Below are positions 1 through 51,276 of a stretch of 51,276 nt of DNA, one piece after another (position 1 is the stretch's first letter; the number at the start of each line of letters is the position of its first letter). The position numbers were made by a program, and so were the translations under genes. A model generated the notes under the pieces. The model was given only the letters and a program-made list of their open reading frames with translations. It ran no database searches and had not been told where the DNA came from. Origin of the DNA: Candidatus Hydrogenedentota bacterium (GTDB lineage Bacteria; Hydrogenedentota; Hydrogenedentia; Hydrogenedentales; SLHB01); assembly GCA_016215105.1 (NCBI GenBank), contig JACRLJ010000041.1, forward strand, positions 1 to 51,276, read 5' to 3'.

Positions 1-1
1 C

Positions 2-517
2 GCGTTAGGCCGTTTTCCCCGCTCGCGCTACCCCGAATTCACCAACTGCTCGCGCCCGAAATATGCAGGTGAGAACTACAAATGCGCACGGAAACTGTTC
101 GACCTCGGAAACCAGATGCTTGCGCCGTTCTACGCTTTTGCTGAAGATCGCTCGTGGAAAGCTAAGTGGGGCGAGCCACTAAGGGATCGTCCGGAAACCA
201 CCTACCCGCAACGGGAGTTGCTGGGTATATTCTGGATGACCTATTTCAACGCGGCATACGTCGAGTTCTTCGGCAAGGACAGGTTTTCCTCGCTGCCCGG
301 CGTCGAGTACAACGCTAGCGGTGGAGCTACTATTATGCTGGCCGACCGTCCGCAGAACGTCCCCGACGGTCTGCGTGATTGGGTAGCGGCCACGCTGGGA
401 AAACAGTCGTTTGTTGAATTGGATACGAAGTATCTCTTGCCCAAGCGTCAGGGAAGACACGTTCTGACCTTCGAACAATTGCGTGCTTTCGACGCCGCGC
501 GAGAAAACCAAGGATGA
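2..517 (+). CDS. Hypothetical protein, 3' part only (start lies upstream of the window)
   Basis: The reading frame is open from base 2 and ends at TGA 515-517, giving 171 visible residues. The first ATG, at 116, is probably internal: the codons before it are open back to the edge and code for a plausible Cys- and Lys-containing segment (TNCSRPKYAGENYKC). The visible part is soluble-looking, with no membrane segment and no motif I recognise. It has an aromatic-rich stretch (LLGIFWMTYFNAAYVEFFG) near the middle and ends in a charged tail. No function is assigned. Being cut at the 5' end, its family may only be recognisable with the upstream sequence. Confidence 0.6.
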   Translation, partial: ALGRFPRSRYPEFTNCSRPKYAGENYKCARKLFDLGNQMLAPFYAFAEDRSWKAKWGEPLRDRPETTYPQRELLGIFWMTYFNAAYVEFFGKDRFSSLPGVEYNASGGATIMLADRPQNVPDGLRDWVAATLGKQSFVELDTKYLLPKRQGRHVLTFEQLRAFDAARENQG

Positions 518-659
518 GCGTGTGCAGATCGAGCCGAGATCATGTCCGGAGTATGCTCACGTTCGTCATGGAGCGAATTCGCAGCGTGGAAAATAAGGGG
601 ACGCTACCCATATTCTTTTATCACTTACATTATTAATCATATAATTAGTCAACCAAAAT

Positions 660-1119
660 ACCCTCGTTCAGCCATTCTACCCGTCCCCTCCCCTGCCAGC
701 ACCCGGCCCCATCCCGCTCCGGCCTCACCTCCAAAACCCAATACGCAGCAATGATTTATCCCCTCTTGCCCCTTGTTTGGAAAACCCGCCCGTTCCCACG
801 TTCCCGGCATTGCCCAGCGGTCATCCCCTCCATCCTCGTTGTCAATTCGGAGGCCTTCCACCGCCTTGGATTTCAGACCCTGACCACCTTGCCCCCTCGT
901 TCCACCATCCGTTAGGTCCCGACCTCAGCCGGTCGCGACCCCTCGTTCCCCGATCCGCGCATCGCTGTGCCTTCGGCCCACTCAGCCCGGCCCGGTAGCG
1001 CCCTCGTCGTGCCGTCTCATGAGTTCGCTTTTTCATCCTCAGATTTGGCCCATTTCCCTTATTCTTAGCCACTTTCCCGTCCAAAAAGCCGAAACAGACG
1101 ACCCTTACATATAGGGGCA
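660..1119. repeat. Dispersed pyrimidine-rich repeat, copy 1 (non-coding gap 518-1207)
   Basis: This gap of about 690 bp holds no convincing gene. It shares blocks with 32445-32706. The block around 735-785 (CCAATAC...CCCTTGTTT-GAAAAC) matches 32548-32592. The 14-mer cccctcgttccacc at about 893 recurs at about 32481. The pair aagccgaaacag (1086-1097) and tacatataggggca (1106-1119) recurs at 32672-32705 with similar spacing. The strand is strongly C/T-rich, purine-rich on the other strand. The block order differs between copies, so this copy may be composite or rearranged. No transposase is nearby. Confidence 0.6.
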
Positions 1120-1207
1120 TATTGGGACGGTTGCGCAGACTCGAAGCTGGACCGGAGGAGAGGTCGTAAGCCGAGCCCTCGGTACTCTCCACATCAATCC
1201 ATCGCGT

Positions 1208-1969
1208 CTACCCGCCGCACGTTCCGAGAAGGCGTCGGGCGTTGATTTCGCCGATGGCTTGACTATCAGGGGAGGAGATGTCCGCCATGCGGAGTTTGTT
1301 TACGTTGGCGAGCGGGGTGAAAAGCGGGAAGTTTGTGCCGAAGAGGATTTTTCCGGGGCCGAACTTTTCGACTGCGGTTTCGAGTTCGCCCATGGTTTCG
1401 TAGTTGGAGGTGTCGAAGTAGAAATTATCCGGCAAGGGATCGGCGGCGCTTTCTGGCTGGCCGAACTTGAGACCGAGGGCTACGACGGTCGTATCGGGAT
1501 GGGCCTTGGCGAATGCGCCCATTTCCGGGGCGAGCACATCGAGCATAATGGGCCGGTCGAATTGCCTGCGGGCGTCCTCTAGTCCGGCTTGAATAAACAC
1601 GGGAAGGAGGTGTTGGGCGGCCAGCGCGGCCAGGGGGGTGACTAGGCCGTCGGCAAGCGCGTAGCGATGGTAGTTGGGATACAACACGACGCCTCGCGCG
1701 CCGTACTCGTCCACGCAACGCATGAAGTCGTCCCGCCAGCCAGTGAAGTCGGGTCGAATTACCGCGAGCAGAACCAAACGATCGCGGTGGGGCACGATGA
1801 GTTTCGCGAGTTCGTCGTTGCCGTCTTGAGGATTGAGGTAGTTGACGGAACTCAGTGACGAGACGGCCGCGCCGCTCACGTCGTTCGAGGCCATGTAGCG
1901 CAGCAGTGCGTCGAGTCCTCTAACGGGCCGGTGTGGCCAGTGGCCGAGTTTCACGTTGATATCAAACAC
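1208..1969 (-). CDS. Amidohydrolase-fold protein with degenerate metal site
   Basis: A protein of 253 residues related to the amidohydrolase_2 TIM-barrel family of metal-dependent hydrolases. The start is taken as GTG at 1969, which has AGGAG 8 bases upstream and gives the family-like opening VFDINVKLGHWPHRP; an in-frame TTG at 1996 is less likely. It overlaps the stop of the upstream gene by 8 bases, so translation is probably coupled. The N-terminal HxH metal motif of its partner is absent. The C-terminal GSDAP motif appears here as GTNFP, with the metal-binding Asp replaced by Asn. It may therefore be a non-catalytic partner or use a different chemistry. Substrate unknown. Confidence 0.8.
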   Translation of the reverse strand: MFDINVKLGHWPHRPVRGLDALLRYMASNDVSGAAVSSLSSVNYLNPQDGNDELAKLIVPHRDRLVLLAVIRPDFTGWRDDFMRCVDEYGARGVVLYPNYHRYALADGLVTPLAALAAQHLLPVFIQAGLEDARRQFDRPIMLDVLAPEMGAFAKAHPDTTVVALGLKFGQPESAADPLPDNFYFDTSNYETMGELETAVEKFGPGKILFGTNFPLFTPLANVNKLRMADISSPDSQAIGEINARRLLGTCGG

Positions 1970-2708
1970 GGAGCCATCTCCTGATGTTTTCCCCAAGCAT
2001 CTTCGCCCTCTGGTCTTCGGTCACGTTTGCCGACAACACTTTGGCCATCTGGACGGCGAAACTTCGGCCGGGCGCATCGGACCCGAAGAAGACGCGCTCG
2101 GCCGGGATATGCCTGAGGAGGCAATCCACGATACCGTCCTCCGGTTCGCCTCCGGATGTGTCCAGGCAAACGTTTGGAGTGTCTCGAATGACGCGGGCGG
2201 CTTCTTCCCAGCGACCGCTGTAGTGAGCGAGCCAGATTTTGAGTTGGGGATGTTGGCGCGCACGGCTGACCACGTGATGATACGTTGATTCGCGGCTCAT
2301 GTTGCCGGTGGCTTTGACGAAGGTATGAGCCATAACCGCCGCGTCCAGTTCGAGCGCGCGCGCGAAGATCGGATCCAGTCGGGGATCGTCGGCGTATTGG
2401 GATATCCAAAGCTTGACCAACCGGCACGGACCGTTTGCGTTGCAGCGGTCCAGCAGCTCGAGCGACTTGGCAACGTGGTCGGCGCTCACGTACGTGAACC
2501 CGATGAATCGGTCCGGGTAGCGTTCGCACGCCGCCAGCACATCGCAGGCCGCCTCATCCAATTGGTCCGCGGTAGGGAATTCGACCCATTGGCGCGACAG
2601 CGAGCTGATGCACAGTCTATCGATACCCGCCCGATCCGCTGCGTGGAGCAGCTTGGTCAAATGGGCCTCGTCGGCGTTGAGGATATGCACGTGACTGTCA
2701 ATTACCAT
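1962..2708 (-). CDS. Amidohydrolase family metal-dependent hydrolase
   Basis: A 248-residue amidohydrolase_2-type protein. The start ATG at 2708 gives MVIDSHVHI with the HxH metal ligands in the first ten residues, and GGAG lies about 10 bases upstream; the 31 codons of open frame further upstream look non-coding. The C-terminal GSDAPG motif carries the usual catalytic Asp. Its stop overlaps the start of a second amidohydrolase-like gene that lacks these residues, so the two probably form an operon and perhaps a heteromer. Enzymes of this family hydrolyse or decarboxylate small organic acids, lactones or amides; the substrate cannot be told from sequence. Confidence 0.85.
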   Translation of the reverse strand: MVIDSHVHILNADEAHLTKLLHAADRAGIDRLCISSLSRQWVEFPTADQLDEAACDVLAACERYPDRFIGFTYVSADHVAKSLELLDRCNANGPCRLVKLWISQYADDPRLDPIFARALELDAAVMAHTFVKATGNMSRESTYHHVVSRARQHPQLKIWLAHYSGRWEEAARVIRDTPNVCLDTSGGEPEDGIVDCLLRHIPAERVFFGSDAPGRSFAVQMAKVLSANVTEDQRAKMLGENIRRWLRV

Positions 2709-2915
2709 GGGGTGTCTTCTCCGCGCCAAGTATACGAGGTACAGAAAGTTCGAGCAATCGCGGCGCCGTGGGATCTCGCGCGCTACGAGCGCGGGCCGCA
2801 AGTTTCTACATTCTTACGCGGTGGCGGAGAGCGCCCAGCGAGCCCCAAGTCCATACGGCGCCACAGCCTTTCGGGCACGCTCCGTGCGCCCATGCCTCGC
2901 GTCCGCGGGACGGTT

Positions 2916-2959
2916 AAGAAAAAGCGAAGAGGCCACGGGCTCGAGCCCGTGGCCTCTTC
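2916..2959 (-). terminator. Rho-independent terminator after the kdp operon
   Basis: Bases 2926-2959 are a perfect 34-bp palindrome (arms of 17, centre ctc|gag). On the minus strand it is followed by GCTTTTTCTT. It lies about 250 bases downstream of the kdpC stop and upstream of the amidohydrolase pair, so it would end kdp transcription. Apart from this and a collapsed repeat at 3111-3147, the gap 2709-3207 shows nothing recognisable. Confidence 0.8.
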
Positions 2960-3110
2960 TATTGCGATACCCTTTTGGGAAATAGTCTAGGTAATTCGAG
3001 GCGCAAAGAACCGGGTTCCCTCCTCGAGGAGTACTGGGAGTGGCAGGCTCAGAATACGCTTCGAACTGGACACAGCTAATCCTCTAACGGATGGTGGTCT
3101 TGCAGGGGTC

Positions 3111-3147
3111 GAGAGGCGCGGCCAGAAAGCCGGCTATTCGGCCGGAT
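3111..3147 (+). repeat. Collapsed copy of the 87-bp MITE-like element
   Basis: The sequence agaggcgcggccagaaagc, which forms the left end of the elements at 35764-35850 and 46939-47025, is joined here directly to a CCGGCT...GGCCGGA segment resembling their right flank (CCGGCTTTCTGGCCGGA). The interior is missing. It looks like a deletion derivative or a solo end of the same family. Confidence 0.55.
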
Positions 3148-3207
3148 TCCTAGTGAAATAGTCAACTCCGAGTTCCACGTGGCCCGAGTCTACCAGGACG
3201 CCGCAGT

Positions 3208-4245
3208 TCAAAATACTGTGCCGCCGGCGGATTTCTGGTAGCGTCCTTGCAGCGTAATGTTCATTTCCAGGACGTTCACCAGGGATTCGCCAACGAGCCC
3301 GCCCAGGGGCGCAAACGTCTTTTCGCGCAGTAGCTGCTCGATTTCGCCGCGGGTGTTGGCGGGGTCGGCGCCGGTTCTTTTTGCCCACGCGGCGGCGACA
3401 CGGTCCAATTGCCAGTTGGCATTGTCCAGGGTGATGTGCGGATCGAGGCCGGAAAAGGATGCGGTGACCATGTCGCCGGGAACCTTCTCGAGATCCGCGT
3501 CGGGATGCTCGTGCGTCCACATGTCGAAGAAGACGGACTGAATATCGGTCCCGGCTTTGACAGGTTCGACAGTCTTTTCCGTCCTGCCGTCCGGCGACTT
3601 GTGTTCGACGGCGCTTGGAAATGTTCCAGGATAGGACTTCGAGAAACTGGTGAAAAACGGAACCGCCAGATCTTCGGGTTTGGGATCAGTGTTGTCGGGA
3701 TTGGCCGTCTTCCACTGGGCGACCTCGACATCGTGCGTCTTTTGCCACGCGGTCACATAGTTGCCGTTCATCTCGTCGGCCTTCACCCAGTTCTGGGCGA
3801 CGGTGGAATGCGCATTGGCCCACTGCGCGACGATACCCGGTTTGCCAGCGTACTGGTCCTTCTGGAACCAGGCTTCAATGTCGGGCGCGGCAAGTTGACC
3901 CTTCTTGGGACCGCTGGCGTATTTCACGACCGGACCAAGCTGCCGCGCGACGCGATCGCGCAGCAGGTAGTTGCTGGCGGCCCAGTTGGTTCCGCCGGAA
4001 GCCTCGCCTTTGTAGGACGCAGCCGACGGACGGGGCTGAAAGTACTCGTCCGTCGTAAAGGGCTGAGCAATCAAATGGGAACCGATGACCTCTCCCTTGG
4101 CGCCGGTGATCATGCTGCCTTCGGCTTTTTCTGTAAAGACCGTCTGGCCAATTCCCCACAGAACAAGAGGGTATATCACCGAGCACAGGACTATCGTCAA
4201 TCCCAACAGCCAGAGATTTGCACGTAAATGAGCGTTCATATTCAA
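3208..4245 (-). CDS. kdpC: KdpC subunit of K+-transporting ATPase, with large insert
   Basis: KdpC is the single-span periplasmic subunit of the KdpFABC high-affinity potassium pump. Residues 11-36 form the N-terminal membrane helix. The family signatures GSHLIAQPFTTDEYFQPRPSA (split at about 55-75) and GTNWAASNY follow. The conserved C-terminal half starts at GDMVTASFSGLDPHIT (257-272) and runs to VNVLEMNITL (323-332). Canonical KdpC is about 190 residues; this one is 345 because of roughly 145 extra residues (about 108-253), rich in Trp, Lys and Asp, between the two conserved halves. It is the last gene of the operon, 23 bases after kdpB, and precedes a strong terminator. Confidence 0.93.
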   Translation of the reverse strand: MNMNAHLRANLWLLGLTIVLCSVIYPLVLWGIGQTVFTEKAEGSMITGAKGEVIGSHLIAQPFTTDEYFQPRPSAASYKGEASGGTNWAASNYLLRDRVARQLGPVVKYASGPKKGQLAAPDIEAWFQKDQYAGKPGIVAQWANAHSTVAQNWVKADEMNGNYVTAWQKTHDVEVAQWKTANPDNTDPKPEDLAVPFFTSFSKSYPGTFPSAVEHKSPDGRTEKTVEPVKAGTDIQSVFFDMWTHEHPDADLEKVPGDMVTASFSGLDPHITLDNANWQLDRVAAAWAKRTGADPANTRGEIEQLLREKTFAPLGGLVGESLVNVLEMNITLQGRYQKSAGGTVF

Positions 4246-4268
4246 GTACTCCTAGTTCAGTGCGCCGG

Positions 4269-6485
<2,217 letters not shown>

Positions 6486-6545
6486 GACGCGTCTTTTGTC
6501 CTTATGCGAAGAACCTATGTGTCCGGTTTTACAGTAGTGACTCGC

Positions 6546-8294
6546 TTACCCGCCGAACGGCGTGGGACCGAGGTGTTCTGCAATTGGTCCCAGCGCGGCG
6601 ACGGGCAGGAACAACAGTGCGCCGACCATAATGATCGTACCCAGAAGCACAAGGCCGAATGTTAGGGTGTCCGTCCTCATGGTGCCGACGGTAAACGGCG
6701 TGGGTTTCTTTGCGGCCAAACTCGCGGCCAGGGCCATCGGCGCGACAATGGGGATGAAACGGCTGAACAGCATGACCAAGCCGGTAGCGATATCCCAGTT
6801 CGGGCTGTACGGCGCCGGGTTGGGGTTGTCGTTGTTTCCGTAGGTGTCGCCCAGACCCTCGAAGCCCGAGCCGTTGTTGGCCGATGCCGAACTGAACTCG
6901 TAGAGCACTTCCGTGAAGCCGTGGGCGCCGGGGTTGTTCGTTGCCTTCGCGCCCCAGTCCGACGCGATAAAGAGACCTGTCGGCATCAAGATGAGAATGG
7001 GATGCACCAGCAGCGCGAGCATGGCCAGTTTCATTTCGCGGGCCTCGACTTTCTTGCCGAGATATTCCGGGGTGCGCCCGACCATCAACCCGGCGATGAA
7101 CACGCCGATGATGAGGTAGAGCAGCATATTGATCAGGCCGACACCTTTGCCGCCAAACACGCAATTGAGCCACATGCCGGCGAGCGGCGTAATGCCGGCC
7201 AGCGGGTTGAGGCTATCGTGCGCGCAGTTGACCGACCCGCACGTAATGGCGGTAGTGCCGGCAGCGAACGCCGCGCCGGCGGAGGTTCCGAAGCGAAGCT
7301 CCTTGCCCTCGAGGTTTCCAAGATGCTGGTCCACGGGCAAGCCGGCCAAGCCGGGATTGGGTTGAAGCGTATCCCAGTAGATTGCCCAACCGGTCATCGC
7401 GAGGAAGATGCTCATCATGACGCCAAAAATCATCCAGGCGTGGCGCATCTTCTTGAGCATGCGGCCGAACATCAGTACGAGGGCAAACGGGAAGAGGCAG
7501 TAGTTTACTACCGTGAGCATGTTGCTCCACGCGCTCGGGTTCTCGAAGGGGTGCGCGGAGTTGGCGCCGAAGAACCCGCCGCCGTTCGTGCCCAGATGCT
7601 TGATAGGAATAATCGCGGCCACCGGACCGCGCGCAATCTGCTGCGGTTGAGATTGGCCCGCATCGTTAGAACCCATGCCTCCCGGCTCGACCGTGGTCGC
7701 GGAAGCTCCGCCATGCAGGGTCATAGGGACGCCATCGGCTAAGAGCAGAATGCCCATGACAAGCGCGGCCGGCACGAAGATATAGGCCACCACGCGCCAC
7801 ATGTCCAGATAGAAGTTGCCCATCCGCGCGTCGCCGCGCAACGCGCGGACGATAGCCGCCAACGCGCAAAATCCGACACTCGCGGACACGAACATATTCC
7901 AGCACACAAAGAAGATCTGGCTGGCGTAGGACAAGTGCTGCTCGCCGGAGTAATGCTGGAGGTTGGTGTTCGTCAGGAACGATATGGCAGAGTTGAAGAT
8001 CGTTGTGGGAGCAAGCATGCCCTTGCCGTCCGGATTTAGGCCGAACACGGGTTGCAGGGTTAGTACGACGAATCCGAATACGAACATCACGGTGTTGAAC
8101 AGAAGAAGCGAAACAGCGTACTGCTTCCAGTTCTGCGCGCCAGTGTCGAGACGCTGCTCGATCCACGTCAACGGTTTCGGCGGCGCGAAATGGCCATCCA
8201 TGATCCATGCGAGATAGCGGCTAAGCGGAATTGCGAGCGCCGTTGTCGCGGTTAAGATCAGAACGGGCAGAGTCCAAACCTGAAATTGAAGCAT
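6546..8294 (-). CDS. kdpA: KdpA, K+-translocating subunit
   Basis: The channel-like potassium-binding subunit of KdpFABC, 582 residues, with many membrane helices. Selectivity-filter-type loops are visible: TNTNLQHYSGEQ, HLGTNGGGFFGANSAHPFENP, TAITCGSVNCAHDSLNPLAG and ANNGSGFEGLG. The N-terminal LSRYLAWIMDG and central WMIFGVMMSIF helices match the family. It follows kdpF by 29 bases and precedes kdpB by 60, within one minus-strand operon. Length and motifs are typical of the family. Confidence 0.97.
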   Translation of the reverse strand: MLQFQVWTLPVLILTATTALAIPLSRYLAWIMDGHFAPPKPLTWIEQRLDTGAQNWKQYAVSLLLFNTVMFVFGFVVLTLQPVFGLNPDGKGMLAPTTIFNSAISFLTNTNLQHYSGEQHLSYASQIFFVCWNMFVSASVGFCALAAIVRALRGDARMGNFYLDMWRVVAYIFVPAALVMGILLLADGVPMTLHGGASATTVEPGGMGSNDAGQSQPQQIARGPVAAIIPIKHLGTNGGGFFGANSAHPFENPSAWSNMLTVVNYCLFPFALVLMFGRMLKKMRHAWMIFGVMMSIFLAMTGWAIYWDTLQPNPGLAGLPVDQHLGNLEGKELRFGTSAGAAFAAGTTAITCGSVNCAHDSLNPLAGITPLAGMWLNCVFGGKGVGLINMLLYLIIGVFIAGLMVGRTPEYLGKKVEAREMKLAMLALLVHPILILMPTGLFIASDWGAKATNNPGAHGFTEVLYEFSSASANNGSGFEGLGDTYGNNDNPNPAPYSPNWDIATGLVMLFSRFIPIVAPMALAASLAAKKPTPFTVGTMRTDTLTFGLVLLGTIIMVGALLFLPVAALGPIAEHLGPTPFGG

Positions 8295-8323
8295 TTCCCT
8301 TTACCCCGTAGTTTGAGAAGTAA

Positions 8324-8413
8324 CTAGAACCACTCTGGCCGCACCAGGGCGGCAAACAGGTAGATCAGTAGCAGGACCGTTATCACGGCGGTCAGTCCGG
8401 TGAGGATTCCCAT
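8324..8413 (-). CDS. kdpF: KdpF, small membrane subunit
   Basis: A 29-residue peptide beginning MGILTGLTAV and ending IYLFAALVRPEWF. It has a single hydrophobic helix with the YL-x-AL-x-x-PEWF end characteristic of KdpF, the lipid-like subunit that stabilises the KdpFABC complex. Its position immediately before kdpA is the usual one. It starts at ATG 8413 and stops at TAG 8324-8326. Confidence 0.92.
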   Translation of the reverse strand: MGILTGLTAVITVLLLIYLFAALVRPEWF

Positions 8414-8451
8414 ATCACGCCTCTCGTGTTATTTGGCCTTCGTCCGGAGAC

Positions 8452-8547
8452 TCAGACTTTTTCGCAGGCCGGAACGCAGGCGGCGATCAAAGCGAAAACC
8501 AGCAGTCCGAGCACAAATAGCGTTGGAAGTACTATCGTCAGATTCAT
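8452..8547 (-). CDS. 31-aa membrane peptide leading the kdp operon
   Basis: An ATG at 8547 with AGGAG seven bases upstream opens a 31-codon frame: MNLTIVLPTLFVLGLLVF followed by ALIAACVPACEKV. It is one hydrophobic helix with two cysteines and a short charged tail. It is the first gene after the sigma54-like promoter and 38 bases before kdpF. Small uncharacterised peptides of this kind precede kdpF in a number of other bacteria. It may be an accessory subunit of the Kdp complex or a regulatory peptide. The clear ribosome binding site and position make it likely to be translated. Confidence 0.75.
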   Translation of the reverse strand: MNLTIVLPTLFVLGLLVFALIAACVPACEKV

Positions 8548-8580
8548 TTGTTCACTCCTTGGATCGTGATCGGAAAAATG

Positions 8581-8596
8581 TCCGCTGTGCAGCGGA
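8581..8596. promoter_or_regulatory. Palindrome in the kdp leader
   Basis: TCCGCT-GTGC-AGCGGA is a 6-bp-arm inverted repeat lying about 5-20 bases downstream of the predicted start point. Its 11-mer CCGCTGTGCAG is repeated in the same orientation at 8720-8730, inside the upstream dyad. It could be an operator or a short leader hairpin. Confidence 0.4.
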
Positions 8597-8611
8597 ACGT
8601 GAATAGGCTAT

Positions 8612-8627
8612 CGCAGGAGGCGTGCCA
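8612..8627 (-). promoter_or_regulatory. Sigma54 (-24/-12) promoter of the kdp structural operon
   Basis: On the minus strand the sequence reads TGGCACG-CCTC-CTGCG, against the sigma54 consensus TGGCACG-N4-TTGCW. The invariant GG and GC dinucleotides are present with the required 10-base gap. It predicts a transcript start near 8601, giving a leader of about 54 bases before the first kdp gene. An NtrC-type activator gene with an intact GAFTGA motif lies upstream at 12816-14171, which fits sigma54 control. Confidence 0.75.
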
Positions 8628-8702
8628 CATCGGGGCGCCGGGCCCCGGTGATAGATATCAAGGACTTGTGCTAGTCGAGATGCCGGGCGCCCGGGTTGGT
8701 GA

Positions 8703-8737
8703 TTGCAGATTGCATGCGGCCGCTGTGCAGTTTGCAA
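8703..8737. promoter_or_regulatory. Dyad upstream of the sigma54 promoter (putative enhancer)
   Basis: Arms TTGCAGATTGCA (8703-8714) and TGCAGTTTGCAA (8726-8737) are inverted repeats matching at 10 of 12 positions across an 11-base spacer. The dyad centre is about 120 bases upstream of the predicted start, the usual place for binding sites of sigma54 activators. That the neighbouring NtrC-type protein binds it is inference. Confidence 0.55.
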
Positions 8738-8775
8738 GGCGCTCGTGACGCGCTTCGAGGCGAAAAGGGGCGCCG

Positions 8776-10440
8776 TTACCGGCCTTCCCAGTCCCAGATC
8801 GCGACAAGCGCGTCCGCCGCCGATCTGGCGCTCGCGATGCGTTCGCGCAGATGTCGATCTTGGCTGGCGCGGCTGGCAAGGCTGAGAATCTGAAGCTGGA
8901 CGTTCGGTTGTTCCGCCGGCGCGACGATGAGGAAGACGCATTCGACCGGCCGTTCCACGGAGGCGTCCACGACGCCTCGGCGCGTTATCCCGAGGGCAAC
9001 CAGAGGCGTCGCAAGGCCGGTGACACGAGCATGAGGAAAGGCGGCCCCTTCGTTGAAGAAGGTGCTGCCTTGTTCTTCGCGCTCGAAAACGGCATGGCGT
9101 ATCTCGTCCGCGCTGGGCGATTCCCCGCGTTTGCACACGGCAAGAATCAGGGCGTTAATGACTTCCTGTTTGAACACCGGCTCGTCCCAGATTCGGATAT
9201 TTTCCGCCTTGAGCAGGCCTCCCAGGAGTATCGGCGGGCCGGCCTGTTTCTCGCCCGCACTGGCGGCGTGATTCTGCTCGTCCGGGGGGAGCGCGGTGGC
9301 TGGCCGCCCCTTCCGTGTATCGAGCACGACGACCGTGACCCCACGCGCCTCCTGGAGCAGGCGCTCTACGGTGCCGCGCCGGCCGAGCAGGCGTTTCCAC
9401 ATGGGGGTGGGCGCGGGAGAGCCAATAATGATGTGCCCGACGCGGTATTCGCGCGCAAAACGCAAGATAGTGTCCGGAACATCTTCACCTTTGTATGTGA
9501 AGACCAGCGCTCCAAGTTGCTTCGCGAGAGTCAGCACACCCGAGAGCACGCGCTGGGTGCGAGCGTCGATAGCGGTGGGTTCTTCCGCGGGAGTTTGCAC
9601 ATATACGGCATACCAGTTCCGGTTGAGCCGTCCGGCGAGACGCGACGCATACCGGAGCAGCATCTCGCTGTTTGGGCCGCCCGAGCTCAGGCACACCATC
9701 ACCTGGTCGGGGGCGGTGGAGAATGCATCGTCAGCGGGTTCGCGCCGGCGCAGGTCAATCTGCGACGCCAGTTCGCGCAAGGTGAGTTCACGGAGCTGTT
9801 CAAGATTTGCCGGAACGAAAAAGTTGCCTTGGGCGGCCGCTATGCGTTCTTTGGGATAGACCTTTCCCTCGTTGAGCCGCTTTTGCAGATCTTCCGTAGT
9901 CAAGTCCACGTTCACCAGTTGGTCAGCCTCGGCAAGCACCGAATCCGGCAAGCGCTCGCGGACCTTTACGTTCAGCGAATGCTCCACGGTATCGTACAGG
10001 CTCTCGAGATGCTGCACATTGAGGGTGGTAATGACGTGAATACCCGCCGCGAGTATATCTTGTACGTCTTGGTAGCGCTTCTGGTTCTTCGAACCAGGGG
10101 CGTTGGTGTGCGCCAGCTCATCGATCAGAACTACGGCGGGCTTCCGTTCGAGAATCGCGTCCGAATCCATTTCATCGATGGTAATGCCGCGACATTCCGT
10201 GCGGCGGCGCTCCATCACTTCAAGCCCATCCACCAATTTCGCGGTATCGGCGCGGCCGTGAGTTTCGACGAGTCCAACCACCACGTCGATGCCCTCGGAC
10301 TTCATGCGGTGGGCCTCCTGGAGCATCTGATAGGTCTTGCCGACACCGGCGCAATATCCGAGATAGATCTTGAGCCGGCCGCGCTGCGAGCGGCGAATCA
10401 TGCTCATGAACGCGTCGGCTTTGGCGCTAGTGTTGGACAT
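8776..10440 (-). CDS. KdpD sensor domain - USP - PTS EIIA fusion (no kinase domain)
   Basis: A 554-residue cytoplasmic protein. Residues about 20-230 are the KdpD N-terminal sensor domain, with Walker A (GYCAGVGKTYQM, 28-39) and Walker B-like VVLIDELAHTNAPG (103-116). Residues about 245-375 are a universal stress protein domain of the kind found in KdpD. Residues about 400-550 form a PTS EIIA type-2 (PtsN/fructose-like) domain with the phosphorylatable His in AAFPHARVTGL (His470). The four KdpD membrane helices and the histidine kinase are absent; a separate kinase gene lies 66 bases upstream. In E. coli, EIIA-Ntr is known to bind KdpD, so this fusion joins two known interaction partners. It probably senses potassium, nucleotide or PTS state for the adjacent kinase. 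Confidence 0.9.
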   Translation of the reverse strand: MSNTSAKADAFMSMIRRSQRGRLKIYLGYCAGVGKTYQMLQEAHRMKSEGIDVVVGLVETHGRADTAKLVDGLEVMERRRTECRGITIDEMDSDAILERKPAVVLIDELAHTNAPGSKNQKRYQDVQDILAAGIHVITTLNVQHLESLYDTVEHSLNVKVRERLPDSVLAEADQLVNVDLTTEDLQKRLNEGKVYPKERIAAAQGNFFVPANLEQLRELTLRELASQIDLRRREPADDAFSTAPDQVMVCLSSGGPNSEMLLRYASRLAGRLNRNWYAVYVQTPAEEPTAIDARTQRVLSGVLTLAKQLGALVFTYKGEDVPDTILRFAREYRVGHIIIGSPAPTPMWKRLLGRRGTVERLLQEARGVTVVVLDTRKGRPATALPPDEQNHAASAGEKQAGPPILLGGLLKAENIRIWDEPVFKQEVINALILAVCKRGESPSADEIRHAVFEREEQGSTFFNEGAAFPHARVTGLATPLVALGITRRGVVDASVERPVECVFLIVAPAEQPNVQLQILSLASRASQDRHLRERIASARSAADALVAIWDWEGR

Positions 10441-10506
10441 TTGTGTTTAACCCCAATCGCAAAGGCCGTGACGCGCGCCTCGCAGACGATATGGTGAGAG
10501 GCGCGG

Positions 10507-12351
10507 TCATGAAGTCGTTCCATCCTTCGTGAGCGTATCGGCCCGCTTCAGTGTGAACTGAAACACGGCGCCTTGACCTTCGTGGCTTTGTGCGGAAATG
10601 GCTCCGCCGTGCGCCTCCACAATTTCCTTTGCGATAGCGAGACCGAGGCCCGCGCCCGAATCGCCTCCCTGGTCCGGAACGCGAAAAAACTGTTCGAAGA
10701 CGTGCGGCAGCCATTCCTTCGGTATGCCTTTGCCGGTGTCGGCAACGGAGAAGAGCACTTCACGGTCGTTCGCGCTTGCGGAAAGTGTGACCTTGCCGCC
10801 AGCAGTGGTATACCGCAATGCGTTGGAAACAAGGTTGGCGAAAACGTGCTCGACCCGCGCGGGGTCGGCCCACACGTCCGGCAGGTCCAGCGGTACGTCG
10901 ACGGTCAACGCGACGCCGCGATCTTTGGCGGTCGCGCGAAATGGCTCGATCGCCTCGACCACCAGATAGAACGGCACGGTCTCGCGGCATTCCGGATGCG
11001 CCCAACCCGCCTCGATGCGGCTGATATCCATGAGATCTTCGAGTATCCTGTACAGCCGATCCCCGTCGTCGCGGGCAGCGATCAGGAGTTCCGTCTGTTT
11101 TGCAGTAAGTGGCCCCACCTTCTCATCGAGCAGGAGGTAGACGGCCATTCGGATCGACGTGAGAGGGGTCTTGAGCTGGTGCGATACGGTGGAGATGACG
11201 CCGCGCTTGATCTCATCCATCTGCCGCAACTGGGTGATATCCTGAAGAATCAGGATTACGCCGGCTGCTTGACGGTCCTGATCGAGAATCGGGGCCGCCT
11301 TCAACCGGTAGAAATGCTCATAACCGTCCACGAAGCGCTGTACGGCGCTTCCGTTTCCATGCGACTCGACGGTGCGGCCCGTGCGAACAGCTTCCGCCAT
11401 AGTCTCCGATAGTCCAACCTGAGGAGTGTCGTGAATTGTAGTACCCGGCCGCAATCCGAAAAGATCGCGCGCGGCGCCCGTAGACACTTCGACCGTGCCG
11501 TCCAGGTCGACCACGGCGATGGCCTCGGGCAAGCTGTCGAAGGCCTGCTGCGTGGCGCGCTGAATCCGGGCCAGATTCGCGCGGTCGCTTCGCCGGAACT
11601 CGCGCAGACTGGCCGCCATCGTGTTGAAGGACTCGGAAAGCTGGCCGATCTCGTCACGGGATGCGCTGGCGACCACGAGGTCCAGGTTGCCGCGCGTGAT
11701 CTCGTTCGTGGACTGGATCAGGCGGGTAATCGGGCGCAGGACCCAGCGGCCTGTGAAATACGTGAACGCCGCCGCCAGGGCCGCGCCGGCGACCAAGAGG
11801 ATATACATGCGTTTGCGCGCCGACGCGGCCCGCTGACGCGCTTCGGCGTTGGCCGCGACCATGTTGTCCTGGTTCATTCGCATCACGTCGTCAGCGGTGT
11901 TCTTTATTTGTTCAAATAGCGGGAGCAGCTTGGTGAAGTAGGCGCTGCGTTGAACGTCTGGCGGAATCGAGGGGTTCCGTGCCTCCAATATCGTTGCCTT
12001 GTACTGCAAATAGAGGTCTCGGATTCGTTGGGCCTTTTCGCCCTCGCCGGGCAACGTGATATTGCCTAATTCTGCGTCGAGTTCTTGCTCGAACGTGCGC
12101 TCGTTGGCGTCAATCTGCGGTATTCCCTTTTCGGGATAGCCCGACAAGATGAACATTACGCCGCTGTCGATTCGTTCGATGGATTCCTTCATCGCTTGGC
12201 AGGCGATCACACTGCGGTAGTTTTCCCGGAGAATGACATCAATCGCTTCTCCAAGCCGCGACAACTGTGTAATGCTCTGAACCCCGATGATGACGATGAT
12301 GAGCAATAATCCGCCGAAACCGAGGGAGAGTTTCTGACGCAATCCAAGCAC
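10507..12351 (-). CDS. HAMP-PAS sensor histidine kinase of the kdp locus
   Basis: A 614-residue membrane histidine kinase. Transmembrane helices lie at about 8-27 and 182-200, enclosing an extracytoplasmic helical region of about 155 residues. HAMP follows (about 200-255), then PAS (about 265-375), HisKA with His391 in VSHQLKTPLTSIR, and HATPase_c with NLVSNALRY (506-514), DTGKGI and GAGLGLAI. It starts at GTG 12351 with GGAGG 7 bases upstream. It sits between the NtrC-type regulator and the KdpD-USP-EIIA gene on the same strand, so it probably supplies the kinase activity missing from the latter and phosphorylates the regulator. The sensory domain is unlike the KdpD input region. Confidence 0.93.
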   Translation of the reverse strand: MLGLRQKLSLGFGGLLLIIVIIGVQSITQLSRLGEAIDVILRENYRSVIACQAMKESIERIDSGVMFILSGYPEKGIPQIDANERTFEQELDAELGNITLPGEGEKAQRIRDLYLQYKATILEARNPSIPPDVQRSAYFTKLLPLFEQIKNTADDVMRMNQDNMVAANAEARQRAASARKRMYILLVAGAALAAAFTYFTGRWVLRPITRLIQSTNEITRGNLDLVVASASRDEIGQLSESFNTMAASLREFRRSDRANLARIQRATQQAFDSLPEAIAVVDLDGTVEVSTGAARDLFGLRPGTTIHDTPQVGLSETMAEAVRTGRTVESHGNGSAVQRFVDGYEHFYRLKAAPILDQDRQAAGVILILQDITQLRQMDEIKRGVISTVSHQLKTPLTSIRMAVYLLLDEKVGPLTAKQTELLIAARDDGDRLYRILEDLMDISRIEAGWAHPECRETVPFYLVVEAIEPFRATAKDRGVALTVDVPLDLPDVWADPARVEHVFANLVSNALRYTTAGGKVTLSASANDREVLFSVADTGKGIPKEWLPHVFEQFFRVPDQGGDSGAGLGLAIAKEIVEAHGGAISAQSHEGQGAVFQFTLKRADTLTKDGTTS

Positions 12352-12545
12352 TGCATAACCTCCACGCCCTCAGTAAGTGGAGCAAAGTCGGCGCCAAGGG
12401 CAAGAAATCGCAACCAATCGTGATTTGATCCTCTGGAAGAGTAAAAAGGAGGGGAGGCTATTGCAAACTGCACGCTCGCAGCTAGAATCCATTGAAAAAC
12501 GCAACACGTTCGGCGTTCTAGTGTGGTGAATCACGCCGATCGAAT

Positions 12546-12788
12546 CTAAGTTAGTCCGCCAGATCTGCTGACTGACGCACTTTCTGATCGTTCAGCAATT
12601 TCAAGGACTCTTTGAAATCGTGGGGGAATCGGGCCGTAACCATAGACAATCTGCCTGTTGATTTCGAGCGCTTCAAGCCGCTCTTCCGGGGACCGGCTCC
12701 ACCAATACTCGTTATCTCCGGAATCGTGAAGGTCCACGATGGACAAGGCCGTGCGATCTACGCGTGGTTTTCGTTCGTCAGTATCCAT
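12546..12788 (-). CDS. Small conserved protein, antitoxin-like context motif, orphan
   Basis: An 80-residue acidic protein with WWSRSPEERLEALEINRQ, YGYGPIPPRFQRVLEIAERS and a polar tail. The SPEERLEALE-x-x-R-x-x-x-YG pattern resembles small proteins that, as I recall, often precede nucleotidyltransferase-type toxin genes; no such partner is present here. It lies between the regulator and kinase genes on the same strand. It has no Shine-Dalgarno sequence but a TATACT element ends six bases before the ATG, so it may have its own leaderless transcript. Function unknown. Confidence 0.6.
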   Translation of the reverse strand: MDTDERKPRVDRTALSIVDLHDSGDNEYWWSRSPEERLEALEINRQIVYGYGPIPPRFQRVLEIAERSESASVSRSGGLT

Positions 12789-12794
12789 AGCGCC

Positions 12795-12821
12795 AGTATA
12801 CCAGATTTGATTCGATCAAAT
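12795..12821 (-). promoter_or_regulatory. Promoter and palindromic operator of the 80-aa protein
   Basis: On the minus strand an inverted repeat with seven-base arms, ATTTGAT-cga-ATCAAAT type (12805-12821), overlaps the stop codon of the regulator gene. It is followed by a -10-like TATACT (12800-12795) seven bases before the ATG at 12788. The palindrome covers the position of a -35 box, as an autorepressor operator would. No good -35 hexamer is seen. Confidence 0.4.
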
Positions 12822-14171
12822 GCCGTACTGCTTGCGCCGGCGCCAGAGGGTGGCTTGGTCGATGCCCAGGATTTCGGCGGCCTCCTGGAGGGATTTTGCG
12901 GAGGCCAAGACGCGCCGGATATGTTGCTCCTCGAGTTGTTCCAAGCTGATGCGGTCACCCAGGCTTGGCGCGAGGTCTTTCGGCGCCAAGCTAGCCGGCA
13001 GGTGTTCGGCGCCGATGCGCTGCGCGGGACATAGAATCGCGATGCGCTCGATCACGTTGCGCAATTCCCGAAGGTTGCCCGGCCATGGGTAACGGCGCAG
13101 TACCTCGATTGCTTCGTCCGTGAACCCGAGAAACTGGTGATGGTTGTTGCGTCCGAAGAAAGCCAGCAGGCGCTCCGCGAGCGCCGCAAGATCGTCAAGA
13201 CGGTCGCGGAGGGGCGGCAACTCGATTTGAATCACGTTGAGACGGTAGAGAAGGTCCTCTCGGAATCGTCTTTCGGCCACGGCCTTTTCGATGTCGATGT
13301 TTGTCGCAGCGATAACGCGCACGTCCGCCTTTCGCGGCCACGGCTCGCCGATGCGCTCGTACTCGCGGTCCTGGAGAAAGCGCAGCAGTTTTGGCTGAAG
13401 GCTCAACGGCAGGTCACCGATTTCGTCCAGGAAGAGCGTGCCGCCTTCGCACGCGGCGATTCGCCCAGGATTGTCGCGCACGGCGCCCGTAAACGCGCCT
13501 TTGATGTGGCCGAACAATTCGCTTTCGAGCAACTCCGCGGAAAGCGACGGGCACGAAACCACGGCCAGCGGCTTCGAGGCGCGCGGACTCCAATTGTGGA
13601 TGGCCTTGGCGAGCACACTCTTGCCTGTCCCGGACTCTCCCCGGAGCAGAATCGTAGCGTCCGCGGCCGCGACCTGTTTGGCCAGACTTACGGCGGCCTG
13701 CATCGCGGACGAGACGCAACTGAAGTCCATCTCGGGGTTCGAGCGGCCGAGGTCATCCTGGAGGGCGGCCAATTTGTGTTCGAGGCCGCGGACTTCCGCG
13801 ACCTTGCGGACCGCCAGTTGGACTTGGGCTGGCGTGAACGGTTTTGGAATGTAGTCGGCGGCCCCGCGCCGCATGGCTTCAACCGCGGTATCGATCGAGG
13901 CGTACGCGGTAATCACCACGATCTTCAGCCACGGAATGGCGCCCAGCAACAGCGGGATCAAGTCCAGGCCATCCCGCACTCCGAGCCGGAGATCGACAAA
14001 CGCCATTTCGAAGGCGCGCCGGCCGGCTTCCGCGACGGCGTCCTCAAAATTACTTACTGCGGTGACGGCATGCCCTTCCGTTTCGAGGCACATGGAAAGC
14101 GTCTTGCGAATATTGGTCTCATCGTCTACGACGAGGATGCGCAACGACGGACTGCTGGCTTGCGTGGTCAT
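12816..14171 (-). CDS. NtrC-family sigma54-dependent response regulator
   Basis: A 451-residue regulator from ATG 14171 (an upstream ATG at 14267 overlaps the NAD kinase gene and is unlikely). The receiver domain (about 10-125) has VVDDE and phospho-acceptor Asp60 (FVDLRLG). The AAA+ domain (about 148-385) has Walker A GESGTGKS, the sigma54-contact motif GAFTGA (225-230) and Walker B GGTLFLDEIGD. The Fis-type helix-turn-helix is at the C-terminus (LQEAAEILGIDQATLWRRRK). Eleven bases separate it from nadK. It most likely works with the adjacent kinase and activates the -24/-12 promoter in front of the kdp genes, replacing KdpE, which is an OmpR-type factor elsewhere. Confidence 0.95.
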   Translation of the reverse strand: MTTQASSPSLRILVVDDETNIRKTLSMCLETEGHAVTAVSNFEDAVAEAGRRAFEMAFVDLRLGVRDGLDLIPLLLGAIPWLKIVVITAYASIDTAVEAMRRGAADYIPKPFTPAQVQLAVRKVAEVRGLEHKLAALQDDLGRSNPEMDFSCVSSAMQAAVSLAKQVAAADATILLRGESGTGKSVLAKAIHNWSPRASKPLAVVSCPSLSAELLESELFGHIKGAFTGAVRDNPGRIAACEGGTLFLDEIGDLPLSLQPKLLRFLQDREYERIGEPWPRKADVRVIAATNIDIEKAVAERRFREDLLYRLNVIQIELPPLRDRLDDLAALAERLLAFFGRNNHHQFLGFTDEAIEVLRRYPWPGNLRELRNVIERIAILCPAQRIGAEHLPASLAPKDLAPSLGDRISLEQLEEQHIRRVLASAKSLQEAAEILGIDQATLWRRRKQYGI

Positions 14172-14182
14172 AGCAGATGCCC

Positions 14183-14917
14183 CTAATACGAATGCGACGG
14201 GTGCGTCATCGCGTCCCAGGTGTAGAGGATCGCCGGCTGGTCCGATTTCCGTATGACCAATCCGCAATGCTCATTCATCTCGTGGTATTCCTGGGCGTTG
14301 TCCACGGCGATCAGCGCCGGTCCGCGGGTGATTTCCACCCGGATCACGCTGGTATCCGGCACGACCATGTGGTTGGTGTGTTCGCTGGTGTACTTGAACG
14401 CCACTCCAAGTCCCGTGTGGAAGACACCTCGTGTGATCTGGTTGAAATACGCGGTGCTTCCGAAGGGCGTGCTGACGACAAAGCCGTCACCGATAATCTC
14501 GATTCCCGATTCATAGGGTTCGTCGTTGATCCACAGTTTGAAGCGGACGGCCGAATTGATGCGTCCGCTATGCACGCTGAATTCGTTCATTGCGTGGGGA
14601 ATGCCCGTGACGGGGTTGGCGCCCGGCGAGCGCATCACGCATTCCAGCTTCGTAAATGCGGTCCGGAACAGGCGGCCCTGAGCGAGGCGTTCGATGACCC
14701 GAGCTGGGGCATGGCCTATGCATCGGACGCCGCGCCGGCTGTTCCGAATTGGCGTCTTGGGTACGCCAGGCCATTTGAGTTCCGCGGAAAGCAAGGTACC
14801 GTCCCCGCCGTAACAAATGATGACGTCCGGGGCGGTGTCGACGAGTTCGAGAGCGGGGTGCTTTCCGATTTCGCCGGTCAATGTTTCGGCTTGCGCGCCG
14901 AACAGAATCGTTCTCAT
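14183..14917 (-). CDS. nadK: NAD kinase (ATP-NAD kinase family)
   Basis: A 244-residue protein phosphorylating NAD to NADP. It has the GGDGT motif (ICYGGDGTLLSA) and the family core GDGFVVSTPFGSTAY; the region after it, FNQITRG, fits. The N-terminal domain is short compared with many NadK proteins. The start ATG at 14917 gives MRTILFGAQ with AGGAA seven bases upstream; 21 codons of open frame before it overlap the upstream permease gene. It is 11 bases before the sigma54 regulator, so it is probably co-transcribed with the kdp regulatory genes. Whether that is functional or incidental is unknown. Confidence 0.88.
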   Translation of the reverse strand: MRTILFGAQAETLTGEIGKHPALELVDTAPDVIICYGGDGTLLSAELKWPGVPKTPIRNSRRGVRCIGHAPARVIERLAQGRLFRTAFTKLECVMRSPGANPVTGIPHAMNEFSVHSGRINSAVRFKLWINDEPYESGIEIIGDGFVVSTPFGSTAYFNQITRGVFHTGLGVAFKYTSEHTNHMVVPDTSVIRVEITRGPALIAVDNAQEYHEMNEHCGLVIRKSDQPAILYTWDAMTHPSHSY

Positions 14918-14960
14918 GGGATATTCCTGCGAGTGCACATCACGCAGCCCAGCATCGCAC

Positions 14961-16646
14961 TCACAGCACTCGAGATGCAAACCGGCGCGAAAGTAGAAAC
15001 GCGCCGGACACCAGAAGCATGAGAAGCACGGCGTAGGCGAACGCCGAACCGACGCCGTTGCCGCGCGATTCCTCGAAGATTTTCATTGAGATGGGCAAGT
15101 TGGCGGGAACGTAGAGCAGTATGGACGCCACGAATTCGCCGAGGCCCGTCGCAAACGCCAACATCGCCGCCGCCGCGATGGCAGGAGTCAACAGGGGTAG
15201 CGTGATATGCGTAAAACAGTAGGTGTTTGACGCGCCGAGCGTCCGGCCTGCTGCGATGAGCCCGGCGTCGAACGGCTCTATCGCTGCGGCGGCCATGCGG
15301 GTGACGAGTGGAACGTTACGTACAAAGTAGGCCAACGGGAGCATCCATACGGTGTTGTAGAGCGGCGCCCAGCGGTCGTTGAACGCGGTAATGAGGTTCA
15401 CCGCGATCACCGTTCCGGGCAGCGCCCAGGGGATCATGACGAGGAAATTGACGAATCCGGCGCCGCGCTTCTTGCGGCCGATCAGATAGGCAGCCGGTAT
15501 GCTGACGAGCAAGGTCATCACCGTGGCAAGGCCGCTGGTCCATAGGCTGTTGCGAATGGGGACGAATTCCCGCGCGTCGTGAAATATGGCGGCATAATTC
15601 CCCACGGTCAGGATTCTCGGCAGGACTTCCGAATGCCATTGGTTGTGATTCACAAACGACAGCCACAGTATGGTCAGGTGGGGAATGAGGAGAAGCGCGA
15701 CCACAGTCCACGCGAATAACGTAAGCACGTAGCGGCCCGCGCGGCTCTTGGGCGGGCGCCGCACGCCTTTCGAGGCGGCGCCGCGCGAGGATGCGCGCGA
15801 GCGGAAGAGCGCGATACCGAGGAGCGAGACACAGGCTAGAACCACGGTGAGCGTCAAGGCCGCCCCCTCTTGGTTTTGGCCTCGGGCATCAAAGATCTGG
15901 ACACTCAACATTGGGAAGTCGGCGCCGAAGAAGTACGGTGCGCTGAACGATGCGCCCGAGGACATGAACGTGAGCAATGCCGCGCCCAGCAGCGCGGGCT
16001 TGAGCAACGGCAGCGTCACGGTTAGAAAAACGCGGCGGCGGCTGGCGCCTAGGGTGCGCGCTGCCTCGATGAGGGATAGATCCAGATCGTCAAGAGAGGA
16101 CGAGACCATGGAGAAGAAGAACACGTAAAAGGAATAGGTGTGGATGAGCAAGATAGCCCAGGGACCGGTTAGCGTGAGGTGCGGGCGGCCGAGCCAGGCC
16201 TCCAGAATGCGCGGCACAAACCCGTCCCGTCCAATAATGTAGTAGAAGCTCAGCACGCCTACTAACGGGGGCAACGCGAATGGCAGATAGGCCATGGCGG
16301 CCGCCAGGTTCCGGCCGCGAAAGGAGTAGCGGCTTAGGAGCAGCGCCAGCGATGTTCCCGCGATGCCCGCGGCGCCCACGGATGCCAACGAGATGAATAT
16401 CGTATTGAGCGTGGCGCGAAACCCCGCCGCGGAAGGGTCGAAAATGGCCTTGGATTGCCAGTGCGCCGCCGCGGAGACGGCCAGACGCGCGGTAGGGTAA
16501 AGCACGGTCAATCCGAGCGCGAACACGCAGATCAGGAACAACACTCGGTCCAGGGTTCGTGTGGACTGTCCGGATGGCGAGGCCACGGCGCGGTTACAGC
16601 GCTGACGCCGAGGCGGGCAGGGTACGCGGGGCAGGAGTCGACTCAT
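14961..16646 (-). CDS. Two-domain ABC permease, FbpB/ThiP-like (iron or thiamine type)
   Basis: A 561-residue inner-membrane permease made of two homologous halves, each with about six helices. Each half has the EAA-type loop that contacts the ATPase: EAARTLGASRRRVFLTVTLP near residue 195 and AGRTLGASNTYCFTHITLP near 470. This fused arrangement is typical of Fe3+ (FbpB/AfuB), thiamine and putrescine-like importers. No ATPase or binding protein is adjacent, so the partners must lie elsewhere. The first ATG lacks a Shine-Dalgarno sequence; a start up to about 30 codons later is possible. It ends 43 bases before the nadK start. Confidence 0.88.
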   Translation of the reverse strand: MSRLLPRVPCPPRRQRCNRAVASPSGQSTRTLDRVLFLICVFALGLTVLYPTARLAVSAAAHWQSKAIFDPSAAGFRATLNTIFISLASVGAAGIAGTSLALLLSRYSFRGRNLAAAMAYLPFALPPLVGVLSFYYIIGRDGFVPRILEAWLGRPHLTLTGPWAILLIHTYSFYVFFFSMVSSSLDDLDLSLIEAARTLGASRRRVFLTVTLPLLKPALLGAALLTFMSSGASFSAPYFFGADFPMLSVQIFDARGQNQEGAALTLTVVLACVSLLGIALFRSRASSRGAASKGVRRPPKSRAGRYVLTLFAWTVVALLLIPHLTILWLSFVNHNQWHSEVLPRILTVGNYAAIFHDAREFVPIRNSLWTSGLATVMTLLVSIPAAYLIGRKKRGAGFVNFLVMIPWALPGTVIAVNLITAFNDRWAPLYNTVWMLPLAYFVRNVPLVTRMAAAAIEPFDAGLIAAGRTLGASNTYCFTHITLPLLTPAIAAAAMLAFATGLGEFVASILLYVPANLPISMKIFEESRGNGVGSAFAYAVLLMLLVSGAFLLSRRFASRVL

Positions 16647-16723
16647 TCAGCGTCGGGCAAAAACCTGCCCCCACGCCCCATGCGGTCACGCGCAGCCGAT
16701 CCCGCATTCGCGTCGCGCTCCTA

Positions 16724-17080
16724 CTACGCCTCGGCCTGAGATAGATCGTGGTCAACAAAGTCGTAGATGGCCTGACGATCTCCCTCGTCTATCTTCGTGT
16801 ACAGGATGGCCACCTTGAAATGGTCGTCGCCTTTTTCGTGCGGGTCGCAGCGGACAACAATGCCTTCACACTCGATACGTCGGTCAAAGGGCTTGGGCAG
16901 CTCCAGCGCGATGCTGAGCTTCGTCATCAGCGGTATGGGTCTGATTGTGTGACAGAGAACTCCGCTGCCGCTGATATTATCAAGATGGTTCAGTACGCCG
17001 GGGCCGCCCCCGTCGGTGAGTACCGGCACGCCGCGGCGGCTTCGCGGATAGCGCCGCCGCTCTTCGGTTTCATGGTGCAT
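16724..17080 (-). CDS. PilZ-domain protein (c-di-GMP receptor candidate)
   Basis: A 118-residue single-domain PilZ protein. The N-terminal arginine motif ERRRYPRSRRGV (RxxxR) and the downstream NISGSGV, equivalent to the (D/N)xSxxG motif, together form the c-di-GMP binding site. The C-terminal part (KVAILYTKIDEGDRQAIYDFV) matches the end of the fold. The ATG at 17080 has GGAGG at a long spacing of 12. It is a candidate effector for the HD-GYP and MshEN-HDOD proteins at 43-46 kb, though the genes are not linked. Confidence 0.85.
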   Translation of the reverse strand: MHHETEERRRYPRSRRGVPVLTDGGGPGVLNHLDNISGSGVLCHTIRPIPLMTKLSIALELPKPFDRRIECEGIVVRCDPHEKGDDHFKVAILYTKIDEGDRQAIYDFVDHDLSQAEA

Positions 17081-17230
17081 AGAAATCGTAAACCTCCCCG
17101 CTCATCTGCAAGAAACACCCATCAGGATACAAAACCATGGTATCGAATAGGCGTCCGGAATTCAACGCGTGAGGCGCCACGTGTCAAGAGCGTTGACGGG
17201 GATGCATGGATTGATGCGTCGTATATGCAC

Positions 17231-17357
17231 ATGAGAACGACACTGAATATTAGTGACAACCTGGTGAAGAAGCCATCAAAGCTCACTGGGGGTTGTCGAG
17301 AAGACTTCATTGGTGCGTATGGGCCTGGAAGCGGCGAAGTGGCGTGCGGATCCTTGA
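17231..17357 (+). pseudogene. Decayed VapB-type antitoxin
   Basis: From ATG 17231 the frame reads MRTTLNISDNLVKKPSKLTG, the standard opening of the DUF2191/VapB antitoxin family. The frame then breaks in a run of five G (17288-17292). Reading on one base later (from 17292) gives VVEKTSLVRMGLEAAKWRADP and a stop at 17355-17357, which continues the family pattern LTG-V-EKT-LV-GLEA. A single-base insertion has therefore inactivated it. The gap 17081-17230 before it shows nothing recognisable. Confidence 0.7.
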
Positions 17358-17555
17358 AGAATCTCGCGGAGATACCGGAATTGCTGCGAATTCTTCCACA
17401 CGCGCCCCGCCGCACGGGACGAAGTCCTCGGTCTAATCGAGAGGGGCCGCCTGTGGGGGCGCAGGCTCGGCTGGGTTTGCGTTCATCTGCTTGCGGCAGC
17501 ACTGCTTGCGCATGCACGGACATGGACGCCGAATTATGTCTCAGTTCAGATCTGA
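17354..17555 (+). pseudogene. Truncated, frameshifted VapC toxin remnant (PIN domain)
   Basis: Bases 17418-17555 translate as DEVLGLIERGRLWGRRLGWV, then CVHLLAAALLAHARTWTP and a short tail to TGA. This matches the C-terminal half of VapC PIN-domain ribonucleases (EVL-IER-L-GRGLGW-D-HLLASAL). The catalytic Asp of the D-HLLAS motif is Cys here. Upstream, LKNLAEIPELLRILPHAP in a different frame fits the preceding VapC segment, so there is a second frameshift near 17400. The N-terminal half is deleted, joining it to the vapB remnant. No active toxin is expected. Confidence 0.68.
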
Positions 17556-18656
17556 ACCCGTGTCTGGACCTTTCATGGCCTCGTACTCGGCGTCAAACTC
17601 CGCTTCGCACTTCGCGCAATACTCGCCGGTGTCGAAATGCTGGACCCAGCCCGTTCCGGCCAATTCCCGGTACGCCTTGGACTCAGGAAGGATGGTGGCG
17701 ATCAGCAGCTTGTAGCAGTCGCGGGGCGTGAAGTGCTTGCAGAGATGTAGCGCCACGCCCCAAATTGCGAGTTGACCCAGGATTACCTTTAGCTGCGCTT
17801 CGACTGCTTCGTCGCTGAGCGTGTCGGGTTCGGGCAAATGGTCTGCGTCTCCCAAGAAGGAGGCTATCGGTTCCCCTTCGCAGTGTTCGATGCAGTAGTC
17901 CATTATTTCGCATTCCGCGAGCGTGTTGTCGTCCGAATCGTTGTTCGAGCCGCTGATGGCGCGATCAATCGCCGCCGCTTCAGCGTCGAGGCGGCGCTGC
18001 AAATCACCGGCAAACGGGTCATACTCGGCGTCGCCATCGGAGGTGTCTGTGTCGTGAGTTGGGATCCGTCGTTCAACATCCGCGCGGTCGCCATCCGCGT
18101 GGAGTATCGTGACGCTTGGCGCGGTTGTACCCCGTGGATTCCCGGTCTCGGGGAGTGGCGCGAGGTTTGGAATCGGCGTCCATTCACCCTCATCTTCGTC
18201 CCCTACCGGCTGGCGCACACACTCCTCGACAGTGGCGTCCGCCATCTCGATGAGTACGCGTCCGTTCTGGCTGTACCATTCAAGGTACAGATGCCGTTTC
18301 CACGTGGTGGGCGGCATTTCGCCCAGTTCCGTCCGGCGCACGAATTCGGCGGCGGGGCACGGCAACATCCGGACCCAGCCCTGCGCGGTCATTGTGCCCG
18401 TTGGCCCGACCTGACGATCCTGGAATCCGGGGAAGTCCTCGAACCGAAAGATAGGTTTTTCAATGGCGTCCTCGCTGGGCAAGAAGCGAAACGCCTTCCC
18501 CTGCAGGTCGGCGCCGCAGTTCCCGGTCAATTCGATATGAAGCACCGAGTCTTCGCCCTGCGCCTCGCCGCGCAACGCGATGAACCCGTGTGTCGAGTAG
18601 TGCGATGTGTTGCGAAGTTCCCCATAAACTACGAAGTCGCCCAGCCGAATGGCCAT
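17541..18656 (-). CDS. Conserved hypothetical protein (MAIRLGDFVVYGEL family)
   Basis: A 371-residue protein from ATG 18656, which has AGGAGGA seven bases upstream; the longer open frame to 18704 is unsupported. The N-terminal 150 residues look globular and beta-rich (MAIRLGDFVVYGELRNTS, ALRGEAQGEDSVLHIELTG, WVRMLPCPAAEF, LYLEWYSQNGRVLIEM). A low-complexity acidic region (about 150-245) follows, then a helical C-terminal domain with CKHFTPRDCYKLLIATILPES and a CxxC (YCAKCEAEF). No membrane segment. I recognise it only as a conserved protein of this kind of bacterium; its 3' end abuts the vapBC remnant on the other strand. Confidence 0.75.
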   Translation of the reverse strand: MAIRLGDFVVYGELRNTSHYSTHGFIALRGEAQGEDSVLHIELTGNCGADLQGKAFRFLPSEDAIEKPIFRFEDFPGFQDRQVGPTGTMTAQGWVRMLPCPAAEFVRRTELGEMPPTTWKRHLYLEWYSQNGRVLIEMADATVEECVRQPVGDEDEGEWTPIPNLAPLPETGNPRGTTAPSVTILHADGDRADVERRIPTHDTDTSDGDAEYDPFAGDLQRRLDAEAAAIDRAISGSNNDSDDNTLAECEIMDYCIEHCEGEPIASFLGDADHLPEPDTLSDEAVEAQLKVILGQLAIWGVALHLCKHFTPRDCYKLLIATILPESKAYRELAGTGWVQHFDTGEYCAKCEAEFDAEYEAMKGPDTGSDLN

Positions 18657-18839
18657 TGTGCTTTCCTCCTGCGCTAACGTGCCACCTCCCCCGGGTCGAT
18701 TCAATGATGCGAACGAGCCAAAGCATACACCCAGTACTGATACAGCGTCCAGGACGACGGAAGCAATCGCAAGAGTGGCTAATCGGTGCGACAGGCGGCG
18801 TCATCGTGTCGTCCAGTCGCGCCAGTAGTGTTGGCAGGC

Positions 18840-20276
18840 TTATTCCACTTCCGTGGTTGGATCCATCGGTGGCGCCGGTCTGTTGCGAGCGACGGGAATT
18901 TTCCAGCGGCCGGAGAGGAAGTAGATGAGGCTGATTGTGGTGCCGGTGGCGATGCTCACAAGGATGGCATACCAGACGCCTTCGACGCGGCCGAGATGGG
19001 CGGAGAGGTAGGCGGCGAGGGGGACGCGGACGATCCAAAAGGCAATTAAGGTGATGGCGGTGGTGGCCAGGGTGTGGCCGGAGCCGTTGATGACGCCGTT
19101 GGAGGTGAAAAGGACCGCAAAGAGCAGGTAACCGACGCTGATGATGCGGAGGTACTGCACGCCGATGGCGATGACATCGGGGTCGCCGGTGAACATCTGT
19201 ATGAGCGTGTGGGGCATGCCTGCGGCGAGGATCGAGGCGACGGCGGTCATGCTGCAACTGAGCGCCGCGCCGCGGAGGAATACTTGGGCCACGCGGTCGT
19301 AACGGCCGGCGCCAATGTTCTGTCCGGAGAGGGTCGAGACGGCCATGCCGATGGTCATGGCGGGCATAAAGGCGAGTTGGTCAATACGCATGGCTATGCC
19401 GAACGCGGCCGCGCTGTGGGCGCCGAAACGGTTGACGAAGCCGACGATGAAAAGCATGCCGAGCGAGACGAGGGCCTGCTGAAGCATGGACGGGGCGCCA
19501 ATCTTCAGGGTGAGCCAGGTGGTCGGCAGGTCGACTTTGAGGCGGCGCCAATCGGGTGAGGCGACGTGGTCGTGGCGGTGAATGTACGCAGCGATGGCGG
19601 CGAGGGAAAAAGCCTGAGCACAGATGGTGGCGACGGCGGTCCCGTTTAGTCCGAGGCGCGGAAGCCCGAGCCATCCGAACATGAGTATGGGGTCGAGTAT
19701 GGCGGTCAGCGCCAGCGAGATGGCCTGGAAACGAAGCGGTGTCTTGGAGTCGCCAACACCGCGCATGACGGAGGCAAGAAAATAGACGCCGAACATGAAG
19801 GGGGTGGACCAAAGATACACGCGGAGATAGCTCTCGGCCATGGTCAATACTTCAGGCGGAGTCTGCATGGCGCGAACGATGGTGTCGGCGGCAAAGTGCC
19901 CGACGATGGGGCAGGCGAGACCTACTGCGAAGGTCAAGACCATGGAGTTCTGGATGACTTGTTTGACGCGGGCGATGTTCCTGGCGCCGTAGGCTTGCGA
20001 TACAAGGACGTTGGACGCAAGGGTGAGCCCGCCCGCCACAGCCATCAGCAGGAAGAAGATCGGGAAACTTACCGCGAGCGCGGCCATGGCGTTGGAACCG
20101 AGACCGCGTCCGACCCAGAGCGCGTTGACGATGCTGTAGGCGGTCTGGAGCGCGCTGCCCATGAGCATCGGGACAGCGAAACCAATGAGGCGGCGCATGA
20201 CGCTGCCCGTGGTTAGGTCCGTGCCGTGACGGTCCTGGTGTTCGGGCGCCGCGGGCTTGGTTGGATCGGAACTCAT
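18840..20276 (-). CDS. MATE family efflux transporter
   Basis: A multidrug and toxic compound extrusion transporter of about 478 residues with twelve hydrophobic segments in two symmetric halves. Typical features are GSVMRRLIGFAVPMLMGSALQTAYSI (split helix 1), NALWVGRGLGSNAMAA, LVSQAYGARN, LRGVGD-type MRGVGDSKTPLRFQ, and in the second half LSGQNIGAGRYDRV and NGVINGSGHT. MATE proteins export cationic drugs in exchange for Na+ or H+. The start is taken at ATG 20276 (MSSDPTKP); another ATG lies seven codons upstream and neither has a strong Shine-Dalgarno sequence. Confidence 0.93.
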   Translation of the reverse strand: MSSDPTKPAAPEHQDRHGTDLTTGSVMRRLIGFAVPMLMGSALQTAYSIVNALWVGRGLGSNAMAALAVSFPIFFLLMAVAGGLTLASNVLVSQAYGARNIARVKQVIQNSMVLTFAVGLACPIVGHFAADTIVRAMQTPPEVLTMAESYLRVYLWSTPFMFGVYFLASVMRGVGDSKTPLRFQAISLALTAILDPILMFGWLGLPRLGLNGTAVATICAQAFSLAAIAAYIHRHDHVASPDWRRLKVDLPTTWLTLKIGAPSMLQQALVSLGMLFIVGFVNRFGAHSAAAFGIAMRIDQLAFMPAMTIGMAVSTLSGQNIGAGRYDRVAQVFLRGAALSCSMTAVASILAAGMPHTLIQMFTGDPDVIAIGVQYLRIISVGYLLFAVLFTSNGVINGSGHTLATTAITLIAFWIVRVPLAAYLSAHLGRVEGVWYAILVSIATGTTISLIYFLSGRWKIPVARNRPAPPMDPTTEVE

Positions 20277-20354
20277 GCGTCGATGTTGCCTTTTCAATCT
20301 GCTGCAGGCGACTTTGCCGCGCAGGGGATCGCGCGCTGGGTCGTCTCATCATAG

Positions 20355-20387
20355 CAGAAGCCCGCGTTCGACAAACGCGGGCTTCTG
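20355..20387 (-). terminator. Hairpin between the DUF1080 and MATE genes
   Basis: A 14-bp perfect stem (CAGAAGCCCGCGTT with AACGCGGGCTTCTG) around a five-base loop lies 35 bases after the DUF1080 stop. There is no T-run on either strand, so termination may be inefficient or the hairpin may serve RNA stability. Confidence 0.5.
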
Positions 20388-20422
20388 TACACAATTGTTG
20401 CGAAAATTCCCGTTGAGGCGAA

Positions 20423-21292
20423 TCAGTCCTTCAATTCGCGGATCCAGATGTTTCTAAAGAGTACCGGATTGCCGTGGTCTTGGAGTTGGATGGGGCCTTT
20501 GTCACCGTGGGGTTCATAGTCGGTGACGGCGTGCGGCCCGAGCCAGCCGTTGCCGCCGGAGAGTTCGGTGTGATCATGAATCAGGACCCCGTTTTGAAAC
20601 ACGGTGAAGGTGGCGCGTTTGACGACGGCGCCGTCTTTGAAAATGGGGCGATGGAATACGATGTCGTAGCTCTGCCACTCGCCGGGTTTGCGGCAGGCGT
20701 TGACCAGCGGCGCCTTGCGGCCGTAGAGCGCGCCGGCCTGACCGTCGGGATACGTCGCGTTGTCATAGGAATCGAGCACTTGCACTTCGTACATGCCCAT
20801 GAGGAATACGCCGCTATTGCCGCGGCCTTGTCCATCTCCGGCGGCTTCCTTAGGGGTTGCCCACTCGACGTGAAGCTGGCAGGAACCGAATTCCTGTTTC
20901 GAGCGGATATAGCCGGATTTCTTGGTGGAGATGAGCGCGCCATTTTTCACAATCCACTTGGTCGGCACGTCTTTTTCGGTGGAAGTCCAGTTGGAGAGGT
21001 CTTTGCCATCGAACAGCACGATAGCGTCGGAGGGCGCCGCGCCCGGTTTATCCGGTCTGCTCTCGGTTCCGGGGGTAATGACCGGAGGCGGAGGACATTT
21101 GGCGGGATCGGTTTCGTGAACAGTGACGCCGTCGATGGACATATACTGAACGTCGACTTCGACGCCCTTGTCGTTCTTCTCCTTGACGGTCCATTTCTTG
21201 ATCACCGGTGTGTCGAAATCGGCGAATGCGGACGCTATCGGGGCGAGGACAAATGTGGCGCAGAGGATCAACAATAGGGGTTTCCGTTTCAT
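20423..21292 (-). CDS. DUF1080 (3-keto-disaccharide hydrolase) domain protein, secreted
   Basis: A 289-residue exported protein. Residues 1-24 are a signal peptide (KPLLLILCATFVLAPIASAFA). The concanavalin-like DUF1080 domain starts at IVLFDGKDLSNWTSTEKD (about 92) and continues with GNSGVFLMGMYEVQVLDSYDN and an HDHTELSGG strand, ending RNIWIRELKD. DUF1080 proteins of Planctomycetes-like bacteria act on glycosides; some have been shown to hydrolyse 3-keto-disaccharides. AGGAG lies seven bases before ATG 21292. It is followed 108 bases upstream by a pectate lyase gene on the same strand. Confidence 0.92.
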   Translation of the reverse strand: MKRKPLLLILCATFVLAPIASAFADFDTPVIKKWTVKEKNDKGVEVDVQYMSIDGVTVHETDPAKCPPPPVITPGTESRPDKPGAAPSDAIVLFDGKDLSNWTSTEKDVPTKWIVKNGALISTKKSGYIRSKQEFGSCQLHVEWATPKEAAGDGQGRGNSGVFLMGMYEVQVLDSYDNATYPDGQAGALYGRKAPLVNACRKPGEWQSYDIVFHRPIFKDGAVVKRATFTVFQNGVLIHDHTELSGGNGWLGPHAVTDYEPHGDKGPIQLQDHGNPVLFRNIWIRELKD

Positions 21293-21400
21293 GACGGTGT
21301 CTCCTTAGGACGATTCGTGGTTAAACCGCATACGTTGCGCGCGTCTGCTTTCGGCCGCCGGCGCAGAATCTGCCAATTGTAGGCTGGCCAGGGCGCGCGA

Positions 21401-22621
21401 TCAACGCGCCAGGTTGGCGCCAGGCTTGGTCAAGACGTTGTCGTTGGGCGCCCATCTCTTCTGCCACCGGGGATACTCTTTGGTCAGCAGTTTCGCCGGC
21501 CAGTAGCCATACCATGCCGTGCCAGTACGTCGCTCGCGATTCAGTTCAGCGAACGTGGAGGTAATCTTGCGTTCGCGGTTACAGAAGATGGGCTTCTCGG
21601 TATCGAGGTCATAGTAGCGCGCCCAGATCGGCGGGGCGTTGGGGTCCTTCACTTCGACGAGTTCGTAATCGCTGTAGTGAAATTGGAACTCGACGGGCTC
21701 AGCCGGGACTTTTTCGATTCTGATACCGGGAATCTTCACCTTGTCGAACCAGGCGACCGCCGCCTGCACGGCGCGGACCACTTCCGGCAAGGGATTATCG
21801 ATAGTCATCAGTACGCGCACGACGTCAACGCTTTCGTCCGGCGTGATGGAGGGCGGCTCGAAGGTTCGAGCCCAAATGGGTTTCAAGTCGCCGTGATCGT
21901 GCTGCTCGCACCACGCGGTGAGCCGCCCGTTGACCTTGATCTGGCAATCAAGAGTACAGCGAATTCCTTTCTCGTACGCGGCCTTGGCTCGGGCACGGCG
22001 CGTGTCGTCAACAAAGCTGTAAAGTTGCGTGTCTCCGCCCGCGGCCTTGATGGTCCGCAGCACACCTGCCATGACGCCGTCGTTAAAGGTGATAGCGTCG
22101 ACATCGGAACCCCGCCATCCGCCGGACGGCCGCTGCTCGGCGAGGATGTAATCAATACCTTTCAGCGCCGAATCGGCGTAGCGTTGTAGATGCGATTGTT
22201 CGTAAACTTGCGCGAGATAGCCGATCTGGGTCCAGGTGTTGTCATTGTCGAATGTGCTGTCGCCGGCGGGCTTGCCTGCGCCGCCGTGGGGCAAGGGGGT
22301 GAGTTCTTCGGGCGAGAACACTCTGGTCCAGTCGATATTCTTGGGCCATCCGCCGCCGCTGTTTTGGTAGGCGAGAATGTTTTCGCCGATGTGAATGATC
22401 TTCTCCGGCGGATACTGCTCGTAAGGGGCTTTCTGGCCTCTGAATTTCATCACTGCGTGGTGGATCGCGGACTGGAACGGACGAATATCGATGGCCTTCC
22501 ATTCCTTTGTCTTCGCGGCGGCTACGATGCTGTCTTCGGGTTGGGCGGAAGCAGCGAAGCACGGGCCTGTGTAGAAGACCACAATCGCGGCAACGATGGA
22601 TGCGGCATGGTTACGGGTCAT
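21401..22621 (-). CDS. Pectate lyase, PL10 family, secreted
   Basis: A 406-residue exported enzyme with a signal peptide (residues 1-24, ending CFAASAQ). Family PL10 hallmarks are present: NSGGGWPKNIDW, STFDNDNTWTQIGYLAQVY, SGGWRGSDVDAITFNDGVM, LTAWCEQHD and the catalytic-region motif PIWARYYDLDTEKPIFCNRE. These enzymes cleave polygalacturonate by beta-elimination. AGAGG precedes ATG 22621. It is divergent from a DUF4838 protein gene, with about 200 bases between them, so a common control region for pectin or uronate use is plausible. Confidence 0.93.
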   Translation of the reverse strand: MTRNHAASIVAAIVVFYTGPCFAASAQPEDSIVAAAKTKEWKAIDIRPFQSAIHHAVMKFRGQKAPYEQYPPEKIIHIGENILAYQNSGGGWPKNIDWTRVFSPEELTPLPHGGAGKPAGDSTFDNDNTWTQIGYLAQVYEQSHLQRYADSALKGIDYILAEQRPSGGWRGSDVDAITFNDGVMAGVLRTIKAAGGDTQLYSFVDDTRRARAKAAYEKGIRCTLDCQIKVNGRLTAWCEQHDHGDLKPIWARTFEPPSITPDESVDVVRVLMTIDNPLPEVVRAVQAAVAWFDKVKIPGIRIEKVPAEPVEFQFHYSDYELVEVKDPNAPPIWARYYDLDTEKPIFCNRERKITSTFAELNRERRTGTAWYGYWPAKLLTKEYPRWQKRWAPNDNVLTKPGANLAR

Positions 22622-22825
22622 GATTGGTCCTCTTTGCCCGGCGGAGGTCTGGTGAGCCCATCCTATCGCGTGCGATAGTGTGTTCGCAATGGACTACTTG
22701 GACCGCGGGGACTAGCGTGTATACGGCGCGGTTATGCGGTATAGTTTTGGATGCGCCAACGCAGCATTCGCTTTTTCGTCTGAAACAATTCTCGATGGAC
22801 CGCAATGGCACGGGGAGGTAGCGGC

Positions 22826-25453
22826 ATGGGCACACGAGTAACGATATTGGCAGGCCTGGCGGCGCTCATTGCAGCGCCTGCGTTTGCGGGGGAGTTCAAA
22901 GAGGCGCTGGTTCGAATCGGGGGCAGCGCGAGTAGCGTCGAGAAGAACGCGGCGGAACTGCTCGTGCAACGGCTGAACGAAGCCGGGCTGAACGAGATCA
23001 CGATCGAGACCGAAGGAAAGCGGAAGGCTTCAGATGCCGGCGCGCTGGTCATCCTGTTGGGTATTCCGGAGCATCACGCCGAAATCGCAAGTATCTTCGC
23101 GGCGCGGCGCATTCCACCGTTCACCCCGGTGGCGCCGGGTCCGGAAGGGTTCCTGCTTCAGTCGATTACGGATCAAGGGCGTCTGACGGTTCTGGCGGCG
23201 GGAGTGGATGACCGCGGCGTGGTGTACGCGGTGGGCGAAATTCTGCGGCAGGCGCTGGTCAAGGAAAAGGCGATAGAGTTTCCTGACAAACTGGACGTGC
23301 GGACTGCGCCGGCGTTCGAGGTGCGCGGCACGCAGATCGGGCAGAGCGGGGTGATGCTGGAAAAGGCCAAGGCGCGGAAGTGGACCGAGGCGGAGCGCCA
23401 GCATGCCATTGCGGATGTCTTTCTTGCGGGCGGAAATACGATCGCGCTCGAATCGGACAGCACCAGCGGCAAGGATACCGCCTACGCCTATGTGAAATCG
23501 CTGGGCATGAAAACCCTCTATCACTACACGCCGAATGTGGGCCAGGGCCCGCCCGAATGGCAGGCGAAAGAATCGATAGGGCGCGGCAACTACCTGTGTC
23601 CTTCCGTAACGGAAGCGCGCGAGGCGCTGCTGAAGAAGTGCGAGGCGACGTTCAAGGACGCCGCGCCGATGGAGTACGTCCGGCTGGTCGGCGGCGATGG
23701 GGGTGGATGCGAATGCGACAGGTGCAAGCCGTTCGGCGGGGTGTTCATTCGGTTGTGCGAAGACTGTGCGGCGATTATTCACAAGTACCATCCTAAGGCG
23801 GAGATATTCATCACCAACCAGAAATTCGAGGACGCGAGCGACAAGGCGATCTTCAAGTACTTGCAGGAAAAGCCGCGGCCGTGGTTGCGCGCGTTTTGCT
23901 ACGGTCCGGGATCGGACGGCATGAGTTGGCAGCCGGGCCATCGCCAGACGCACGCGATGGAGTTGTTCAAGTATCCCGGATTCGGCCCGCCCAGCCGCTA
24001 CCTGCACGAAATCCTGCATCAACTTCCGCCCGAGCAGGACATCGTCTTCTATAACGAGATCACGCATTGGCGGTATTCGGAATTCGGATTCGCGCAGGCG
24101 TATCCACGTCCGGATAAGGAGGGCATTCATCCGCCGCATTGGAACGATTTCATTTACAAGCGCATGCCCGAACGGTACCTAACCATGGTCTACGATCGGC
24201 TCTCGTTTTTCGCGTGGCCACGCTTTTATCACTGGGCCTTTGGCGAGACCGTGCGCTACGGCATCGGCGACGTGACGCATTCGAGCGGAACGCACGACCA
24301 TTTCAATCAGTGGATGTGGGAACGGCTGATGTGGGACCCGCAGCGCAGCGTCGAGGATATCGTTGATGAGTATGCCCGGACGTGGTTTGGTCCGGAGGCG
24401 GCGCCAATGATGGCCAAGGCCCTGTTTCAGTTGGAGCAGAATATCCAAGACGATCCGAAGACACCGCTACCGCAGAAGGAAGGCATAAGCACCTATTACG
24501 CGCTGGTGAAAGAAGCCGGTGAGAAAATGCCGGACTACCGCCGCAAGACGAATTGGCTGTGGCGCGAATATATGCAGAAGGCGTCGGTGGACAAGCACAC
24601 TGCGCTCGCGGTGGCCGGACAAATGGCGATCGAAAAGCGCATCGAGAAACGGATCGCGAAGGCGCTGAACAACGGTAATCTGGATGCCGCGATTAGGAAG
24701 GCGCTGTCCTGGATTGACGCGCCGCAGGAGACGCCGGAAATGCAGGCGCTTCGCGACGAGGCGGCGCGTATCGGCGAGGAGAGCAACGCGCTGTACGGAG
24801 TGCGCAGCGAGGGCATCTACAACCTCGATCACGATTTCATCGGGCTAGGCTGGACCAAACGCCAACTCGAACGGGCGAAAGCGGCGCCGGCGGACGAGAA
24901 GCGCGAGTTGCTGGCGATGATCGCCGACTACGAGAATCCCGGCGAAGGCGGCTTCTATGACAATTGTGGATCGGTGAGCGCGATGCCACATTTGGTCAGC
25001 GGCTATCCCTACGACTTCGGCCAGCCCTATGTGCCAATGATGCTTTCCGAAGGGAATCGTTTCAGTCAGAAAACCATGTGCGCTACACAGGAGCAGGCGC
25101 AGGGCGTTTCGTTCCGCTACGACGGGCTTGATCCCAAGGCGCGGTATCGCGTGCGCATGACGCTGGTGCGGCCCAAATTCCAGGAGCGCTACGAGATGCG
25201 CATGAACCAGCGCGCCGAGAGCGTTTACGCGGATGACATTCCACTGGCCAAGGGAGTCGAGATTCCCGAGCGCATGAGTGATATCTTCACCTTCGACGTG
25301 CCGCAAGAAGCGACAAAAGACGGCGAGCTGACAATTCGCCTCGAAAAGATGCCCGACGTTGCGAACGGCGATCGGGTGACCGTCGAGCAATGGCGGAACA
25401 CCGGCGGCTGGGGCACGATCATCTCGGAGATTTGGCTGATGAAGGTCAAGTAA
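22826..25453 (+). CDS. DUF4838 / alpha-glucuronidase-like secreted glycosidase candidate
   Basis: An 875-residue exported protein. The start is ATG 22826 with GGGGAGG seven bases upstream (an ATG at 22805 overlaps that site). A signal peptide ends at PAFAG. The N-terminal domain (about 25-150) resembles the GH67/GH20 N-terminal fold (VEKNAAELLVQRLNEAG, GVDDRGVVYAVGEILRQ). A TIM-barrel region with VGGDGGGCECDRCKPFGG, the DUF4838-type cysteine motif, and FYNEITHWRYSEFG follows. A C-terminal beta-sandwich (about 720-875) carries VSFRYDGLDPKARYRVRMTL. The natural substrate is unknown; neighbours suggest plant or algal polysaccharide. Confidence 0.85.
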   Translation: MGTRVTILAGLAALIAAPAFAGEFKEALVRIGGSASSVEKNAAELLVQRLNEAGLNEITIETEGKRKASDAGALVILLGIPEHHAEIASIFAARRIPPFTPVAPGPEGFLLQSITDQGRLTVLAAGVDDRGVVYAVGEILRQALVKEKAIEFPDKLDVRTAPAFEVRGTQIGQSGVMLEKAKARKWTEAERQHAIADVFLAGGNTIALESDSTSGKDTAYAYVKSLGMKTLYHYTPNVGQGPPEWQAKESIGRGNYLCPSVTEAREALLKKCEATFKDAAPMEYVRLVGGDGGGCECDRCKPFGGVFIRLCEDCAAIIHKYHPKAEIFITNQKFEDASDKAIFKYLQEKPRPWLRAFCYGPGSDGMSWQPGHRQTHAMELFKYPGFGPPSRYLHEILHQLPPEQDIVFYNEITHWRYSEFGFAQAYPRPDKEGIHPPHWNDFIYKRMPERYLTMVYDRLSFFAWPRFYHWAFGETVRYGIGDVTHSSGTHDHFNQWMWERLMWDPQRSVEDIVDEYARTWFGPEAAPMMAKALFQLEQNIQDDPKTPLPQKEGISTYYALVKEAGEKMPDYRRKTNWLWREYMQKASVDKHTALAVAGQMAIEKRIEKRIAKALNNGNLDAAIRKALSWIDAPQETPEMQALRDEAARIGEESNALYGVRSEGIYNLDHDFIGLGWTKRQLERAKAAPADEKRELLAMIADYENPGEGGFYDNCGSVSAMPHLVSGYPYDFGQPYVPMMLSEGNRFSQKTMCATQEQAQGVSFRYDGLDPKARYRVRMTLVRPKFQERYEMRMNQRAESVYADDIPLAKGVEIPERMSDIFTFDVPQEATKDGELTIRLEKMPDVANGDRVTVEQWRNTGGWGTIISEIWLMKVK

Positions 25454-25540
25454 TTGCGGGCATGCCAACAGGGAGTCTAAGAGGACTCGATTGCGGCGCT
25501 ATGTCTCACGCTGAGTACTGAATCGATTCCGCGTTTTGTG

Positions 25541-25768
25541 GCCCTGAAAGGGCGGCCTATACCAGCCCAGGGCAACGCCCTGGGAATCGGGGTCGGAATC
25601 GTGTGAGCCCTGAAAGGGCGTACTATCCGGAAGCTTCCAATCCAGCGTTTCTCGGGCGTGTAGGTAGCGCGGACAAAGCGATAGCGCGCCCTTTCAGGGC
25701 TGTCGTCGGGGCGGTTATGTGTTCCCAGGGCGTTGCCCTGGGCTGCGATAGAGTGGCCCTTTCAGGGC
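25541..25768. repeat. Composite inverted palindromic repeat (A-B-A / A'-B'-A')
   Basis: The left unit contains GCCCTGAAAGGGC (25541-25553), CCCAGGGCAACGCCCTGGG (25566-25584) and GCCCTGAAAGGGC again (25607-25619). The right unit repeats the same three palindromes in inverted order: 25688-25700, 25724-25742 and 25756-25768. The units are separated by about 68 bases and the segments between palindromes are similar. It fills the gap 25454-25834, where no gene is seen. It looks like a pair of REP-type units in BIME arrangement; no REP-associated transposase is in the window. Confidence 0.85.
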
Positions 25769-25834
25769 CGTAGGGCGCCACCGTTGCGCGCAATGGTGGC
25801 CCCAAACAAGTGCCCGAGAGCGCTTGCCGGCGAC

Positions 25835-27277
25835 TTACCTTTCCACAATGAACGTGAGATCGCCTTTTTCTTTCGACTCCTTAGAATCGTGAATCTCAGC
25901 GCCGCCGTCGTCACGTTCGTTTTCGTAGACGCTGTAGACGACGTATCCCTTGTCTCGCTTGAGGTAGCGCAACGGCCGACCGTCATAGATGTCCAATGGC
26001 ACGGCGTTCAAGAACTGCGGAACCAGCGCATCGAGTGTCTCGGGCAGGCGCCCGTTGGCAATCCGATACCGTTCAATCGCGATTCCGGCTAACATCAAGG
26101 TGCGGTTTGCGCAGCAGCGATCCATGCTGTTAATGCGATGTAGCGCGGTTTCAATCGTGCTTGATACCACATTTCGCGCCAATTCATCGAACGTTGGATT
26201 GGCCAGCGTACCGGCAGCAGAGTCCTTCACGCGCGCTCCAAGCTCGTCCATGCGACCATCGCGCAGGTAGCGAGGTAGTTTGCTTAGCTCAACTACAGGC
26301 TCCATAAAGTCGAGATACGCTGCCAGACATTGCTTCTGAGCCAGTTGTGACAGGATAGGGACCTCGGAGGGATATACCCTGTCCTCCCGCCGGATCAGGT
26401 CGCTGATCGAAACGGGCCTGAATAAGAAGTCATAAAAGAGGATGATGCCCAGACAACGATCCGCTGCCGCTATTCGGAACTCCGCCGCCTGCAAGTCGTC
26501 GCGTGACAGAATCTGGCTTAGCGCCACCAATTCCGAATCCTTACTCTCTGTGCGCGTAAGAATGCTTTCGAGAATAACTCTGACGGAGTTTTCCAAGCTC
26601 CCTCGAAAAAGAGGCGCCATATCGAACGGTTCACCGGCGAGGACTTGGGACAGACGCGCCTCCGTCAATAATGTGTCCCAAGCCGCTACTGGATCACCCG
26701 GAATCTCCAACGCGGTTTTGTATTGCAGGAGCCACCGAAGATTCCGAAACTCAAAAACGTGATACCGTTTCTCATACACTGAGCCAATATGGAATTCGAG
26801 TGGGAAATGGCAGCGTGGCTTTTCGAGCGCTTGGCGAACCAGCCTTAGACACTCGGTATTGTCGGCCACGTAACGGCTCAGGATTTGCCGCCCCTGCTGG
26901 GACAACTCGGCCGTCCGGAGAGGCCCCGAAATGGAGGCCGGGTCCTTGAAGAATTCGGTCACTTCCTCGGATTCGTGATACGCGTCGAACGCCTTTTCGA
27001 AGACGAGGGCCGCGTTCTCCTCGTCTGGCGCGTCGGGATACCACGATTGGAGTTCTTCCTCGTTGGTGGGAAGGCCTTGTTGGCGGATGACCTCGAGCCG
27101 GGCGTCGATGTCGTCCATGGAGTAGTACCGGCGCTCGAGTTTGACCAACACCCAGACGCCGAGGCAGTCCAGCGCAACAAACAAGATCGCTCCGGCGGCG
27201 CCGAAGGTCAACCACCGGCGCGTTTTGCTTTTTCGAGCCGATTCCGTGTTTGTCCGAACTGTGGGAGTCGTCGCCAT
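25835..27277 (-). CDS. Membrane-anchored protein of unknown function
   Basis: A 480-residue protein from ATG 27277 (MATTPTVRTNTESARKSK); the frame upstream of it is GC-shadow-like. A positively charged start is followed by one membrane helix (about 25-45, LTFGAAGAILFVALDCLGVWVLV), then a long helical region with no familiar motif. The C-terminal 80 residues resemble a pseudopilin-like tail seen in many Planctomycetes-type proteins: AIERYRIANGRLPETLDALVPQFL followed by DIYDGRPLRYLKRDKGYVVYSVYENERDDGG. It is probably held in the inner membrane with most of the chain outside the cytoplasm. No function assigned. Confidence 0.75.
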   Translation of the reverse strand: MATTPTVRTNTESARKSKTRRWLTFGAAGAILFVALDCLGVWVLVKLERRYYSMDDIDARLEVIRQQGLPTNEEELQSWYPDAPDEENAALVFEKAFDAYHESEEVTEFFKDPASISGPLRTAELSQQGRQILSRYVADNTECLRLVRQALEKPRCHFPLEFHIGSVYEKRYHVFEFRNLRWLLQYKTALEIPGDPVAAWDTLLTEARLSQVLAGEPFDMAPLFRGSLENSVRVILESILTRTESKDSELVALSQILSRDDLQAAEFRIAAADRCLGIILFYDFLFRPVSISDLIRREDRVYPSEVPILSQLAQKQCLAAYLDFMEPVVELSKLPRYLRDGRMDELGARVKDSAAGTLANPTFDELARNVVSSTIETALHRINSMDRCCANRTLMLAGIAIERYRIANGRLPETLDALVPQFLNAVPLDIYDGRPLRYLKRDKGYVVYSVYENERDDGGAEIHDSKESKEKGDLTFIVER

Positions 27278-27447
27278 GAATACCCCGCTGGATTCAGGAT
27301 ACCACACTGCCGCAGCGCCCACGAAACTGCGTATTGTGCTGATCGAGGGCCGAGGAGGGCGCCGCCTGGAAACAACTGTGCAGGCCGCCGGTATACTCTG
27401 GTAAGATAGGACCTGGACCACAATGCAAACGGCAGGAGGCAGTATCC

Positions 27448-27930
27448 ATGAAACGAGTAGTATGCGTCGGATTTCGGGTGGCGGCAGTGGTGTGCTTGGC
27501 GGCTTCGCTCGGGTGTCCCGGAATAGTGCAGCGCGGCAACTTCGAGCTGTGGATTGCCAATCAGACTTCGTTCGCCATCAACCAGATCGTGTTGACCAAT
27601 CATGTGACCGGCCAAGCGGACAACGTGATCAGCGCGGCCATCCCGGCGCAAACGTTGGCGCGTCTGGAATTGTCAGTGAGCAAGTACGGTGTGGACACCA
27701 ACGACGTCGGCATCATCGGCGATGGCGGCATCTTGCTGGTGTTCCCGGCCAGCAACTTGGGCAACCAGGCCGTGAATGTGATCGTGGTGGCCCGCCCGAC
27801 CCCGGACACCTTTGCCGCGACCGGCTTGGCGGTGGACGACCGCACGGAAGCCGCGGCGGCAAAGGCGCTGCTCGAGGCCGCGGGCGGTCAGGCGAACGGA
27901 CAGGTAGCGTCAACGCCGACGGGACGATAA
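27448..27930 (+). CDS. Small exported protein, probable lipoprotein
   Basis: A 160-residue protein with AGGAGG eight bases before ATG 27448. The signal segment KRVVCVGFRVAAVVCLAASLGC ends in Cys22 in an imperfect lipobox (ASLGC). The mature part begins PGIVQRGNFELWIANQTSFAINQIVLTN and is beta-rich, with repeated short strands, then an Ala-rich tail (EAAAAKALLEAAGG). No known domain is recognised. It is divergent from the membrane-anchored protein at 25835-27277, with about 170 bases between; a TATACT at 27392-27397 could be its -10 element. Confidence 0.7.
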   Translation: MKRVVCVGFRVAAVVCLAASLGCPGIVQRGNFELWIANQTSFAINQIVLTNHVTGQADNVISAAIPAQTLARLELSVSKYGVDTNDVGIIGDGGILLVFPASNLGNQAVNVIVVARPTPDTFAATGLAVDDRTEAAAAKALLEAAGGQANGQVASTPTGR

Positions 27931-27948
27931 GCGTCGCCGTTGACCGGG

Positions 27949-27968
27949 AGGCGCACAGGACTGCGCCT
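27949..27968. terminator. Hairpin between convergent genes
   Basis: AGGCGCA-CAGGAC-TGCGCCT forms a seven-base stem in the 73-base gap between two convergent genes. It could terminate either, but has no T-run. Confidence 0.3.
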
Positions 27969-28003
27969 GTGAACGATTCCGGCGAATTCAGTTTGCCGCT
28001 GCG

Positions 28004-28765
28004 TTACTGGGCGGCGGGCGCGCGCGGGGCGTCCTCCGCGAGCGCGTGGGTCTTTAGCTCTTCGAGAGAGCTATATCCGATTAGTATCTTCTGGATGACA
28101 CCGTTGCGGTCAATGAAGACGGCGGTAGGAAACGTGGTGATTTCAGAATACGGTTGCGGCAGGCCCGCCGCGCTCACGACGGGATAGTTGATATGGTTCT
28201 CGTCGACAAAGGCATGCATCGCTGCCGCGTCTTGGCGCATCACACCGATGATGGCGAGATCGTCCGGTGAAACCGTACTCCGCAGTTCCGTGAAGTACGC
28301 CACTTCCTTTTCGCACGCTGAGCAGTGCGGACTCTTGAAGTCAAGTATGACGCGTTTTCCCCGGTAGTTCGCCAGTTGGATGTGGCCGCCCTCGGCGTCC
28401 GGCGCGATGAAATCCGGCGCCTCCGCGCCCACCCACGCGTCCAGGGACTCCGTTTTGTTGATGTTGCTCAGTCCCTGACGGAGCGAGAACAGCAGGGCGA
28501 AAAGAACCACCGAGGACGCCACGAACCCTAGCGCGGACAACCCGGCGCCCGTCCACGCGAGCCGCCGTCCCGTCCGGCTGGTAAGCAACTGAGTCGCACC
28601 AAAGACCAGCCCCAGAAACCCGAAGAGCGCGCCAAGTACCACTACGGACAACGGCAACGACACGATTCCGCACGCAAGAGACGCCACCGCCAGGGCTCTG
28701 GATGGCCGGGCGCGTTGTTCTGCGGATTGATCACTCTCGGGTCGAGGGCATTCTTGAATCGTCAC
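28004..28765 (-). CDS. TlpA-like thioredoxin-fold protein with DUF4190-type membrane domain
   Basis: A 253-residue protein from GTG 28765 with GGAG 8-9 bases upstream. Two membrane helices (about 27-55 and 70-95; ALAVASLACGIVSLPLSVVVL and LAWTGAGLSALGFVASSVVL, each split) resemble DUF4190. The rest is an AhpC/TSA or TlpA-like domain: VGAEAPDFIAPDAEGG, then the redox motif SPHCSACEKE (CxxC), and cis-Pro loop TTFPTAVFIDRNG. It probably faces the periplasm and reduces disulfides or passes electrons in cytochrome or envelope protein maturation; the partner is unknown. Confidence 0.85.
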   Translation of the reverse strand: MTIQECPRPESDQSAEQRARPSRALAVASLACGIVSLPLSVVVLGALFGFLGLVFGATQLLTSRTGRRLAWTGAGLSALGFVASSVVLFALLFSLRQGLSNINKTESLDAWVGAEAPDFIAPDAEGGHIQLANYRGKRVILDFKSPHCSACEKEVAYFTELRSTVSPDDLAIIGVMRQDAAAMHAFVDENHINYPVVSAAGLPQPYSEITTFPTAVFIDRNGVIQKILIGYSSLEELKTHALAEDAPRAPAAQ

Positions 28766-28978
28766 AGCTTCTTCTCCCGCAGCATGATAGGCAAGGTGCG
28801 CTGTTTACTCAACACGACACGGACTCGGATGGCCAGTTACCCACCAGGGCCCTTCGGGCTTTCGATGTTCTGGTGGCTCTCAGGTCAAAGGCTTCCAGAG
28901 TCTGGCCGGCATTCGTGCTAAGGCTGCTCTGACGCCCGTTGCGCAGTGGGCTGGTGTCCGCCGTTCCGGGCTGTGTTT

Positions 28979-29008
28979 TTGACCCGGACTAAGGATTTCG
29001 TGTATACA
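28979..29008 (+). promoter_or_regulatory. Sigma70-type promoter for the CBM lipoprotein gene
   Basis: TTGACC (28979-28984), an 18-base spacer and TATACA (29003-29008) make a good vegetative promoter. It predicts a start near 29015 and a leader of about 105 bases containing the hairpin at 29038-29083. The rest of the gap 28766-28978 shows nothing recognisable. Confidence 0.55.
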
Positions 29009-29037
29009 GAGTGCTTGGCTGCATTGGTGTAAGCGGA

Positions 29038-29083
29038 AACCGCGAACGACCGGGATGTTCGGTCTCCAGTCGTGTTCGCGGTT
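29038..29083 (+). promoter_or_regulatory. Nested hairpin in the 5' leader
   Basis: Outer arms AACCGCGAAC (29038-29047) and GTTCGCGGTT (29074-29083) pair perfectly. Inner arms GACCG (29048-29052) and CGGTC (29060-29064) can pair within. ATTTT follows, so it could be an attenuator or an mRNA-stabilising structure ahead of the gene at 29119. Confidence 0.45.
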
Positions 29084-29118
29084 ATTTTCGGCATAGTGAA
29101 AACGGAGATTGCGGAAAA

Positions 29119-29931
29119 ATGATTACTGTTCGCAGGACAATGTATATGGCGCTCGTTGGATCAACAGCAGCGTGCGCATTGGTCTTTAGTTCATGCGGGG
29201 CGCCACAATCCGCCGCCCCGGCGCAGCAAACCCCGACGGGGTCACAACCTAAGCCCACAGCGGTTCAGTCCACGCCGGCAAAGGCCGCGACGCCGGCGGT
29301 TCCGGCTCCCGGCCCGGCCCGGCCCGCAACGCCCGGTGCGGCGGCTGCGGCAACGCCCCCAGTCGCGGCCGCGTCGCCCACGGTCGGTGTCACGGCAGCG
29401 CCCCCGGCGGCGCCGGGCTCAGCCAACGTTGCGCCGAAAACTCCCCCCAAGAATTTCGCGCTGAACGGCTCTTTCGAGGACGGGGAAGCGGCCGGCATGG
29501 CCAATCTTTGGTGGTCTGATGATGCAAAGGCTGCACGGAGCACCAAGGCCGCGAGCGGAAAGTACTCGATGCTGATACACCCCGATACGGGCAGCAAGAA
29601 GAAAAAGGCAAAAGACCTGCATTTCTTGCGCGCGGTCGTGCGGAACGCAGAACCGCTATTGGGTAAGGAGGTAGAAGTAAAAGCGAAAGTCCTGGTCAAA
29701 CCAACTAAGGAAATACCCGGACCGCTTGCGCTAAATGTCCTTTATACTGCGAACGGCAAGGATGGAGCCATTGCGACCGTATTTCAGGGTAGCGATGATT
29801 GGACGGAAGTGAAGGCCACGGGCAAGATTCCGGCGGACGCTGATCCCAAGTCGCTGTTAATTGCCATATCCGTGCGGCCAAGCGCCCAGGAACCGGTACT
29901 GATTGACGACGTTTCACTGACTATCAAGTGA
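29119..29931 (+). CDS. Lipoprotein with Pro/Ala linker and CBM-like domain
   Basis: About 270 residues from ATG 29119 (MITVRRTMYMALVGS). The signal segment ends FSSCGAPQS, a probable lipidation Cys. A low-complexity linker of Pro, Ala and Thr, about 85 residues long, follows. The C-terminal 155 residues are a jelly-roll carbohydrate-binding-like module: NFALNGSFEDGEAAGMANLWW, split after FEDG, GKYSMLIHP, VEVKAKVLVKP and the closing VLIDDVSLTIK. This NGSFE...IDDVSL pattern is the CBM4/9-type signature. It may present a glycan-binding module on the outer membrane surface. Confidence 0.75.
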   Translation: MITVRRTMYMALVGSTAACALVFSSCGAPQSAAPAQQTPTGSQPKPTAVQSTPAKAATPAVPAPGPARPATPGAAAAATPPVAAASPTVGVTAAPPAAPGSANVAPKTPPKNFALNGSFEDGEAAGMANLWWSDDAKAARSTKAASGKYSMLIHPDTGSKKKKAKDLHFLRAVVRNAEPLLGKEVEVKAKVLVKPTKEIPGPLALNVLYTANGKDGAIATVFQGSDDWTEVKATGKIPADADPKSLLIAISVRPSAQEPVLIDDVSLTIK

Positions 29932-30051
29932 CGGAGCGGCGGGAAGTGTTCCGCGATTGACCCTCGTGACGAGTCCGGAGCTTTGGTCAGATCCTGGCGA
30001 AATGGACCGAGTACGCAGGCGCATTACCGCGTAAGGGCGAGATTTGTTTGC

Positions 30052-32007
30052 TTAGTTCGTGACGAAGAAGCTGTAGTTCCGCCGCCTCTCGCTCGCGTCC
30101 AAGAAGTATTCGCGTATCCACCTCTCGGTGAAGGAAATTTGCCGGACTTCAATATTATCGATCAATGCGTTCAGTTTCGTGTCGGTCGAGTTCGCCAAGC
30201 TTATCACAATCTGTAGAATCGAGTGCGTCTTATATGGAGACGTGAAGCAGCATGTGAGACGTGTCCACCCGCCTACGGAACGGTTCCACGTGAACCGTGA
30301 AGAATTGAGCAGTTGGTATTCTCCGTTGCTTTCCATGCTTTCGTAAGAGTCAAACGCATTGATGCGAATAAGCGCCGCATCCAGAGCGCCGAGCCGGGCG
30401 TCAAACGAGACTTGATAATCCTTGTTTCTTTCGTACTGGCCGGGCGGTAGTACAAAAGAAACTCCCTGCCACCATCCCGGGTCGGCGGAGTTGTCCAGCG
30501 AAAGAACGTGTCCGAGATCCGTCTCCTGAATTTGCGTCCCGTCGTTGGACGGAGGGGGCACTATCGAGGAAAATTGCGTTTGCGGATTTTCGAAATCCTC
30601 AACGTAGATAGGCGCGTGACTGGTCTTCGGCGGTGACACCGCCAGGATGATCGGGACGGCCACGCACGCGGCCGCGAGTGCGAGCTTTCTGCGCCGCAAC
30701 CACAGCCGAACCCGGCTCCAGTACCGTGTCCCGGTAAACATGCCGCGCGCCACGCCAAGGACGCCCACGAGGCCCGAGGCAATTAGGAAACACTCCGAAG
30801 GGGCCGCCATCGCGCGAAACCGCAGCAGCATATTGGCGCCCATCATGAACGATCCGACAAACGTGTATATCAGCGCCGGCGCCAAGATGAGAATGGTCCT
30901 CTTGCGCGGCGGCATCACCGCTATCAAACCCAGCAGCGTCAGAATCCAAAGGCCTATTCGGACGGGATACGAATCATAGGTCTTGAAGAATTTCATGGGC
31001 TGCCAGAAATACAGGACGCGGCGGACCGACGCATTGAGCCAAATCAGCGGGTGAGCGGCGACGAAGCGCCTGGCTTCACGTGATGCGATTCGGTCTGCAG
31101 TGACCTCATCCATCTCTGGGTCATCAAGTGGAAAGGGAAAGGGCAAGCTGCTTACGGTGATACCATTCGCCAGTGAGGCCGTATCATCCGTGTTCGGATT
31201 GTTGGATACCCACATGTTGTATCCCGATCCGTTGCGCGTCAGTACCGGGTGCCCCGTCTGAATGTAGTTGCGGATGACCCACGGCGAGATCACCAGGGCT
31301 GCGGTCAAGCACACCGCCGCCGAATACCGGCGTTTCCACAGATCCGATACCCGGCTACAGTGCAAGAACAACACGACCGGCAAGAACAGAGGCGCTTCCC
31401 CACGGCACATCATCAGCAGCCCGACCAGCGCGCCCACGAGGATGCCCCCGCGAGCGCTATTCGCCTTATCGTGCGATACTACGTTCATTAGTAGAAGAAG
31501 CAGAAACATGAACGGCGCTTCGGTAAGAAGGAGGTGCGCGCTTGCGGAGAGCGGCCACTCCAATGTAAGCAGAATTCCGGCGCACAGGGCGATCCAAACG
31601 TTCGAGATGCGTCTCAGCGTGAGAAAGAGAAGCGCGGCGCCAAGAGCGATAAGGACGGCGTTGAACACCGCGATACCGCGAGGTGTCAGGCCCAGCTTAA
31701 GCAGTAGCGCCAACTGCAGCGGCTGTAATGGGGGCGAAAACGTGGTGGGGCCGTTGTGGCGAGTCAACGGGAATACCTCCAGTTCACCCTGGCCCGCCAT
31801 GTCCAGGTCGAAACCGCGTCCCGCTAAGATGCTTTGCGCCAAACGAAGATAAGCGCGCGCGTCGGGCGAGGCGTCAAGGTTCGCTTTCTGCGCCTCCGGA
31901 ACTTGTGCATACAGTCCGAATCCAAGCACGATAGCGCAGCATACGACCACGAAAAACGCGTTCCAGCGTGGCCCCACAAACAACTTGGTCGTGTAACGGG
32001 AATTCAC
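30052..32007 (-). CDS. GT39/ArnT-like membrane glycosyltransferase with C-terminal CBM-like domain
   Basis: A 651-residue protein from GTG 32007, with AGGTGG eight bases upstream. The N-terminal 440 residues carry about ten to twelve membrane helices and features of polyprenol-phosphate-sugar dependent transferases: an early acidic loop (NLDASPDARAYLRLAQSIL) and SPWVIRNYIQTGHPVLT. The extracytoplasmic C-terminal part (about 470-625) is a jelly-roll: IYVEDFENPQTQFSS, DPGWWQGVSFVLPPGQY, YQVSFDARLG and LNALIDNIEVRQIS. It probably transfers a sugar to lipid, protein or polymer outside the membrane. The acceptor is unknown. Confidence 0.8.
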   Translation of the reverse strand: MNSRYTTKLFVGPRWNAFFVVVCCAIVLGFGLYAQVPEAQKANLDASPDARAYLRLAQSILAGRGFDLDMAGQGELEVFPLTRHNGPTTFSPPLQPLQLALLLKLGLTPRGIAVFNAVLIALGAALLFLTLRRISNVWIALCAGILLTLEWPLSASAHLLLTEAPFMFLLLLLMNVVSHDKANSARGGILVGALVGLLMMCRGEAPLFLPVVLFLHCSRVSDLWKRRYSAAVCLTAALVISPWVIRNYIQTGHPVLTRNGSGYNMWVSNNPNTDDTASLANGITVSSLPFPFPLDDPEMDEVTADRIASREARRFVAAHPLIWLNASVRRVLYFWQPMKFFKTYDSYPVRIGLWILTLLGLIAVMPPRKRTILILAPALIYTFVGSFMMGANMLLRFRAMAAPSECFLIASGLVGVLGVARGMFTGTRYWSRVRLWLRRRKLALAAACVAVPIILAVSPPKTSHAPIYVEDFENPQTQFSSIVPPPSNDGTQIQETDLGHVLSLDNSADPGWWQGVSFVLPPGQYERNKDYQVSFDARLGALDAALIRINAFDSYESMESNGEYQLLNSSRFTWNRSVGGWTRLTCCFTSPYKTHSILQIVISLANSTDTKLNALIDNIEVRQISFTERWIREYFLDASERRRNYSFFVTN

Positions 32008-32444
32008 TGAGTAACCACCTGTCCGCCCGCCCCATGCGATGCTCCGTCTCGGGAGTACACACCCCGCGACGCCATCTGCAGCGCATGTGCGGTGATTTCG
32101 TTGTCTGCAATGTCACCATTGGAAATAAGCGTACTGCAGACCAGGAAGTCAAAGCGCGGGCCACATCGTTGCGGGCGGGCCGCCTGAGGCTAGGGCTGTA
32201 GTCCGACTAGAGCCGCCTACTCTACGAGAACATCACCGTGTTGATCAAATTGCCATATTGTGACTCAAACGCGTTGTGTATGGACGATGGACTCAGATAC
32301 CTCGATAGAGTCTTCGTGAGTATAGGACTCCGTAAGCGCCCAGTAACCCACTGCCGGCTCTCGTGTTGCAATGCCACGCCACAAGACCCGTGGATCTAGA
32401 TTTTCTATCAGAATCTTCAATTACCTCATAATATGTCATCTAAA

Positions 32445-32706
32445 CAACCCTCGTTTCGCCTGTGAATTCAACCGCAGCGGCCCCTCGTTCCACCGATAAA
32501 CTCACCGCCAGACCCCAGACCCGCCCCGTTCCGCCCTCGTCCGCCAAACCCAATACACCGCAACGACTTAACCCAGCACACCCCTTGTTTCGAAAACATC
32601 CCCGATCTTCCGTCCCATAGCTCCTATTCCTCCCATGATTCCCATCTCCCGCCCAGAAGCCCACCCCCAAGAAGCCGAAACAGGTAGCCCATACATATAG
32701 GGGCAG
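32445..32706. repeat. Dispersed pyrimidine-rich repeat, copy 2
   Basis: This copy lies in the 884-base gap 32008-32891, which otherwise holds only an AT-richer stretch (32220-32440) without a recognisable gene. It shares with 660-1119 the 14-mer cccctcgttccacc, the CCAATAC...CCCTTGTTT-GAAAAC block and the end aagccgaaacag...tacatataggggca (32672-32705). The order of the first two blocks is reversed relative to copy 1. Confidence 0.6.
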
Positions 32707-32891
32707 TTGATCGGCGGACGCGGCGACTCGCCGGTTCGTCACCCTGGATTTTGGCCGGATTCGACTCGGCCCGTCATGTACGTCGTAGCGCCGCCGTCCC
32801 GGCGGCTTAGGAGTTTTGGCGTTGTCACGGCCCCGCCGCCGCGCCCCCGGCATGTGGTACCATGCCGGGCGTTCAACAGGAGACTCGAACC

Positions 32892-35405
32892 ATGATGTGG
32901 CTGGCGGCGATTGCGTTGACCGGGGCGGTCCAGTGGCAGCACCCGGCGGGTATGGTCACGGACGACACCGTCGCGGAGGTGCGGCAGAAGGTCGCGGAAC
33001 ACGACTGGGCCAAACGCCTCTACGATGCCCGCAAGCATACGTTGGACGAATGGGTCAACGCGCCGCTGGACGATTTGCGCCGGGTGTTTCCGAAGAAACG
33101 CGGAAACGTCTACCACAATTTTTCCTGCCCGGACGACCGCAGCCGCTTGAAATTCGATCCGTTTCACTCGGATTCGTTTCAGTGCCCGGTGTGCGGCAAG
33201 ACCTACGCGCCGGAGACCGACGCGGGCATCTACAAACCGGACGACCGCTACCACGGCACGATGTACGACGGCTGGGCCTGTACTTTTTTCCAGACCGCGT
33301 GCGACGTGGCCGCCGATCTCGCCCTCGTCGCGCGCGTCGACGACAACGCCGCCTACCGCGTACGCGCCATCGACATACTGATGCTCTATGCCGATGTGAC
33401 GGAGAATATGCCGACAGATGTGAACAAGGAGCCGCAATTCTCGCGCATTTACACCTATCACCGGGAGGGGGATAACAAAGTGCTGTTTGATCTCGCGATC
33501 GCCTACGAATTGTCGCGGGACCACATGGCGCCGGAGCAGCGCGCGCGCGTCGAGACCGTTGTCCTCAAGCGCATCTTGAACGACATCATGATGGAGCCCA
33601 TCTACACCTACGACCACAACAACGTGTACCAATGGCACCGGACTATTCTCCAAACGGCGTTGGCCCTCGAGCGTGAAGACCTCATCGACTGGAGCTTCGG
33701 GTACGGGGCCTTTGACCCCGAGCACCAACCCGAACACCGGAGCTTGCGCCGCATCGTTGCCACCCACTTCAAACCCGACGGCGCGTTCTGGGAACTTTGC
33801 TCCGGCTACCACCTCTACCCCATGTTCCATTTCTGCGAACTGGCCGTCCTGTCGCATCACCTGTCCGCGATGGACTCGCAACGATTCCCCGCCGCCCAGT
33901 ACGACTTTACGGACCGCTCGAGCGCGGGTGGTCAGGCCATCAAGAACGCCCTCGAATGGTTTGTCTCGATGGCCATGCCCGACCGCACCATGCCCACCAT
34001 GGGTGACTCGACCGTCTCCCGCGCGGGTATGGACGACTACATGGTCACCGCCGAGATCGGCTACCGCTACTTCGACGTCCGCGCAGTAGGCGACTATCCC
34101 GCGTTGCGCGAAGGGAAACGCAGTTGGCCCGGCTTGGTTCACGGCGCCCCAGAAATCGTCCAACGCTACACCCCGTGTACCAGTTCCTTCCTGTCCAGCG
34201 GCTGGGTCTCGCTGCGCAGCGACTGGCAGGGAAACCGGACCTGGGTCGGCCTCAATTCACTTATTCCCGGCGGCGGTCACCAGCACGCCGACCGGCTGAC
34301 GTTCGTCAATTACTCGCACGGCAAACTGCTCGCCCTCGAGAAAGCCACGCCCTACAATGAAAGCGTCACACGCGTACTCGGGACTCTTTCCCAGTCCCAC
34401 AACACCGTGACCGTGGACAAGACGTCGCAAAAGCAGGGCGAAGCGCTCACCGAAGCCGAGACCCCCAAGGTGACGCAATTCTACGCGGGACCTGTCGTCC
34501 AGTTTGCGGAAGTGAACGGAGACCATCTGTATCCGCAAGCCAACATCTACCGGCGCTCCGTCGCGTTGTTCGAGGATGTAGCGGTCGATCTGTTCCAAGT
34601 CTCCGGAGGCGCAACGCACGATTGGATGGTACATCACGCCGGCAAGGCGCCGGAGTTCTCCGTGCCCGTGTCCGACGGCGAGTTCTCGCCCGCCGACTGG
34701 CTCTACAACGGAACCAAGCGCGTACGCCATGCGCGGACCGATGACACGTGGCAGGCCTCGTGGCGCGTGGACGATGTTACCTCCCGCGTAACCATGCTCG
34801 GCGCCGCGGCTACCGGCGTCTATGCGCTCGAGACCTATCCCGTGGATAACGCCATCGTCACGCCCAAAGATCCGCCGTGCCAGTCGCTGTGCGTGCGCCG
34901 CGAATCCAACGCCCCGTTCTTGGCGGTGTGGAATTCGTGGCAGAAAGAGCCAAACGTTTCGAAGATCAGCCGGGGTTCGTCACCGCAATCCCTGATGGTG
35001 ACCACTACGTCAAACACCTATCGCCTGCTGTTCGGACCCGGCGAAACAACGTTCGACGACGGCGTCTCCATCAAGACGGACGCCGTCTTCACTCTGGTTC
35101 GCAATCGGGACGCAGTCGTCTACGCGCGCGGGACGCGCGTCGATCTCGCGGCGCCGGAAGGTTCACTGCAAATCGCGTCCGACCGCCCCGCGACGGTCTC
35201 CGCGGAATTCCTCCGCGGCGACGTTACCCTCGAAACGTCTGGCGACATCATGTACGACACCTACGGCGGCGCCGATACCTATCGCGACGCCCCGGGCGCA
35301 ATCGTGACCGTGGACGGCGCCCTGTGGCGGGTTCACAAAACCCGCCTGCGCTTCGCAGGCCACGTCGAGCCTGCAAAACAACTCTCGAACGCAGGATCGC
35401 GGTGA
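32892..35405 (+). CDS. Heparinase II/III family polysaccharide lyase
   Basis: About 837 residues from ATG 32892, with AGGAG nine bases upstream. The N-terminal (alpha/alpha) toroid region includes a four-Cys/His zinc-like segment, FSCPDDRSRLKF...FQCPVCGKTY, seen in related proteins, then YDHNNVYQWHRTIL and GAFWELCSGYHLYPMFHF. The heparinase II/III beta-sandwich follows with LIPGGGHQHADRLTFVNYSHGKLLA, containing the catalytic-region HQHAD, and TLSQSHNTVTVDK. Such enzymes cleave uronic-acid-containing polysaccharides by elimination. The first residues, MMWLAAIALTGAVQW, may be a short signal peptide. Substrate not predictable. Confidence 0.87.
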   Translation: MMWLAAIALTGAVQWQHPAGMVTDDTVAEVRQKVAEHDWAKRLYDARKHTLDEWVNAPLDDLRRVFPKKRGNVYHNFSCPDDRSRLKFDPFHSDSFQCPVCGKTYAPETDAGIYKPDDRYHGTMYDGWACTFFQTACDVAADLALVARVDDNAAYRVRAIDILMLYADVTENMPTDVNKEPQFSRIYTYHREGDNKVLFDLAIAYELSRDHMAPEQRARVETVVLKRILNDIMMEPIYTYDHNNVYQWHRTILQTALALEREDLIDWSFGYGAFDPEHQPEHRSLRRIVATHFKPDGAFWELCSGYHLYPMFHFCELAVLSHHLSAMDSQRFPAAQYDFTDRSSAGGQAIKNALEWFVSMAMPDRTMPTMGDSTVSRAGMDDYMVTAEIGYRYFDVRAVGDYPALREGKRSWPGLVHGAPEIVQRYTPCTSSFLSSGWVSLRSDWQGNRTWVGLNSLIPGGGHQHADRLTFVNYSHGKLLALEKATPYNESVTRVLGTLSQSHNTVTVDKTSQKQGEALTEAETPKVTQFYAGPVVQFAEVNGDHLYPQANIYRRSVALFEDVAVDLFQVSGGATHDWMVHHAGKAPEFSVPVSDGEFSPADWLYNGTKRVRHARTDDTWQASWRVDDVTSRVTMLGAAATGVYALETYPVDNAIVTPKDPPCQSLCVRRESNAPFLAVWNSWQKEPNVSKISRGSSPQSLMVTTTSNTYRLLFGPGETTFDDGVSIKTDAVFTLVRNRDAVVYARGTRVDLAAPEGSLQIASDRPATVSAEFLRGDVTLETSGDIMYDTYGGADTYRDAPGAIVTVDGALWRVHKTRLRFAGHVEPAKQLSNAGSR

Positions 35406-35491
35406 CACACATCGCAACACTATGCGCGCACGGCGGTACTATCAGTGTAGTGATTCAAGATTGAAGTGACAGATTTGAACGCCGCAATCGA

Positions 35492-35570
35492 GCGAAAACC
35501 GGGGACTGACTCGCTTTTCGGCAGTTTGAAAAGCGTGTCTGTCCCCGCTTTTCGCGGCCTTCGCGTCCAA
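35492..35570 (+). repeat. 79-bp dispersed hairpin repeat, copy 1
   Basis: It matches 42715-42793 in the same orientation at 73 of 79 positions. Internal arms CGGGGAC and GTCCCCG, and CGCTTTT with AAAAGCG, allow a long imperfect hairpin. Together with the MITE-like element at 35764-35850 it occupies the gap 35406-36018, where no other gene is seen. Confidence 0.85.
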
Positions 35571-35763
35571 AGATACGATGCTATCAGCATGACTCACTGG
35601 ATTAGAAGGCGCCTGAGGCCGGCAAGCGCCGATGGAGATCATCGCGAAGTGTCTTACAGCACGCGCTTTAGCCATCGGCTTGTTGAACTATCTAGTACAT
35701 TGGTTTAGACTTGGACAAACAGGCAAAGAGCAATCACGCGCCAAAGTGGCTGGCCAGTCTAGA

Positions 35764-35850
35764 GGCGCGGCCAGAAAGCGTCCTTATACCAAAACTCGAC
35801 ACAAGCGAGCTATGGTGTTGAACAACTTACAGATGCTTTCTGGCCGCGCC
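35764..35850 (+). mobile_element. 87-bp MITE-like element, copy 1
   Basis: The element begins with ggcgcggccagaaagc (35764-35779) and ends with its exact reverse complement (35835-35850), giving perfect 16-bp terminal inverted repeats. Similarity to the copy at 46939-47025 extends outside to about 35759 (ctagag) and to about 35878, where a third GGCTTTCTGGCC occurs. An interior block, gaacaacttacaga, is conserved. It cannot encode a transposase. It lies within an open frame preceding the glycosyltransferase, and inflates that frame. Confidence 0.8.
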
Positions 35851-36018
35851 ACGTCAATTGACCGGCTTTCTGGCCGAACTCCTACTCGTGGGTCGGCTAT
35901 CGTTCTTTCCGGGGCGCCTCCGCAATCACCCGAAATCGGTGGCGCGGCTCGATTCCGGACCACGGCGCCCCAAACGAACGAATACCAATTCCACTTTCAG
36001 GCACACTCAGGGAGTCTT

Positions 36019-37305
36019 ATGAACGGCGCAAGCGTTAGCGGCGCTCCGGCTTCAGACGCGTCAGGCCGGCGCTACAAGATCATCATTTTCCCCTTGGGCT
36101 ACCTGCTGTCCCACGTCGGCCGTTGCGTCCAGATCGGAAAGGCTCTGCGCGCGCGCGGTCACGACGTTAGCTTCGCGGGCGAAGACCCGGACAAGAACCC
36201 GCGCTCGCGGATGGGTATCGCCCGGGACGCCGGATTCCGGCTCATCTACGCCCGCGAGCCAAACTTCGCCTACGCGTGGGATCGCTTCGTCAAATACGGT
36301 TGGACCAGCACCGCCTGGGACCTGGCCGTCCGCCACGAAGAATGGGCGCCGCTCGCGAAAATCCTGGAAGGCCACGTCGAAGTCATGCGCCACGAGAAGC
36401 CCGATCTCGTTGTCGCCGACGCCACCATCAGCGTAAGCACCGCCGCCTACATCAACGGGATTCCCGCGGTTGGCGTTATGAACAGTCACGCCGCCCGATT
36501 CATCTCGCCGACCAACTTCTTCATGCCGGCCATTCACGCCTTCGACGCGCTTCAGCTCGCGCGCATCCGCCGCCGCGTGTACAAAAAGTACGACCGGAAG
36601 CCGGTCGACGCCATCGAGTTGCTGAAAAGCATCACCCTTGTTTCGCCCGACCTTCCCGGATTGTTCAATGCGCCCGAGAACTGGCCCAACTGGAATATCA
36701 TCGGCCCCATTCACTCCGAGCCGAATGTACCCCTGCCGGAGTGGTATGAGGAATTGAGCGACGGCCAACCAAACGTCTACATCACCATGGGATCTACCGG
36801 GATTATGGACACGTTTCTGCGGCGCACGTTCGACGCGCTCGGAAAACTCCCCTGCCGTTTCGTGCTCACGACCGCCGGCCAGGCCCGCGAAGACACGCTG
36901 GCCCAGGCGCCCGCCAACTTCCGCATCACCAAGTACGCCCCGGGAAGCAAGATACTCCAGCACTGCCAGGCGCTCATCTTCCACGGCGGCAACGGCACCA
37001 TGTACCAGGGGCTAGCGGCTGGCGTTCCTATGGTCGCGCTACCCAGCCACGTCGAGCAGGTTTACAATATCGAACCCGGAATCAAACACGGATTTGCCGT
37101 CCGCCTAAACCCCAAGCGGGTCAAGGGAAAACAGATCGTTGACGCACTCGATCAAGTCATGAACACGCCCAGCTTCCGGCAGGCCGCGGAACGATTCGCA
37201 GGCCCCGTGCGCGATTCCGACGGAGCCGCGCGCGCAGCGGAAATCTTCGAGCAAGCCGCCCGCGAAGGCAAGCCCGCCGGCGCTGAGCTTGCCGCCAGAC
37301 GCTAG
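36019..37305 (+). CDS. UDP-glycosyltransferase-like protein (GT1/MGT type)
   Basis: A 428-residue glycosyltransferase from ATG 36019, with GGAG five bases upstream. The open frame extends upstream to 35632 but that part translates the mobile repeat and is not protein. The GT-B fold is evident: N-terminal IIIFPLGYLLSHVGRCVQIGKALRARG (split over the first strand and helix) and the C-terminal nucleotide-sugar site VYITMGSTGIMD, FVLTTAGQA and QALIFHGGNGTMYQGLAAGVPMVALP, where HGGNGT is the donor-binding motif. Acceptor unknown; antibiotics, lipids and sterols are used by relatives. It converges on the RIC gene with an 11-base gap. Confidence 0.9.
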   Translation: MNGASVSGAPASDASGRRYKIIIFPLGYLLSHVGRCVQIGKALRARGHDVSFAGEDPDKNPRSRMGIARDAGFRLIYAREPNFAYAWDRFVKYGWTSTAWDLAVRHEEWAPLAKILEGHVEVMRHEKPDLVVADATISVSTAAYINGIPAVGVMNSHAARFISPTNFFMPAIHAFDALQLARIRRRVYKKYDRKPVDAIELLKSITLVSPDLPGLFNAPENWPNWNIIGPIHSEPNVPLPEWYEELSDGQPNVYITMGSTGIMDTFLRRTFDALGKLPCRFVLTTAGQAREDTLAQAPANFRITKYAPGSKILQHCQALIFHGGNGTMYQGLAAGVPMVALPSHVEQVYNIEPGIKHGFAVRLNPKRVKGKQIVDALDQVMNTPSFRQAAERFAGPVRDSDGAARAAEIFEQAAREGKPAGAELAARR

Positions 37306-37316
37306 CAATAACGGAA

Positions 37317-38045
37317 TTAAGCGCACCCGGCGGCTAATTGCGACTCGGCCTCAATCGCCCTGGGGAATAGTATGTAGTTTTCTTTGTGTACGTGGATGTG
37401 GGTATCGATCTCAAGCTCGTGCAGCCCGTGCAGCAGCGCGCGGTAGGTGTTGCAGGCCCACTCGGGAGGAGTGTAGTCGTCCGTCAATTCCCGCATCCGC
37501 GCCAACGCCTGGCCGGCGCCCTCGTGTTCGGCCTCCATCACGCGAATTGGATTGGACACACTGCCAAAACAGGCGCCGCTGTTGGAGTCACCCTGCTCGA
37601 TGCGGCAAATGGCGGGAAAGAGTATGCGTTCCTCTTTGGCCTTGTGCGCGTCCATTTCGTCCGCGAATCCGCGGAATACGCGTTGCACCTCGATCAAGCG
37701 TGGATCTTCCGCGCCATGAACCTTGGCCACCTTCTCCGACATTGCGCCCAGGCGGGGCAACTCGCGGATCAAGTTCGCGTGATGGGTCGCAAGAATGTGC
37801 TCGACCAGTTCGCACTGCGTCATCGCAGCGCAATCCGGCTGGTCACCCGCAACGGACTCCGCGTCGTCGGTCGTGATCATTTCGATCAGGTCCTGCGGAT
37901 CGAGACTCTTCTTGGCGCAGGCTTCGGCTACCGTCATCTTGCCCGCGCAACAGTAGTCGATGCCCAGGCGCTCGAACAGCCGCGAACGACTCGGGCGCTC
38001 CGTAACCAGTTCGCTAATCGTTGTGCTCGTCGCAATCGTAGTCAT
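37317..38045 (-). CDS. Iron-sulfur cluster repair di-iron protein (RIC/YtfE/ScdA)
   Basis: A 242-residue protein of the RIC family, which repairs iron-sulfur clusters damaged by nitric oxide or oxidants. The N-terminal ScdA_N (DUF542) domain has ISELVTERPSRSRLFERLGIDYCCAG with the conserved Cys pair. The hemerythrin-like domain carries the di-iron ligands in VEHILATHHANLIREL, DAHKAKEERILFP, MEAEHEGAGQAL and DTHIHVHKENYILFP. GGAGG lies six bases before ATG 38045. An AT-rich promoter with an imperfect dyad precedes it. Confidence 0.94.
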   Translation of the reverse strand: MTTIATSTTISELVTERPSRSRLFERLGIDYCCAGKMTVAEACAKKSLDPQDLIEMITTDDAESVAGDQPDCAAMTQCELVEHILATHHANLIRELPRLGAMSEKVAKVHGAEDPRLIEVQRVFRGFADEMDAHKAKEERILFPAICRIEQGDSNSGACFGSVSNPIRVMEAEHEGAGQALARMRELTDDYTPPEWACNTYRALLHGLHELEIDTHIHVHKENYILFPRAIEAESQLAAGCA

Positions 38046-38134
38046 ATCGGTCCTCCGAATCGTTGGGGTGTCTTACCCGGCCGCGTCCGGCGCAAACAGG
38101 CGCCGACCTGACCAAGTTATCTCAACCTTGTTCA

Positions 38135-38163
38135 ATTATACATAAACGCATGTCATTATACAA
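38135..38163 (-). promoter_or_regulatory. Promoter and imperfect dyad of the RIC gene
   Basis: On the minus strand TTGTAT (38163-38158), a 17-base spacer and a perfect TATAAT (38140-38135) form a promoter about 80 bases before the start codon. The same region is an imperfect dyad (AATTATACA and AATTGTATA, 7 of 9), a plausible site for a nitric-oxide or redox-responsive repressor. Confidence 0.55.
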
Positions 38164-38293
38164 TTATTTGCGTGCATCCTTCAGGTCCAGCACGAATACC
38201 TCCCCTTCGCCGGTGGCTACCGCCGTAGCGCCTCACGCGCTCTTGACACACGAGAGGCGCGCCCACGGACGCCGTACTCGGTGTCGAGTCTCC

Positions 38294-39527
38294 CTACAGA
38301 TTGAAGCGCAGGAACCGGTCAACGAGCGGGGTCTTCCGCACCGTGTCCGACTCATCGGTGAAGCGGCCGTCTTCGTCGGCAAGCCGGAATTCATGCAGCC
38401 CGAACCGGCGCAGCGGATCGAGAATGCGGCTCCGGGCCATGTGCGCCCGCAGATCACTGTACGGGTTGCGCGGGATTTCCTCGGCGACCGCCGGAAGCAA
38501 TAGCATCGGGGTCAATTCCGCTACGCTCCGCCAGTCCCCAGCGCGCTGACCGATCACGCAGAAGGAGTACGCAATCATGTGCTGCAGGTTATCGCACGGC
38601 GCCATCCTATCCATGAACGCCAGATTGAACTTCCTGAAGTAGGTCACAAACAGCGCCGCGTACAAGCCCCCCCGCCGCCGCGTCTGCGAGCAATTTCTCG
38701 CCCGCCCGCGTAATCCGGAATGCGCCTTTGGTCTTCTTGATCAGACCCGCCAATGTCAACACGATATGCAGCGACATCAACGGCATCACGTCCGATTCAT
38801 TGACAACCTTGCAGTACTTCCGCAGTGTTTCCACTAACTCCGGCGGGCAGCTCAGCGTTTCCAGCATCTGTTCCACGAATTTCCGATTGAAGTTACCCGA
38901 CACCGTCGTTTTCACACCGTTCGCCGCGGAGATCGCGTCCAGAAGCGCGCGGGCGTTCACCAGGATCTCCGCCCCCTGCAATTCCGCCAGCGGGATATTC
39001 TCAGTCAATTGGATTGATGACGACGGATCACGCCAATCGGCGTAAATCAGATGGTACACCTGCTCGGGAGAAAGGCCGCAGAGGTCGTCTTGAGGCCGGC
39101 TGTTCTGGGCGGCCATGAGTTCGCCTATCGCCGCCTCGATTTCTTCGATTGGTCGTCCGGCCAGCTCATCCACCACCCGATTCACGGCTTCTTGCATCCC
39201 CGGAGGGAGATTCGATCCCGGCTCGGCGTCAGGACGCCTCATCCCCTCGCCGTTCAAGACCCCCATCATCCGAAGCGACAGTTCGTCGAACCGGTCGCAG
39301 ATCTCCTCGTCCTGCGTGTGGTCGGCCACCCAGGTGAAGGCGCCGAGCAACTGTTCCACGTAGCGCCTCGGAAACTGATACGACAGACACTGCCCATCCG
39401 GCGCGCCACAACGCAAGCGCATGGTGATCTCCGGCTCGAGGCCAAATACCAAATCGAGTATCAGGTCCCGCTCCTCCGGCGTTAGCAGAAACGAGTATGA
39501 GTCGTCCGCCTTCTTTCGACTGGCCAA
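38294..39527 (-). pseudogene. Conserved hypothetical gene split by a frameshift in a G7 run
   Basis: Two adjacent frames form one protein. The first, from TTG 39527 (AAGGAGG four bases upstream) or ATG 39572, encodes about 300 residues with SFLLTPEERDLILDLVFGLEP, LSPEQVYHLIYADWRDP, VKTTVSGNFNRKFVEQML and FRITRAGEKLLADAAAG. At a run of seven C on the plus strand (38667-38673) the frame is lost. Dropping one base restores the natural continuation GLYAALFVTYFRKFNLAFM, on to TAG/stop near 38294, another 120 residues. The family is known to me only as a conserved bacterial protein with a C-terminal winged-helix-like LTRAGEKLL segment. The break may be real or an assembly or sequencing error. Confidence 0.75.
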
Positions 39528-39761
39528 GATGCCTCCTTCAGTCGGGCAATGGCTTTCTCTGTTTTCGACCATTCGGCTTCGGGCATAGGTAGACCCTCCG
39601 CCTCTACAATGGTTGCGCTAGCTGGGCCGAGGCAACTTCCCGCATTGCGAGAGTACAACGTCTTGGCGCCTCTGACAACCGTTCACAATCGTGCTAGACT
39701 AACCGCGGCAAGCACGGGCCAGGGTGGCGCCGGACGCGAAGCGGAGGGAACGGAGAATGCT

Positions 39762-41246
39762 ATGTCCAAGAACGCACTATCGGGTGAACGATTGATGAAC
39801 CGCCGGGACGCGTTACGAACCACCGCCGCCGCTACCGTCGCCGCGTTGGGTTCCGCTCAATTCAGCGCGACCGGCGCCGCGACGCGCCGGCCCAACGTTC
39901 TCCTCTTTCACTGCCACGACCTGGGCCAGTTTCTTCACTGCTACGGCGTGAAGACCGTCCGCACCCCCAACATCGACGCGTTCGCCATACAAGGCGTGCG
40001 ATTCTCCAGCAGCTTCTGCACGGCCCCGCAGTGCAGTCCCTCGCGCGCGTCCATGTTCACCGGCCGCTACCCCCACAACAATGGCGTCATGGGCCTGTGC
40101 CACGCGGATTTTGCGTGGGACCTCCGCCCCGAAGAACGCCATCTCGCGCAATTTCTCGGCGACGCCGGTTACGCCTGCGAGTCCATAGGCGTCGTCCATG
40201 AGACGTCCTCGGGCCCGAAGCGCTGCGGCTACGAAAAGCACATCAACACCGTCAAGGTATCCGAAGTCGCCACCGCCGCCATCACCCGCCTCGAACACTT
40301 TGCCAAGGACGAGAAACGCCCGTTCTTTCTCTGCGCGGGCAGCATCGAGCCCCATCGGCTACGCGATGAGAAGATCAAAGACTATATGGGCTTTCTCTCA
40401 CCCGAATTTGGACCCGACAGCACCGAGGGCATCGAAGTGCCGCCGTTCCTCCGCGATACCGAAGGCACGCGCGCTGAACTGGCCGAACTCCAGGGCGCCG
40501 TTCACCACGTCGACGAGCATTTCGGCCGTATCCTGTCCTCGCTGCGCGCGCTGGGCCTCGAAGAAAACACCCTGGTCATCTTCACGACCGACCACGGCTA
40601 CGCCATGCCGCGCGCCAAATGCTCGCTTTACGATCCGGGCCTGGCAATTGCGCTCCTGTTACGTTTGCCATCGCGCAAGGGATGGCACGGCGGCCGTGTG
40701 AACGACGCGATGATCACCAATCTCGACTACTTGCCAACAATTCTCGATCTCGCCGGAATCCCCGTCCCCGCCAATGTGCAAGGCTGTTCTTTCGCGCCAC
40801 TTCTTGACGGGCGTGATTACTCGCCCCGCGACGCCATCTTCTGCGAGATCAGCCACCACGACTATTACGACCCGCGCCGCTGTGTTCGCACCGCAAGTCA
40901 CAAACTCATTGTGAACTTCTCTTCCGCGCCCTCCTTCATGGACCCGTCCCAGTCCTGGCGCCCCCGCGCCGATACCGTCGTCCCGGAAAGCCACGCCCTT
41001 GCCTACCACAAGTGCGTCGAATTGTACGACCTCCTCACGGACCCGTTGGAGCTGCGGGACATCGCCGATGCGCCGGAGAACACCCAGTTGCGGCAGGGTC
41101 TCTTGGCCCGTCTGCGCAGGCACTTGGTCGAGACGAACGACCCCATCTGCCGCGAAGCCATCATGCCCCCGTTGCACAGGAAATCCCTTCGCCTTATGGA
41201 TATCCCCGACCCAGGCCAGCGCCAGGGAACCGGCCTCGGATCGTAG
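39762..41246 (+). CDS. Sulfatase with Tat-like signal, N-sulfoglucosamine sulfohydrolase-like
   Basis: A 494-residue sulfatase from ATG 39762 (GGAG six bases upstream). MNRRDALRTTAAATVAALG is a twin-arginine-type signal. The core opens with PNVLLFHCHDLGQFLHCYG, an arrangement typical of the SGSH-like S1 group. Cys91 in CSPSRASMFTGRYP is the residue converted to formylglycine by a maturase not found in this window. FFLCAGSIEPHR and FTTDHGYAMPRAKCSLYDPG supply further metal and sulfate ligands. It probably desulfates a polysaccharide and fits with the lyases at 21-35 kb. Confidence 0.93.
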   Translation: MSKNALSGERLMNRRDALRTTAAATVAALGSAQFSATGAATRRPNVLLFHCHDLGQFLHCYGVKTVRTPNIDAFAIQGVRFSSSFCTAPQCSPSRASMFTGRYPHNNGVMGLCHADFAWDLRPEERHLAQFLGDAGYACESIGVVHETSSGPKRCGYEKHINTVKVSEVATAAITRLEHFAKDEKRPFFLCAGSIEPHRLRDEKIKDYMGFLSPEFGPDSTEGIEVPPFLRDTEGTRAELAELQGAVHHVDEHFGRILSSLRALGLEENTLVIFTTDHGYAMPRAKCSLYDPGLAIALLLRLPSRKGWHGGRVNDAMITNLDYLPTILDLAGIPVPANVQGCSFAPLLDGRDYSPRDAIFCEISHHDYYDPRRCVRTASHKLIVNFSSAPSFMDPSQSWRPRADTVVPESHALAYHKCVELYDLLTDPLELRDIADAPENTQLRQGLLARLRRHLVETNDPICREAIMPPLHRKSLRLMDIPDPGQRQGTGLGS

Positions 41247-41299
41247 AATCTTCCGCCTCACGACAGCATCGAGCAAAGGAGGTAAGTCTTTGCGCCAGA

Positions 41300-41413
41300 G
41301 TAGTCCGGTTTTTCCAAAACCGGAACGTCCCCCAACATTAGCTCTCCTTCAGTCCTCATGCTCCGAAAAGTTCGATGCGCGCGTACCATCCGGCTTTGGA
41401 AAATCCGGACTAC
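41300..41413. repeat. Inverted-repeat element with self-pairing arms
   Basis: The 25-base arms at 41300-41324 and 41389-41413 are inverted repeats agreeing at 23 of 25 positions. Each arm also pairs with itself (CCGGTTTT-tcc-AAAACCGG in the left arm). It sits after the sulfatase in the gap 41247-41633. It may be a REP-type pair or a sulfatase terminator region. Confidence 0.7.
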
Positions 41414-41509
41414 CCATTTGCCAAACCGGTCCCGAAAGCCCTCGCGTTGAAATAGAGGTATCAACTCGAAATCGGCTATCACGATCGGAGGCTACATTCG
41501 CAAACTAAC

Positions 41510-41530
41510 TTGACAAAGTAATCTTGATTA
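41510..41530 (+). promoter_or_regulatory. TTGACA box plus TAATCTTGATTA palindrome before the Gfo/Idh gene
   Basis: TTGACA (41510-41515) is followed by TAATC-TT-GATTA (41519-41530). The same 12-base palindrome lies in the promoter of the cold-shock gene at 42903-42914. The -10 region here is weak (TTCTAA). The palindrome is a candidate operator shared by two genes. Confidence 0.5.
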
Positions 41531-41633
41531 AGGTTCTAAGACACCGCAGCCACTCAAAAAGTTGACACGTGGCCGCCGGGCCTGTAGCGTGCTGCCCCAT
41601 GTGACCGCGGACATGGAACGAGAGGATTCATTC

Positions 41634-42686
41634 ATGGGTAAGATGTTGAAGGTGGGTGTAATCGGTGTGGGCGGTATCGCCAAGGCGCATTTCCCCGGAT
41701 GGACTCAGAGTCCCATCGCGGAAGTGGCCGCGCTGGCCGATTTGGTTCCGGATACGCTAAAGCGAATAGGTGAAGCGCAAGGGGTAAAGAAGCTTTACGC
41801 CAAACCCGAGGACCTGATCGCTGATAAAGAGATCGACATCGTCGACATCTGCACGCCAAACATGTACCACGCCCCGCTCGCCATCGCCGCGCTCAAGGCG
41901 GGCAAGCACGTCATCTGCGAGAAGCCTCTGGCGCCGGCGCCGGCGGATATCAAGAAAATGATCGCCGCGCGGGACAAGAGCAAGAAGTTGCTGATGACCG
42001 CGCAGCATTTCCGCTTCGAGGGGACCTCGAAAGCCCTCAAGGCCGAAATCGACAACGGTGCCCTGGGAAACGTGTATCACGCGCGCGGCTGGATGCTGCG
42101 GCGCTCCGGCGCGCCAACCAAGCCCGGCTTCATTCACAAGAAGCACAGTGGCGGCGGCCCTTGCATTGATATCGGCGTGCATATTCTCGATCTGACGCTG
42201 TGGATGATGGGCAACCCTAAGCCTGTCACCGTGTCGGGCGTCACTCAGGACAAGTTGCGCCGCTTGCCGGGCGCATTCTCAAATTGGGGCGGGCCCATTC
42301 CGAAAGACTGGGACGTCGAGGAGTTCGCCGCCGCCTTCGTACGCTTCGCCAACGGCGCAACACTGGTCCTCGAAGTAGCGTGGCTGCTAAACCACCCCAA
42401 GACCCACGGCGAAGACATGCAGATGTGGCTCTACGGCGACAAAGGCGGCGCGCACTGGCCGAACAATGTGCTCCTGACGACGAACAACAAGACCAAGCAG
42501 CATCTGGACACGCAGTTGCAGAACGCGGATCACGGTGAGGCCCACGCAATGGAGTGCGTGGCCTTCGCAGAGGCCGTGGCGCATGGAAGACCGTCGCCCG
42601 TGCCTGCCGAGCAGTCATTAGACGTGATCACAATCCTCGATGGGCTGTACCGGAGCGCCAAAGCGAAGCGAGAAATCCTGCTCTAG
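41634..42686 (+). CDS. Gfo/Idh/MocA family NAD(P)-dependent oxidoreductase
   Basis: A 350-residue oxidoreductase from ATG 41634 (AGAGGA seven bases upstream). The Rossmann fold has VGVIGVGGIAKAHFPGW (GxGxxA type), then VDICTPNMYHAPLAIAALKAGKHVICEKPLA with the catalytic-region EKP. The C-terminal domain has HSGGGPCIDIGVHILDLTLWMMG, where the D-x-G-x-H active-site motif is complete. Family members oxidise sugars, inositols or amino sugars. The gene follows the sulfatase but is separated by a repeat and has its own promoter-like elements. Sugar substrate unknown. Confidence 0.93.
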   Translation: MGKMLKVGVIGVGGIAKAHFPGWTQSPIAEVAALADLVPDTLKRIGEAQGVKKLYAKPEDLIADKEIDIVDICTPNMYHAPLAIAALKAGKHVICEKPLAPAPADIKKMIAARDKSKKLLMTAQHFRFEGTSKALKAEIDNGALGNVYHARGWMLRRSGAPTKPGFIHKKHSGGGPCIDIGVHILDLTLWMMGNPKPVTVSGVTQDKLRRLPGAFSNWGGPIPKDWDVEEFAAAFVRFANGATLVLEVAWLLNHPKTHGEDMQMWLYGDKGGAHWPNNVLLTTNNKTKQHLDTQLQNADHGEAHAMECVAFAEAVAHGRPSPVPAEQSLDVITILDGLYRSAKAKREILL

Positions 42687-42714
42687 AGGCGCCCAAAATG
42701 TTCGCGGAGCTCAA

Positions 42715-42793
42715 GCGACAACCGGGGACTGACTCGCTTTTCGGCGGTTTGAGAAGCCTGTCTGTCCCCGCCTTTCGCGGCATTCGCGTCCAA
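42715..42793 (+). repeat. 79-bp dispersed hairpin repeat, copy 2
   Basis: Matches 35492-35570 with six substitutions and no gaps. The CGGGGAC/GTCCCCG arms are unchanged. It begins 29 bases after the Gfo/Idh stop codon. Confidence 0.85.
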
Positions 42794-42889
42794 GCACAGG
42801 ACTCTGTGCAGGATGACTCACTGCACGAGTTCACTTGTCGCAGTAACAATGAATAACGTGACTCCCGTGTAGAATGCGGAAAACAATTG

Positions 42890-42918
42890 TTGACTTTCTC
42901 AATAATCTTGATTAGAAT
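42890..42918 (+). promoter_or_regulatory. Promoter of the cold-shock gene with embedded TAATCTTGATTA
   Basis: TTGACT (42890-42895), a 17-base spacer and TAGAAT (42913-42918) form a good promoter. The palindrome TAATC-TT-GATTA (42903-42914) overlaps the spacer and -10 box, as a repressor operator would. The predicted leader is about 100 bases, a usual feature of cold-shock transcripts. Confidence 0.65.
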
Positions 42919-42985
42919 GAGGGTCTGATAGAGCATTTATTGCCCCTATCGTGCTCTGTCGTTACAACTACAAAAGGGGGCGAAG

Positions 42986-43001
42986 CCGTTCTCTTGAACG
43001 G
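42986..43001 (+). promoter_or_regulatory. Leader hairpin of the cold-shock gene
   Basis: CCGTTC-TCTT-GAACGG forms a six-base stem ending 10 bases before the AAGGAGGT ribosome binding site. It may take part in temperature-dependent translation, as cold-shock leaders do in other bacteria. Confidence 0.45.
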
Positions 43002-43026
43002 AAATCATTCGAAGGAGGTTAGGAAA

Positions 43027-43230
43027 GTGGCAATCGGTACAGTCAAGTGGTTTAGTGCGGAGAAGGGCTTCGGCTTCATCGTTCCGGAAGACGGTGGTAA
43101 GGACTTGTTTGTCCATCACTCGAACATCGAGATGAGCGGATTCAAGTCACTCCAGGACGGTCAAAAGGTTGAATACGAAGCGGGACAGGGCAAAAAAGGT
43201 CCGGAAGCGACCAAGGTCCGCCCCCTCTAA
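43027..43230 (+). CDS. Cold-shock domain protein
   Basis: A 67-residue CspA-family protein from GTG 43027, with AAGGAGGT seven bases upstream; the frame open to 42940 is leader. RNA-binding motifs RNP1 (KGFGFIVP) and RNP2 (DLFVHHSNI) are intact, and it opens with the typical [14 protein letters not shown]. It binds single-stranded RNA as a chaperone. It is monocistronic, with its own promoter and a strong terminator 27 bases after the stop. Confidence 0.96.
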
Positions 43231-43256
43231 AATCTAGAGCTCATCGCGACAAACCG

Positions 43257-43282
43257 AAGCCCCGGCTAAGCCGGGGCTTTTT
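43257..43282 (+). terminator. Rho-independent terminator of the cold-shock gene
   Basis: AAGCCCCGGC-TAA-GCCGGGGCTT is a ten-base perfect stem with a three-base loop, followed by a T-run to 43282. Confidence 0.93.
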
Positions 43283-43342
43283 GGTATATAGGCGAGGAAA
43301 GGAAGGTCATTTCCAGCGGCGCTGGCGCCACGCTTGGGGACG

Positions 43343-44353
43343 CTACGTGGCGGAAGGATGTCCCATCATATCTACGAAGGCGCGGAAGTACTCCCGATCC
43401 AGGTCATTGAGCATCTCATCTTTCATGAGCGCCAACGCGGGAAACGATTGCATGGCGGGCTTGTAGGACCGCTTCGAGGTCAGGGCGTCGAAGATATCGC
43501 AAATCGTACAAATGCGTACCCAAGGGCCGATCTGATCGCCCTGAAGTCCGTCGGGGTATCCGCCGCCCTGAAGCTTCTCATGGTGATGACGAACTACGTC
43601 GAGAGCGGCGTCGGCGAGGGCGCCTTGCCGCCGGAGAATCTCGTAGCCGTGGACCGGGTGCAGTTTCATGCTCTCCCACTGCTTCTTGCTTAGTTTGCCC
43701 CGGCAGTTGATGATGACCGGGTCCAGCATGCTCTTGCCGACGTCATGCAACAGAACACCGTCTCCGAAATCGCGCATATGCTCCGGGTCTCCCAAGCCGA
43801 CGCGCTGCGCAAGCGTAACGGAGAATACGAACACGTTTACACTGTGTGTGTACGTGTAGTAGTCGAACGAGGTCACTTTCAGCAGATGCTCGAAGGCGTC
43901 CCGTTCGGCGTAGAGATAGCTGACGGTCGTTTCGACCAGATTCTTGCTGCGCCGGATAGCCTCGCCCGAACGGGGATCCTGCATGATCTCTTTGACGAGG
44001 CTCTGCGCGGAATCGTACAGGAGTACGGACTTGACCTCCTTATCGATGTCCGGCCGCGACAGAATCGAGGACAGATTCTGCTGCATGTACCGGTGATAGG
44101 CGCGCTCATCGCTGGATCGAATATAGAGGTGAGTAATCTTGTTTTCCGCGAGCCGCTGGAGCGCGTCCTCGGTGAACGCGAGGTCCTTCGCGCGATAGAG
44201 CACGGGCGTCTCATCCGGCTTCGACCGGACGAAGATCTCGAATTCGGTGACCGAATCAACCTGAAGGCTGATGATCTGTATCGGCAAGAACGAGCCCGCG
44301 CCCTGCGCTTGCACGCGCCACGCCGCCTTCGTTGTATCAATGGTATTCGTCAT
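43343..44353 (-). CDS. HD-GYP domain protein (c-di-GMP phosphodiesterase)
   Basis: A 336-residue cytoplasmic protein. The N-terminal 150 residues resemble the DUF3391-like region that precedes many HD-GYP domains (FEIFVRSKPDETPVLYRAKD, LQRLAENKITHLYIRS). The HD-GYP domain has FDYYTYTHSVNV, LLHDVGK (HD at 203-204), HHHEKLQGGGYPDGL (GYP at 265-267) and ICDIFDALTSKRSYKPAM, so catalysis is expected. It hydrolyses the second messenger c-di-GMP. An MshEN-HDOD protein lies 98 bases upstream on the same strand, so the two may act in one pathway. Confidence 0.94.
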   Translation of the reverse strand: MTNTIDTTKAAWRVQAQGAGSFLPIQIISLQVDSVTEFEIFVRSKPDETPVLYRAKDLAFTEDALQRLAENKITHLYIRSSDERAYHRYMQQNLSSILSRPDIDKEVKSVLLYDSAQSLVKEIMQDPRSGEAIRRSKNLVETTVSYLYAERDAFEHLLKVTSFDYYTYTHSVNVFVFSVTLAQRVGLGDPEHMRDFGDGVLLHDVGKSMLDPVIINCRGKLSKKQWESMKLHPVHGYEILRRQGALADAALDVVRHHHEKLQGGGYPDGLQGDQIGPWVRICTICDIFDALTSKRSYKPAMQSFPALALMKDEMLNDLDREYFRAFVDMMGHPSAT

Positions 44354-44451
44354 GGGCCTGCTCTCTATATCGAGTTTGCCGCGCTTCCAATCTGAGTCCC
44401 GGTATTTCCGAATATGTCCCCGTTTTTGAGACGGATAGTTTCCGTACCTGT

Positions 44452-45867
44452 CTACAAGACCGAAAGCGTGGACCCTGCGCCGGTCGTGACGCCTTGAAAC
44501 TGCTCCCAGAGCGCTAGGGCGTTGGCGGCCTCCAAATGAAGGATATCGAGGGCCGGTTCCAAGCCTTCAATCTCAGCGGGAAAGGTCTCCGCGGAATGCG
44601 CCATAGCCGCGGCCAACGCAATGATCGCGACGTTTTCACGGGCCTCGACGGCCAATGCCGGCGTGTGATGAAAGCGGATCGGTTCCGCGATATCCGGCGG
44701 CAGGCCCCACTGGCAGGCCAGATGGAATCCCGCCTCCGCATGGGTTAGCCCGATTACGCGCTGCTCTTCCTCGAGCACCTGCCGGATAGGGAGTGTCTGA
44801 TCGACCCTTCCGTATAATTGCGGGGCAACTTTGGCGAGTGCGGCGCGTCCCAGGTCGTGCATCAATCCGGCCGCCGATACGCCGAAACGGCGCTCATTGC
44901 CGGTCGCCTGCGCAATCATGCGCGCCGCGGCCGCGCAACACATTGAATCGAGCCAGAACGCCCGGTAATCGAGGTGCTTCGTCTTCTCGAACGTATCAAT
45001 GACCGCGCACGACAAGACGAGTGAGTATGTTTCCTGCATCCCGAGCATCGTGATCGCCATCTTGAGATTGTCAACATGGTTGGGCAAACCGTACGCCGCG
45101 GAATTCGCGAGACCGAGAACCTTTGCCGCGATGGGCGGGTCCAGCCCTACGATAAGCGCGATATCCGCAATGCGGGGCTCGGTGTCAGACATGACAGCGC
45201 GCAGGCGCTCTACGGTCTCCGGAAGGGCGGGTAATTTATCGAGAAGCCGGAGCGTCTGGACAACCTGGCTCAGACGGATCGGCGCCTCGAGTCCGTCATG
45301 ACCGGCCGCGGCGCGCGCCGCTCCCGGAGCGGTGGAGTCATCGACACTCGAGTAGTATCGTTCGATCGCTTTCCGAATGTCCCTTGGAGTGCACAGGATG
45401 GGCTTGACCCGGAGTCCCGTGATCTCCTCCAAAGCGTGAATCGTCTGGATGTCCAACGGGCATACCATGCCTACCGTAAGAAGCGGTCCCATCCGGTCAA
45501 TGGGGAAAATCTCATGTTCGACAGCCAAGTCCCTCGGTACGAGCTTAATCAGGCCGGCCGGGCAATCGTAGTTCGACAAATTGAAGCTAGCCACACCGGC
45601 TTGTTTAGCCAAGAAGGTCACAAAATCCTCCGGGCTCAGCGCGCCCAAGCCCACCAAGGTCTCAACGATCTTGCCGCCACGTTCCATCTGGGCTTGCAGG
45701 GCCTCTTCGAGATGTGCCTCGGTGATTACACCAGCCTCCACAAGAAGCTGCCCGATCAGCTTTCTCGAACGCTTGGATGGTTCAGCCGCTTTCGACACCC
45801 AGGGAAGTCCTCCTATCGTCTCCGATTTACGAGCCGGCTTTCCCGTTGGCTTGGTCCCTGGACCCAT
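44452..45867 (-). CDS. MshEN (GspE N-terminal) - HDOD signalling protein
   Basis: A 471-residue protein from ATG 45867 (GGAG six bases upstream). Residues about 35-180 form a T2SSE_N/MshEN domain: IGQLLVEAGVITEAHLEEAL, then FLAKQAGVASFNLSNY and a C-terminal ITGLRVKPILCTPRDIRKAI. Some MshEN domains bind c-di-GMP. Residues about 200-430 are an HDOD domain (LPALPETVERLRAVM, KVLGLANSAAYG, GLMHDLGRAAL, HAEAGFHLACQWGLP). HDOD proteins are non-enzymatic relatives of HD domains used in signalling. The T2SS ATPase core is absent. It sits directly upstream of the HD-GYP gene. Confidence 0.9.
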   Translation of the reverse strand: MGPGTKPTGKPARKSETIGGLPWVSKAAEPSKRSRKLIGQLLVEAGVITEAHLEEALQAQMERGGKIVETLVGLGALSPEDFVTFLAKQAGVASFNLSNYDCPAGLIKLVPRDLAVEHEIFPIDRMGPLLTVGMVCPLDIQTIHALEEITGLRVKPILCTPRDIRKAIERYYSSVDDSTAPGAARAAAGHDGLEAPIRLSQVVQTLRLLDKLPALPETVERLRAVMSDTEPRIADIALIVGLDPPIAAKVLGLANSAAYGLPNHVDNLKMAITMLGMQETYSLVLSCAVIDTFEKTKHLDYRAFWLDSMCCAAAARMIAQATGNERRFGVSAAGLMHDLGRAALAKVAPQLYGRVDQTLPIRQVLEEEQRVIGLTHAEAGFHLACQWGLPPDIAEPIRFHHTPALAVEARENVAIIALAAAMAHSAETFPAEIEGLEPALDILHLEAANALALWEQFQGVTTGAGSTLSVL

Positions 45868-45946
45868 GGTCTCTCCTCTTAACTTCCGAATTCGCGATTC
45901 GGTCGCAGTACACTTACACGGTAACGCCGAAAAACCAACAACTCCG

Positions 45947-46192
45947 TCACACCGGCGGCGCGATCGGCCGCGGCCTCGCGCGTGCGGCGCCCTCATCCCC
46001 GGCGATATGTGCCGCGGTAGACTCCGAATAAACTTCCTTTAGCACATACTGACATCCGGTGCTGCTCGCCGGATACTGTTCGTTCAGGGCGCTCGCGGCC
46101 GCCCGGGCGTCATGCATCGCCGGGAACCACACGGGCATCATCTGGACGACCTCAGCGGTCGAAACGTTGATCTTCCAGATTACGTACTTCAT
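45947..46192 (-). CDS. Small hypothetical protein
   Basis: An 81-residue protein, MKYVIWKINVSTAEVVQMMP then VWFPAMHDARAAASALNEQY and YVLKEV, with a Pro/Arg tail. The alternation of strands and a helix suggests a small alpha/beta domain. A GGGAG sequence is close to ATG 46192. It is 79 bases upstream of the MshEN-HDOD gene on the same strand. No family function known to me. Confidence 0.5.
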   Translation of the reverse strand: MKYVIWKINVSTAEVVQMMPVWFPAMHDARAAASALNEQYPASSTGCQYVLKEVYSESTAAHIAGDEGAARARPRPIAPPV

Positions 46193-46310
46193 CGTCTCCC
46201 AACCCCGTCTTGGCGCCGATAACCCATCGAACCAGCGATGACGGCGCTCCCGTCACGAGAGCCAGAACGCCGCCCGCCGCTGCGAGCGGACACTGGTCCG
46301 CAGACTATTG

Positions 46311-46511
46311 TTATTTCAGTCGCCCCGAACCAGGCTCTGAAGGCAATGGCCCGGACGCGCCAATCCACTCGCTGACCTCATCCGAAGTGAGGTCAAGCAA
46401 ACGCGCCGTTCTGAGCGTATCCCTGCCGCAAAGCTCGTACACCTTCCAGACATGCTCCTTACTGAATCCTCGCAACGACTGCGTGTTTCGCTCGGTGTTT
46501 TCAGGGCTCAT
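46311..46511 (-). CDS. Small hypothetical protein, helix-turn-helix-like
   Basis: A 66-residue protein with VWKVYELCGRDTLRTARLLD and LTSDEVSEWI, a pattern like a Fis- or homeodomain-type helix-turn-helix. No Shine-Dalgarno sequence is seen before ATG 46511. It could be a small DNA-binding protein or a remnant of a longer regulator. The call rests on pattern and codon use only. Confidence 0.38.
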   Translation of the reverse strand: MSPENTERNTQSLRGFSKEHVWKVYELCGRDTLRTARLLDLTSDEVSEWIGASGPLPSEPGSGRLK

Positions 46512-46938
46512 GACCTACGCCTAATCCGGTTTACCCTTCGTTTCAACGTCACTAGCGCTCAGTGCCAATTGTGCTAACACCGAATCGGTACGCCTTTCTG
46601 CCCGGCCGTGGCGCCCCAGGCATAGTCTAGCTTGAGCCAATAGATACGCATTTGTTGCGCCACACGCTGTCTTGGGCGCGGCATTGCGTCTAACTCAATA
46701 AATAATAAGTACTTACGAAATTAGGGATTTGGTGGAAGGTGCGGGGATGTGGAAATAGTGCTCATTTTCTGGGCAGAGGTGTATAGAAATTAGACAACTT
46801 ACCCAGGCATGAAGACAACGGGAGACTTCGGGCTGAGGAAGCCGCCTCGATAGCGCGTAGTAGTGAACTGGAGAGTTCGACACGGCCGGCGTCGGAGGCG
46901 ACACCATGAATCCGGCCAGAAAGCCGGCTCTTTAACGC

Positions 46939-47025
46939 GGCGCGGCCAGAAAGCGTCTGTAAGTTGTTCAATGCCAGCGCTGGCTTGTGTAGAGCCTTGC
47001 TATGCGGAGGCTTTCTGGCCGCGCC
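46939..47025 (-). mobile_element. 87-bp MITE-like element, copy 2 (inverted relative to copy 1)
   Basis: The 16-bp ends at 46939-46954 and 47010-47025 are perfect inverted repeats, identical to those of 35764-35850, and the length is also 87 bases. Flanking similarity runs from 46912 (CCGGCCAGAAAGCCGG) to 47030 (CTAG). The interior keeps the tctgtaagttgttc block but is otherwise diverged. The remainder of the gap 46512-47089 shows no recognisable gene. Confidence 0.8.
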
Positions 47026-47089
47026 TCTAGGGCCTGCCCCGCCGAGCCACAAACGTCCGCCGGGAATTCACCGGTTCAGGGTCGGACTG

Positions 47090-48154
47090 CTAACTCGCAA
47101 GAGCGGTGAGTTTGCCCATTGCCTGGTCGGCGGAATGAAGAAGATGCTCGGTTTCTTCCCAGCCGATACAGCCGTCTGTGACCGATACCCCATAGCGCAG
47201 GCGGGACAGATCCTCCGGAAGCTTTTGGCTTCCTTCGACGAGGTTGCTCTCCACCATCACACCCACCACGTTTTCGTTTCCGTGGGCGCGCTGGCGGACC
47301 GCGTCGTCAAACACCGTCGACTGCCGCCGGTAATCCTTGCCGGAATTGGCGTGGCTGCAATCGATCATGATTCGCGGACGCAGGTCCGCCGCTTGGAGGC
47401 GTTGGACGGCGCCGGCGACATCCGCTTCACTGTAGTTCGGTCCGGACTGGCCGCCGCGCAGAATGAGGTGCCCGAGGGGATTGCCCGAGGTATGCACCAC
47501 GCAGGTTTGGCCTGCGCTGTCGATACCCAGAAAAGCGTGCGGATGCCGCGCCGACTCCATGGCGTCCAGAGCTGTCTGAAGATTTCCGTCGGTCCCGTTC
47601 TTATACCCAACCGGCATCGAGAGTCCGCTCGCCATCTGCCGGTGTGTTTGCGACTCCGTGGTCCGGGCGCCAATCGATGCCCAGACCACCAAGTCCGCCA
47701 AATACTGGGGTGTAATGGGGTCGAGCATTTCGGTGGCGGTCGGCAAGCCCATTTCGCAGACCGACAGAAGGAGACGGCGCGCCCGTGTAAGGCCCTCTTC
47801 CATGTCGAACGAGCCATCCATATGGGGGTCGTTGATCAAACCCTTCCAGCCGACCGTAGTGCGCGGCTTCTCAAAATACACGCGCATTACGATGTACAGA
47901 TGGCGTGAGAGTTCCGCGGAAAGGGTCATTAAACGCCGAGCGTACTCGAGAGCCGCAGCGTCATCGTGGATCGAACACGGCCCAACCACCACGAGCAAGC
48001 GCTTGTCCTCGCCGAGCAAAATATCGCGCACCTCGGCGCGCCCCGCGACAACCGTCGCGTTCGCGCATTCCGTCATCGGCAGCCGGTGTTTGAGGGTATC
48101 CGGGGCAATTAGAGGGACTATGCCCCTGACATTGATATCTTCTGTCCGTCGCAT
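47090..48154 (-). CDS. 3-deoxy-7-phosphoheptulonate (DAHP) synthase, class I
   Basis: A 354-residue enzyme condensing phosphoenolpyruvate and erythrose 4-phosphate at the entry to aromatic amino acid synthesis. AroG-type class I motifs are present: [30 protein letters not shown] (split), [29 protein letters not shown] (split), [10 protein letters not shown] and [12 protein letters not shown]. The length matches the AroF/G/H family. No other shikimate gene is nearby. No strong Shine-Dalgarno sequence is seen before ATG 48154. Confidence 0.95.
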
Positions 48155-48202
48155 GACCCTAGAATAACACGAAACGGACAGCGGTCTCCACGTTGCGCGG
48201 TT

Positions 48203-49471
48203 CTACGCGGACGCGTCGACGGCTTCGCGGGCCAGCTCGACCCAGCGCATGATCCGCTGAGGGTCACCCGAAAGGGTGTGTACATCTTTCATGATGATCT
48301 CGATGTTACAGCCTTTGGCCACCGTAAGTGTATGGCGGAGATCCGCGCGAATGACGCTCTCATCGAAATCGGACATGCTGATCATCGCGGGATTCGGTTT
48401 GCGCGAATAGACGTACTTACGCCCCAATTCCTGAGCCATGAATTCCTCATCGCACCACGGCGAAATGGATAACCGCCCGAGATTGGGGAACTTTTTGACC
48501 ACCGGCCATTTCTGGTGGAGTGGCTCGCAGCACCCGTAATAACACGATCCAAAGCTCTCAACGATGGGCTGCTGATATTGGAACACAAATTCCTCGAACA
48601 TCGCAGGGGACACACCAATGGTCTCCTGCGACTCGCTCAGCACCCACAAGTCCTTTCTTCGGACGGGTGCGCCGTCCTCCTCTTTGCCCGGAAGCACATT
48701 TCCGCAGTACCCCATGCTTCCGGATCCGATGTAGTCGTTCCCGTTGTTGAGCGAGAACAGCCCCTCTCGTTCGAGCCACGCGCTGTAGGCCAGATAGTCA
48801 TCGCGCAGGAACGCCATGATGCGGTGAATACCTTCGGGGTTCGTGTACATCAGGGTCATCATGTTCTCGAGACCCACCAAGTCAATGAGCACGTTCGTCA
48901 TGCCCGTGGACCACCAGAAACCGCCGCGGATGCGCACGCGCAGTATCCCCTCGAACACGTGCTGGAGGTGGGCTTTCCAGGCGTGAGTCCGTTCTCGATC
49001 TACGGAATAGGTCCGCGGACGCAGCTTGTCGAAGTCCCGATCCAGATCCTGAAGCGGCGGATCCCAACTCCGGCTCGCGATGTTCGCATTGTTCACCTGG
49101 TGCGCGTAGTGCTGAATTGATGTGACACCGTAATCGCTCACGGTCACGAACCAGTTGCAGTCAATGTACGGTTCGACAACGTGGTCGTCTTTGACCTTTT
49201 CAAACTGGAAGATCTCGAATCGCAGATGTTTCTCGAGCGTGCGCGCCCATTCTTCCTGACAAGAGACCTGCGCGTCAGGCAGCATCTCGAACGCCACCCA
49301 GGGCTCCGTCAACACCATTGGACGCGCGCCATTCAGCGCCCCGTGCGCCTGCCACAGCCTGCGCCGCTCAACATTCACCGGGTCGTTCGCAATCGCTAGC
49401 TTGCGCCGTCCTAACTCCCTCAGGATCTCGATATCCTGCGGAACGATTTTCCATTCACCCGCGTCCGGCAT
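48203..49471 (-). CDS. Uroporphyrinogen decarboxylase (URO-D) family protein, not canonical HemE
   Basis: A 422-residue protein of the URO-D/methyltransferase TIM-barrel superfamily. Visible features are MVLTEPWVAFEML near residue 52, SDYGVTSIQHYAHQV, the Gly-rich YIGSGSMGYCGNVLPG and SCYYGCCEPLHQKWP, a motif I associate with atypical, possibly corrinoid or methyltransfer-related members. The signature FPAGPWTLMRQAGRYLPE-like N-terminus of HemE is absent, so porphyrin decarboxylation is doubtful despite hemL next door. AAAGGAA lies six bases before ATG 49471. Confidence 0.85.
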   Translation of the reverse strand: MPDAGEWKIVPQDIEILRELGRRKLAIANDPVNVERRRLWQAHGALNGARPMVLTEPWVAFEMLPDAQVSCQEEWARTLEKHLRFEIFQFEKVKDDHVVEPYIDCNWFVTVSDYGVTSIQHYAHQVNNANIASRSWDPPLQDLDRDFDKLRPRTYSVDRERTHAWKAHLQHVFEGILRVRIRGGFWWSTGMTNVLIDLVGLENMMTLMYTNPEGIHRIMAFLRDDYLAYSAWLEREGLFSLNNGNDYIGSGSMGYCGNVLPGKEEDGAPVRRKDLWVLSESQETIGVSPAMFEEFVFQYQQPIVESFGSCYYGCCEPLHQKWPVVKKFPNLGRLSISPWCDEEFMAQELGRKYVYSRKPNPAMISMSDFDESVIRADLRHTLTVAKGCNIEIIMKDVHTLSGDPQRIMRWVELAREAVDASA

Positions 49472-49486
49472 TTCTATTCCTTTCTC

Positions 49487-49510
49487 CCGTAGTCCCGCGC
49501 GGGACTACGG
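49487..49510. terminator. Perfect 24-bp palindrome between hemL and the URO-D gene
   Basis: CCGTAGTCCCGC and its exact complement meet without a loop base, just upstream of the URO-D ribosome binding site. There is no T-run. It may be a weak terminator of hemL or a REP-type sequence. Confidence 0.4.
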
Positions 49511-49547
49511 TGAAATCTCGGTTCGTCCTCTGTACCAGGGCGCCGGA

Positions 49548-50831
49548 TCAAAGTCCTTTCAGACTCGCGCGCGCCGCTTCAACCGTCTTAGCCAGATCGG
49601 ACGGCTCGTGGGCGCTGCTCATGAACATCGCCTCAAACTGCGACGGCGCAAGGTACACACCCCGGTTGAGCATTCCCCAGAAAAACTTTGCGTAGTGGCC
49701 TGTATTCGAGGCCGTCGCCTCGGCGTAGTTCGTGACCGGCCCGTCGTGGAAGAACATGCAGGCCATGCTGCCCACCTGCGTTTGGTACACCGGCACGCCG
49801 GCTTCTTTGGCGGCGGCGCCGAGTTCGGCGCACAGGTCCACCAGACGCTTTTCAATGCTCTCGAATACCCCAGGCTTCTCGAGCGCCTCCAGCGTAGCCA
49901 GACCCGCAGCGGTCGCCAGCGGGTTTCCCGACAAGGTGCCCGCCTGGTATACCGGCCCGACCGGGGACAGATGATCCATGATCGTCGCCGGTCCACCACA
50001 CGCGCCAACGGGCAGGCCGCCACCGATGACTTTGCCGAGCACGGTGAGGTCGGGCTTGATTCCATAGCGCGCCTGCGCGCCCCCAAGCGCAACCCGGAAG
50101 CCAGTCATCACCTCATCGAATATGAGCAGCGCGCCGTGTTGTTTGGTGATTTCCCGAAGGCCCTGAAGGTAGCCCGGCTCCGGCAGCACCACGCCCATGT
50201 TGCCCGCGACGGGTTCAATGATAACGCAGGCGATCTCGGCGCCGCGCGCCGCGAAGATCGCGCGCGCCGCCTCCAAGTCATTGTAGGGCATCGTCAACGT
50301 ACACGCCGCATAGTTCGCAGGCACTCCGGGGCTGGTCGGCACACCGAGCGTCGTCAAACCGCTGCCGGCTTTGACCAACAGTCCGTCCGCGTGTCCGTGA
50401 TAGCACCCTTCGATTTTCACGACAATGTCGCGTCCGGTGTAGCCGCGAGCCAGACGTATCGCGCTCATCGTGGCTTCCGTGCCACTGCTGACCAAACGGA
50501 CCTTCTCGATGGACGGAATGAGTTTGGCGATCTTTTGCGCCAATAGGATCTCGGCCTCGGTGGGAATCCCGAAACTCGACCCCCGCTCCATCGCCTTGGT
50601 AACGGCCTCCACAACGGAAGGATACGCGTGCCCAAGGACGAGCGGGCCCCAGGAAAGAACATAGTCGATCAACTCGTTGCCGTCCGCATCAACGATGTGA
50701 GCGCCCTTGCCGGACGCCACGAAGAACGGGTCGCCTCCGACGCCCTTGAACGCCCGTACCGGGCTGTTCACACCGCCAACCAGAACCGTGTTAGCCAAGC
50801 TCCACAATTCTTTCGACCTATCGCGTTTCAT
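49548..50831 (-). CDS. hemL: Glutamate-1-semialdehyde 2,1-aminomutase
   Basis: A 427-residue PLP enzyme that makes 5-aminolevulinate from glutamate-1-semialdehyde in the C5 haem pathway. From ATG 50831 (GGAGG four bases upstream) it opens SKELWSLANTVLVGGVNSPVRAF. PLP-binding elements are VSSGTEATMSAIRLARG, GCYHGHADGLLVKAGSG, IFDEVMTGFR and Lys267 in VLGKVIGGGLPVGA. Length and motifs are typical. The open frame upstream of the ATG is ignored because it lacks a binding site. Confidence 0.97.
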   Translation of the reverse strand: MKRDRSKELWSLANTVLVGGVNSPVRAFKGVGGDPFFVASGKGAHIVDADGNELIDYVLSWGPLVLGHAYPSVVEAVTKAMERGSSFGIPTEAEILLAQKIAKLIPSIEKVRLVSSGTEATMSAIRLARGYTGRDIVVKIEGCYHGHADGLLVKAGSGLTTLGVPTSPGVPANYAACTLTMPYNDLEAARAIFAARGAEIACVIIEPVAGNMGVVLPEPGYLQGLREITKQHGALLIFDEVMTGFRVALGGAQARYGIKPDLTVLGKVIGGGLPVGACGGPATIMDHLSPVGPVYQAGTLSGNPLATAAGLATLEALEKPGVFESIEKRLVDLCAELGAAAKEAGVPVYQTQVGSMACMFFHDGPVTNYAEATASNTGHYAKFFWGMLNRGVYLAPSQFEAMFMSSAHEPSDLAKTVEAARASLKGL

Positions 50832-50969
50832 GAATCCTCCGTGCGCGCGGTTCGTCCGCGTCTCAAAATCGAAGCTCAAGCATACCTTGCCGGGGCTCCG
50901 AAGCCTTCTGGAAAGATACTTCCCAAGACAAAACGGGCAGAAGCATAGCAGACCCGCAACCGCTCGCGC

Positions 50970-51276
50970 CTATTTTCCAAAGATGTGTCTGATTGTCCAT
51001 TTCTCGAATTCGATGGCCCAGAACAGCGCGCCACCAAGCACCACGCTAACGATCAGTTGCCCCGCGCTCAATGGAACCGTATTGAAAATTGATTGGAAGA
51101 AAGGCACGTAGAGTATCATGACCTGCAACGCGAGCATGCCCACGATAGCGCCCAACAAAGGCAGATTGGTGAACAGCCCTTGGCGAAACACCGAGTCGCG
51201 AACCGAGCGAACCGCCAGCGAGTTGCCCAATTGCAGGCACACAATAACCGTAAACATCATCGTCTGCACCGTTTCC
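50970..51276 (-). CDS. Cation-transporting P-type ATPase, C-terminal end only
   Basis: The frame is open through the right edge of the window and stops at 50970. About 101 residues are visible: ETVQTMMFTVIVCLQLGNSLAVRS, split at the helix, then LFTNLPLLGAIVGMLALQVMILYVPFFQSIF and a final helix ending FEKWTIRHIFGK. The three hydrophobic helices and the NSLAVRS loop match the Cation_ATPase_C domain of Ca2+ or Mg2+ type P-type ATPases. Ion specificity cannot be judged from this end. Confidence 0.8.
   Translation of the reverse strand, partial: ETVQTMMFTVIVCLQLGNSLAVRSVRDSVFRQGLFTNLPLLGAIVGMLALQVMILYVPFFQSIFNTVPLSAGQLIVSVVLGGALFWAIEFEKWTIRHIFGK

Follow-up and report, generated by a model that had tools for sequence, protein, structure and literature searches.

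Predicted sigma54 control of the kdp potassium-uptake genes by a local NtrC-type regulator in a Candidatus Hydrogenedentota bacterium

Genes of the kdp locus

The stretch of DNA analysed here (the window) comprises 51,276 nucleotides from a Candidatus Hydrogenedentota bacterium. On its minus strand the genes follow one another in the order NtrC-type response regulator, sensor histidine kinase, a KdpD protein combining sensor, Usp-like and EIIA domains, a predicted promoter, a 31-residue peptide, kdpF, kdpA, kdpB and kdpC (Table 1). The 31-residue peptide matches no family model; homologues of it, ending in ACEKI, ACEKL or FERL, precede kdpF in relatives.

The KdpD protein of the window has no kinase. 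It scores 345.6 bits against NF038185, the model for KdpD-like potassium sensors, and thus falls below the model cut-off of 550; with the proteins of that model it shares a KdpD sensor and a Usp region in the absence of a kinase, and it differs from them in being extended by an EIIA domain. In this domain the likely phospho-histidine is surrounded by the residues FPHA. KdpD-EIIA fusions are common to many relatives. Genome-wide we find a single KdpD sensor domain and a single KdpA, and no KdpD membrane domain (DUF4118); for this reason a classical, full-length KdpD carrying both DUF4118 and a kinase was not found in the genome.

The regulator encoded beside kdp is of the NtrC type and is not an OmpR-type KdpE. 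Its start codon is uncertain, and the gene lies 4 kb upstream of the kdpF promoter on the same strand. The first-pass annotation of this DNA had placed an NtrC-type activator with a GAFTGA motif at the locus, and we find it there; that annotation had also named the absence of rpoN as a possible refutation of sigma54 control, which is excluded by the presence of rpoN in the genome (Sigma54_DBD, E = 4e-62).

Table 1. Coordinates of genes and predicted control elements in the window, and of potassium importers beside the regulator-kinase cassette in related loci
Feature	Position	Strand	Remarks
kdpC	3208..4245	(-)	345 aa, long internal insertion; PF02669
kdpB	4269..6485	(-)	TIGR01497
kdpA	6546..8294	(-)	PF03814, TIGR00680
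kdpF	8324..8413	(-)	29 aa; TIGR02115 and PF09604, above cut-off
Small first operon gene	8452..8547	(-)	31 aa (MNLTIVLPT...ACEKV); single membrane span
-24/-12 sigma54 element TGGCACGCCTCCTGCG	8612..8627	(-)	Upstream of kdpF; predicted transcription start near 8602
Proximal candidate activator site ATGCAATCTGCAA	8703..8715	(-)	1 mismatch to TTGCANNNTGCAA; 22 bp from distal site
Distal candidate activator site TTGCAAACTGCAC	8725..8737	(-)	1 mismatch to TTGCANNNTGCAA; 110 bp upstream of -24
Non-kinase KdpD	8776..10440	(-)	KdpD sensor, Usp-like and PTS EIIA (PtsN-like) domains; PF02702, PF00359
Separate sensor histidine kinase	10507..12351	(-)	HAMP-PAS-HisKA-HATPase, from domain matches
Second predicted sigma54 element TGGCGCCGACTTTGCT	12381..12396	(-)	45 bp before kinase start; 11.3 bits; conserved promoter position of relatives
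Candidate activator site GTGCAGTTTGCAA of kinase promoter	12461..12473	(-)	77 bp from -24 element
Weaker candidate activator site TTGCGTTTTTCAA	12492..12504	(-)	2 mismatches; 31 bp upstream of GTGCAGTTTGCAA; 108 bp from -24
NtrC-type response regulator, proposed activator	12816..14267	(-)	Receiver, AAA+ with GAFTGA, Fis-type HTH ending GIDQATLWRRRKQYGI
Kup beside regulator-kinase cassette	L043 13223-15211		
TrkA/TrkH beside regulator-kinase cassette	L056 14241-16839; L059 15201-16694; L060 15239-19427		
KimA-like permease beside regulator-kinase cassette	L046 11485-13524; L114 3945-5957		Also in other Chlorobiaceae

The region upstream of kdpF

The predicted -24/-12 element lies within the gap of ~228 bp that separates the non-kinase KdpD gene from the small kdp ORF. 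Its GG-N10-GC spacing, which is that of the sigma54 pattern TGGCACG-N4-TTGCW, is intact. Because the first kdp gene, the small ORF, begins at an ATG at 8547, the -12 GC stands ~65 bp upstream of the operon; the sequence (TGGCACG-CCTC-CTGCG), the GG/GC spacing and the distance that had been annotated for this element are all as claimed. When the 51-kb window was searched with TGGCACG-N4-YTGC, this element was the only match, and it is also the top-scoring site of the window with a sigma54 weight matrix (14.7 bits). The matrix is an untrained one; at a threshold of at least 14.6 bits, 0.0008 sites are expected by chance per 227-bp intergenic strand, and 0.4 sites in the window on both strands.

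Further upstream, a 35-base dyad had been noted about 120 bases upstream of the start. Its coordinates, 8703-8737, proved right, and it resolves into two 13-bp palindromes, 22 bp apart, with the consensus TTGCANNNTGCAA. These candidate activator sites precede the -24 element by 88 and 110 bp, which fits the norm for sigma54 promoters of roughly 80-150 bp before the start; from the dyad it is ~120 bp to the predicted transcription start and 155-190 bp to the start codon. The position of the distal site matches that in many relatives (106-111 bp), whereas the spacing between the two candidate operators before kdpF, 22 bp in the window, is ~32 bp in most relatives. A genome-wide scan for single operators with one mismatch allowed returned 97 sites, compared to 91 in the reversed control, and is thus uninformative.

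The predicted kdp leader holds, at 8596-8581, a six-pair hairpin followed by CATTTTT, which is terminator-like and weak and counts against transcription of kdp from this promoter. For a sequence of its composition, however, the leader folds in an unremarkable way (z = -1.4), and an Rfam search of the leader gave no match.

A second predicted promoter, before the kinase gene

The intergenic region between regulator and kinase carries its own predicted sigma54 element, TGGCGCCGACTTTGCT, and two candidate activator sites. Since most relatives have a single promoter, and have it before the kinase gene, the predicted promoter at 8627 is an extra one, a second copy of the kinase-promoter design.

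Conservation among relatives

For comparison we used 56 public loci with close relatives of the regulator, together with genomes of the same order. In ~45 relatives, from some ten phyla, the NtrC-type regulator is accompanied by operators and by a -24/-12 element ~40 bp before the kinase gene, and the usual gene order is regulator, kinase, kdpFABC and non-kinase KdpD. Where regulator and kinase genes are adjacent, the gap between them contains a sense -24/-12 element of at least 10 bits in 33 of 36 loci, typically ~41 bp before the kinase; the antisense control in the same gaps gives 2 of 36. The operator TTGCANNNTGCAA, with at most one mismatch, is found upstream of the kinase promoter in 34 of 37 relatives, compared to 0.06 in shuffles, and it is exact in 26 of the 37; the distance of these palindromes from the -24 element is usually ~98-110 bp, and many loci have a further one at 66-78 bp. 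A scan of the DNA before the regulator gene gave no consistent sigma54 site in relatives.

Loci of Syntrophobacteraceae (Desulforhabdus family) served as a held-out set; they were fetched after the rule had been set and were unused for motif finding. All 13 testable regulator-kinase gaps of this set carry a sense -24/-12 element of at least 10.9 bits, in most cases 34-46 bp ahead of the kinase. In most of these gaps, those of a Syntrophobacter-like subgroup that includes locus L130, both arms of the palindrome are changed, giving TTTCATTTTGAAA; such symmetric drift is expected for a site that is read by a symmetric dimer. The regulator tree has only partial resolution: on it the kdp label takes 10 changes and the row of the window falls in no starred clade, and we base no claim of a single origin on it.

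Comparison with related genomes had been suggested in the first-pass annotation as a check on the element and the dyad, with a lack of conservation as a further possible refutation. That refutation is excluded, since the module with its operators and -24/-12 element is conserved before the kinase; the exact copy before kdpF is mostly absent, with nearly all relatives lacking a sigma54 promoter directly before kdpF. Conservation of the 8627 copy is thus indirect, because the promoter of most relatives precedes the kinase gene and none stands directly before kdpF. Among the exceptions, L114 has a direct kdpF promoter of 19.4 bits with an exact operator, and here a KimA-like gene separates the kinase from kdp; L132 and L143 also have direct promoters before kdpF, and no kinase was detected in between.

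This distribution could mean that the 8627 element and its operators are a decayed or secondary copy, and that kdpFABC is mainly read through from the promoter at 12396. The gene layout of the relatives suggests that their kdpFABC is transcribed from the kinase promoter without any site before kdpF, and the non-standard spacing of the operator pair before kdpF in the window would be in line with such a reading. We nonetheless consider it unlikely: the 8627 element outscores the one at 12396 (14.7 vs 11.3 bits), two operators with one mismatch each have been kept at the standard distance before it, and a near-perfect second promoter has arisen independently in L114, where the KimA-like gene lies between kinase and kdp. 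Read-through from 12396 would moreover have to pass two genes, those for the kinase and KdpD, and a further ~230 bp without coding sequence.

The recognition helix and its operator

Regulators of the clade that has the operator hardly vary in their recognition helix, GIDQATLWR(R/K)RK. In regulator relatives from Solimonas, Hydrocarboniphaga and Tahibacter, which are 48-51% identical, the helix reads IDSSTLYRKRK or IDASTLYRKRK; no operator was found after the regulator gene in these relatives, and no kdp within the stretch read. Across the sequences compared, recognition helix and operator thus co-vary.

It might be argued that the dyad is bound by a different regulator or forms an RNA structure, and that the NtrC-type protein acts elsewhere, and further regulators do bind the kdp region of Desulfovibrio vulgaris too (PMC3333781). 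We regard this as highly improbable for the window, given that the palindrome recurs next to regulators of this one clade, whichever importer is downstream, and that it tracks the recognition helix of the regulator. An RNA structure is in addition opposed by the location of the dyad upstream of the promoter, and hence outside the predicted transcript, and by the lack of an Rfam match.

Three loci of the same order (L113, L116 and L118) have kdp in the classical KdpD-KdpE layout, and for L113 Pfam confirms a full-length KdpD and an OmpR-type KdpE; just upstream of kdp in these three, we found no strong sigma54 site and no operator. That the window, too, is under classical control by sigma70 and an OmpR-type KdpE, with the GG/GC element a chance match, is hardly credible even though KdpDE is the textbook arrangement and is used by some genomes of the order: its genome has neither a full-length KdpD nor a KdpD membrane domain, no sigma70-like site was found in 8290-8800, and promoter and operators are conserved far beyond chance.

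Proposed mechanism

The sequences themselves show which genes are present, the promoter elements and operators, their conservation and the co-variation of helix and operator, and the genomic, comparative and recognition-helix evidence agree. They strongly support the view that kdp is very probably under a sigma54 promoter whose upstream sites are served by the local NtrC-type regulator, and so bear out the proposal of a sigma54-driven kdp operon from which this analysis started.

We propose the following model, to which as a whole we assign a probability of roughly 0.87. The histidine kinase and the cytoplasmic KdpD-Usp-EIIA protein would jointly sense potassium limitation; in the latter protein the EIIA domain may act as an input from the phosphotransferase system. 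The kinase would phosphorylate the NtrC-type regulator, which we infer to bind the paired TTGCANNNTGCAA sites of the dyad and to assemble there into an AAA+ ring; contact between its GAFTGA motif and sigma54 would then open the promoter, with sigma54 RNA polymerase transcribing kdpFABC from the 8627-8612 element. Regulation would accordingly be in the direction of activation. The same regulator could also drive the kinase and KdpD genes from the promoter at 12396 by way of the sites there, which would result in positive feedback.

Relation to known systems

In E. coli, kdp is controlled by a single membrane kinase, KdpD, and the OmpR-type KdpE, with sigma70. The window has in common with that system a two-component control of kdpFABC that makes use of the KdpD sensor domain, and differs from it in its sigma54 NtrC-type regulator and its split sensor. 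With NtrC-type enhancer-binding proteins, the regulator of the window shares the receiver, the AAA+ domain with GAFTGA, the Fis-type HTH, the paired palindromes and the -24/-12 promoter; it differs in that the function under its predicted control is potassium uptake.

For Desulfovibrio vulgaris Hildenborough, Rajeev et al. (2011, PMC3333781) mapped the regulator DVU3334 to its own kdpFABC operon and noted that KdpD there consists of two proteins, one with the sensor and Usp domains and the other a kinase. Kazakov et al. (2015, PMC4641369) list DVU3334 among the regulators with GAFTGA, its target being a potassium uptake operon that depends on sigma54. The window contains the parts of a DVU3334-type locus together, namely regulator, separate kinase, non-kinase KdpD and kdpFABC. 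It shares with the DVU3334/DVU3335/DVU3336-kdpFABC system a GAFTGA regulator of the NtrC type, a separate kinase, linked kdpFABC genes, a KdpD sensor with Usp but without kinase and, as predictions for the window, the targeting of its own kdp genes and dependence on sigma54. It differs in having two promoters, one of them directly before kdpF, and in the PTS EIIA domain that its non-kinase KdpD carries.

A DVU3334 orthologue with a conserved motif has been reported for Syntrophobacter fumaroxidans (PMC3333781), whose genome is probably our L130. This locus has an architecture of the window type, a regulator 65% identical to that of the window, and a related, drifted palindrome; judging by that report and by L130, the window regulator may be an orthologue of DVU3334.

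Because DVU3334 has been described (PMC3333781, PMC4641369), sigma54 control of kdp is a known kind of control. The initial view that it would be an unusual rewiring does not stand, as the same arrangement occurs in some ten phyla and has its Desulfovibrio precedent from 2011 and 2015. The feature noted in the window is real, the mechanism suggested for it is right in outline, and the control is not of a new kind; the second promoter is mildly unusual. In the literature, with most subscription journals outside the scope of the search, we found no paper on the spread of this control across phyla or on the two-promoter layout, and no report of the cassette beside importers of the Kup, Trk or KimA type.

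Potassium importers other than Kdp

The regulator-kinase cassette, with its promoter and sites, adjoins other potassium importers as well, instead of or besides Kdp (Table 1); by the rule applied here, several Chlorobiaceae loci have weak operators or none. Its location beside Kup, TrkH/TrkA and KimA-like genes points to a general sigma54-based controller of potassium uptake. We think it likely that the regulator-kinase pair and TTGCANNNTGCAA make up such a controller over some ten phyla, coupled to importers of the Kdp, Kup, Trk or KimA type, and that a KdpD without kinase, in many instances fused to EIIA, often serves as its input; the only descriptions we found of this alternative to KdpDE concern Desulfovibrio. 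Sigma54 control of potassium import would then be a common second solution beside the textbook control of kdp by sigma70 and KdpE, and the operator, the promoter geometry and the regulator signature could be used to annotate other genomes. The KdpD-EIIA fusion further suggests that the nitrogen-related phosphotransferase system is hard-wired to potassium sensing within one protein.

As for the transporter itself, kdpA, kdpB and kdpC of the window are nearer to the Syntrophobacter type (61, 68 and 57% for L130) than to those of relatives of the same order, a likeness that may be a sign of transfer having replaced the transporter genes. The long insertion of kdpC is also present in Syntrophobacter-type kdpC, where the 57% identity to L130 extends over residues 2-336.
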